This document shows, in pieces, positions 1 through 41,663 of a stretch of DNA of 41,663 nt. Location: assembly GCA_028717805.1 (NCBI GenBank), contig JAQUNC010000020.1, positions 1 to 41,663 of the forward strand. Direction: 5' to 3'. Every line of letters begins with the position of its first letter. The first letter of the stretch is position 1. Source of the stretch: Atribacterota bacterium (GTDB lineage: Bacteria > Atribacterota > Phoenicimicrobiia > Phoenicimicrobiales > Stramentimicrobiaceae). The position numbers and the translations under genes were made by a program. The notes under the pieces were generated by a model. It worked only from the letters and a program-made list of their open reading frames with translations. It had not been told where the DNA came from and did no database searches.

Positions 1-16
1 TATCAACCTGTTTCAT
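1..16 (-). CDS. Start of an unidentified gene, cut by the window edge
   Basis: An ATG at 16-14 opens a reading frame of only five codons (M-K-Q-V-D) before the window ends. A good ribosome binding site (AGAGGAG, around 25-31 on the minus strand) stands the right distance upstream, and the frame lies about 50 bases after the radC stop in the same direction, so it is probably the next gene of that cluster. In many Firmicutes radC is followed by mreB, but five residues are not enough to name it. Confidence 0.5.
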
Positions 17-66
17 CCTATTCTCCTCTACCCTTTATTTTCTCCTTATACGATTAGCTTTTTTTG

Positions 67-768
67 TCAAATTTGCCCCATCTGGGCAAAGCTATAAAAA
101 CATTCCTCACCTATAATAATATGATCTAGAACCTTGACTCCCAGCATACTACAGGATTCACTTAATCTTCTGGTTAATTCCCTATCCTGTTGACTGGGTT
201 GGGGATCCCCGCTGGGATGATTATGCAGAAAGATAACAGCGGCAGCTGATTCCTTGATAACCTCTTTCATTACCTCACGGGGGTGAACAGTAGTTTCACT
301 TAAACTACCCATAGAAATAAGTACATCGCGAATAATCTGATAGCGTACATCCAATAAAATAATGTGAAAAAGTTCTTTTTTCTTATTCTTCATTTCCGCA
401 TAATAGTAATCCACTACGTCCTGAGCTTTTTGTATTTTCTTTCCAGGTAATATCTTTTCCTTTGATAATCTTATTCCCATTTCCAGAGCCGCTTTTATTT
501 GAGCATATTTAGCCTTACCAATACCGTTGATCTGTTTCATCTCTGAGTAGGAAACACTCATTAAATTTCTTAAAGTTCCATATTTAGCTAATAAGCTTCT
601 CGCTACCTCTACTGATGTTTCCCCGGAATATCCCTTGGCAATTATAATAGCCAGCAACTCGGCATCAGTCAGAAATTCAGGACCATGATACAATAATCTT
701 TCCCTGGGTCTTTCATATTCTGGCCAGTCCTTAATAGTATAATTCTTTTTGCCTTTCTCCATATTCAA
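67..768 (-). CDS. radC: RadC-family JAB/MPN domain protein
   Basis: 233 residues, the usual RadC length. The N-terminal half carries the UPF0758 helix-hairpin-helix region (INGIGKAKYAQI around 80-91). The C-terminal half is a JAMM/MPN-type metalloprotease fold with the metal motif HNHPSGDPQPSQQD: His182, His184 and Asp195 are the expected zinc ligands. The historic link of RadC to DNA repair is weak, and the biochemical role of the family is unsettled. The gene starts nine bases after the exonuclease-like gene at 778-2082 and is probably co-transcribed with it and with the helicase. Confidence 0.93.
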   Translation of the reverse strand: MNMEKGKKNYTIKDWPEYERPRERLLYHGPEFLTDAELLAIIIAKGYSGETSVEVARSLLAKYGTLRNLMSVSYSEMKQINGIGKAKYAQIKAALEMGIRLSKEKILPGKKIQKAQDVVDYYYAEMKNKKKELFHIILLDVRYQIIRDVLISMGSLSETTVHPREVMKEVIKESAAAVIFLHNHPSGDPQPSQQDRELTRRLSESCSMLGVKVLDHIIIGEECFYSFAQMGQI

Positions 769-777
769 TTGTCCTTT

Positions 778-2082
778 TTATTCACCCTGGTTATCTTTAC
801 TATTAGCACTCATCAATCTCTGTTTCCGCTTTATCCTTTCCAGCCGGAAATAGAGGGAGTTTTGCCACTGTTCCTTAATGCTCCAGGATATATTTTCCTT
901 GGTCAGTCTCTGTAATGCCTCTTCAACTATTGCGCCTGCCTGCTGATAATCTTTCAGCTTATGCTCATAATATTTTGCTAATTCTTCATAGGGGTAAAGA
1001 TTAAATTGGCCATTTAAGGAAATAATTTCACGCCAGGCTACTTCCGCCTTTTCCCATTCCCCCTGTCTTTTATAGGCAAAAGAACATAATTTTAAAGCAT
1101 CCAGTGTCTCCTCATCTGATAAATTACCTTTTAATGCCTCTTCATAACATTTGCTACTGTACTGAAAATCCTTATATCCTTCATAAATCTTGCCAATACT
1201 GCATAAGTCCAGGGCGAATTTTCCCATGCTCAAGGGATCATCCAGTGTTTGACTAATCTTGGTTGTGAGCAGGACTAAAGAAATAATGTCCTGTAAGTTA
1301 TGAGTAAAGATAGGTTTGAGGGAACGGCTATCTTTATCTTGAAGATAACGAAAATAGACATGAGGTATAAGATATCCAGGTATATCTTCCTCTCTATAGA
1401 TTTTTAGTATCTTTTTCTCTATATTAGCTAAAGAACAATCCTGTAATCTTCTCTTCCATAATCTTCTGGTAGGAAATAATAAATCAAGGTGATAAGAAGT
1501 ATTTAATTGTAATGGTAAGCGCGTCATAATATAACGAGTCTGCAGTAATGGAAAATCATAACTTTTTCCATTATAGGACACAAGTAATTTAAAATCCTGC
1601 GCAAATAGTTGATTAACAGCCCACAACAGTGCTTCTTCTTCATGATAGTCTGACATAAAATATTGTCTGATATAAAAGTTTTCTCCCTTGAAATAGCCCA
1701 GACCTAATAAAAAAATATAGGTCCCTGATCCTCCTGCTAATCCAGTCGTTTCGGTATCAAAAAATAGGATTTCTTCCAGTTTAATTTCCTCGTTTCCACT
1801 TTTAAATTGAGGAATCCAGAAATGCAAACCTGAGGGAAAATATTTTTGCATATCTAACAGGGAATAATCACCATAGGAGGAGGTTTCTAAGGGAAATGTT
1901 TTTTCCGTAAAAAAACAGGAACCATGCGGTGTATCTATGGCATTTCCAGGAATAACTTCAGAAATGGGAATTGTTTTCCTGGTTTGGGAATAGAAATCAC
2001 TCTTTTTCTGATGGGCATTATTAATTTGCTGAACCCTTTTTTTTAAGCTCTCAATCTTCTCTAAACGATTTCTTAAATCCAT
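778..2082 (-). CDS. yprB: YprB-like RNase H-fold exonuclease with TPR-like C-terminus
   Basis: 434 residues. Residues about 105-280 form a DnaQ/RNase H-like 3'-5' exonuclease domain: the DxE motif is in FFDTETTG (Asp109, Glu111), a second conserved patch is SYNGKSYDFPLL (169-180), and the final HxxxD-type motif is HNLQD (261-265). Residues about 285-420 are helical with TPR-like character (CYEEALKGN; KAEVAWREII). This matches B. subtilis YprB, which sits beside the YprA helicase as here. The two genes are separated by only two bases, so translational coupling is likely. Substrate and pathway are not established; a nuclease working with the helicase is inference from the pairing. Confidence 0.85.
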   Translation of the reverse strand: MDLRNRLEKIESLKKRVQQINNAHQKKSDFYSQTRKTIPISEVIPGNAIDTPHGSCFFTEKTFPLETSSYGDYSLLDMQKYFPSGLHFWIPQFKSGNEEIKLEEILFFDTETTGLAGGSGTYIFLLGLGYFKGENFYIRQYFMSDYHEEEALLWAVNQLFAQDFKLLVSYNGKSYDFPLLQTRYIMTRLPLQLNTSYHLDLLFPTRRLWKRRLQDCSLANIEKKILKIYREEDIPGYLIPHVYFRYLQDKDSRSLKPIFTHNLQDIISLVLLTTKISQTLDDPLSMGKFALDLCSIGKIYEGYKDFQYSSKCYEEALKGNLSDEETLDALKLCSFAYKRQGEWEKAEVAWREIISLNGQFNLYPYEELAKYYEHKLKDYQQAGAIVEEALQRLTKENISWSIKEQWQNSLYFRLERIKRKQRLMSANSKDNQGE

Positions 2083-2084
2083 AA

Positions 2085-4373
2085 TTAGCGGATTGCCTCC
2101 TTCAGAATAAACAGGGCACTTTGTTTCCCCTGATTTCCTACCTGATTAATAGGGCCAACACAGGAGGGACATCCTTCATCGCAACCGCAATTTTCAATTA
2201 ACTCCCTAGCAGCGACTAAGATTTTATCCCGCAGTTCAAAAATCTTCTCACTAAAGCCAACTCCTCCCGGATAATTATCATAGATGTAAAGAGTGGGTAA
2301 ATCGGTAAAGGGGGAACGAATTTGAGCTACTGCCCTGATATCTTTCGGATCACACATAACAAATAAAGGTGCCACATTTACCATAACATTAGAGAGGGCT
2401 AATAAACCTCCAGCCAGGTCAAAGGTAAATCCTTTCGATATTTTACCTCCCACCAGGTTAGAGAATGTTTCTGATAAAATCAGCCAATAGGCAGTGGTAT
2501 GCATATCTTCAGCTGGTAAATTAATTTTTCCATAACCTAAATTTTCATGGGTATAGAATTTTACTTTTTTATACATAGTGGAAATAGTGGTAATAGCTAT
2601 CTCTCCATACTGATGTTTGATGTTTTCTTCCTCGTGTAAATCAAAGACATCCAGAATCTTGATATGACTTTCTACCTGCGCATCAGTATAATAATTTACC
2701 TCTACCTGTTTAGCATAGGCCTTGTTATCGTCATAATCAAGTTTGGTAATAGTATATTGTTCTCCCTCATGAATATAAATGGCACCTTCATAAATGGTGG
2801 TAGATGCGCTCTCACGGTCTACTTCCCCGATAACCTTATTTTCACCTTCTTCTATATCAATAATAGTGAAGTTCTCAGTGGAAGCACTGCGCAAACTAAT
2901 CTCATCAGCAGGGTAAGCCTCACTCATCCAATGCCATTTATTCTGAGTAAAATGGATTATTCCTTTATCTTCTAAAAATTGTAATATATCTTCCAGCTCT
3001 TCTGAACCAAATTTTTCCTCTGGGACAAACGGCAGTTCAAAAGCAGCACACTTTATATGACTGATTAATATACTCAAATTATCAGGATCTATTACAGCAC
3101 TTTCCGGAATCTCTTTAAAAAAGTAATCAGGCGAATTAATAATATACTGATCCAGAGGTACGCTGGAAGCAACTAGAATAGCTACAGAAGAATGGGTACG
3201 TCTGCCAGCTCGACCAGCTTGCTGCCAGGTACTGGTAATGGTACCCGGATAACCAGTGATAAAACAGGCATCCAGTTGACCAATATCCACTCCTAATTCC
3301 AAGGCATTGGTACTGATTACCCCTTTAATTAGTCCTTCTTTAAGTCCCTTTTCAATCTCTCTACGTAAATTGGGTAGATATCCTCCCCGATACCCCCTTA
3401 CCAAATCGCGATCCTGGCCAATTTTATCTAAATAGTCTTTGAGATAACTGGTCAGAAGCTCAGTGGTCAGGCGGCTACGAGCAAAAACAATCGTTTGTAT
3501 ATCATGATTCAAAAACTTACTTACCAGGCTTGCTGTTTCTTTAATTAAACTTTTTCGGATACCAAGTTGCCTGTTTACCACCGGAGGATTATAGAATAGA
3601 AAATATTTTTCACCACTAGGGGCACCATTATTATTAATCAGAGTAAATTTTTTCTCAGTAATTTTTTCTGCCAATTCCAGAGGATTAGCAATAGTAGCAG
3701 AACAACAGATGAATTGAGGCTTGGAGCCATAGAATTCGCAAATTCGCCTTAACCTGCGTAGCACATTAGCCATATGACTACCAAATACACCTCTATAAAT
3801 ATGTATTTCATCCACCACAACATATCTTAAATTTTGAAACAATCTATACCACTTAGTATGATGGGGTAGTATACCAGTATGTAGCATGTCAGGATTGGTA
3901 ACCACAATATTACCCTGATTACGAATAGCAGAGCGGGCAGAGACAGGTGTATCCCCATCATAAGTGAAAGTACTTATAGGCTTATTCAATGCCTCCACCA
4001 TGCGGTAAAGTTCTCCCAGCTGATCCTGAGAAAGAGCTTTAGTAGGAAACAGATAAATTGCCCGGCTTTCTGGTTCTTTAATAATCTTATCCAGAACGGG
4101 TAGATTATAACAGAGTGTTTTTCCGGAAGCAGTGGGGGTAACTACAACGACATTCTTCCCCTCATTAATAGCCTGTAGAGCGCTGGCCTGATGTGAATAG
4201 AGTCTATTTATACCATCTTGTTTTAGTTGATCAATTAATCCTATATGCAGCCAAGCCGGAAAATCATTTAAACGAGCATCCTGAGCTGGTATATGTTCCA
4301 GGGCTGTTAAATAAGGACGGATAGTATAATCTTGCTCCAACTCCTGAATTATAGCTTTAACATCACATGCCAT
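2085..4373 (-). CDS. yprA: YprA-type DEAD/DEAH-box helicase with C-terminal DUF1998 Cys cluster
   Basis: 762 residues. Superfamily 2 helicase motifs are in order: Walker A TPTASGKT (79-86), DEIH box (188-191), SAT (225-227), then in the second RecA domain GVDIGQLDACFITGYPG and QQAGRAGRR. The C-terminus has the DUF1998-type cysteine cluster CGCDEGCPSCVGP, a likely zinc site. This is the YprA/MrfA-type helicase class; B. subtilis MrfA (YprA) works with MrfB (YprB) in mitomycin C repair, and the same gene order is kept here. The start at 4373 follows a stretch with no strong ribosome binding site. Likely first gene of a helicase-nuclease-radC operon. Confidence 0.92.
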   Translation of the reverse strand: MACDVKAIIQELEQDYTIRPYLTALEHIPAQDARLNDFPAWLHIGLIDQLKQDGINRLYSHQASALQAINEGKNVVVVTPTASGKTLCYNLPVLDKIIKEPESRAIYLFPTKALSQDQLGELYRMVEALNKPISTFTYDGDTPVSARSAIRNQGNIVVTNPDMLHTGILPHHTKWYRLFQNLRYVVVDEIHIYRGVFGSHMANVLRRLRRICEFYGSKPQFICCSATIANPLELAEKITEKKFTLINNNGAPSGEKYFLFYNPPVVNRQLGIRKSLIKETASLVSKFLNHDIQTIVFARSRLTTELLTSYLKDYLDKIGQDRDLVRGYRGGYLPNLRREIEKGLKEGLIKGVISTNALELGVDIGQLDACFITGYPGTITSTWQQAGRAGRRTHSSVAILVASSVPLDQYIINSPDYFFKEIPESAVIDPDNLSILISHIKCAAFELPFVPEEKFGSEELEDILQFLEDKGIIHFTQNKWHWMSEAYPADEISLRSASTENFTIIDIEEGENKVIGEVDRESASTTIYEGAIYIHEGEQYTITKLDYDDNKAYAKQVEVNYYTDAQVESHIKILDVFDLHEEENIKHQYGEIAITTISTMYKKVKFYTHENLGYGKINLPAEDMHTTAYWLILSETFSNLVGGKISKGFTFDLAGGLLALSNVMVNVAPLFVMCDPKDIRAVAQIRSPFTDLPTLYIYDNYPGGVGFSEKIFELRDKILVAARELIENCGCDEGCPSCVGPINQVGNQGKQSALFILKEAIR

Positions 4374-4490
4374 AGTAGTATTTCCTGCTATTGTGTAAAA
4401 TCATGAATCTTCCTCCAACTCTAATTTTATAGTATATCATATTCGCACTATAATAAATTATGGTCTCTAATTTTCTGCTAAATATTTTCT

Positions 4491-7238
4491 CTATTTAAAG
4501 AAATAGGTTAATTTCAACTTTTTTAATAACTCCACATAGGGAATAGCCGTTAAGGAAATTAGAATGACCACCAGCCATTGAGAAAAGGTAAGAGCTGTAA
4601 CCTGAAACACTGATTGTAAAAAAGGTACTAACATTACCATTAACTGCAATATACCGGAACCCAGTATAGCCAGCACTAAATAACGGTTACTAAAAATACC
4701 CAGCCTGAATATAGAAAATTTATCAGAGCGGGAATTCAATGATTGCCATAATTGAGTAAAACTGAGGGTACCAAAAGCCATTGTCTCTCCTACCACTAAA
4801 GAATACTGGCTATAACCATAGTAAAAGGCAATTAAAGTTATAATTCCAATAAATATTCCCTGAGAAAAGATATTAAATCCCATCTTGCCAGAAAAAATAC
4901 CTTCCTTAGGATTCCTGGGAGGTTGTATCATCACATCCTTCTCTGCGGGATCCAATCCTAAAGCCAGAGCAGGAAGTCCATCTGTTACCAGATTCACCCA
5001 GAGAATTTGAATGGGGAGTAAAGGACGGGGTAAACCAATTAGAATAGCAACAAATATTGTTAAGATTTCTCCTAAATTACAGGATAATAAATACCGAATA
5101 AATTTCTGAATATTTTGATATATTTTTCTTCCTTCCTGTACTGCCGAGACAATAGAGGAAAAATTGTCATCAGTTAAAATCATGTCTGCCGCTTCTTTAG
5201 AAACATCGGTTCCGGTAATTCCCATAGCTACCCCAATATCAGATTCTTTTAGTGCTGGGGCATCATTGACGCCGTCTCCGGTCATGGCTACTACCTGATT
5301 GTTCTTTTGTAAAGCATGAACAATTCTCATTTTATGCCGAGGTGATACTCGAGCAAAAATGGTGGTTTTCATTACTACTTTCTCCAGTTCTTCCTGAGGC
5401 ATTTTCTCTAATTCTGAACCGGTAATGATACGATCTCCAAGCTGATAAATCCCTATCTGATCTGCAATGGCCTGAGCAGTTAGTGAATAGTCTCCTGTTA
5501 TCATAATCGGACGAATCCCTGCTTTGCGACATGTCTTTACCGCTTCTTTTGCCTCTTTCCTGGGTGGATCTATCATTGCTACTAATCCTAAAAAAGTTAA
5601 CTCGCTTTCTGTTTTCTCAATATTTAATTTTTTATTCTCTTTTATATATTCTTTTTCCTGGGAATTTATTTCCCGATAAGCAACAGCCAGTACCCGAAGT
5701 GCCTCTGAAGCTAATTTTTTATTCTGTTCAGCGATTTTTCCTTTTAGGGATTGAGACCAAGCTTTTTCTTTACTATTACTTCTAAAACTGCTGCAACGTT
5801 CAATAATCTGATCAGGAGCGCCCTTGACAAATAGAATCTCATCCCCTTCTGGAGTTCGATGTACTGTTGACATTCTTTTTCGCTCCGAATCAAAGGGCAA
5901 CTCTCTTAAGCGAGGATACTTATTTTCTAATCCCTCCTTTTGATACCCGGCCTTGGCTGCAACTACTACCAATGCCCCCTCGGTTGGATCTCCGATAATC
6001 TCCCACTGATTATTTTCTTCATTTTGTTTTAAGTAAGAATTGTTACAAAGCGTCGCTGCCTTTAGCAAAAGAGATATGGCCTGGTCATCACTTGGTTGAA
6101 TGTATTGATTATTCTGACGGAATTGTCCAAAAGGTTGATAACCGACACCTTCCACCTCGATCTCTCGATCGACCAAAACCAGTTTTTGAACAGTCATCTG
6201 GTTTTGAGTCAATGTTCCAGTCTTATCCGAACAGATTACTGTAGTGGCACCTAAGGTCTCCACTGCTGGAAGACGCCTAATTATAGCATTTTTCTTAATC
6301 ATCTGTTGTACACCTAATGCCAGTACAATAGTAACAACAGCCGGTAATCCCTCTGGAACTGCTGCCACTGCTAGAGAAATTCCAGTAAGAAACATATCAA
6401 AAAAGGGAATCCCCCGTAAACAACCCAGTAAAACGACAATCGCTATCACAAACAGGATAATGATTCCCAGGTTTTTCCCAACCTGATTTAATTTCTTTTG
6501 GAGAGGAGTTAATTCTTTTTTCTGTTCCTGAAGCATACTGGCAATCTGACCCATTTCAGTATCCATTCCGGTAGCAACAACTATTCCTCTACCACGACCA
6601 GCTATTACTGTAGTACCCATGTAAGCTATATTGAGACGATCACCCAGCGGAATTTCTTCCTTACTAACTATCTCCCGATTAGTTTTTTCAGCTGGTTCTG
6701 ACTCCCCAGTCAAAATTGCCTCCTGAATACTTAAATCAGTTACCTCAACCAGACGTAGATCTGCTGGAATTCGATCACCAGATTCTAAAAGCACTAAATC
6801 TCCTGGAACTAATTGAGTAGATTTTATTTTTTTCTGTTTCCCATCTCTCATAACTAATGTTTCGGGAACTGTCATTTTTTTTAAGGCATCCAGAGATTTT
6901 TCCGCTCTATATTCTTGTAACACACTTAAGATGGCATTTAAAATAACAATGATGCCAATGACAATGGCATCAGTTACCTCCCCCAAGAGTACAGATATTA
7001 CCGCAGAAGCCAATAAAATAATGATTAAGACATCTTTAAACTGGTCTATCAGCATATGCCAAACAGTTCTTTTTTTGCCTTCCTTTAATTGATTTGGTCC
7101 AATTTTTTCCAGACGCTGTTTAACCTCAGAAGAACTTAGTCCCACCTTTAAAGAAGTGTTTAACTCCTTCTCCGCTTCTAGTGCTGTCTTTAAATAATAT
7201 TTATTAGTTTGATTCTCTTTCTCGTCACTTATTTTCAA
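4491..7238 (-). CDS. Type IIA calcium-transporting P-type ATPase
   Basis: 915 residues, full length for SERCA/PMR1-like pumps, which export Ca2+ from the cytoplasm using ATP. N-terminal cation-ATPase domain; actuator loop TGES (177-180); M4 Ca2+ site PEGLP (295-299); phosphorylation motif with Asp338 in CSDKTGTLT; hinge TGDGVND (653-659); M5 NLGE (721-724) and M6 NLVTD (749-753). The last two supply the Asn/Glu and Asn/Asp ligands typical of calcium pumps, which argues against Na+/K+ or H+ specificity, though Mn2+ transport remains possible. It starts 23 bases after a MarR-family gene and is probably controlled by it. Confidence 0.93.
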   Translation of the reverse strand: MKISDEKENQTNKYYLKTALEAEKELNTSLKVGLSSSEVKQRLEKIGPNQLKEGKKRTVWHMLIDQFKDVLIIILLASAVISVLLGEVTDAIVIGIIVILNAILSVLQEYRAEKSLDALKKMTVPETLVMRDGKQKKIKSTQLVPGDLVLLESGDRIPADLRLVEVTDLSIQEAILTGESEPAEKTNREIVSKEEIPLGDRLNIAYMGTTVIAGRGRGIVVATGMDTEMGQIASMLQEQKKELTPLQKKLNQVGKNLGIIILFVIAIVVLLGCLRGIPFFDMFLTGISLAVAAVPEGLPAVVTIVLALGVQQMIKKNAIIRRLPAVETLGATTVICSDKTGTLTQNQMTVQKLVLVDREIEVEGVGYQPFGQFRQNNQYIQPSDDQAISLLLKAATLCNNSYLKQNEENNQWEIIGDPTEGALVVVAAKAGYQKEGLENKYPRLRELPFDSERKRMSTVHRTPEGDEILFVKGAPDQIIERCSSFRSNSKEKAWSQSLKGKIAEQNKKLASEALRVLAVAYREINSQEKEYIKENKKLNIEKTESELTFLGLVAMIDPPRKEAKEAVKTCRKAGIRPIMITGDYSLTAQAIADQIGIYQLGDRIITGSELEKMPQEELEKVVMKTTIFARVSPRHKMRIVHALQKNNQVVAMTGDGVNDAPALKESDIGVAMGITGTDVSKEAADMILTDDNFSSIVSAVQEGRKIYQNIQKFIRYLLSCNLGEILTIFVAILIGLPRPLLPIQILWVNLVTDGLPALALGLDPAEKDVMIQPPRNPKEGIFSGKMGFNIFSQGIFIGIITLIAFYYGYSQYSLVVGETMAFGTLSFTQLWQSLNSRSDKFSIFRLGIFSNRYLVLAILGSGILQLMVMLVPFLQSVFQVTALTFSQWLVVILISLTAIPYVELLKKLKLTYFFK

Positions 7239-7261
7239 TGGATACTCCTCTAATTGTTTTT

Positions 7262-7738
7262 TTAACTTTCCTTAAAATGTTTTTTCAGATAAAAAATGCT
7301 CTTTTTTATTTCTCTCAGGCTTTGATTAAATGTCTTCCCATTATCCGGCAGTTTAGATAAAAAATGGGCATATATTTCTGTGGAACGATGGTGATATCTG
7401 CTGTAAAATTGCCTTCCTTCTTCTGAAAGAGTAACCAGCACTTTCCTTCGATCGTGCTGAGCACGACGCCTCTGCAACAAACCACGTTTAATTAAACGAT
7501 CAACAATACTGGTCATAGTAGTTGGAGCAACATGGATTATTTTAGAGAGTTTACTCATGGAAACAAATGATTCTTTACCTAAATATTCGATAATAAAATA
7601 TTCAGTAATAGTGAAAGATTTTTTCTCGTTAACACTATAACATCTGGAAACATGTGTCCATAGCATTTCTGTTAACTGTAGAAAAAGGTCATCAATTTCA
7701 GGAGCAATATTTTCCCCTTGTTTAACTTCCTCACTCAT
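7262..7738 (-). CDS. MarR-family transcriptional regulator
   Basis: 158 residues with a winged helix-turn-helix: FVSMSKLSKIIHVAPTTMTSIVDRLIKRGLLQRRRAQHDRR is the recognition region, followed by the wing segment KVLVTLSEEGRQFY. MarR proteins bind palindromic operators as dimers and are usually released by small ligands or redox signals. The gene is first in a two-gene unit with the calcium ATPase, and a palindrome overlaps its own promoter, which supports autorepression. No cysteine pattern suggesting a thiol sensor stands out. The ligand cannot be inferred. Confidence 0.88.
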   Translation of the reverse strand: MSEEVKQGENIAPEIDDLFLQLTEMLWTHVSRCYSVNEKKSFTITEYFIIEYLGKESFVSMSKLSKIIHVAPTTMTSIVDRLIKRGLLQRRRAQHDRRKVLVTLSEEGRQFYSRYHHRSTEIYAHFLSKLPDNGKTFNQSLREIKKSIFYLKKHFKES

Positions 7739-7766
7739 CTTTGTACCTGAAGAAAAAATCTTATCA

Positions 7767-7798
7767 TACGAATATCGTAACTTTTATTATGATACGAA
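7767..7798. promoter_or_regulatory. Candidate MarR operator pair
   Basis: A 13-bp dyad TACGA-ATA-TCGTA lies at 7767-7779, just downstream of the predicted transcription start of the marR-ATPase unit. The seven-base half site ATACGAA (7766-7772) recurs at 7792-7798, overlapping the -10 box. Occupancy by the MarR protein would block the promoter. The site is seen in the sequence; binding by this MarR is inference. Confidence 0.55.
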
Positions 7799-7817
7799 CC
7801 AGCAACAAGAAAGTCAA
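7789..7817 (-). promoter_or_regulatory. Promoter of the marR-Ca2+ ATPase unit
   Basis: Minus-strand -35 TTGACT (7812-7817) and -10 TATCAT (7789-7794) are separated by 17 bases and lie about 50 bases upstream of the marR start. Confidence 0.65.
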
Positions 7818-7861
7818 ATGGAAAAATACAAAAATTGATTAGCAGTTGATGAAATTTTCTT

Positions 7862-9247
7862 TTAGTTTTTTATTATTTTAATAGTTTTTTCCTCTTCTTC
7901 TATAATTTCTCTAACTTTCTTTAATGAGGTTCCGCCAAAGGAATTCTTGGCATTAATAACTGCCTCCGGCGTGAGTAAAGAAAAAACATCCTGCTGAAAA
8001 ACACTTTGAAATTGTTGTAATTCTTCTAAGGTCAGTTGTTCTAAGCTCTTTTTTCTATCAAGACAGTATATTACTATCTCTCCGACTACGCTATGTGCTT
8101 CTCGAAAAGATAAACCTTTGCGTACCAAATAATCAGCCAGTTCAGTGGCATTGGATAAATCTCCCTCCAGGCTTTGTTTCATGTTATCTGATTTGACCTG
8201 CAAAGTTTCAATCATACCTCTCATAATTGTAAGTGAACTTTTTACCACCTCTACAGTATCAAAGAGAGGCTCCTTATCTTCCTGCAAATCATGATTATAA
8301 GCCAGGGGCAAAGCCTTCATTGTGGTAAGCATGGATAGTAAATGACCATAAATTCTGCCCGTCTTCCCCCTTATCAATTCTGCAGCATCGGGATTCTTTT
8401 TCTGTGGCATAATACTGCTACCGGTACAAAAAGATTCATCCAACTCAATGAAGTTAAACTCTCGGGAAGACCATAAAATCAATTCCTCACTCAGGCTACT
8501 TAGATGTAACATAATTAATGATACATCAGCAAGAAATTCAATTATAAAATCCCGGTCACTTACTGCATCTAGACTGTTTTGGGAAATCTGACTGAATTTA
8601 AGCTTTTTTCTAACAAAATCCCGGTCAATAGGATGGGATGTTCCAGCAAGAGCAGCAGAGCCTAAAGGTAATACATCTACTCTGGAATATAAATCCTGTA
8701 GCCTCTGCCAATCCCGCTTAAATTTGAAAAAATAAGCCAGCAAATGGTGTGAAAAGAGAACCGGTTGGGCATGTTGCAAATGAGTATAACCGGACATAAT
8801 CACTCCCAGATAATTACGGGCTGCAGTTAAAATGGTTTTTAATAAATCACTTAATACCTGCTGGATATTAGCAAGCTCTTCTTTTAAATACATTCTTTCA
8901 TCAAGAGCAACCTGGTCATTTCGACTGCGGGCGGTATGAAGTTTCCCGGCAATTTCCCCTATCTTTTCCTTTAGTTTATTTTCTACCCAGGTATGAATAT
9001 CCTCTGCCTTATCATCTACTGGCAAGATACCCCGTTCTATCTCCTGGAGAAGTTCTTTTAATCCCTGTACAATTTTCTGAGATTCCTCTTTGTTTATTAT
9101 TCCGCATTTACCCAACATCAGGGCATGAGCAATACTGCCAGCAATATCATATCTGACCAGTCTTTTATCAAAAGAAATGGAGGAAATAAATCTTTGCATC
9201 ACCTTGCTGGTATCTTTTTTAAATCTGCCACCCCATAATTTTTCCAT
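7862..9247 (-). CDS. argH: Argininosuccinate lyase
   Basis: Cleaves argininosuccinate to arginine and fumarate, the last step of arginine synthesis; cytoplasmic tetramer of the fumarase/aspartase superfamily. From the chosen start the protein has 461 residues, the usual size, beginning MEKLWGGRF. The frame stays open upstream into argG, but the ATG at 9247 has an AAGGGG ribosome binding site and lies 13 bases after the argG stop, so the longer form is not used. Visible family motifs: TARSRNDQVALD (105-116), THLQHAQP (155-162) with His159, and the signature GSSIMPQKKNPD (276-287) carrying the mobile-loop catalytic serine. Last gene of the arg operon. Confidence 0.96.
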   Translation of the reverse strand: MEKLWGGRFKKDTSKVMQRFISSISFDKRLVRYDIAGSIAHALMLGKCGIINKEESQKIVQGLKELLQEIERGILPVDDKAEDIHTWVENKLKEKIGEIAGKLHTARSRNDQVALDERMYLKEELANIQQVLSDLLKTILTAARNYLGVIMSGYTHLQHAQPVLFSHHLLAYFFKFKRDWQRLQDLYSRVDVLPLGSAALAGTSHPIDRDFVRKKLKFSQISQNSLDAVSDRDFIIEFLADVSLIMLHLSSLSEELILWSSREFNFIELDESFCTGSSIMPQKKNPDAAELIRGKTGRIYGHLLSMLTTMKALPLAYNHDLQEDKEPLFDTVEVVKSSLTIMRGMIETLQVKSDNMKQSLEGDLSNATELADYLVRKGLSFREAHSVVGEIVIYCLDRKKSLEQLTLEELQQFQSVFQQDVFSLLTPEAVINAKNSFGGTSLKKVREIIEEEEKTIKIIKN

Positions 9248-9260
9248 CTTTAACCCCTTT

Positions 9261-10466
9261 TTATTTGCTTTTTCTATTAACGGAGGCATAGACTTTGCTT
9301 GGTAAACCCCATAACTGGATAAAACCTTTAGCAAAATCCTGGTTGAAAGTATCTCCTTGGTCATAGGTTGCCAGGTTAAAATCATAGAGGGAATTAACCG
9401 ATTTTCTTCCTGCTACCTCACACCGTCCTTTAAGCAACTTAACTCTCACTGTACCGGTCACTTTATCTTTGATGATCCCTATAAAACCATCCAAGGCTTC
9501 TTTTAAAGGCGAAAACCATAATCCATTATAGGTCAATTCAGCATATTTTTGGGATATAATTTGTTTAAAATGTAGCAAATCTCTTGTGAAAACCATACTT
9601 TCCAGTGCCTTATAAGCATTCAATAATATTATAGCACCGGGACATTCATATATTTCCCTTGATTTGATACCAACCAGTCTATTCTCCACCATATCTACTC
9701 TACCTATTGCATTTTCCCCTCCTACCTTATTTAAATAGGAAATAAGCTGAACAAGCGGTTTTTCCTGTCCATTGACCTGGATGGGGACACCCCTTTCCAA
9801 ATAAATTTCCAGATAAACAGGTTTATTAACAGCATCCTCCGGTTTTACTGTCCATTCATATGCTTCTTCTGGTGGTTCTATCCAGGGATCTTCCAATATT
9901 CCACATTCACAGGACCTTCCCCATATATTCTGGTCAACGCTGTATGGATTATCTACATCAACAGGAATGGGAATATCATATTGCCTGGCATACTGGATCT
10001 CCTCTTCTCTAGTAAATCCCCACTCTCTGGCTGGTGCAATTACTTCAAGATCTGGATTTAAAGTAGCTGTTGATACTTCAAATCTTACCTGGTCATTACC
10101 CTTGCCGGTACAGCCATGAGCTATGGCCTGTGCTTGCTCTTTTTCTGCTAAATCTACTAAAATTTTTGCTATCAAAGGTCGGGAATAAGCAGTAGCTAAG
10201 GGATAATGTTCCTCATAAACCGCTCCCGCCTGTAATCCCAGTAGAACATAATCCCTGGCAAACTCCTCTCTGGCATCTACAATATAGGATTTACTTGCTC
10301 CTACTTTTAATGCCTTTTCTTTTACAAATTCCAGGTCAATTTCTTGACCTACATCAATAGTGACAGCAATAACTTCATCACAATAATTCTCTTTTAACCA
10401 TCTAATAGCTATTGAGGTATCCAGACCTCCTGAATAAGCCAGTATCACCTTTTTAAGTTTATTCAT
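9261..10466 (-). CDS. argG: Argininosuccinate synthase
   Basis: Joins citrulline and aspartate with ATP to give argininosuccinate. 401 residues, full length. The N-type ATP pyrophosphatase P-loop is AYSGGLDTS (10-18), and the conserved [13 protein letters not shown] segment of the citrulline/aspartate site is near 120-135. Its ATG (10466) follows a ribosome binding site of the AAGGAG type. It lies between argD, 54 bases upstream, and argH, 13 bases downstream. Confidence 0.97.
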
Positions 10467-10520
10467 ATTATTCTCCTTGTTTTGTGTAGTTTTTCATTTT
10501 TACCTGATTGATTTTCTATT

Positions 10521-11714
10521 TTATTTTAGATCAGATATTACTTCATCTAATGTTCTAATGAGTAAATCAATCTCATTTTTCTCTACTATTAAAGGTGGTA
10601 AAAAGCGGAGCACCTTCTCAGCAGTACAGTTAATTAATATACCCTTATCCAGCATTTTTTGAACTATCGCCGAACCCTCTTTGGCCACTTCTAATCCGGC
10701 CATAAGCCCTATCACCCTTACCTCCTTGACTAAATCTGGGTATTTTACTTTCAGTTCTTCCAATCTTTTCTTAAAGTATTCTCCTTTTTGCTGACATTCA
10801 GTCAAGAGATTGTCCTCCTGCAATACTTCTAAAAAAGCTAAAGCAGTAGCACAGGCTACTGGATTTCCACCAAAGGTAGTACCATGGTCACCCGGTTTAA
10901 ATACTGAGGCAACTTTCTCTTTGGCAATTAAGGCACCCAGCGGTAATCCTCCCGCTATTGGTTTAGCCAGAGTAAGAATATCAGGCTCAATATTATAATG
11001 TTGATAGGCAAACATCTTTCCCGTTCTACCCAGACCACATTGAATCTCATCGAAAATTAGCAGTAAATCCTTACTATTACAAAAATCTCTTAATCCCTCT
11101 AAAAAATCAGCAGAAGCAAGATTAATCCCTCCTTCTCCCTGTATCGGCTCCACTATTACCGCAGCAACCTTCTCGTCATAGGCTTCTTGCACAGAATTTA
11201 AATCATTGAAAATAGCCTGTTTGAAAGACGGTAGAAGAAGAAGATAATCTTTCTGGTATTTATATTTTCCGGTTGCAGCCAGAGTAGCAATGGTTCTACC
11301 ATGAAAGGAATTTTCCATATATATTATCTTATACTTTTCTTTATTCTGTTCTCTATAATACTTAACCGCCATCTTTAAGGCTGCTTCGTTTACCTCTGCC
11401 CCGCTGTTGGCAAAAAATGCCTTATCCCCGCAGGATATTTCCACCAGTTTTTTCCCTAACAATATTTGGGGAGCGTTATAAAAAAGGTTGGAACAATGAA
11501 CCAATTTCCCGGCTTGCTGGCAAATAGCTTGCACAATCCTGGGATGACTATAACCAAGACTATTAACAGCAATGCCACCGATAAAATCATAGTATTGTCT
11601 CCCCCCTAAATCCCAAACCTTCATTCCCTCGCCATGGTCTAATATCATTGCTGGTCTTTTATAAGTGTGAACTAAATAATTTTGCTCATCAGCAATTAAT
11701 TCTTTACTTTCCAT
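10521..11714 (-). CDS. argD: Acetylornithine aminotransferase
   Basis: PLP-dependent class III aminotransferase that converts N-acetylglutamate semialdehyde to N-acetylornithine with glutamate as amino donor. 397 residues. PLP-binding features: SGAEVNEAALK (104-114), FDEIQCGLGRTG (221-232) with Asp222 pairing to the cofactor ring, and Schiff-base Lys251 in LAKPIAGG. Position between argB and argG in a complete arg operon favours ArgD over ornithine or GABA aminotransferases. Confidence 0.95.
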   Translation of the reverse strand: MESKELIADEQNYLVHTYKRPAMILDHGEGMKVWDLGGRQYYDFIGGIAVNSLGYSHPRIVQAICQQAGKLVHCSNLFYNAPQILLGKKLVEISCGDKAFFANSGAEVNEAALKMAVKYYREQNKEKYKIIYMENSFHGRTIATLAATGKYKYQKDYLLLLPSFKQAIFNDLNSVQEAYDEKVAAVIVEPIQGEGGINLASADFLEGLRDFCNSKDLLLIFDEIQCGLGRTGKMFAYQHYNIEPDILTLAKPIAGGLPLGALIAKEKVASVFKPGDHGTTFGGNPVACATALAFLEVLQEDNLLTECQQKGEYFKKRLEELKVKYPDLVKEVRVIGLMAGLEVAKEGSAIVQKMLDKGILINCTAEKVLRFLPPLIVEKNEIDLLIRTLDEVISDLK

Positions 11715-11737
11715 AGTTCTCCTCCCTATACTAATCT

Positions 11738-12640
11738 CTATAAATTAAAACTCTCATTCCTGCTGATAACAAATTCAGTGCCAATTCCTTTATCTGTGAA
11801 GATCTCTAATAGAATGGAGTGAGCACACTTACCATTGAGAAAATGTACCTTTTTAACACCTCCTTCTAAGGCTCTCAGTGCTGATTTTACCTTGGGAATC
11901 ATGCCTTTCTGGATTTGACCTGATTCAAACAATTCTTTGGCTTCTTCAATATTTACACTACTGATGAGAGAATTTGCGTCTTCCATCTTTCGAAATATTC
12001 CATCCACATCAGTAAGATAGATTAATTTCTCTGCTTTCAAAGCAACAGCCAGCTCGCCTGCAACTGTATCTGCATTGATGTTGAATCTCTCACCTCTGGC
12101 ATCAACACCGATGGTAGCTATAACCGGGACATAATCTTTTTCTAAAAGTAAAAATAATATCTCCGGATTAATCTTTTCAATCTCACCTACAAATCCTAAA
12201 TCAATGGAGTCATATTTTTTTACCATAAGCAGTTGTGCATCTTCACCGCTTAAACCAATTCCTTTTATTCCATTTCCCTGGTCTTCAGAAATACACAAGT
12301 TAATCTCAGCTACCAGACGGGTATTGATTTTACCAGTTAAAACCATCTCGGTAATCTCCATAGTGTCGCGGTCAGTAACTCTTAATCCATTGATAAATTG
12401 GGGAATCTTATGCTGTTTTTTCATTTCCTGAGAAATTTCCGGACCACCACCATGCACAATCACCGGTTTCATTCCTATATAGCGCAATAAAATTATATCT
12501 CTTATTATTGATTTCTCCAGTTGCCTATCCTCCATAGCACTGCCGCCGTATTTTATCACCACTATCATGTTCCGGAATTTTTTTATATAGGGCAATGCCT
12601 CTACTAAAATCTCTGCCCGTAAAGCATCATTTTTTAACAT
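11738..12640 (-). CDS. argB: Acetylglutamate kinase
   Basis: Phosphorylates N-acetylglutamate, the second step of the pathway and often the feedback-controlled one. 300 residues of the amino acid kinase fold: VVIKYGGSAM (27-36) with Lys30, HGGGPEIS (63-70), and NINADTVAGELAVAL. Before the kinase core is an amphipathic N-terminal segment (LRAEILVEALPYIKKF) like the N-helix of arginine-inhibited hexameric enzymes, so allosteric inhibition by arginine is likely (inference). Placed 21 bases after argJ. Confidence 0.95.
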   Translation of the reverse strand: MLKNDALRAEILVEALPYIKKFRNMIVVIKYGGSAMEDRQLEKSIIRDIILLRYIGMKPVIVHGGGPEISQEMKKQHKIPQFINGLRVTDRDTMEITEMVLTGKINTRLVAEINLCISEDQGNGIKGIGLSGEDAQLLMVKKYDSIDLGFVGEIEKINPEILFLLLEKDYVPVIATIGVDARGERFNINADTVAGELAVALKAEKLIYLTDVDGIFRKMEDANSLISSVNIEEAKELFESGQIQKGMIPKVKSALRALEGGVKKVHFLNGKCAHSILLEIFTDKGIGTEFVISRNESFNL

Positions 12641-12661
12641 TTTTTACCTCCAATATCTGGT

Positions 12662-13894
12662 CTAATTATATTTAGTATTAATGTCAATGTAGCCGTAAGT
12701 AAGGTCACATCCCCATGCTGTTGCTTTTCCTTCACCAATCTTTAAATCAATCACTATTTTAATTTCAGGGGATTCTTCGAGATATTTTCGAACAATTTCT
12801 TTGGAAAATAAGAGTGGTTGTCCATCTGAAACTATCTTTTCTTTTAGATAGAGATCTACTTTTTGTATCTCTATTTCTACTCCGGAATAGCCCACAGCTG
12901 CTAAAATCCTGCCCCAATTAGGATCATGTCCAAAGATGGCAGTTTTTACCAGAAGAGAATTTATAACAGCCTTGGCAGCTATCTCCGCATCACTACGAGA
13001 CAGGGCATGTTGTACCTCTACCTCAACCAGTTTAGTTGCTCCCTCTCCATCTCGCACAATTTCCTTAGCTAAATACTCTGCAATCAGGTATAGTGCTGTA
13101 ATAAAACGGTCATAATCTTCATTCTTGGCAGTGATTAATGAATTCCCCGCCAATCCATTAGCTAACAGTAAAACCATGTCGTTGGTACTGGTATCACCAT
13201 CTACACTGATCATATTAAAGGTTTTAGCTATAACTTCAACCAAAGCTTCCTGTAACAGATTACTTTCTATGGCTATATCAGTGGTAATAAAACCCAGCAT
13301 GGTAGCCATGTCAGGATGAATCATACCTGAACCTTTTGCCATTCCCCCTATCCTAATTTCCTTACCTCTTAAATCAAAACTAACTGCTATCTCCTTTTTC
13401 CTGGTATCTGTGGTTAATATTGCCTCTGCCGCCTCAGTTCCTCCCGCAACACTTAACTTCTTTACTGCCTCTTGGATTCCTTGTTTTATCTTCTCTAGAG
13501 GAAGAAACTCTCCGATCTTCCCGGTTGAGGTTACAGCAACATTTTCTGGTTTAACCTTTAAATATTGAGATACATAATCAACAGTATCCCGGGCGTCCTG
13601 TAATCCCTTCTCTCCGGTACAGGCATTGGCAATCCCGCTGTTTACCACAATTGCCTGTATTTTACCACCGGAACGTGCCAGATTATCTTTAGTAATCCAT
13701 AAAGGTGCTGCTTTAAATTGATTTTTAGTATATACTGCACCAGCACTGGCAATCTTTTCTGAATAGACTAATGCTAAGTCTTTTCTCTTTACTCTGATAC
13801 CACAGTTTATGCCGGCAGCCTTTAATCCTTTAGGGTAGGTTATACCATGCCCCTTTATTATCTTTATCTCGCTTTCCTGAAAACTAATGCTCAT
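12662..13894 (-). CDS. argJ: Glutamate N-acetyltransferase / ornithine acetyltransferase
   Basis: Transfers the acetyl group from N-acetylornithine to glutamate, recycling the acetyl moiety; some members also use acetyl-CoA to make N-acetylglutamate. 410 residues. The precursor is cleaved autocatalytically at the conserved Thr in GMIHPDMATMLGF (Thr198), which becomes the nucleophile. With argJ present, neither argA nor argE is strictly needed, which fits their absence from the operon. Mono- versus bifunctional type cannot be told from sequence alone. Confidence 0.95.
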   Translation of the reverse strand: MSISFQESEIKIIKGHGITYPKGLKAAGINCGIRVKRKDLALVYSEKIASAGAVYTKNQFKAAPLWITKDNLARSGGKIQAIVVNSGIANACTGEKGLQDARDTVDYVSQYLKVKPENVAVTSTGKIGEFLPLEKIKQGIQEAVKKLSVAGGTEAAEAILTTDTRKKEIAVSFDLRGKEIRIGGMAKGSGMIHPDMATMLGFITTDIAIESNLLQEALVEVIAKTFNMISVDGDTSTNDMVLLLANGLAGNSLITAKNEDYDRFITALYLIAEYLAKEIVRDGEGATKLVEVEVQHALSRSDAEIAAKAVINSLLVKTAIFGHDPNWGRILAAVGYSGVEIEIQKVDLYLKEKIVSDGQPLLFSKEIVRKYLEESPEIKIVIDLKIGEGKATAWGCDLTYGYIDINTKYN

Positions 13895-13969
13895 TCTTCT
13901 ACTCCTTTCCCTTTTTTATACCTCACAAAATCTGTTTAGACTGTTAATTCTAATTCTCTAAAATTAAAG

Positions 13970-15040
13970 CTAAACAAGCCCCATTTCTTCCGGTAAATTA
14001 AACATAATATTCATATTCTCAACCGCTTGTCCGGAGGCTCCTTTGGTAAGATTATCCAGAGCTGAAATTATCTTGATTTTACCCACTCTCCGGTCTAGGG
14101 CAAAACCTATATCACAATAATTGGTTAATTGCACAAAACGAATTTCCGGTAAATCAGGTGGATTAAATATTCTGACAAATGGCGCATCCTGATAAAAATT
14201 CTGATATAAATCCACAATGTCTTTCTCATTATATGGGCCAAGTAAGTTTAGATAACAGGTAGATAAAATTCCCCTGCTAATCGGAAGGAGATGTGGTGTA
14301 AAGGATATTACAATCTCTTCATATCTATCCTGTTTCCCCTTTCCCTGATAGGAGTTATACCAGAAAGATAATTCCTGTTCAATTTCAGGAATATGATTAT
14401 GCTTGACACATTTATAGGCTTTAAAGCTTTCATTGCACTCAGAAAAATGTAAACCTAAGGAGAGCTTTCTGCCGGCACCACTGGTACCTGATTTGGCATC
14501 AATGATTATATTATTCGATTCCACCAGATGATTAGCCAATAAAGGAACTATACCTAATATGGCACTGGTGGGATAGCATCCCGGATTGGCTACTAAAGTA
14601 GCTTTCCGTATCTCCTTCTTGTATAATTCCGGCAATCCGTATACTGCTTCCTTCAATAATTCTCTGCTTTTTTCGTTATGCTCTTTTTGATACCAGTTAG
14701 CGTAATTATCAGCATCTCTGAGACGAAAATCAGCGCTGAGGTCAACAACTTTTACCTCCCCCCTGGCAAATATGTCCGGAATAATATTAAGAGAAATGGT
14801 ATGAGGTAAAGCAGTAAATACCAGGTCCGAATCCTGTACTATTTTATCTATATCCAGCTCAATAAGCTTTTTATCCAATTGATTGATAAATTCCGGATAG
14901 ACATCACAGATATTCTGGCCTACATAGCTGGCTGAGACTAAATGCATCAACTCTATCTGAGGATGTCTCAATAATATTCTGACTAACTCCTTGCCGGAAT
15001 AACCGGTTGCCCCAACAATGCTAACTCTTATTTTCCCCAT
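13970..15040 (-). CDS. argC: N-acetyl-gamma-glutamyl-phosphate reductase
   Basis: NADPH-dependent reduction of N-acetylglutamyl phosphate to the semialdehyde. 356 residues from the chosen start, MGKIRVSIVGATGYSG, containing the Rossmann motif GATGYSG. Catalytic Cys155 is in NPGCYPT. A TTG seven codons upstream would extend the frame, but a GGGAGGAG ribosome binding site lies six bases before the ATG at 15040, so the ATG is preferred. First gene of the arg operon, directly behind a T-box leader; 75 bases separate it from argJ. The pathway still needs argF and a carbamoyl phosphate source, neither found in this window. Confidence 0.95.
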   Translation of the reverse strand: MGKIRVSIVGATGYSGKELVRILLRHPQIELMHLVSASYVGQNICDVYPEFINQLDKKLIELDIDKIVQDSDLVFTALPHTISLNIIPDIFARGEVKVVDLSADFRLRDADNYANWYQKEHNEKSRELLKEAVYGLPELYKKEIRKATLVANPGCYPTSAILGIVPLLANHLVESNNIIIDAKSGTSGAGRKLSLGLHFSECNESFKAYKCVKHNHIPEIEQELSFWYNSYQGKGKQDRYEEIVISFTPHLLPISRGILSTCYLNLLGPYNEKDIVDLYQNFYQDAPFVRIFNPPDLPEIRFVQLTNYCDIGFALDRRVGKIKIISALDNLTKGASGQAVENMNIMFNLPEEMGLV

Positions 15041-15046
15041 TTTAAT

Positions 15047-15054
15047 CTCCTCCC
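15047..15054 (-). promoter_or_regulatory. Ribosome binding site that fixes the argC start
   Basis: GGGAGGAG on the minus strand, six bases before the ATG at 15040. It decides for the ATG over the TTG at 15061. Confidence 0.8.
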
Positions 15055-15065
15055 TTATCAAAGAA

Positions 15066-15118
15066 TAAAAAATCTCGTCCCGAATAATTTATAGATTATT
15101 ATCCTGAAGGGACGAGAT
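15066..15118 (-). terminator. Second T-box terminator, proximal to argC
   Basis: Minus strand ATCTCGTCCC (15109-15118) pairs with GGGACGAGAT (15072-15081), ten perfect base pairs, followed by a run of U (15066-15071). It lies immediately before the argC ribosome binding site. The 5' arm is the segment that an upstream T-box antiterminator would sequester. Confidence 0.85.
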
Positions 15119-15205
15119 ATAAGTTTAAGCTCTCGCGGTGCCACCCACCTTGAATAAGTTATTTACCAAAACCAAACCTTAATTCGAGTAACCTCAATTA
15201 TTAAT
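15119..15205 (-). promoter_or_regulatory. Partial T-box module lacking its own Stem I
   Basis: A second T-box core, GGGTGGCACCGCGAG (15132-15146), stands before the second terminator. Only about 60 bases separate it from the end of the first terminator, too few for a Stem I, and no AGUA/GAA specifier loop, AGAGAG motif or GGUG loop is visible there. It therefore appears to be a duplicated antiterminator-terminator unit. Its tRNA-acceptor pairing element is TGGC, the same as in the first module, so both should read the same tRNA. Confidence 0.75.
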
Positions 15206-15260
15206 AAAAAATCTCGTCCCCCTTGAATATCTCTGTTGGAGATAATCTTTAAGGACGAGA
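15205..15260 (-). terminator. First T-box terminator
   Basis: Minus strand TCTCGTCC (15253-15260) pairs with GGACGAGA (15212-15219), with an inner small hairpin (TATCTC/GAGATA), followed by a U-run (15205-15211). Confidence 0.8.
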
Positions 15261-15440
15261 GTAAATCTCGCGGTGCCACCTGGAATTGGATAAATAACTT
15301 ATCCCACTCATTATCGGTTTTTTACAGGTAACCAACCTTTTCATCATAAGGTTTTCTTTTCAGTTCACCTGAGCTAAGATATTTTCACCGAATCTATCTC
15401 TCTCTTAAAGCTCTGGTCAAGCTTACTTCTACCAAGGAAA
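15261..15440 (-). promoter_or_regulatory. Arginine T-box riboswitch leader (specifier AGA)
   Basis: Reading the minus strand: a 5' AGUA loop-E strand (GAAGTAAGC), stem ACCAGAGCT pairing with AGCTCAGGT with one mismatch, AGAGAG k-turn motif, an AGATA/TATCT hairpin with a CGGTGA loop, then the 3' GAA strand followed by A and the triplet AGA (15357-15355). Aligned on the B. subtilis glyQS pattern (GAA-N-specifier), AGA is the specifier, an arginine codon. A Stem III-like hairpin AACCTT/AAGGTT follows. The T-box core AGGTGGCACCGCGAG is at 15267-15281, with TGGC for pairing to the tRNA 3' end. Uncharged tRNA-Arg should stabilise the antiterminator and switch the arg operon on. Confidence 0.88.
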
Positions 15441-15460
15441 CAATGTTTATTTTAAGCATA

Positions 15461-15489
15461 ATAATAAAGGAATAATCAGCTTCTGTCAA
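15461..15489 (-). promoter_or_regulatory. Promoter of the arg operon
   Basis: Minus-strand -35 TTGACA (15484-15489), 17-base spacer, -10 TATTAT (15461-15466). Transcription from about 15454 would give a leader of roughly 410 bases that holds both T-box modules. Confidence 0.8.
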
Positions 15490-15609
15490 ATATTTTTTAA
15501 AATATTTTTTTTCTTGTTATTGATACAGAAAAGATGCTAATTCTTTTATGCCTTATAGGTATTAAATAATAAATCTTGGGAGTAGTAACTATGCTTCCTT
15601 GCTACCAAA

Positions 15610-17334
15610 CTACCACTGAAGGGTAAAGCCAAAACGATTGGGTATCTGCCAGTTAAAGGAGAGTTGGTCATTTATTCGGTAAATAATTTCTTTCCGATTT
15701 TCCTGCCAATCTTTCAGATTATTGAAATTAACCTGTCCACCATAATTAAATTGAATTTTTCCAAAGTCCATCTGTAAACGAGCATTTAAAAAGGGTTCAA
15801 AATTATTCTCTTCATACTGATACTGTAATCCTGCACCGGTCCATAATCTGATGACATAGGAGCTGTATACATCATATTCAAACCAGCCTTTATAAATATC
15901 CTGTTCATAACGTAGGGCAAAATTCCAGCGATAAGCCGGAGAAAGCGATACTTCAAAACCAGGTGAATATTCCTCACTAACACTGCCCCAGAAAGAAAAG
16001 GTATTACTTTCTCTTTTCGGTTCAATATTAGCAAAGCTTAGGGCTGGAATACTGGCAAAGAGGGTATGTAGCCACATTTCCTCCCGCTCATAAAGATGCT
16101 CCAGTTCTTTCCCCCTCAGTAATATTGGTACTAATAGATCTGTATCAGTTACTCCATGGTGATTAGCTGAATATCTTAATTTGGTATGAATAATTTTAGG
16201 TGGATTTACTACTATAACAAGGTCTCCGGCATTTTTATTAGAAAGAAGCCTGAAAATATTTGGTGGGACTCCAGGAAATTTACTATTACTGGTTAGAGAG
16301 AGCCATTCTGAATCAGTTAACCATTCGCCCTGGTAACCATTTTTATAATAATTAAAAAAGTCCTCTCCTTTAAAAAGGTATCTTATTTGACCTTCTGTAT
16401 TTTCTTCGAAAATTACTTTGCTGGAAACTGAATATCCTGTTACCCGACCTGGATTCTCATTCTCCTGATAAAAAGCCAAATCAATTTCAGTTTCCTGAAC
16501 AATCTTTTGAGCATAGTACTCCTTTAAGTTCACATCTTTTAGATATATATTGGGAAAAAGAAAGGCGTTTAGCCCTTCCCCTACAACTCTTTTAATTTCT
16601 GGAACATGGTTAATATTTATCTCATTATCAAAGGACATCCCGTGATCACAATATAGAATCAGATTAATCTCTTCCATATTCAGTCTTTTTAACAATTTAC
16701 CAAAATAACTGTCAAATCTTTTTATGCTGTCAAGATATATCTTTTCACTCAGAGCATGCCCGGTAGCATCAGTAGCAAACCAGATTAGCTCAATTACCCC
16801 ATAGGTTGCTAAAAGTTGGGGAACATTGACCATTGGTAAAAACATAAATGTATCTAGCCAGGGAATTCCATAAATAAAGCTGGCTCTTGCCCTGCGGGGA
16901 AGAGAAGAAAATAAATGAGAAAAAGTTTTTAAATCTGATACCACTCTCTCTTTCTCCCGATCATAATAACCCCAGCCAACGCTTTCTCCTGTTTCATTTC
17001 CCAGACCTTCTTTCAGTCGGGGGTAAATGGTCTCTGTTCCACCTGGAAATAGACTTAAACCATACTGAATCATATGTCCGTTTTCAAATACAGCTTTTAC
17101 ATTGGGTAGATATCCATCTTCCATATATTGAAAGAAATAACGAGAGGGAATGGCATCCAGATGAATGATAAGAAATTTTGGTGTTGCCTCACTGTAAACA
17201 ACTGAAGGAAGAAAGAAAAACAATACCATAAAGAAAATAAAGAAACAGGAACAGATTCTCTCGTGAATTCGTAAAAAAAATACCTGTCCCTGTTTATATT
17301 TCTGCATCTGCTTTGGTATTGCTGAAAAAAACAT
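15610..17334 (-). CDS. Alkaline-phosphatase-fold hydrolase fused to a C-terminal outer-membrane-type beta domain
   Basis: 574 residues. A hydrophobic segment at about 28-48, ending PSVVYSEA, looks like a signal peptide. Residues 52-430 fit the alkaline phosphatase / type I phosphodiesterase superfamily: Asp60 (IIHLDA), candidate nucleophile Thr100 (FPGGTE), Asp189 and His193 (DATGH), Asp230-His231 (CDHG), and His392/393 (NHHG). The last 130 residues alternate polar and hydrophobic or aromatic residues in about eight strands and end FTLQW, as beta-barrel proteins with a terminal aromatic do. A phosphatase or phosphodiesterase domain carried by a small outer-membrane barrel is the simplest reading. 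Substrate unknown. Ribosome binding site is modest (AAGAGAA). Monocistronic in appearance. Confidence 0.75.
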   Translation of the reverse strand: MFFSAIPKQMQKYKQGQVFFLRIHERICSCFFIFFMVLFFFLPSVVYSEATPKFLIIHLDAIPSRYFFQYMEDGYLPNVKAVFENGHMIQYGLSLFPGGTETIYPRLKEGLGNETGESVGWGYYDREKERVVSDLKTFSHLFSSLPRRARASFIYGIPWLDTFMFLPMVNVPQLLATYGVIELIWFATDATGHALSEKIYLDSIKRFDSYFGKLLKRLNMEEINLILYCDHGMSFDNEININHVPEIKRVVGEGLNAFLFPNIYLKDVNLKEYYAQKIVQETEIDLAFYQENENPGRVTGYSVSSKVIFEENTEGQIRYLFKGEDFFNYYKNGYQGEWLTDSEWLSLTSNSKFPGVPPNIFRLLSNKNAGDLVIVVNPPKIIHTKLRYSANHHGVTDTDLLVPILLRGKELEHLYEREEMWLHTLFASIPALSFANIEPKRESNTFSFWGSVSEEYSPGFEVSLSPAYRWNFALRYEQDIYKGWFEYDVYSSYVIRLWTGAGLQYQYEENNFEPFLNARLQMDFGKIQFNYGGQVNFNNLKDWQENRKEIIYRINDQLSFNWQIPNRFGFTLQW

Positions 17335-17434
17335 CTAATTCTCTTTTGTTTTGATTTGATAAGATTTTTAAAAATCTTATCTATTCTAACTAATAAAATA
17401 TCTTTTTGTCAAATATTAACAATATTTTATTTTA

Positions 17435-17977
17435 TTAAAACTTAACCTCCACATTCTCTCTGCTTTCTCCCTCTGCTTCAAAGTAAGAACGACTTTTAAA
17501 CCCAAAGAGATTGGCAATAATTGATGCTGGCACTTTAACAATGCTTATATTGTATTTCATAGCTGTATCATTGTAAAATTGCCTTGAAAATCCAATCTTG
17601 TCTTCAGTTTCCTTTAATTGTTTTTGTAAATCCAGAAAGCTAGTATTGGCTTTTAAATCAGGATAGCTTTCTGCCACTGCAAATAACCTACCTAAGACTC
17701 CTGCTAATTGTGAATTTGCCTCCATTTTTTCGTCAGGAGTTTGGGCAGACATGTATTTGGTTCTCGCTTCAGTCACTTTTTCCAGTGTTTCTTTCTCATG
17801 TTGAGCATACCCTTTGACCGTATTTACTAAATTGGGTATCAGGTCAAATCTTCTTTTAAGTTGGACATCAATCTGAGCCCAGGCGTTATCCACTCTTGCT
17901 CTTAAGGAAACCAGACTATTATATGTTACCACAACCCACATAGCGATAAGTACTAAAAAGATTAAAATAAAATTCAT
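17435..17977 (-). CDS. lemA: LemA family protein
   Basis: 180 residues. One N-terminal membrane segment (3-20), then the long helical LemA core with family landmarks NSLVSLRARVDNAWAQIDVQLKRR, DLIPNLVNTVKGYA and AVAESYPDLKANTSF, ending with the conserved YFEA segment. LemA proteins are membrane-anchored helical bundles of uncertain role, often next to secreted TPM-domain or DUF2207 proteins. That is the case here: it follows the DUF2207 gene by 42 bases and is likely co-transcribed. Confidence 0.93.
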   Translation of the reverse strand: MNFILIFLVLIAMWVVVTYNSLVSLRARVDNAWAQIDVQLKRRFDLIPNLVNTVKGYAQHEKETLEKVTEARTKYMSAQTPDEKMEANSQLAGVLGRLFAVAESYPDLKANTSFLDLQKQLKETEDKIGFSRQFYNDTAMKYNISIVKVPASIIANLFGFKSRSYFEAEGESRENVEVKF

Positions 17978-18019
17978 ATGATTACTCCTTTTTTTAAATT
18001 TATGATAAAAAATTGTGCC

Positions 18020-19834
18020 TCAGAAGGCGCCGGCTCCACCGCCACCTCCTCCTCTTCCACCTCCAGAGGAGAATCCTCCACCGGAACCGGTGGAGGGCTT
18101 AACCTGAACAAAAGCACTGCTGAATGCTCTATCAAAAGAACGGAAAGTGGCTGCATTTAATTGCCCATTCTGGCTGGTCATATGATAAAGTAGAGCAGAA
18201 TTCCTCATATTGATGTCTTGATTAGCCAGCACCGGTCTTAATTTGGCAATTACTTTTTCGGCAATACCCAGAGATATGGCATAGACTAAATAATGTTCCC
18301 AGACCACCAGAGAAGGTATCTCGTAATCTTTCATATTACTGAAATGCAGCAAAAACCTCTTAAAAGCCATCCACTTATTATATTCATTAACTCCAGTCTG
18401 GGTCTTTTTTCTAATCATTGCCCCATAAATAATCAATCCTACCCCTGTTATACCAACTGCAAACAACAGCGGTATCAATATATACCAGGGCATCCCTAAT
18501 AATATAGCTATTAACATTAATACCAAAACAAAAACCAATTCACCCAGGACTATCTTTACAGCAGCCTTTAATCCTGGTTTTGATTCATTAAAATAATTAT
18601 ACTTTTTAAATTCATCTTTCACGGTTTTCTGCCACTGGATATACTGATTATAAAAAGAGCCCTGGGTCCAGGAGGATTTGGCAGTTGATTTAGCATAACC
18701 TTCAATTTCTTGCAAAGAAATTGATTCTCCGTTTCCAATAGTATAAAAAAGCCAGACAATTAGGTTCTCTTCATGCTGCTTGAGAGAATCTGTCTCTTTT
18801 TTTAATAGTCTAAAGCGATAATCCTTCTTCCTTCCAACCGTTTCTTCTTCAATTTTTAAATAACCCTTTCTGGCCAGATCCATTAAGGTAGCCATTATAT
18901 CTTTGTTAGTGGCCCCCTGGATACTCATCAATTGGCTTACAACTGCCGGAGTAATATCCTCCGGTAATTCCCGATAATAATCTAACTGCATTTCCGGTTT
19001 TAGTTCTCGGTCATATTTAAAATAAAGCCGGATAACCATTATAATATTTAAAATAATAATTAATGGTATAAACACCAAGCCTAAAATAATTAAATTTTGC
19101 TGCCACTCAGAACCTTTAGCCCAGTTTAATTCCTCCTCCATAATTTTTTCCAACCGTTCTTCATTAATTACTCTGCGGGCATTGGGAACTAAGGCAATAG
19201 GAAAGAGAATTCTGGCTTCCATCATTTCACCGGATGGGAAACCATCTACTTTATAGAGCACAACTCCCTGATCTTCGATTGATACCTGACCATGGGAGGG
19301 TCCGTGACCAAAAACTCTGAACTCATCTTTAAAAACAGTTCTATTGGGGAAAAAAACCTCAATTTTTAATCGGTCAATGGGTGAGGCATTGGTATAGTCA
19401 AAAAAATTCCAGTAAAACTCAGCAATATCATTATATTTTGTTATTACATTCTTTAGTTGATATTCTAACAGAAAGGATTTTCTTTCATTGAAAGACTGAT
19501 CATAAATACGAAAGGCAATCATTCCGTCTTCGATTTCCTGGGTTGTTTCTAAAGTTCTTTTTTGAGGGGAATATTGAGAGGCATTAAAATATTCTAATCC
19601 ATCTGAACCCTTAAGTCCTATACTTCTAATAATACCATTAAAATTTCCGCTAAATTCATAAGTAAATATTTCGCTGACTCGGGCATCTCCATTTTCTAGA
19701 ATCTGAACTTGCGCCTGGTAATCAGTAATCTGAAAACTACGTTCTTGCGCAAATAAGACTAGAGAATACAATAAAAAGAAAAATAGTAAAATTAAAAAGA
19801 TTAAACCACTTTTATAATGAATTTTATTATTCAA
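18020..19834 (-). CDS. DUF2207 family membrane protein with glycine-rich tail
   Basis: 604 residues. N-terminal signal peptide or anchor (about 10-28), a long extracytoplasmic domain beginning RSFQITDYQAQVQILENGDARVSEIFTYEF as in DUF2207 proteins, a membrane segment near 245-270, a cytoplasmic winged-helix-like stretch (MSIQGATNKDIMATLMDLARKGYLKIEEE), two close membrane segments near 430-475, and a Gly/Ser-rich C-terminus (about 583-602). Function unknown; the family is repeatedly found with LemA, as here. Glycine-rich tails of this kind are common in the family and need not be an artefact. Confidence 0.88.
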   Translation of the reverse strand: MNNKIHYKSGLIFLILLFFFLLYSLVLFAQERSFQITDYQAQVQILENGDARVSEIFTYEFSGNFNGIIRSIGLKGSDGLEYFNASQYSPQKRTLETTQEIEDGMIAFRIYDQSFNERKSFLLEYQLKNVITKYNDIAEFYWNFFDYTNASPIDRLKIEVFFPNRTVFKDEFRVFGHGPSHGQVSIEDQGVVLYKVDGFPSGEMMEARILFPIALVPNARRVINEERLEKIMEEELNWAKGSEWQQNLIILGLVFIPLIIILNIIMVIRLYFKYDRELKPEMQLDYYRELPEDITPAVVSQLMSIQGATNKDIMATLMDLARKGYLKIEEETVGRKKDYRFRLLKKETDSLKQHEENLIVWLFYTIGNGESISLQEIEGYAKSTAKSSWTQGSFYNQYIQWQKTVKDEFKKYNYFNESKPGLKAAVKIVLGELVFVLVLMLIAILLGMPWYILIPLLFAVGITGVGLIIYGAMIRKKTQTGVNEYNKWMAFKRFLLHFSNMKDYEIPSLVVWEHYLVYAISLGIAEKVIAKLRPVLANQDINMRNSALLYHMTSQNGQLNAATFRSFDRAFSSAFVQVKPSTGSGGGFSSGGGRGGGGGGAGAF

Positions 19835-19969
19835 ACTTTTTCTTTTTCTCTCCTCATCTTATAAAAAATAGTTTAATTAATATTACCGCAACATTCCATA
19901 AAGTTAGTTTTATGCTTTAATATAAATAAAAGTATAATTGTATAAAATAATTATACTATAAATAATAGA

Positions 19970-20033
19970 AAAAAAAGAAAAAAATTAGGGTATCAAGTAT
20001 TATAATATTTGCTATAAATGATGCCCCTAATTT
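19970..20033 (-). terminator. Intrinsic terminator downstream of the Dps-like remnant
   Basis: On the minus strand AATTAGGGGCATCA (20020-20033) pairs with TGATACCCTAATT (19984-19996), with one extra base in the stem and a loop of about 23 bases, followed by a long U-rich tract (19970-19983). It ends transcripts coming from 20091. Confidence 0.7.
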
Positions 20034-20090
20034 AATTACTCAAGTATTTATATTTAAATATTTAGCTTCCTATATTTTAAAAGTATACAT

Positions 20091-20291
20091 TTATCTTAAA
20101 AACTTTGATACAAAAGGAGATGTTTCACCACGTCGCAAAAAGTGACCCGAGGACCCTTCTCCTAAGAACTCAGAAAACCAAGATTCATGTTCAATTTCAT
20201 CATTAAAAATAGCCAGGGCTAAATCATAAGTACGCTGATCCTTCCCCGCAGTCATATTACAAATCTGGGTATAACCTTGAATTCTCAACAT
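20091..20291 (-). pseudogene. C-terminal remnant of a Dps-like / ferritin-like protein
   Basis: 66 codons encode RIQGYTQICNMTAGKD..YDLALAIFNDEIEHESWFSEFLGEGSSGHFLRR, the last part of archaeal-type Dps-like (DPSL) ferritin-fold proteins. It includes the iron-ligand helix EIEHE and the conserved GPSGHF-type tail. Full-length relatives have roughly 170-190 residues, so about two thirds are missing. A stop codon lies two codons before the ATG, and no ferritin-like sequence is seen further upstream. The remnant keeps its terminator but has no clear ribosome binding site. It is most likely a decayed gene, though a small expressed peptide cannot be excluded. Confidence 0.75.
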
Positions 20292-20329
20292 TTTTTAAAC
20301 TTTTCAAATTTTATGACTTAACAATGATA

Positions 20330-20362
20330 ATTACTAACATTTTATTTGAATGAGTTAGTAAT
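20330..20362. promoter_or_regulatory. Inverted repeat spanning the -35 box of the CPBP protease promoter
   Basis: ATTACTAAC (20330-20338) and GTTAGTAAT (20354-20362) are perfect nine-base inverted arms with a 15-base spacer. They flank and overlap the -35 element and so resemble a repressor or activator operator. The cognate regulator is unknown. Confidence 0.5.
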
Positions 20363-20374
20363 CTATCCTATAAT
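20346..20374 (+). promoter_or_regulatory. Promoter of the CPBP protease gene
   Basis: -35 TTGAAT (20346-20351), 17-base spacer, -10 TATAAT (20369-20374); the start codon is 81 bases downstream. Confidence 0.7.
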
Positions 20375-20454
20375 TTTTACTATGGAAAAGAATCGAACTA
20401 AAGACTTTTTAATGGCTGAAGAATAATCTTTTTGCCGGGTGAGGAATAATTTTA

Positions 20455-21366
20455 ATGAATAAAAAAACGAAGAAAGCAATTATTTTCATTGGATTAACCT
20501 TATCCTTGAGTTATCTTTTGGTATTTATTTATTTTTCTCTGGGTGGCAAATGGATTATGCCTGGTTCACTCATCATAGCAACGACATATATGTTTATCCC
20601 TATGCTGGCGGCTATCATTGTTCAGAAGGTTATGTATAAAGAAAGCATTAAAGAACCACTAGGTATATCCTTCAAATTGAATCGGTGGTTTTTTATAGCA
20701 TGGCTGCTCCCGATTATTATAGCTTTTATGGCCCTGGGAATTAGTTTGTTTTTACCTACCGTGGAATATTCTCCGGAACTGGCCGGTTTTTATGAAAACT
20801 TGGAATCTACTCTTAGCCCTGAACAGATAGAAAAGATGAAAGCTCAAGCTGCAGCATTTCCGGTTCACCCTTTATGGATTGCAGTATTGCAGGCACTTAT
20901 AGCTGGGATTACCATTAATGCAGTAGCTGGATTTGGAGAAGAACTGGGCTGGAGAGGATTACTGCAAAAAGAATTAGCTCATCTGGGATTCTGGAAATCC
21001 TCCATTTGTATTGGCCTGATTTGGGGACTATGGCATGCACCCCTTATACTGCAGGGACATAATTACCCCAGCCATCCCCAAATCGGTGTTATAATGATGG
21101 TTATCTTTATACTGCTTCTTTCACCAATCCTCAGCTATATACGCTTAAAGGCAAAATCGGTTATAGCAGCAGCTATCCTTCACGGTTCTCTTAATGCAAC
21201 TTTTGGTATACCGTTAATGGTCATTAAGGGAGGGAATGACCTGACAGTAGGCATAACCGGATTGGCTGGTTTTGTCGCCCTTGCCCTTGCCAATTTAGGA
21301 CTTTTGATTTATGACCGGTATTTTTCCCTGGAAAAAATTATGAACAATAAATCCGTTAAAATATAA
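20455..21366 (+). CDS. CPBP family intramembrane metalloprotease (CAAX prenyl protease 2-like)
   Basis: 303 residues with about eight hydrophobic segments. The family motifs are complete: EELGWRG (Glu162, Glu163, Arg167), WGLWHAP (His194) and HGSLNAT (His243, Asn247). Members include eukaryotic Rce1 and bacterial immunity or maturation proteases; here no bacteriocin or prenylation gene is nearby, so the substrate is unknown. It has a GTGAGGAAT-type ribosome binding site and a promoter with an inverted repeat, and reads against the neighbouring genes as a single-gene unit. Confidence 0.9.
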   Translation: MNKKTKKAIIFIGLTLSLSYLLVFIYFSLGGKWIMPGSLIIATTYMFIPMLAAIIVQKVMYKESIKEPLGISFKLNRWFFIAWLLPIIIAFMALGISLFLPTVEYSPELAGFYENLESTLSPEQIEKMKAQAAAFPVHPLWIAVLQALIAGITINAVAGFGEELGWRGLLQKELAHLGFWKSSICIGLIWGLWHAPLILQGHNYPSHPQIGVIMMVIFILLLSPILSYIRLKAKSVIAAAILHGSLNATFGIPLMVIKGGNDLTVGITGLAGFVALALANLGLLIYDRYFSLEKIMNNKSVKI

Positions 21367-21379
21367 TTAAAAATAAATC

Positions 21380-21431
21380 AGGATTGGGCTTTGAAATAAG
21401 TATTAAGTTAATTCAGTTCAGACCCAATCCT
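21380..21431. terminator. Hairpin between convergent genes (probable bidirectional terminator)
   Basis: AGGATTGGG (21380-21388) and CCCAATCCT (21423-21431) are perfect inverted arms. The 34-base interior can pair further (TGAA/TTCA, TAA/TTA). It lies between the ends of the CPBP and YHS genes, with short T-rich tracts on both sides. Confidence 0.6.
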
Positions 21432-21442
21432 AATTCTTTTCA

Positions 21443-21637
21443 CTAACAGGGTCCATATGGTGGTGGTTCTTTTCTTTCTTTTCTTCCGGATGGTTCTTTT
21501 AGGTACTTTTCAGGATTTTCGTTAAAATCCATTTTGCATCCGGGAGCACAGAAATAATAAGTTTTGCCCTTGTATTCACTTTTATACTTGCAAGTCTTTT
21601 CATCAACTTCCATATTGCAAACCGGATCAACAGCCAT
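21443..21637 (-). CDS. YHS domain protein
   Basis: 64 residues; the first 45 are a YHS domain, DPVCNMEVDEKTCKYKSEYKGKTYYFCAPGCKMDF, named for the Tyr-His-Ser pattern and found in metal-handling proteins and at the N-terminus of some copper ATPases. Cysteines at CNM and CAPGC are candidate metal ligands. A charged tail with Pro-rich end (PPPYGPC) follows. It comes 21 bases after nifU in the same direction, so a role in metal supply for Fe-S assembly is suggested by context only. Confidence 0.85.
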   Translation of the reverse strand: MAVDPVCNMEVDEKTCKYKSEYKGKTYYFCAPGCKMDFNENPEKYLKEPSGRKERKEPPPYGPC

Positions 21638-21658
21638 ATTCTCACCTTCTTTATTAAA

Positions 21659-22279
21659 TTATTTTTTGTTTTCTCCAAAATGTTCTTTCTTGTATTTATC
21701 CAGAAGTCTTAAAATATCTTCTTTACATTGCCCACATGCCGTTCCCGCTTTAGTTCTTTCCTGTAAATCCAGATAAGTCCGGGCACCATCTAATACCGCT
21801 TCTTCGATTTCTTCATCAGTAACATTCATACATTTGCATACTATACCTGCTTCTGCCTCTGTAATTTTATCTTCCATGCCATTTCGTCTATAATAGTCAT
21901 TAATAGCAGCTCTTAGGGCTTTATCACCCAGTACTGAACAGTGTATTTTATGTACCGGTAATCCGCCTAATTCTTTCGCAATATCTTTAGGAGAAATTTG
22001 ATATGCCTGTTCCAGGGTCATTCCTTTTACCATCTCTGATAAGATAGAAGTGCTGGCAATAGCACTGGCACAACCATAAGTCTTCCATTTGCAATCTGTT
22101 ATAATACCTTTTTTCTTATCTACCTTAATCACTATAAGCATCTGATCTCCGCATTTCATATTACCTACTATGCCTTTGCCGTCATCCTGGTAAGAATCCT
22201 CATTTTTAAGGATATTACGAGGATTTATAAAGTGTTCTTTTAGTTTCTCAGAATAAACCCAGTCTATTCTCTCATTCAT
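21659..22279 (-). CDS. nifU: NifU-like Fe-S scaffold with BFD-type [2Fe-2S] domain
   Basis: 206 residues in two parts. Residues 1-130 are an IscU-type scaffold with the three ligand cysteines Cys43 (MKCGD), Cys70 (YGCAS) and Cys114 (HCSVLG). Residues 145-190 are a BFD-like [2Fe-2S] domain with Cys148, Cys150, Cys182 and Cys185. The third domain of classical nitrogen-fixation NifU (Nfu) is absent. It overlaps the end of nifS by eight bases, so the two are translationally coupled; no nitrogenase genes are nearby, so general Fe-S cluster assembly is likely. Confidence 0.93.
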   Translation of the reverse strand: MNERIDWVYSEKLKEHFINPRNILKNEDSYQDDGKGIVGNMKCGDQMLIVIKVDKKKGIITDCKWKTYGCASAIASTSILSEMVKGMTLEQAYQISPKDIAKELGGLPVHKIHCSVLGDKALRAAINDYYRRNGMEDKITEAEAGIVCKCMNVTDEEIEEAVLDGARTYLDLQERTKAGTACGQCKEDILRLLDKYKKEHFGENKK

Positions 22280-23471
22280 TTTTTATGCCTCCCGCCTCAA
22301 CTGTAGACATGCTTCTTATTCTCTTTATGATACCCGGTAATACTCCAATCATATAATCAATATCCTCCTCAGTAGTATCTCTACCCATACTTATCCTGAT
22401 AGATCCATGGGCATATTCTATAGGAATACCTATTGCCATCAATACATGTGATGGATCCAGTGAACCCGAGGCACAAGCTGAACCGGTGGAAACTGCTATC
22501 CCCGCCAGATCAAGATAAAGCAATATTGATTCGCCTTCTGCTCCGGGAAAAGAAATATTTAAAGTATTAGCCAGACAATCTTCTGGATGACCATTAAAGT
22601 AAACATGCTCAATTTTATTCATTAATCCTTCTTTTAGCTTTTCTTTAAATAGCAACAGTCTCTCATGTTCAGAGGACATTTCTTCTTTGCACATCTCTAT
22701 TGCCTTACCAAATCCTACTATACCTAAAGTATTTTCCGTTCCAGCTCGACGACCGCTTTCCTGATGTCCTCCTCTTATTAAAGGACAAAATGGTGTATCT
22801 TTACGTATATATAAAGCACCAATACCTTTGGGTCCATAAATTTTATGAGCAGAGAGAGTTAAAAAGTCTACTTCTAAGTCACTGACACTAATCGGGATCT
22901 TCCCAACTGCCTGAACAGCATCTGTATGGATCAGGCTTCCATATTGATGTACAAACTTAGTAATTTTATTAATATCCTGGATAGTTCCTATTTCATTATT
23001 GGCAGTCATAATAGATACCAGGGCTGGTCCTTTTTTTAGCTCTTGTTTCAGCTCTTCTATACTAATCTTTCCATATTTATCTACATTAAGATACTTTACC
23101 TCTATATTTCTATCTGACAAGCACTTTACAGTCTCCAGTATACAAGGATGTTCAATAACCGAAGTAATGATTTTATTAAATTTGATTGCCTCAGAACAAT
23201 TACATTGTCTGGAGGGACATGCTAAAATAGAAAGAACTGTATTATTTGCTTCTGACCCTGAACCGGTAAAAATAATTTCCTCCGGTTTGCTCCCAATAAA
23301 AGAAGCTACTACTTCCCTTGCCTCTTTCATCATTACCCTGGCAGCCCGTCCAAATTGATGCATGCTGGAAGGATTGCCAAATACCTCCATTGCTCTAATC
23401 ATCTCTTCTTTTACCTGCGGATGCAATGGTGTAGTAGCATTATTATCCATATACACTCTTCGCATAACCAT
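22272..23471 (-). CDS. nifS: Cysteine desulfurase
   Basis: 399 residues, class V aminotransferase fold; takes sulfur from cysteine for cluster assembly on the NifU partner. PLP Lys210 is in LSAHKIYGPKG, the catalytic loop Cys333 in TGSACASG, and the PLP pocket includes GSEANNT and HTDAVQA. ATG at 23471 has GAGGAG eight bases upstream; an internal ATG two codons on is also possible. Odd point: a short insertion after helix SEANNTVLSILA reads CPSRQCNCSEA (Cys85, Cys90, Cys92), which I do not recognise from typical NifS or IscS. Confidence 0.94.
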   Translation of the reverse strand: MVMRRVYMDNNATTPLHPQVKEEMIRAMEVFGNPSSMHQFGRAARVMMKEAREVVASFIGSKPEEIIFTGSGSEANNTVLSILACPSRQCNCSEAIKFNKIITSVIEHPCILETVKCLSDRNIEVKYLNVDKYGKISIEELKQELKKGPALVSIMTANNEIGTIQDINKITKFVHQYGSLIHTDAVQAVGKIPISVSDLEVDFLTLSAHKIYGPKGIGALYIRKDTPFCPLIRGGHQESGRRAGTENTLGIVGFGKAIEMCKEEMSSEHERLLLFKEKLKEGLMNKIEHVYFNGHPEDCLANTLNISFPGAEGESILLYLDLAGIAVSTGSACASGSLDPSHVLMAIGIPIEYAHGSIRISMGRDTTEEDIDYMIGVLPGIIKRIRSMSTVEAGGIKNE

Positions 23472-23625
23472 TTAATTATTCTCCTCAAGGCTATTTTTAA
23501 AATTAAAGTTAGTAGGGAACTCTCCCCCTATCAACTCTTAAAAATCCTGACTTCTTTTTTCTCATTAAGCATTAAGGCTGTTAAATTCTATTGAGGAACT
23601 ATTTCTCAACAACGCAAGTAAATAG

Positions 23626-24102
23626 TCAAATAGGTAAATTATCATATTTTTCCAACTGTTCTTCGCTTCTTTTCTCTTTAGCACGCTGTTGCTTTAATTC
23701 TTTTGAACCTAATAAATCTTTTAAGGTAACTGAATCAAGGGTTTCAGATATTTTTTCGTAAAGCGTTCCCCAGATATCCCGAGCCAGACAATCGTTAACT
23801 CTTGAACAAATGGAGGGATTTGTTACACATTCAACCGGGCTTAAATTTCCCTCTAAGGTGCAAACTATGTCTTTTATAGTTATCTGAGCAGGAGATTTGG
23901 TTAAATGATATCCACCGTGTGCACCTCGTAAAGAATATATTAGCCCGCTTGCTCTTAGTGGGATAACCAGGTGACTCAGATATTTCTCAGAAATTTCTTC
24001 CTCCTGAGCAATGTCCTTTAAAAAAACGGGACCTTTACTGTAATTCAAAGCTAACTTCAACATTAATCTCGTCCCATATCGGGAACGCGTAGATAGTCTC
24101 AT
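23626..24102 (-). CDS. Rrf2-family regulator, IscR-like
   Basis: 158 residues. N-terminal winged helix (MRLSTRSRYGTRLMLKLALNY; recognition around 28-52), then the IscR/Rrf2 wing with RGAHGGYHL, and three cysteines at 92, 99 and 105, spaced as cluster ligands in IscR and its relatives. It probably binds an Fe-S cluster and adjusts expression of the downstream nifS-nifU-YHS genes to cluster demand. A 154-base gap separates it from nifS. A candidate operator lies at its own promoter, suggesting autoregulation. Confidence 0.9.
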   Translation of the reverse strand: MRLSTRSRYGTRLMLKLALNYSKGPVFLKDIAQEEEISEKYLSHLVIPLRASGLIYSLRGAHGGYHLTKSPAQITIKDIVCTLEGNLSPVECVTNPSICSRVNDCLARDIWGTLYEKISETLDSVTLKDLLGSKELKQQRAKEKRSEEQLEKYDNLPI

Positions 24103-24122
24103 AAAGTTTACACTCCTATATC

Positions 24123-24148
24123 ACTACTAATACTATTCTTTTCGTAGT
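24123..24148. promoter_or_regulatory. Candidate Rrf2/IscR operator
   Basis: ACTAC (24123-24127) and GTAGT (24144-24148) form an inverted repeat of 26 bases overall, in the size range of Rrf2-family sites. It sits at and after the predicted start of transcription of the regulator gene. Confidence 0.45.
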
Positions 24149-24153
24149 AATTA

Positions 24154-24182
24154 ATAATATAATGAAAAATCATTTTTGTCAA
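24154..24182 (-). promoter_or_regulatory. Promoter of the rrf2-nifS-nifU-YHS group
   Basis: Minus-strand -35 TTGACA (24177-24182), 17-base spacer, -10 TATTAT (24154-24159). Confidence 0.75.
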
Positions 24183-24201
24183 TAATCTTAATCAGGGTTT
24201 T

Positions 24202-25299
24202 TTAATTTCCAAAGCATACCCCTATTTCTCGGCCTGACTTGATAAGCTCATGATCAGTCGGAACTAAACGGGGACCCGTAGCAACCTCTTCTAAGGGGAA
24301 ATCTTTTAAATGATCACCTTGTACACTTACCATTTTCCCATAATTTTCCCCTACAATCAGGTCAACTGCTTTGGAACCTAAACGAGTTGCCAGAATACGA
24401 TCAAAGGGTGTTGGAGTACCTCCGCGCTGTAAATGCCCCATAACTACAGAACGAGTTTCCAAATCAATCATTTTTCCCAGCTGCTCACCTAAAATAAAAC
24501 TAATTCCGCCTAAACGAACCTGATCAGCGCTATCTTTCACTACTCTTTTTACCACAACTTCTCCCCCCACCGGTTTGGCTCCTTCTGCCACGACAATAAT
24601 GCTGAAATGACGTCCCGTATCTCTTCTCTTATTAATATATTCTATAATCTTATCAACCTGATAAGGAATTTCCGGGATTAGAATTATATCTCCCCCTCCC
24701 GCTATTCCGGAATGAAGGGCAATCCAACCTGCTTTACGACCCATAACTTCAATCATCATAATACGATGATGAGATTGGGCAGTAGTATGAATACGGTCTA
24801 TTCCCTCTGTAGCAATGGAAACCGCTGTATCAAATCCAAAAGTAATATCGGTGCCTTTGATATCATTGTCAATGGTCTTGGGCACTCCTACAATTGGCAC
24901 TCCTTCCTGATAAAAACGATGGGAAATCCACAGTGTACCGTCACCACCAATACAGACCAGGCATTCAATTTTTAAAGCATTGATATTTTTTAAAACATCC
25001 CTGGAACGATCTTCATATATAAGTTTATTATCTTTCTTAATTGCATATTGGAAAGGATTAGCTTTATTGGTTGTTCCCAGTATGGTGCCTCCTAAAGTAA
25101 GAATCCCGGAAACATCATCATAGTTCAAGGCTCGATATTGATTATGAATTAATCCTTCATATCCGTCTTTTATCCCGATAACCTCCATATCATATTCCAG
25201 AATTGCCTTCTTGGTAATCGCTCGAATCACTGCATTAATACCCGGACAATCTCCTCCTCCGGTAAGGATAGCGATTCTTCTTTTTTTATCTTTATTCAT
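24202..25299 (-). CDS. pfkA: 6-phosphofructokinase, group with G/K active-site combination
   Basis: 365 residues. Phosphorylates fructose 6-phosphate in glycolysis. Motifs: GGGDCPGINA (14-23), GGDGT (118-122), PKTIDND (140-146) with the catalytic Asp, and MGRKAGW. At the two positions that separate ATP- from pyrophosphate-dependent enzymes, it has Gly (GGDGT, as in ATP enzymes) but Lys (PKTIDND, as in PPi enzymes). This combination is known from ATP-using members of the PPi-like clade, so ATP is the likelier donor, but not certain. A GATGAGG ribosome binding site precedes the ATG. Confidence 0.9.
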   Translation of the reverse strand: MNKDKKRRIAILTGGGDCPGINAVIRAITKKAILEYDMEVIGIKDGYEGLIHNQYRALNYDDVSGILTLGGTILGTTNKANPFQYAIKKDNKLIYEDRSRDVLKNINALKIECLVCIGGDGTLWISHRFYQEGVPIVGVPKTIDNDIKGTDITFGFDTAVSIATEGIDRIHTTAQSHHRIMMIEVMGRKAGWIALHSGIAGGGDIILIPEIPYQVDKIIEYINKRRDTGRHFSIIVVAEGAKPVGGEVVVKRVVKDSADQVRLGGISFILGEQLGKMIDLETRSVVMGHLQRGGTPTPFDRILATRLGSKAVDLIVGENYGKMVSVQGDHLKDFPLEEVATGPRLVPTDHELIKSGREIGVCFGN

Positions 25300-25443
25300 A
25301 AAATTATCCTCATCTCTTTTTCTTAATGTTTATTTTCAAACTGAGATTTTTAATTGCTTTTTATTTAGATTCTTTTTTATGTTATTTGTAAAATCATTAA
25401 CATCAACCAATTTACTTCAAATGCATCAAAGCCTAAAATTATA

Positions 25444-26306
25444 TTAACCAGCTTTCTCATTCTTTTGTAGAGCAATATCTTTTACTTTTACATAAGGATG
25501 AGAATATCTGCCTGATGTTGCTGTAAATGATTTAACACCTGGAATGCTATTGATTTGTACAGCTTTAACTGGACAAAAGTTAATACAGGCATAGCACATA
25601 TAACAGAATACATTCTTTTGCCATACCGGTCTTTTATCCCTCATCTTTATTTTTTGTGCTAAGCATATTTCCTCGCAGATACCACACCCTGTGCATTTAT
25701 CATCTGTGTAGAAATAATTTACTCCTCCTATATACTCAGAAAAGGCCATTCCCCAGAGGACAGCCTTTTCTAAAAGATAATTAATAAGAGGATGGTAGGA
25801 AAAACCAATAGTATATTCTATGTCCTTTTCCCTACTAATCCTTTTGTTAACTATGATATTCTTAATTGAATTCAATCTTTTTTGCACAATCGTTTCTAAT
25901 CTGACAATTTCATCGTCATCAGGATCTTGATAAGATTCATTCTTCGGATCATTCAAACCCATAGTAAGAATAAAATGGGCACGCAATTGTTTTTTCTTTC
26001 TGGCTAATAATTTATCCATCAGTTCAAATCCCCTGAAAAAAGTAGAACCACACGTAGCAATGGCAAAAATATATTCTGCAGTGCTGATATCAACCTTTTT
26101 GAGAAATCTTTTCACTGCTATATGAATAGTCAAGCCATGTACCGGGAATACTATCCTATCGCTTCAGCATTAGTTTTAATAATAGCCTTTGTAGGCAATA
26201 GCCTTATTATGGGAATTAGGGAGGAATTTGGGATTTTCTTCTGCAATTCTCTTGCCATATATAAGGAATTGCCAGTTCCGGAAAAATAATAAATTTCTGT
26301 TTTCAT
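25444..26306 (-). pseudogene. EFR1-type flavodoxin-ferredoxin protein, broken by a one-base deletion
   Basis: The real start is the ATG at 26306 (good site AAGGTGGAG upstream), giving MKTEIYYFSGTGNSLYMARELQ, the flavodoxin-like N-terminus of EFR1-family ferredoxins. That frame stops at a TAG near 26151. Shifting by one base around 26154-26156 joins it to IVFPVHGLTIHIAVKRFL and onward through two [4Fe-4S] motifs, CTGCGICEEIC and CYMCYACINFCP. One missing base (for example an A in GGAATA) explains the break. Intact length would be about 287 residues, normal for the family. It is a frameshift mutation or sequence error; the frame downstream is otherwise undamaged. Confidence 0.85.
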
Positions 26307-26529
26307 TATCTCCACCTTTATTAATTATTACTAATAAATTAATCCTACTCCTTAAGCTCCTTAAGCTGACACCCTTCCAAAATCACTTCGCCATTAGTTT
26401 ATATTGGTACTTCTCCTCGATACTCCCAGAAAACAACGCTATTTCTAATTCATCCTGCAGTTATTCCTCCGGTTAAACGAAATTAATTTTTTATCATTAA
26501 CACCTTAACAACAGTAGGAAGAAAAAATA

Positions 26530-27240
26530 TTATTTGGGGACTTGGATATAATCCTGAATATCTAAAAACCAGTGCGACCAGAAGCCTTCTTTAAAAACTA
26601 CCTGGCTTTTCTTAATTCTTAGGTCCCCCTTTTTAAAGATGGGTCCACCCAGGACAAAAGTATGATATTCCCCATTTTCACCACAAGGACAAATACCTTT
26701 TCTTTTCAATATAGCCAAAAACTCTCTGTCAACTGGTTGACCAATAATATCCTTACTAAATAACGACGCTTGGGCACTTACTACTACCGCTTTAAAGCCC
26801 AAATCTATAAATTCTTCCATAACTTTCAAAGTGGTTATACCCCATAAAGGTTCTATTACTTCTATATCTAAATCTTGACCAACTCTTTCTACCCAATTCT
26901 TATGTTCCATTAAGTATATATCGCCGAAAACCATCTCTCGACTACCTTTTGATTTCAAAGAAGTTACAGCTTCCTTAAACTCCTGCTCGTAAAGTGCCAT
27001 ATCATCGCTAACCTCCTTTTGGAACAAAGGAATGCCCATCAAATCCGCCTGTATTTGTATTAGCTTTTTGGGAATTCCATGAAAACAGCATCGCTGGAAT
27101 TTTCTGGAAATCAAATTTAACAGAAATCCTATCTGATACCCTTTATCCATAGCCTTAAAACAAGCCAAACAACTATCTTTCCCTCCACTCCAAGAGGCGA
27201 TAGTAGTGGCGTTTTTTATCTGACAATTCTTCTTATCCAA
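26530..27240 (-). CDS. Dph6-type PP-loop ATP pyrophosphatase (diphthine-ammonia ligase family)
   Basis: 236 residues. The PP-loop SWSGGKDSCLACFKA (16-30, SGGKDS 18-23) binds ATP; the C-terminal motif CPCGENGEYHTFV (184-196) matches the GE-GEYHT signature of Dph6/MJ0570 relatives. In eukaryotes and archaea Dph6 amidates diphthine on EF2, but bacteria lack diphthamide, so a different amidation or a tRNA- or cofactor-related role is likely. Starts after a weak AAGAAAGAT site; flanked by the broken EFR1 gene downstream. Confidence 0.85.
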   Translation of the reverse strand: MDKKNCQIKNATTIASWSGGKDSCLACFKAMDKGYQIGFLLNLISRKFQRCCFHGIPKKLIQIQADLMGIPLFQKEVSDDMALYEQEFKEAVTSLKSKGSREMVFGDIYLMEHKNWVERVGQDLDIEVIEPLWGITTLKVMEEFIDLGFKAVVVSAQASLFSKDIIGQPVDREFLAILKRKGICPCGENGEYHTFVLGGPIFKKGDLRIKKSQVVFKEGFWSHWFLDIQDYIQVPK

Positions 27241-27553
27241 AGCACTATCTTTCTTATAAATTATTTAAATCAGCTATAACCTGTAAGCTATATTCTATAC
27301 TAATATTTTTTTAGCAAATTAATCTGGTTAAGAGTAATACAAAAATAATTTTTATTATACTACCAATATATATTTAATTATAATACACCTTAAAGATCTA
27401 ATACTAACCTAAGGCAATATATTAATTTTGCTACCTGATGGATCAAATTATGGTATATTTATAATGTTATTCAGGTATAGACCTCTAAGTCCTATACTTT
27501 TAGTTGGTAGAAAAATTTTATAATACTTAGCAAAAAAATAAGGGTGATTACTT
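27241..27553. other. AT-rich intergenic region with divergent gene starts
   Basis: Holds the upstream regions of the Dph6-type gene (minus) and the GIY-YIG gene (plus). A small inverted repeat, GTATAG/CTATAC, lies near 27475-27498. Possible -10 boxes are several, none with a convincing -35. I see no gene. Confidence 0.5.
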
Positions 27554-27904
27554 ATGAATAGGAAAAAGGAATTAAAATTGCAATATAAATTGATGAAACC
27601 AAAAATGGGTATATTTGCCATACGCTCTAAGGTAAATAAAAAATGTTATATTGAAGCAGCAAAAGACCTAAAAAGCAGAATAAATATGACCAATTTCAAA
27701 TTAGAACTGGGTAGCCACCCGATAAAGACTCTCCAGGAGGACTGGAAAAAATTTGGCAAAGATAGCTTTTCCCTTGAAATTCTGGAAGAACTAAAATATT
27801 ACGAAGATGAAGCAAAAACTGATTATCAGGATGAGTTAAGCTTATTGCAATTGATTTGGGCTGAGAAACTGTTACAGGAAAACTATGAGCTTTATGAGAA
27901 ATAA
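27554..27904 (+). CDS. GIY-YIG domain protein
   Basis: 116 residues. GIY-YIG nuclease fold of the small stand-alone type: GIF (19-21) takes the place of GIY, and YIE (32-34) that of YIG, followed by the helix with Arg42 and the conserved segment LGSHPIKTLQEDWKKFGKDSFSLEILEEL. The change of YIG to YIE and the shortness leave catalytic activity uncertain. Relatives in Firmicutes are often annotated simply as GIY-YIG nuclease family. The gene converges with rsgA, with only 11 bases between them. Confidence 0.78.
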   Translation: MNRKKELKLQYKLMKPKMGIFAIRSKVNKKCYIEAAKDLKSRINMTNFKLELGSHPIKTLQEDWKKFGKDSFSLEILEELKYYEDEAKTDYQDELSLLQLIWAEKLLQENYELYEK

Positions 27905-27915
27905 GCAATTAATTA

Positions 27916-28988
27916 TTATTGCCACTTCTTTTTTCTAAGGTGCTCCTTTAAAATATTTTTATATAATTTACCGGTTTGTTTCTCCTTTTTCCTCTTTTCA
28001 AAATAAGACATTTCATAATGAGCAGATTCCTTTTTCATCTTGATATAATTATTATATCTTTCTGGAGAAAGAGTGCCAGCAGCTAAGGCAGCTAATATCG
28101 AACATCCTTTTTCTATAGTATGGGTACAATCTTTAAAAAGACACTTCTGAGCTAAATCTGATATTTCCTGGAAAGTTCCACTTATGCCTTTTTGAGAATC
28201 TATCAAACCAAGCTCACGCATACCGGGAGTATCAATTATAGTTCCTTTCTGGGAAAGATTAATCAATTGCCGATTGGTGGTAGTATGCTTTCCTTTACCA
28301 TCTCTCCTTAATTCCTGTGTTTTAAATTTATCTGTTTCTAAAATATGGTTAAGGAGTGTAGTTTTACCTACTCCTGATGAACCAATTAAACAATAAGTTT
28401 TCCCCATTTCCAGTAGCTCGGATACCTGAATCAAGTTATACTTATTCAAATTACTGAAAGCTATCACCCTGACTTCTGGCATAATAGAGAGCACATCTGA
28501 AATTTTAACCTCTAATTCTGTTTGCGATAATAAATCATTTTACTTAACAGAATAATCGATTGAATATTCCCCTCTTTAACAATGGTTATATAGCGTTCCA
28601 GCCGACGGAGGTTGAAATCCTGATCAAGCGATTGAATAATTAAGGCAATATCAATATTGGCAGCTATCAGCTGATAAGCAATTTTTTTGCCAGCCGTTTT
28701 CCGCTTTAAGATTGTTCTTCTGGGGATTATCTCATGAATAATAGCTAAATTATTCTGATTAAAAAATTGGGCATATACCCAATCTCCAACGGTGGGATAA
28801 TCTAATTCTGTTTCAATATTGAACATCAAATTACCTGATAATTCAGCCAGGATCTCCTCAGAATCCTTTTGTACTGAAAAACTGTTTTTATGTACTCCGG
28901 AAATTCTCGCAATCTGAAAATCTTTCCGTTTTAACTCTTTAATTTTTGCTATAATCCATTCAGGAGTATTTTGATCTTGTGTATTCAT
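27916..28988 (-). pseudogene. rsgA: Ribosome small subunit GTPase RsgA, split by a one-base deletion
   Basis: Two frames together give a complete RsgA. The first (from 28988) has the OB-fold domain and the start of the circularly permuted GTPase, up to SIILLSK. The second resumes NDLLSQTELEVKISDVLSIMPEVRV and carries G1 GSSGVGKTT, G3 DTPGMRE and the zinc motif CLFKDCTHTIEKGC. In the run of A at 28538-28541 one extra A would restore AGT AAA AAT GAT (S-K-N-D), the G4 motif. RsgA assists 30S subunit maturation, so true loss would be costly. A sequencing or assembly indel is as likely as real decay. Confidence 0.88.
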
Positions 28989-29339
28989 TAATCTTATTCT
29001 CGCTTTTAAAAATAATGCTCTTATTACGAGTTGAAATATTTATAAGAGAACATCCATCTATTTTATATTGGTTATGAAGATAAATCAATACAATTATATA
29101 CCTAAATATGCCTAAACAGATGTGATCTCTTCAATTAAAAATTCAAGTGCGTATATTCATATTTGAATAATTATTGTCTATAGGTAGGGGGTAGGTATTA
29201 TGGTCTTAGAAAAGAGTAATAGTCAGGATGGTATTTTTTGAAAAAATACAATCAGTACCTAAATTGCTGAAGTAGTAATTGTAGTGGGTGAAATTCATCA
29301 GTATTTCTTCTTACACTAAGCTTATAAGTAAACAATAAA
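28989..29339. other. Intergenic region upstream of rsgA; no gene recognised
   Basis: Apart from the rsgA promoter at 29060-29088 I see only a 13-codon plus-strand frame (MVLEKSNSQDGIF, about 29200) with a weak ribosome binding site, and small AT-rich repeats. Nothing supports a gene. Confidence 0.5.
29060..29088 (-). promoter_or_regulatory. Candidate rsgA promoter
   Basis: Minus-strand -35 TTGATT (29083-29088), 17-base spacer, -10 TAAAAT (29060-29065). Confidence 0.5.
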
Positions 29340-29380
29340 CCCGCTGATAGCATATCTTTTCCTGATCAGCGGGCTTTTCT
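29340..29380. terminator. Terminator downstream of the Cys-rich lipoprotein gene
   Basis: CCCGCTGAT (29340-29348) and ATCAGCGGG (29365-29373) are perfect nine-base arms with a 16-base loop. It is about 50 bases past the lipoprotein stop on the minus strand. The T-run is stronger on the plus strand (GCTTTTCT), so it may work in both directions. Confidence 0.7.
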
Positions 29381-29426
29381 AAAAACAGAAATTATCTTAA
29401 ATGTTTGTTCTTATATTTATATAGTA

Positions 29427-29933
29427 TTAGCAATTACAGGTACTACAGCTATCAGATTCACATTCACACGGATTATAACAGTCTCCACATGGATCGCATG
29501 GGTCACATTCCGGTTCGCATGTGTTGCAGGGGTCACAAGTGTTACAAGGGTCACAGGTGTTGCAGGGGTCACAGGTGTTATTTGAAGTGCTAGAACTTGC
29601 CGGTATCACTGAGATTGCTATAGTGTCTTCAAATTCACCATCTTCAGTAATAACAGTAATCTCAGCTCCGGGCATTGCTATGGCTTCAACTAATCCATTT
29701 TCATCTATTGTTACTTTGTTAATGTCACTTGATTCCCAGAACACCACCGTATTTGTGGCATCTATTGGCTCAATCGTTACGGATAACTGCAGTGTTTGCC
29801 CCACCTTTAAAACTTGGTTACCTCCGTTGATTGCCACCCCGGTAACATGTATTACCCTTGAGAGACAACCGCTTAAAAAGAATACTATAACTAAAAAAGC
29901 AATTATTAATTTAAATGATTTCTTAATATCCAT
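29427..29933 (-). CDS. Lipoprotein with Ig-like (Big_2) domain and C-x-x-C repeat tail
   Basis: 168 residues. Signal peptide with lipobox LSGC (Cys23) makes it a likely lipoprotein. Residues about 30-110 are a bacterial Ig-like group 2 domain (VAINGGNQVLKVGQTLQLSVTIEPIDATNTVVFWESSD...V). Residues 121-168 contain 16 cysteines, mostly every third residue, in repeats of CDPCNT, then CGDCYNPCECESDSCSTCNC. Such a tail could bind metal or cross-link; I know no named family for it. The nearest AAGGAG site is about 15 bases before the ATG, farther than usual. Its terminator is at 29340-29380. Confidence 0.78.
   Translation of the reverse strand: MDIKKSFKLIIAFLVIVFFLSGCLSRVIHVTGVAINGGNQVLKVGQTLQLSVTIEPIDATNTVVFWESSDINKVTIDENGLVEAIAMPGAEITVITEDGEFEDTIAISVIPASSSTSNNTCDPCNTCDPCNTCDPCNTCEPECDPCDPCGDCYNPCECESDSCSTCNC
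29521..29579. repeat. 18-bp tandem repeat coding for CDPCNT
   Basis: About three imperfect copies of an 18-base unit (like ttgcaggggtcacaagtg on the plus strand) inside the lipoprotein gene. The unit length keeps frame, so copy number can change without disrupting the protein. Confidence 0.85.
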
Positions 29934-30226
29934 CTTTATTTAATTTTTCTCCTTAAAAATTAATTAACTCATGTGGGTTTCTCTTAAAAATATACAGATA
30001 CTCTAATGTATAGGTATTATATTTAATAAATTTGGTAGAAATTTTTACTAATGCCCTCCTCTAAATTAATTCTTATTTAAAGTCTTTCCAAAGAAATTTA
30101 ATTCGTTATCCTGTCATCTTACCATACTGAAATTATATTTTACTAAATAATCATATTTTATTTTTAATAAAAAATAAATTCCATAATCATAATACAACAT
30201 TATTCCAGATTAAACAACATAACATA
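29934..30226. other. AT-rich spacer between lipoprotein gene and transposase element
   Basis: Very AT-rich. A TATAAT-like -10 on the minus strand (near 30015) could serve the lipoprotein gene, but no good -35 is placed before it. No gene seen. Confidence 0.4.
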
Positions 30227-30227
30227 G

Positions 30228-30246
30228 GGGGACGGTTCTTTTGTGT
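30228..30246 (+). repeat. Left inverted end of the RAYT element
   Basis: 19 bases, perfect inverted match to 31059-31077. Confidence 0.9.
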
Positions 30247-30252
30247 CATTCA

Positions 30253-31011
30253 CTATATTCTACGAATCATACTAAAACTTAGTCTTGTTAGTCTTTCGAT
30301 TTGTCTAAGAGATAATCCTCGTTCTTTGCACTTTCTTATAATATCTTTTCTTCTTTCCTTTTCAAAATTTTGTATTTCTAAAGGACTTTTAACCTGTGAA
30401 ATGCTTTTAATAAAATCTAAAGCCTCAATATCGTGAAGTCTTCCCTTTACCTCATATGATAAACAATGGTCTTTATTCTCAGTTAGATTAAACTCTTTAA
30501 ACAATATTATGGCTTGTTCCTTATCTGGGGAAAACAGGCCAAGGGCAAAGTTAATATTACAAATCTTTGGTTTTCCAATATATTCACCATAGCTACTCCA
30601 GGGATAATCAGATATATTCTTTACTATTCCTGCTGGCAATGGGTTTTGATGAATATAGCGTAGAACTGTCAAAAAATAACGATCTGATTCTACTATTTCG
30701 CTTTTATACCTATCTTGAAATAAATGTCCACTGCGGGCATATTTCCAATTATACCAATATACAAAACTTGCTCCTATTCTACGAAAGGCAATTCCTAACT
30801 CTTCTTTTATTTCTTTTATCAGAAGATGAATATGATTACTCATAAGGCAATAAGCATAAATTTCATAACCACTTTTTTCTTGGTATTTTTTTAATGTTTT
30901 TAATAATTTTTGATAATCTTCATCATCTTCAAATATATTTTGTTTATTAATACTTCTTAAAATAATATGATAAATCCCTGTATTGCTTTTTACTCTTGCT
31001 TTTCTTGGCAT
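30253..31011 (-). CDS. REP-associated tyrosine transposase (Y1/HUH)
   Basis: 252 residues from ATG 31011, which follows a CAGGGG site; a longer frame from a GTG would run through the inverted end and is not used. Family features: MPRKARVKSNTGIYHIILR start, HUH motif SNHIHLL (His60, His62), FQDRYKSE and RYIHQNPLPAGI (118-129), and a C-terminal helix-turn-helix (SLRQIERLTRLSFSMIRR), as in RAYT proteins. These single-strand nucleases process palindromic REP-like ends. The frame is intact, so the element may still be active. Confidence 0.9.
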   Translation of the reverse strand: MPRKARVKSNTGIYHIILRSINKQNIFEDDEDYQKLLKTLKKYQEKSGYEIYAYCLMSNHIHLLIKEIKEELGIAFRRIGASFVYWYNWKYARSGHLFQDRYKSEIVESDRYFLTVLRYIHQNPLPAGIVKNISDYPWSSYGEYIGKPKICNINFALGLFSPDKEQAIILFKEFNLTENKDHCLSYEVKGRLHDIEALDFIKSISQVKSPLEIQNFEKERRKDIIRKCKERGLSLRQIERLTRLSFSMIRRI

Positions 31012-31058
31012 TGTGATACCCCTGCTGGATATTTTAACACAAATCAGCTCAAAAAGAA

Positions 31059-31077
31059 ACACAAAAGAACCGTCCCC
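31059..31077 (-). repeat. Right inverted end of the RAYT element
   Basis: 19 bases, perfect inverted match to 30228-30246. Confidence 0.9.
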
Positions 31078-31090
31078 TAGTTAAAGTTTA

Positions 31091-31119
31091 TTGACTTCAC
31101 TGGTAAAGAATGGTAATAT
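31091..31119 (+). promoter_or_regulatory. Candidate promoter of the molybdate/tungstate locus
   Basis: -35 TTGACT (31091-31096), 17-base spacer, -10 TAATAT (31114-31119). A dyad AAGAAT/ATTCTT overlaps the -10. AT-rich sequence closer to the riboswitch offers weaker alternatives. Confidence 0.45.
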
Positions 31120-31220
31120 TCTTAGTAGTTTTTTGCAATCTCCCTACTTGAATTATAATTATTATATTAATAATAAATCATTATAATATAATTTACTTAA
31201 GGATAATATTGTTTTTGTTT

Positions 31221-31334
31221 CCGATTTGATAGTGATAAATGGCACTGTCAAACGGTAATACAGGGAAAACTGTATTCGAGGGCATGAATTAGCCACCATG
31301 CCTCCCACTTGGAAAGGAAACGTTTCAGAAGGCT
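31221..31334 (+). promoter_or_regulatory. Moco/Tuco-type riboswitch aptamer
   Basis: Three hairpins stand in order: TTTGAtAGTG/CACTgTCAAA (31225-31252), AATACAG/CTGTATT closing a GGAAAA loop (31257-31276), and GGCATG/CATGCC (31281-31302) with GCCACC in its loop, followed by CCTCCCACTTGGAAAGG. From memory, the E. coli moaA Moco RNA carries the same GCCACC ... CCTCCC ... TGGAAAGG sequence signature. The downstream genes are molybdate/tungstate-related, which agrees. Whether the ligand is the molybdenum or the tungsten cofactor cannot be told here. Confidence 0.75.
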
Positions 31335-31357
31335 GTATTTTTGCAGCTTTTTTTTAT

Positions 31358-31381
31358 AACGCCTTTCTAAGGCGTTTTTTT
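31358..31381 (+). terminator. Riboswitch terminator
   Basis: AACGCCTT (31358-31365) and AAGGCGTT (31369-31376) with a three-base loop and a T-run. A smaller hairpin with T-run (GCTG/CAGC, 31332-31346) precedes it. The stretch AGAAGGC (31328-31334), next to the aptamer, can pair with GCCTTTCT of the terminator, giving an antiterminator. Ligand-dependent termination is likely. Confidence 0.85.
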
Positions 31382-31430
31382 ATTTCTATAACATTTCTTT
31401 AATATAACAAAAATTACTTAGGAGGGTAAT

Positions 31431-32741
31431 ATGCCAAATTATAGTGATTTTCTACCGGAATTGAAGAGCATGACCTTGTTTCAAAATATTGATGATGAGG
31501 CACTGATCTCTCTATTAGAAGTAATGAAACCTGAAATTGTCTACCGTAAAGCTGGTAAATATAGTACACTTCCAATCGATATAGACCAAGGCCTATTCTG
31601 TGTAGTCCTTAAGGGAAAATCCCTTGATCAGCTGGAACCTCGCTTAGACATGTATAACATGCCCAAGCCTAACGAACCAGGCATGATGATGGGTGAAATC
31701 CCCTGCTTATCCGAAATGAACAAGAGCCGTGCACCAAGAATTAAATTTAAAGGACCTCCCCCTGGTGGACCGAGAAATGAAATATTTGACCTATATTTAC
31801 TCCGAATGAGCGGTGAAATGATCACTAAATATTATGGTAACAAATACAGCAAGGCACAGGGAATTATGTTACGTAATTTTTTAGGTATACTGGCACAAAA
31901 AGTAACTGATGTTCGTAAAGAAAAGTTAGTAGCAGTTTCCACACTTGAAGCAGAACTCGCTCCCTATCGCTTGAATGTTTTATGTGCAGGTGTATCTATG
32001 AAGTTAGTTAAAGATACTGTCGAAAAATGGAATAAATTGCATCCTGATCTACCTGCCATCTATGTTCCTGGTGGTTCTGTAGATCTCATACGAGATTGTA
32101 TCAATGGAAAAGCATGTGATTTATTGATTTCTGCAGATGATACCATTATTCGTTCCATGATGATACCTGAGTATGCTGAAGGTTACCGTATCTGGGCTGG
32201 CAACAGGATGGTTGTAATTGGAGAAGATATAAACAGCGACAATTGGGAAGAAAAACTACTGGCAGAAGAGGCAACATTCAAACACAGTAATCCTTATGGT
32301 GATCCAGGTGGTTACCGTGCCGTGATGACAATGCTCTTAGCTGACAACTATAAGCCAGGTCTTACAGACAGGTTAATGAACCATCCAGGTCATATAGGGA
32401 TGGAAAAAGACCCTAATCCATTCCATAATCAAAAAGAGGCAAAATATCTTTTTATGTATGGTTCAGCAGTCAAGATGTTTGGCAAGAACTACGCTGAATT
32501 ACCTGAAATTATGAACCTTTCTAATCCTGCTTTAGCTGAAGAATATGCAAAAGTCAGTTTTGCAGTGGATGAAAAAAATACTGTAATTGCTACACCCATT
32601 GCACACGCTCTAGCCATCCCCAAGACTGCTTTACACAAAAACCCAGCAAAAGAATTTGCCAGGATGTTTTTGGCCATTGACAAGAAAGCTGATGGTTTTA
32701 TACCCCGAAATGAAATATTTGGTGAAGATCCTATTAAATAA
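31431..32741 (+). CDS. CRP-like sensor domain fused to molybdate/tungstate-type binding domain, cytoplasmic
   Basis: 436 residues, no signal peptide. Residues about 12-125 resemble the CRP/FNR nucleotide-binding fold (TLFQNIDDEALISLLEVMKPEIVYRKAG; MMMGEIPCLSE like the GE-xx-L turn), and 140-172 resemble its long dimer helix. Instead of a DNA-binding helix-turn-helix, residues 180-436 are a type II periplasmic-binding fold of the ModA/WtpA kind: LNVLCAGVSMKLVKD, VPGGSVDLIRD, DLLISADD, PEYAEGYRIWAGNRMVV, SNPYGDPGGYRA. The protein is first behind the riboswitch and is followed by transporter genes. A cytoplasmic oxyanion-binding sensor or store is inferred; DNA binding is not supported. GGAGGG ribosome binding site. 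Confidence 0.78.
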   Translation: MPNYSDFLPELKSMTLFQNIDDEALISLLEVMKPEIVYRKAGKYSTLPIDIDQGLFCVVLKGKSLDQLEPRLDMYNMPKPNEPGMMMGEIPCLSEMNKSRAPRIKFKGPPPGGPRNEIFDLYLLRMSGEMITKYYGNKYSKAQGIMLRNFLGILAQKVTDVRKEKLVAVSTLEAELAPYRLNVLCAGVSMKLVKDTVEKWNKLHPDLPAIYVPGGSVDLIRDCINGKACDLLISADDTIIRSMMIPEYAEGYRIWAGNRMVVIGEDINSDNWEEKLLAEEATFKHSNPYGDPGGYRAVMTMLLADNYKPGLTDRLMNHPGHIGMEKDPNPFHNQKEAKYLFMYGSAVKMFGKNYAELPEIMNLSNPALAEEYAKVSFAVDEKNTVIATPIAHALAIPKTALHKNPAKEFARMFLAIDKKADGFIPRNEIFGEDPIK

Positions 32742-32774
32742 TAAGTAAAACAATATAAAATAAGGAGTAAGATT

Positions 32775-33899
32775 ATGAAGAAAATAAAAAAAATTAACAG
32801 TATACTAAAAAATTATACTTTATTACTTATTTTAGTAGCTATAACAATTTTCTTTTTCTTTGCCAGCTCTGTTACAGCAGAAAGAACTGTTACTATCACG
32901 GATATGAGTGGTGACACAGTAACAATAACCGGTGAAGTTAAGAGAATTGTTAACTTATGGCCAGCGGGTACTTCCTCATTTTTTGTGATGGGAGCTGGGG
33001 AACTAATTGTTGGATTAGCCGTTAACAACCCGGGAACAATGAACTCCTGGACCCAACTATTTTACCCTGATTGTGTTAATATTCCGGCTCTGGGAGGGAT
33101 AACTCCTTCCATTGAAAACCTTATTAATCTGGAACCGGATTTAGTTATCATTCATCCAACCACTGCTGCAAGTGGTCTTGCCCAACAGATCCGGGATGTA
33201 GGAATTCCTGCTATTAATATTAACTTTAGTGACTATGCTACCATGATACAGGCCTATACTATTCTCGGCGAAGTCCTCGGAGGAGAATATCAGGATAAAT
33301 TAAACCATTGGTGCTCTGCTGTTGAAATTAAGCTGGAAAAAGTAAGAGAAGTTACTTCCGGTATTTCAGAAAACAATCGTCCGGTTGTATATTACATTGC
33401 TGGACAAACATCCAGCGTAAACACTACTATGGCTGCTGGAAGTATCATTTCTGACTGGATTGGATCTGCAGGTGGTAATAATGCAGCTGAGGTAATGAAA
33501 CTAAGTTCTGGAGAAGTTACTCCTGAAGCAATTTGGGATTTAAATCCAGATCTAATAATATGTGCGGGTGTTTATCAACATGTAAATAAAAATGCTTTGG
33601 AAAATACTGATGGCTGGAAAGATTTAAAGGCTTTATCTAATAACAGACTATACACCAATCCTTATGGTTGTTTTAACTGGGATCGCTTTGGTCTGGAAAG
33701 TCAACTACAAATCCACTATGCCCTGATGTGCATTCAACCTGAAATAGCAAAGGAAAATGGCATTACCAGAGAATCTATGATAAATGAAATTATTGACTTC
33801 TATAAGCATTACACTAATTTTGAATTGAACCAAACACAGGCTGAGTATATGCTTGACGGACTTCGTCCAGATGGTTCAGCAGAATTTCCGGTACAGTAA
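32775..33899 (+). CDS. ABC transporter substrate-binding protein, FecB/BtuF class (MolA-like)
   Basis: 374 residues with a signal peptide (membrane stretch 15-33, cleavage likely after VTA at 35). The mature part is a type III binding fold of the siderophore/B12/molybdate class: TVTITDMSGDTVTI, RIVNLWPAGTSSFFVMGAGE, IENLINLEPDLVIIHPT, LNPDLIICAGVYQ. H. influenzae MolA, of this class, binds molybdate or tungstate; the riboswitch and neighbours favour that over heme, iron or cobalamin. No lipobox cysteine, so it is probably periplasmic, fitting a diderm cell. Confidence 0.85.
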   Translation: MKKIKKINSILKNYTLLLILVAITIFFFFASSVTAERTVTITDMSGDTVTITGEVKRIVNLWPAGTSSFFVMGAGELIVGLAVNNPGTMNSWTQLFYPDCVNIPALGGITPSIENLINLEPDLVIIHPTTAASGLAQQIRDVGIPAININFSDYATMIQAYTILGEVLGGEYQDKLNHWCSAVEIKLEKVREVTSGISENNRPVVYYIAGQTSSVNTTMAAGSIISDWIGSAGGNNAAEVMKLSSGEVTPEAIWDLNPDLIICAGVYQHVNKNALENTDGWKDLKALSNNRLYTNPYGCFNWDRFGLESQLQIHYALMCIQPEIAKENGITRESMINEIIDFYKHYTNFELNQTQAEYMLDGLRPDGSAEFPVQ

Positions 33900-33921
33900 A
33901 TAAATCATTAAATTTATATAA

Positions 33922-35010
33922 ATGAAAAAAATAAAACAAAATAGAAACAATCTCTCCATTTTAAATGGAGAGATTGTTTTAGAAAAGAAAAATATATTTG
34001 ATATTTTCAGATATCATGGCATTTTTTTGTTTTCACTTGCTTTATTATTTATCGTTTTAGGAATATCACTGGCAATAGGGCAATATACTGTGCCTTTTAG
34101 AGACACTTTCCGGATTGTTTTTTCAAAAATTTTCACTATGGACAACAATTGGGATAACATTCAAGAAGCTGTAGTCATGAATCTACGTTTGCCAAGAACA
34201 ATTGCTGCCATTATTATTGGAGCAGCGTTAGCGCTTTCAGGTGCTACTTATCAGAGTATTTTTAAAAATCCAATGGTATCCCCTGATCTGTTAGGTGTAT
34301 CAGCTGGTGCGTCTGTAGGTGCTGCCACAGCTATCCTTTTAAGTCAGGATAGTGCTATGATTCAACTTAGTGCATTTGCCGGAGGTTTGATTGCTGTAGC
34401 TATAACTGTAACCATACCTCGACTGATCCGAAATCAATCTACTATTGTGTTAGTATTATCAGGTATAGTTATTGGCAGCTTGATGTCTTCTATAATGAAT
34501 ATTATAAAATTTGTAGCAGATACAGACACCCAGTTAGCTGAAATTACTTATTGGATGATGGGTTCTTTTGCTAAAGTGTCTTTTAATGCAATGATCCCTA
34601 TACTGCCTACAATTTTGCTGCCCATGATTATAATCCTTCTTTTAAGATACAGGCTTAATGTACTATCCCTGGGTGATAATGAAGCGAAAACGCTTGGCAT
34701 TAATCTAAGTACAACTCGAGGAATATTTATTCTATCTTCCACTCTAATCACAGCAAGCTCTGTTTGCTTATCAGGTACAATTGGATGGGTTGGTTTGGTT
34801 ATTCCCCATACCGCCCGAATGATTATTGGCTCTGATAACAAAAGAATGCTTCCCATAGCTATGATCTTCGGAGGGATTTTTATGCTAACCATAGATATAT
34901 TTTGCAGAACACTTACCTCCGCTGAACTCATGCTGGGAATTCTAACTGGAGTAATAGGGGCTCCCTTTTTTATATTTATCCTTTTTAAACAAAGGAGGCA
35001 AATGCAATGA
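33922..35010 (+). CDS. ABC transporter permease, FecCD class (MolB-like)
   Basis: 362 residues with about ten membrane segments; landmarks RLPRTIAAIIIGAALALSGATYQSIFKNPMVSPDLLGVSAGASVGAA and GTIGWVGLVIPHTARMIIG (coupling region) are typical of BtuC/FecCD. The first 30 codons are unusual: the ATG has no ribosome binding site, and codons 9-20 lie in a perfect 35-base palindrome, so the start could be later or translation may be coupled to the preceding gene, 22 bases away. The stop overlaps the next gene's start (ATGA). Confidence 0.88.
   Translation: MKKIKQNRNNLSILNGEIVLEKKNIFDIFRYHGIFLFSLALLFIVLGISLAIGQYTVPFRDTFRIVFSKIFTMDNNWDNIQEAVVMNLRLPRTIAAIIIGAALALSGATYQSIFKNPMVSPDLLGVSAGASVGAATAILLSQDSAMIQLSAFAGGLIAVAITVTIPRLIRNQSTIVLVLSGIVIGSLMSSIMNIIKFVADTDTQLAEITYWMMGSFAKVSFNAMIPILPTILLPMIIILLLRYRLNVLSLGDNEAKTLGINLSTTRGIFILSSTLITASSVCLSGTIGWVGLVIPHTARMIIGSDNKRMLPIAMIFGGIFMLTIDIFCRTLTSAELMLGILTGVIGAPFFIFILFKQRRQMQ
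33945..33979. repeat. Perfect 35-bp palindrome at the 5' end of the permease gene
   Basis: Arms of 17 bases (33945-33961 and 33963-33979; AAACAATCTCTCCATTT and its complement) around one central base, followed by TTTT. As RNA it forms a very stable hairpin, terminator-like on the plus strand. It sits between the binding protein gene and the bulk of the permease gene. Confidence 0.9.
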
Positions 35011-35777
35011 TTCTAGAAGTGAAAAATCTTAGTTTTAATTACCATAATAGCCGTCCGATTTTTCGTAATGTTACTTTTAATCTGGATAATGGTGAAATAC
35101 TTTCTATATTAGGACCTAACGGCTCTGGCAAATCAACACTTCTAAATTGTATTGCTAATATTTACAAACCAAAATCAGGAGAAATACGGTTAAACGGTCA
35201 GTCTCTTTCAAAGATGAATATTCGCGATGTAGCACAGATAATCGGATATGTTCCACAAATCCATATTCCTGCCTATGCTTTCACTGTTAGAGAATTTACC
35301 GTTATGGGTAGAACTCCATATATTGGTGTTTTTAAAACTCCTAGCAAAATAGATTATAGAATTGCTGACGAGTCCCTGGAACGTCTTGATATTGCTTATC
35401 TCAGAGATAAACCATATACAAAAATTTCCGGTGGAGAAAGACAAATGGTGTTAATTGCCAGAGTAATCACTCAACAACCAAAGATAATTCTGCTTGACGA
35501 ACCCACTGCTCACTTAGATTATGGTAATCAGCACCGTGCAGTGAAGATGATTCGCCAACTGGCTGATGAAGGATATGCATTAATTATGACTACCCATAAT
35601 CCAGAACATGCCATCTTTCTAAATGGAAAAGTAGCCATTTTAAACCGAGAAGGTGTACTTGGCATTGGTCAATCAGCAGAGACACTCAATTCAGATACAC
35701 TTTCTAACTTATACGGACTTTCCATAAAAACAATATATATAGAGGAAGCAAACAGAGTGGTAAGCATTGTATGCTAA
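35007..35777 (+). CDS. ABC transporter ATPase, FecE class (MolC-like)
   Basis: 256 residues. Walker A GPNGSGKST (36-44), Q-loop Gln84, signature SGGERQ (141-146), Walker B ILLDEP (161-166), and the switch His in TTHNPEHA. It starts within the permease stop codon. With the two genes before it, it forms a complete MolABC-like importer. Confidence 0.92.
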   Translation: MILEVKNLSFNYHNSRPIFRNVTFNLDNGEILSILGPNGSGKSTLLNCIANIYKPKSGEIRLNGQSLSKMNIRDVAQIIGYVPQIHIPAYAFTVREFTVMGRTPYIGVFKTPSKIDYRIADESLERLDIAYLRDKPYTKISGGERQMVLIARVITQQPKIILLDEPTAHLDYGNQHRAVKMIRQLADEGYALIMTTHNPEHAIFLNGKVAILNREGVLGIGQSAETLNSDTLSNLYGLSIKTIYIEEANRVVSIVC

Positions 35778-35788
35778 AGGAATAAGAG

Positions 35789-35817
35789 TTTATTTTCGCG
35801 GTAAATCATTGTATAAT
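35789..35817 (+). promoter_or_regulatory. Possible promoter of the MOT1-type gene
   Basis: -10 TATAAT (35812-35817) with TTTATT at a 17-base spacing (35789-35794). The -35 is weak; read-through from the ABC genes 62 bases away is equally possible. Confidence 0.35.
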
Positions 35818-35839
35818 CAAGATCATTGGGGTTATTGAA

Positions 35840-36952
35840 ATGAAAATTAAATCTTTTGAATTTAATCTAAGAGAATTAGCCGGTTCTATGGGAGATTTCG
35901 GTACACTTTTCCCTTTAGCCATCGGTTATATTGTGATCTGTGGTCTGAACCCAGCCGGCTTCCTGGTCATGATGGGCTTATGTAATATTATTACCGGCTT
36001 AATCTATCGTCTTCCGGTTCCCATTGAACCTATGAAAATTATTGCCATTGTGGCAATTGCCCAACAATGGACTCCATCTATGGTCTATGCATCCGGTTTT
36101 GGGATGGGAATAATCTGGATTCTACTTGCCTTAACTGGAATCATTGAACGAATCTCCAAAATAACACCGAATTCTGTAATCCGGGGAATTCAGGTTACCC
36201 TGGGTATATTATTAATGTTTCAAGCCTATAAAATGATTTCTACTAATTGGATTATCAGCATTGTTGCTATTATTATTGTATTACTGTTCAGGCAAAACCG
36301 TTACGCTCCGGCCGCTATTATCCTGGTGATTATTGGCCTATTTATTATGCTCATACAAGGACAGTTTGACCAAATTAGTTCTCCGGTTCTGAGCATTCCA
36401 GCCTTTACTACTTTTTCTTTAAAAGAAGTATGGCAGACCTTGTTATTAGCTGGATTTGCTCAAGTACCACTAACTGCTACTAATGCTACTATAGCTACTT
36501 CTTCACTGATTAAAAAATATTGGCCAGAAAAAAAAGTAAGCGAAAAACAGCTAGCCTGGAATCAAGGGATTATGAATATAATCCTTCCTTTTTTGGGTGG
36601 AATGCCTACCTGTCATGGTGCTGGAGGATTAGCTGGTCAGTATTATTTTGGGGCTAGAACCGGCGGAGCTAATATACTGGAAGGTTTGATAGAAATCTTT
36701 CTGGGACTTTTCCTCTCAGCTTCTATTGCTAGTCTTTTTTCTGTTTTTCCCACAGCTATTATTGGAACAATGATGTTTATGGTAGGAATAGGGTTATTGA
36801 AATTCGCACAAGAAGTAAAAACCAGTAAAAATATAATTCCTATGGTTATTACTATTCTCATTGCTTTAGTTACCAATATGTTTTATGGCTTTTTAGCTGG
36901 AATAGCCTCTCATTATTTAATCTCTTTTCTCTTAAGACCAAAGATTAATTAA
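35840..36952 (+). CDS. MOT1-type molybdate (sulfate-like) transporter
   Basis: 370 residues, about ten membrane segments. Conserved MOT1 motifs: GDFGTLFPLAIGY (18-30), RLPVPIEPMK (57-66), and GGMPTCHGAGGLAGQYYFGARTGG in the later part. Plant and algal MOT1 are high-affinity molybdate transporters; bacterial members are usually annotated as putative sulfate/molybdate transporters. Behind a Moco-type riboswitch and an ABC molybdate-type importer, molybdate or tungstate is the likely substrate. Two uptake systems for one oxyanion in a single locus suggest different affinity or ion preference. Confidence 0.88.
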   Translation: MKIKSFEFNLRELAGSMGDFGTLFPLAIGYIVICGLNPAGFLVMMGLCNIITGLIYRLPVPIEPMKIIAIVAIAQQWTPSMVYASGFGMGIIWILLALTGIIERISKITPNSVIRGIQVTLGILLMFQAYKMISTNWIISIVAIIIVLLFRQNRYAPAAIILVIIGLFIMLIQGQFDQISSPVLSIPAFTTFSLKEVWQTLLLAGFAQVPLTATNATIATSSLIKKYWPEKKVSEKQLAWNQGIMNIILPFLGGMPTCHGAGGLAGQYYFGARTGGANILEGLIEIFLGLFLSASIASLFSVFPTAIIGTMMFMVGIGLLKFAQEVKTSKNIIPMVITILIALVTNMFYGFLAGIASHYLISFLLRPKIN

Positions 36953-37002
36953 AAGTCTGGGGTTTCCATTAGATAGAATCATCCCCTGTTTCATTTTTTC
37001 AT

Positions 37003-37497
37003 TTACGACCTGCGGAACGCCAAGATATCACGTACCAGATCACGGATTAGGTACAACAGAATCAAGACAGCATTCACGGGAATACTGGCATAGTAGAAAC
37101 GGTGGTTGATCTTCAGGATCGGAGAAAACTGGGTCTGGGGCAGCATAAACTTGATTCCATAGTATAAAAGCATTCCGATAAAGAGCAAGTTGACCAGTGT
37201 AATAAACAGATGTACGTATTTCATCAAGGCTTTTCCTTTAAACTTTTTCTCAAGCAATTCCACTCGAAAGTGCTCGCCGCTGCGGAACAAGAGCGTCGTC
37301 ACAGTCAGGATCATCCACGCCATGGTCAGCTCCACAATCTCTTCCGACCAGGCCATCGATGAGGTGAAGAACGGCAGCCGTAATATCACACGCCCCAGCA
37401 ACATGAATGCAATGATCAGACACAGTCCGACCGCGACTCCCTTAAGAATGTTGGCCAGTATCTCATCGGCTTTTTTAAGAACTGTGATGATTTTCAT
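37003..37497 (-). CDS. dctQ: TRAP transporter small permease (DctQ)
   Basis: 164 residues with four predicted membrane segments (about 15-35, 48-70, 90-110, 130-150) and the DctQ pattern SMAWSEEIVELTMAWMILTVTTLLFRSGEHFRVELL. Forms the membrane unit with DctM for sodium-driven uptake of a carboxylated substrate. It follows dctM by 12 bases, last in the unit. Base composition is clearly richer in GC than the genes to its left. Confidence 0.9.
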   Translation of the reverse strand: MKIITVLKKADEILANILKGVAVGLCLIIAFMLLGRVILRLPFFTSSMAWSEEIVELTMAWMILTVTTLLFRSGEHFRVELLEKKFKGKALMKYVHLFITLVNLLFIGMLLYYGIKFMLPQTQFSPILKINHRFYYASIPVNAVLILLYLIRDLVRDILAFRRS

Positions 37498-37509
37498 TGT
37501 ATTCCCTCC

Positions 37510-38814
37510 TTAGCCGTATAAAAGTGTGGGAATCCACATTGATAACGGAGGCCAGTATGCGCATAGTATCAGCACAATGAAGATACCGACTACATACGGT
37601 AGCACTGCCTTGGATAAGGACATCAGGTCCACATTCGTGATTGAACATACTGCATACAGGCTCATGCCCACCGGTGGCGTCAACAGTCCAATCATACTGG
37701 CAAGTATGAGCACTACACCGAACTGCACCTGATCCATCCCGATCTGCGCGATAATAGGCAGAAAAATGGGAGTAACAATCAAGATGACTGCGATCCCTTC
37801 CAGGAACATACCCAGAATCAGTAAGATACCTATGATAATCAATATCAGCAGCTGCGGATTTGTTGTTACACTCAGCAAGCCTGAAATGATTTGATCGGGG
37901 ATGCGCAGCCGGATCATAAACCATGCCAGGAAGTTAGCCACGGCAATGATGAACAGTGTCTTGCAGCTGGTCAGGAGACTTTCGTACAACACCTTGAAAA
38001 TCCCTTTGAAGGAGATTTGCTTATATATTAGGCAGCTTAGAAATAACGCATAGAATGTTGCGATAATGGCCGCCTCGGTGGGGGTAAAGATGCCGCCGAG
38101 GATTCCGCCGACGATGATGATGATCGTTGTCAGGCTTGGAAGCGCCTGCCATAGATATTTTAACCGTAGCTTCCAAGGCATCTTGGAGCTAACGGGGTAT
38201 TTTCGCTTTTTAGAGATGAAATATACACAGATCGACATGGCCAATGCCATTAAAAGTCCGGGGATAAAGCCTGCCGCGAATAGGCGCGGTACGGTGGTGG
38301 AAGTAAATGACGAATATACCACGAACGGGATCGAGGGCGGGATAACCGGCCCGATGGTAGAGGATGCGGCAGTGATGGACGCGGAAAATGTTTCGTCAAA
38401 TCCAGCGTCGTTCATGGCCTTCATTTCAATAGAACCAAGCCCTGCAGCGTCTGCAACGGCTGCACCAGACATACCCGAGAAAATTACCGAGGAAACCACA
38501 TTCACCTGCCCAAGCCCACCCGGCCAGTGCCCGACCATCGCATTGGCAAAGTTAAAGATGCGGTCAGTAATGCCACCACAGTTCATTAGATTTCCCGCAA
38601 GAATGAAAAACGGGATTGCCAGCATCGTAAACCCCGTAGTTCCATAAAATACGCGCTGCGCCAGAGCCGTCAGCATCTTGGGCATGTCCAGCGCGATAAA
38701 CGCACTGGCGCTGGTAATTCCCATCGTGACGCATACTGGAACCCCAATAAACATCAGCGCAAGGAGAACCAGACTCACAATGAGTGCAATCATATCTTGA
38801 ATAGCCTCCTTCAT
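37510..38814 (-). CDS. dctM: TRAP transporter large permease (DctM)
   Basis: 434 residues, about twelve membrane segments, standard for DctM. Motifs: MLAIPFFILAGNLMNCGGIT, VVSSVIFSGMSGAAVADAAGLGSIEMKAM, STIGPVIPPSIPFVVY and LGMFLEGIAVILIVTPIF. Carries the Na+ and substrate path of the TRAP system. In the order P-M-Q, with 159 bases between it and dctP. GC content near 50 percent in sampled stretches, against about 38 percent in an arg-operon stretch. Confidence 0.93.
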   Translation of the reverse strand: MKEAIQDMIALIVSLVLLALMFIGVPVCVTMGITSASAFIALDMPKMLTALAQRVFYGTTGFTMLAIPFFILAGNLMNCGGITDRIFNFANAMVGHWPGGLGQVNVVSSVIFSGMSGAAVADAAGLGSIEMKAMNDAGFDETFSASITAASSTIGPVIPPSIPFVVYSSFTSTTVPRLFAAGFIPGLLMALAMSICVYFISKKRKYPVSSKMPWKLRLKYLWQALPSLTTIIIIVGGILGGIFTPTEAAIIATFYALFLSCLIYKQISFKGIFKVLYESLLTSCKTLFIIAVANFLAWFMIRLRIPDQIISGLLSVTTNPQLLILIIIGILLILGMFLEGIAVILIVTPIFLPIIAQIGMDQVQFGVVLILASMIGLLTPPVGMSLYAVCSITNVDLMSLSKAVLPYVVGIFIVLILCAYWPPLSMWIPTLLYG

Positions 38815-38973
38815 TCAGTTTCTTAAAATGGCTGAATGACAGCACCCGGAGTGCTGCCATTCAGATTTTTCTATTAATAACTCAATGCCTACTGCAAAAC
38901 GCGTTAGCGCAAACAACCTTTGCTTGTGATTGTGTTCCCACGCGTCGTTACAAGCTGTGTTCAGGCAAACATT

Positions 38974-39987
38974 TTAGTCTTCGGTTTGGCTAACAATCTC
39001 GAGAAATTTTGCAAGCATAGATCCTTCAGTATCACCAGCATATTCGGCAACGGCATCCCAGGCGGGACCCATCTTGTCTTTGAACAACGATAGGTCAACC
39101 TTAGTCACAACGACACCGTTCTCTTCTAGGATCTCTACATACTGAGCTTCAGCATCCTGAATCATGGAGCGCATCATGTCACGGGCATACACATGGGCTT
39201 CCTGAATCCAACCCTGCTGTTCTGCGGTCAGGCTCTGCCACCAATCCCAGTTCACCGTCAGGTTGACGGATTCCCAGGTGTGCCGAGTCAAACTGACGTA
39301 CTTCTGGTTGACTTCCCACATCTTGAAACTCACAATGGTGGCGATGGGGTTCTCCTGGCCGTCAAAAGTACCCTGCTTGAGGGCAGGCAAAAGCTCGGTG
39401 AAGGCAAGGGGTTGTACGGTGGCGCCCAGGGCTTCGAAGCAAGCAACCTTTTGCACTTCAGAAGGGGTACGTATTAACAGACCTGCCACGTCTTCGGGTG
39501 TTTTCACTTCGCGAATGGAGTTACTTAGCATACGAAAGCCATAATCCCACCCACCGAGGTTGTGCAAGCCGGCAGCTTCCAGCGTACCGTCATTCACCCA
39601 CTCGGCAAAAGGTCCGTCTATCACAGCATAAGCCTGTTCATAGCCTGAGAACATATACGGTGCAGTGACAAATGCATAGCGGATGTCAAATTTGTCAAGC
39701 GTGCCCTGGGATACCAGACAGGCTTCAATCAAGCCCTGCTGGGCCTGTTCGATCATCTCTTTAGCATTGCCCAAGACGCTGTCTTCACGGACGTCAACTT
39801 TGATCTCTCCTCCCGAGAGGTCTGTGACCTTATCGGCAAAGGCCTGAGCGGCGGTTCCTAAAGGATCGCCAGTCTCCGGCAGCTTACCGAAGTGACCCAG
39901 AGTCATGGTTACGGTCGCCGCATTTACCATTGCAACCATACCAAGCACTAAGGTCAGTACAAGTATTCCTGCAAACACTTTCTTCAT
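38974..39987 (-). CDS. dctP: TRAP transporter substrate-binding protein (DctP)
   Basis: 337 residues with a clear signal peptide (cleavage after VNA near 23). DctP-fold features: TLGHFGKLPETGDPLGTAAQAFADKV, GLIEACLVSQGTLDKF, the conserved Arg in LLIRTPSEVQ that pairs with the substrate carboxylate, and GTFDGQENPIATI. A strong ribosome binding site AAAGGAGG precedes the ATG. Substrate is an organic acid; a nearby YhcH/NanQ-family gene makes a sugar acid a reasonable guess (inference). Confidence 0.93.
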   Translation of the reverse strand: MKKVFAGILVLTLVLGMVAMVNAATVTMTLGHFGKLPETGDPLGTAAQAFADKVTDLSGGEIKVDVREDSVLGNAKEMIEQAQQGLIEACLVSQGTLDKFDIRYAFVTAPYMFSGYEQAYAVIDGPFAEWVNDGTLEAAGLHNLGGWDYGFRMLSNSIREVKTPEDVAGLLIRTPSEVQKVACFEALGATVQPLAFTELLPALKQGTFDGQENPIATIVSFKMWEVNQKYVSLTRHTWESVNLTVNWDWWQSLTAEQQGWIQEAHVYARDMMRSMIQDAEAQYVEILEENGVVVTKVDLSLFKDKMGPAWDAVAEYAGDTEGSMLAKFLEIVSQTED

Positions 39988-40023
39988 TGAGATTTTCCTC
40001 CTTTTATAATGTTTTTATCTGGA

Positions 40024-40045
40024 AACAGCATATTCTTATACTGTT
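40024..40045. promoter_or_regulatory. Imperfect dyad upstream of dctP
   Basis: AACAGCATA and TATACTGTT are near-perfect inverted arms over 22 bases, lying 37 bases before the dctP start. Operator candidate; the regulator is not in the window. Confidence 0.35.
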
Positions 40046-40067
40046 CACCATACATTTTTAGAGTTTT

Positions 40068-40078
40068 CGTATAATACG
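40068..40078. promoter_or_regulatory. Palindrome CGTAT-A-ATACG upstream of dctP
   Basis: An 11-base perfect palindrome that contains TATTAT on the minus strand, so it could be a regulator site over a -10 box. GntR-type sites have a similar GT...AC layout; assignment is a guess. Confidence 0.35.
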
Positions 40079-40174
40079 TGTAATATCACTCTATCCATGT
40101 TTAATTGTTATTTTATATAGGTTTCCCACAATACATCATGATATATTTTTAAGGCCGGTTGATTAATTACTTTA

Positions 40175-40357
40175 CCAGACAGGGTTTCTCTTCTTGCAGT
40201 AGGTATAGATTTCACAAGCACTCTTCCTGTATTATTTGGTTAGGTCATTTAGAAATCTTTCATAATAACCATCATCACAAGAGAAGATGATTCATCGGTT
40301 GATGTCTCGGATGATGATGTGGTAGATTTCGGAACTGTTTTGATGCAGGCTGCCTTA
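40175..40357 (-). pseudogene. Decayed N-terminus of a RAYT/Y1 transposase
   Basis: Read with a frameshift and several stops, the minus strand gives KAACIKT, then SSEIYHIIIRDINR-stop-IIFSCDDGYYERFLNDLTK-stop-YRKSACEIYTYCKKRNPVW. This lines up with residues about 4-58 of the intact transposase at 30253-31011 (IYHIILRSINKQNIFEDDEDYQKLL ... YEIYAYCLMSN). The HUH motif and everything after it are missing, and the GC-rich TRAP promoter region begins shortly beyond. Confidence 0.72.
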
Positions 40358-40432
40358 GTTATTAATTAGATGCTCCCGTTGGATTGAGAAATGACCAATA
40401 TAATAGCAGTCTATAATATCAGAAAAAACTGT

Positions 40433-40451
40433 CCATAAGAGAACCATCTCC
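40433..40451 (-). repeat. Degenerate end of the decayed RAYT element
   Basis: Fourteen of 19 bases match the right inverted end of the intact element (31059-31077); all five differences are transitions. It lies upstream of the decayed transposase as expected. Confidence 0.55.
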
Positions 40452-40518
40452 TGTATTATTATGTTAAGGTTCAATTACAAAGAGCCTGGCACCTCTAAAA
40501 TAATTTTCTACTATTAGC

Positions 40519-40968
40519 TTATATAATAATCTTTATTACACATTTCTTAACCGGAATCGGTTTATTGTAAACTAAGCGCGGAAGATGAGCATCTTCGGGG
40601 AAAAGAAGTATAATTGTATCGCCCTCAAGGGTCGCATAGTTACCATCTTCAACTTTCTCAAGAAGATAACAATCAGTTTTTGCCTTATAAGGTCCAGATG
40701 GTTTAGTACCCTCAATTGTACGATAACCAACCTTTTCAATCCCCGAGATGAGATACTGCAGATCTATATGATATTTGTGACACTCCCATGGAGGATCGGA
40801 CATTGTGGTATACTCTTGAATTAAAACAACTACATTTTTCCAATCAATTTCATACTCACCTGCAGCAATATTTTCTAAATCAGTGGTCTTTAAAAAATTA
40901 AATGCTTTTTCAAAGTGGGGATTTAAACAATAGTATTTATGAGCATTTTTCAGTTTATCAAAAATCAT
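40519..40968 (-). CDS. YhcH/YjgK/YiaL family protein (NanQ-like)
   Basis: 149 residues, a small cupin-like beta-barrel family. Family landmarks: GEYEIDWKNVVVLIQEYTT, ECHKYHIDLQYLISGIE (the His/Asp/Glu-rich metal pocket), and LLFPEDAHLPRL. E. coli NanQ (YhcH) acts as a sialic acid anomerase, and YiaL lies beside a TRAP transporter. Here too a TRAP unit follows in the same direction, about 530 bases on, with a decayed transposase between them. A GAGGAGG site precedes the ATG. Its AT-rich composition differs from the TRAP genes. Confidence 0.9.
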   Translation of the reverse strand: MIFDKLKNAHKYYCLNPHFEKAFNFLKTTDLENIAAGEYEIDWKNVVVLIQEYTTMSDPPWECHKYHIDLQYLISGIEKVGYRTIEGTKPSGPYKAKTDCYLLEKVEDGNYATLEGDTIILLFPEDAHLPRLVYNKPIPVKKCVIKIII

Positions 40969-41511
40969 AACAATTCCTCCTCAATTTTTTATACCATATG
41001 ATAAGACATAACAAATCTCTTATAGTTTTAACTTAAACATTACTTAATTAAATCTATATTTCATAAGTTGGAATGAAGTTATATTTTCCATAACCTTTAG
41101 GGTTGGAAATAGAATTTCTTTAGAATATTTAGAGTTGCGGCAATATCTAAAAGCCTACTATTATATACAAAAGTTCCTAAATATTCTGAGATTTTGATTT
41201 CTCTGGTTAGGAAAGAAAATCTGACTTTATGATTAACTGTTTTTCTGATAATCTCTATCATCAATATTTCATATATATAAAATTTTTTTCATATTTATAT
41301 TTTATCTAAATAAATATAAAAAGTCAAGTTTTTTAATTACAATGAGCAGATAGTCAGAAGAAGATAAAATACTACCAGAAGATGAGGGGGACGAGCTTCC
41401 CTAACAGAAAAAATTCGGTTATTTTCTACTATTTTTAAAATTATTTTATTTTGAATGCAAAGATAAGCTATAAAAACTCTGATGTAAAGTTCAACTCAGG
41501 GTATCATATTA
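40969..41511. other. AT-rich spacer; no gene recognised
   Basis: 543 bases upstream of the YhcH gene. On the minus strand TATAAA near 41005 could be a -10 for it. Short frames on both strands are not convincing. A GGGGGACG stretch at 41386-41393 shares its first bases with the RAYT ends but not the rest. Confidence 0.4.
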
Positions 41512-41663
41512 TTAATCTAATCCTTCCTTATCGATAACATCAAGAATAAAAGAGGCAGCCTTCCTGGCTCCTCCGCTTTTCTTGAATCCCTCCCCAATCT
41601 TTCCGGCTTTTTCTTTATAAGATTCATTGGTCAGTATTTCCTGGACAGCACTATAAATCAAGC
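41512..41663 (-). CDS. C-terminus of a GT1/MGT-type glycosyltransferase, cut by the window edge
   Basis: The last 49 codons read LIYSAVQEILTNESYKEKAG, then a helix with KIGEGFKKSGGARKAASFILDVID. This is the closing helix pattern of UDP-sugar-dependent macrolide-type glycosyltransferases (SYR-x-A ... GG-A-AA). The donor-binding motif lies outside the window, so donor and acceptor are unknown. Confidence 0.65.
   Translation of the reverse strand, partial: LIYSAVQEILTNESYKEKAGKIGEGFKKSGGARKAASFILDVIDKEGLD

Follow-up and report, generated by a model that had tools for sequence, protein, structure and literature searches.

The window (the whole 41,663-nt stretch of DNA that was analysed) contains an operon whose first gene, an open reading frame at 31431–32741 on the forward strand preceded by AGGAGGG, encodes a protein of 436 amino acids. 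An earlier note on this DNA had described the product as a CRP-like sensor domain fused to a WtpA-type binding domain, and this architecture was borne out: about 179 N-terminal residues resemble a CRP/FNR sensor and the WtpA-type domain follows directly. In the AlphaFold model of the fusion protein (mean pLDDT 85.5), a single helix, residues 137–179, joins the N domain straight to the binding domain. The features of the leader and the operon are given in Table 1.

Table 1. Features of the operon and its leader in the window
Feature	Position	Strand	Basis
Moco riboswitch aptamer (RF01055) with P3 hairpin	31207..31335	+	30 bits, below the gathering threshold of 36
Predicted antiterminator 5' arm, overlapping the conserved aptamer 3' segment UUGGAAAGG and pairing with 31358–31371	31308..31324	+	MFE structure
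Intrinsic terminator AACGCCTTTCTAAGGCGTT followed by a T run, between aptamer and start codon	31358..31376	+	Pattern scan
Degenerate CRP/FNR sensor domain with long dimer helix (137–179), no HTH	31431..31967 (residues 1–179)	+	Profile, profile-profile and structure-model matches
WtpA/ModA-type oxyanion-binding domain	31968..32741 (residues 180–436)	+	Profile, PDB and Foldseek matches
Exported class III substrate-binding protein (SBP; Peripla_BP_2)	32775..33899	+	Weak match to MolA HI_1472, E 4.5e-7
FecCD/BtuC-type permease	33922..35010	+	PF01032, E 2.3e-87
BtuD-type ATPase without additional regulatory domain	35007..35777	+	Pfam/profile search
MOT1-type molybdate/sulfate transporter, gene after the ATPase	35840..36952	+	PF16983, E 2.1e-52

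Residues 1–175 of the fusion gave no useful Pfam match, nor did the N domains of the family taken singly, and the relationship to CRP was therefore tested in another way. A profile of the N domain was built from homologues of the fusion and run over whole genomes. It retrieved genuine Crp/Fnr regulators of 230–232 amino acids with a C-terminal HTH (E 5e-7, positions 4–95), together with weaker Crp/Fnr matches. Alignment of the N domain with the retrieved regulators by hhalign gave a probability of 96% and an E value of 2.7e-9 over 140 columns including the dimer helix; as this set of regulators was chosen by the N-domain profile itself, the result is supporting rather than independent evidence. 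An independent test was provided by Foldseek, in which the 50 best matches of the isolated N-domain model were CRP-family and cyclic-nucleotide-binding-domain proteins, including GlxR (E 9.7e-4), the CRP of M. tuberculosis and the HcpR sensor, with a modest TM score of about 0.47. Residues 93–114 of the model were without confident prediction and the beta-roll was only partly modelled. Taken together, the profile and model searches identify the N-terminal half as a degenerate CRP sensor domain, and the fold search, by returning CRP-like matches, supports what the earlier note had claimed for this half.

The N domain is homologous to CRP/FNR regulators and has the dimer helix in common with them, but it differs in that the beta-roll is partly exchanged for a Pro-rich segment and the C-terminal HTH is absent. 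No HTH was found in either the fused or the stand-alone forms; in the fusion the WtpA-like domain takes its place, and the stand-alone N-domain proteins (170–177 amino acids) stop after the helix. A role as a transcription factor was ruled out on this ground. In the family alignment, Glu89 in the cyclic-nucleotide phosphate-binding cassette is invariant and a motif EPGxMMxE is nearly so. Unlike in CRP/FNR regulators, the cassette has no conserved Arg in this alignment, so cyclic nucleotides are an unlikely ligand of the domain.

The binding domain could be assigned more directly. Residues 180–415 match the WtpA profile TIGR03730 (E 1.4e-34; 119.5 bits, below the cut-off of 242.75), PF13531 (E 7.5e-13) and the structures 3cij/2onk (E ~5e-26), and a Foldseek search with the AlphaFold model found A. 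fulgidus ModA (2onr, E 1.4e-22). The domain is thus homologous to WtpA/archaeal ModA (TIGR03730; PDB 2onk, 3cij, 3cfx), with about 28% identity over the fold. In an alignment to WtpA, the motifs GGSV, SAD and DPxGYR are kept in the fusion. The Ser of the first loop is replaced by Val188 (Val or Cys across the family), the Tyr following SAD is Asp or Glu in the family, a His is newly present in PIxHAL, and the helix RPKxVELIALLE, which in WtpA lies between DPxGYR and the second half, has become a short Pro-rich loop of low model confidence. Of the first-loop Ser, the second-half helix with its Glu and the Asp of DPxGYR, only the last is kept. We take archaeal WtpA/ModA to bind tungstate octahedrally, with ligands that include the Asp in DPxGYR and a Glu in the region missing from the fusion; if so, one of the two carboxylates would be gone and the coordination would differ. 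Because the first-loop Ser and the binding-site helix are lost, binding of Mo/W by the fusion is not assured, and it is mainly the altered site that keeps us from calling the protein WtpA. The complete oxyanion-binding fold claimed in the earlier note therefore stands as a WtpA-like fold, whereas its site is non-canonical. No TOBE domain was matched in the fusion at E values up to 1. Regulators of the HTH-PBP_like type (PF12727), which we take to use a ModA-superfamily domain in the cytoplasm, are likewise different, since the fusion has neither an HTH nor a match to PF12727.

The family was surveyed in one scan of genome contigs seeded with exact peptides, which found 12 loci and will have missed distant members; two of the 12 are same-genus copies of the window locus. 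With the window included, the fusion is present at nine loci in Atribacterota, Bacillota, Chloroflexota and one spirochaete (bins of Lutispora, Clostridiaceae, Clostridiales, Atribacterota, Dehalococcoidales, the spirochaete and Bacillota from goat rectum). Every titled record of a homologue is a metagenome-assembled genome, and the taxonomic labels are those of the bins. At four loci (L032–L035, Thermodesulfobacteriota/Myxococcota bins) the two halves are adjacent genes, neither product is exported and an importer of the same type lies alongside; these genes overlap in L032 and are separated by about 55 to 221 nt in L033–L035. Locus L031 (Bacillota, 7035–9470) has three tandem N-domain genes, of which the third alone is fused to a binding domain and the other two stand alone and lack an HTH, which suggests mixed assemblies of the N domain; an AOR-family enzyme is encoded near this array. 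An artefact in which two genes had been joined was rejected because the same fusion is found at nine loci and because pN/pS is 0.14–0.28 in either half, values that indicate purifying selection on each. A seemingly distant fusion at locus L012 (a 424-codon frame) proved to be a WtpA with an extra upstream frame.

All binding domains of the family, fused or split, fall into a single group in the tree (100/100); it sits on a long stem and is distinct from 18 WtpA-like proteins. The common group of fused and split forms speaks for joint action of the two halves. The separate grouping and the absence of wtpB/wtpC neighbours also ruled out a plain WtpA of a WtpABC system. Carriers of the family numbered 3 of 50 among Atribacterota genomes and, in the class of G101, 2 of 391 once two Crp matches were set aside; in further genome samples they numbered 2 of 345, 1 of 297 and 1 of 43. 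This patchy distribution would fit horizontal transfer, with the reservation that the taxonomy is that of bins. No match was found in phages and no relative among viral contig candidates, and a plasmid search returned only distant SBPs, so that cargo of a phage or other mobile element was ruled out.

To judge the cellular location we compared N-terminal hydropathy. The highest value for 15 residues within the first 50 was 1.39 in the fusion and 3.13 in the neighbouring SBP, which ruled out a signal or lipoprotein N terminus for the fusion. An N-terminal hydrophobic segment is present in the SBP and in true WtpA proteins, and none was found in the fused or split forms of the family; the split binding-domain proteins start with MASQLNVFSAG or similar and have no export signal. 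Because the signal is absent in both forms, the binding domain is most likely cytoplasmic. This agrees with the earlier note, which had seen no signal peptide, and no homologue begins with a membrane or signal segment. The split loci also encode an exported SBP, and L033 additionally TonB machinery. The fusion differs from the periplasmic WtpA/ModA proteins, then, not only in the binding site but also in being cytoplasmic, in being fused to or paired with a CRP-like domain and in not lying beside WtpB/WtpC.

The importer genes adjoin the family gene at 10 of the 12 scan loci; no importer was found next door in L029 and L031. With the exception of these two, the SBP, permease and ATPase are 58–82% identical at the other fused loci whose sequence reaches that far, and the split loci have the same importer classes in a different gene order. 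SBP relatives of more than 75% identity were found only in fusion-carrying genomes (among 50 Atribacterota and among 381 genomes of one class). The MOT1-type transporter was found in the window only and at no other family locus. By their classes the SBP, the FecCD permease and the BtuD-type ATPase form an importer, and the earlier view of it as MolABC-like is upheld by the Pfam matches and by the similarity of the SBP to HI_1472. From the riboswitch and the Mo/W enzyme context, its substrate would be molybdate or tungstate. The same classes of SBP, permease and ATPase make up MolBCA of Haemophilus influenzae, whose published account (PMC4031551) names these three and, in the part consulted, says nothing of a binding protein inside the cell. 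By comparison, the window operon adds the cytoplasmic fusion, and its substrate specificity rests on the riboswitch. At another locus (L063, genome G487), genes for purine deaminase and xanthine dehydrogenase are immediately followed by a FecCD permease, ATPase and SBP distantly related to the window importer, a candidate further Mo importer.

In L033 (605–9510), the split pair and its importer are preceded by a gene for a TonB-dependent receptor and followed by the ExbB/ExbD/TonB genes, which suggests that a large Mo/W complex is taken up across the outer membrane. Beside the split loci (L033 9695–10114, L034 14553–14951, L032 5111–6289) we also noticed a recurring small protein or segment starting with CRxCxxxLxRxxYxxxWWFPxxREPLxxGM; the L033 copy had no Pfam match. 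A large substrate taken up through such a receptor would fit a reading in which the importer brings in a Mo/W chelate or thio-anion, the carrier is bound by the CRP-like roll with its conserved EPGMMM motif, and the anion, once released, passes to the WtpA-like lobe. The near-invariance of EPGxMMxE speaks for it and the altered WtpA site would suit another ligand; nevertheless, the neighbourhoods showed no genes for chelator biosynthesis, a receptor is lacking in the Gram-positive members and no enzyme fold is recognised in the N domain, and we consider this reading quite unlikely.

The leader of the operon carries a probable Moco riboswitch aptamer. At the gathering threshold Rfam returned nothing in the window; at a relaxed threshold over 361 nt searched, the match had an E value of 2.4e-5. 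In the same leader position, L024, L025, L026, L027, L028 and L030 gave RF01055 matches of 33.5–72.6 bits (L024, 36.4; L026, 36.0; L028, 72.6; L030, 70.8), so that the riboswitch occurs at seven of the nine fused loci, window included; none was detected at L029, L031, L033 and L035. The claim that the gene is the first behind a Moco-type riboswitch is thus supported by the orthologous loci, the window match itself being sub-threshold. The antiterminator and the terminator are mutually exclusive, as UUGGAAAGG at the aptamer's 3' side can alternatively pair with 31362–31370, which lies within the terminator stem; the leader is thus apparently arranged as an OFF switch that works through transcription termination. 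Since the aptamer overlaps the antiterminator, the fusion should be produced when the cofactor is scarce. According to a published criterion, the P3 hairpin separates molybdenum from tungsten cofactor control (PMC2408646). P3 is present in the aptamers of the window and L028 and absent from that of L030, which points to regulation by molybdenum cofactor for the window and L028 and by tungsten cofactor for L030.

This switch bears on the possibility that the protein is regulatory, a CRP sensor reporting the oxyanion level through a separate transcription factor or signalling partner. An N domain that derives from CRP/FNR sensors and the stand-alone N-domain genes of L031 would agree with it. 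We hold it to be highly improbable, however, given that no form has an HTH, no regulator gene recurs beside the family loci and the operon is already under an RNA switch.

We also looked at the wider Mo/W equipment of the genomes. AOR-family and/or molybdopterin enzymes are encoded by the carriers, in 13 of 14 genomes tested; because same-genus genomes without the fusion carry both as well, these enzymes are not diagnostic for it. The 2.27-Mb genome of the window (G000) has nine AOR-family (PF01314) matches, pointing to heavy use of tungsten or molybdenum. It also has a TOBE-only frame of 75 codons, of Mop/Tub type, whereas no TOBE protein was detected in six of 14 genomes tested (G003, G004, G102, G104, G109, G110), five of which carry the family. 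The latter finding would be in keeping with an oxyanion store, functionally analogous to Mop/Tub/ModG, in which the CRP-like part merely oligomerises the protein, and so would a cytoplasmic and probably multimeric state. Such a store is very unlikely: a single binding lobe per subunit could hold little, a TOBE frame is already present in the window's genome, and the apparent OFF switch means production when the cofactor is short, which favours an acceptor that hands the oxyanion on. Among the roles of sensor, store or chaperone raised in the earlier note, the store is therefore the least likely one; the protein may sense, ferry or inhibit.

Our preferred reading, to which we give a probability of about 0.4, is that the fusion is a dimeric cytoplasmic Mo/W receptor which takes oxyanion from the MolBCA-type importer and then hands it off. 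The CRP-like half, stripped of DNA binding and probably of cyclic-nucleotide sensing, would form a two-fold dimer through the long helix, by homology, and so hold two WtpA-like lobes together. Oxyanion emerging from the importer would be caught by the lobes and delivered to cofactor synthesis, so that little of it is free in the cytosol; in Gram-negative members the separate halves would probably reassemble. The distantly related importer beside xanthine dehydrogenase genes provides a further molybdenum link for hand-off.

The main rival to hand-off is feedback inhibition of the importer, in which the dimer docks on the ATPase pair and oxyanion-filled lobes hold the ATPases apart, a trans-inhibition by a separate protein. 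A known case is ModBC of M. acetivorans, in which the C-terminal domains of the ATPase bind oxyanion at their dimer interface (PMC10710835). In favour of trans-inhibition, the window ATPase has no such C-terminal domain and the shared operon would supply fusion and importer in matched amounts; L029 and L031, with no importer next door, speak against it, and we regard it as doubtful. The two activities might be combined in a dimeric receptor that serves a single importer from the inner face of the membrane, made of a CRP sensor and a WtpA that have both given up their former roles, and that takes the oxyanion and shuts the importer when full. This is unlikely in our estimate; if true, binding proteins would serve import on either side of the membrane.

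In the open-licence literature we found no description of a CRP-like/WtpA-like fusion. As far as the searches reached, the domain combination, the split form and the link to a type II importer are new, both parts and cytoplasmic oxyanion binding being known already. What is known of how the cytoplasm handles molybdate and tungstate on the way from importer to cofactor synthesis concerns mainly TOBE proteins. The family, with its fused and split forms, would be a solution other than TOBE in bins of at least five phyla, for which the operon names a candidate partner, and it may supply a Mo/W-binding module that is naturally intracellular. Should it act on the importer, feedback control of a type II importer would take a form that is new. 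It can be likened to the cytoplasmic Mo/W oxyanion-binding oligomers Mop/Tub/ModG (PMC11980592), although it has a different fold and no TOBE domain. A possible functional parallel is the TOBE-type regulatory domain of ModC in trans-inhibition (PMC10710835), a cytoplasmic sensor of oxyanion that has two-fold symmetry and is coupled to its importer; the fusion differs from it in being a separate polypeptide of unrelated fold beside a type II importer.

Upstream of the operon and divergent from it, the window contains an IS200-like (Y1_Tnp) transposase gene (30253–31062, reverse strand), possibly relevant to the mobility of the operon. An RsgA GTPase gene (27916–28988, reverse strand) lies in two frames, both matching PF03193, and appears frameshifted in the assembly. 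Between them, a gene at 29427–29933 (reverse strand) encodes a small lipoprotein-like Big_2 protein with tandem Cys-Asp-Pro-Cys-Asn-Thr repeats at its end, and an 18-bp DNA repeat is seen within this gene at 29521–29580.
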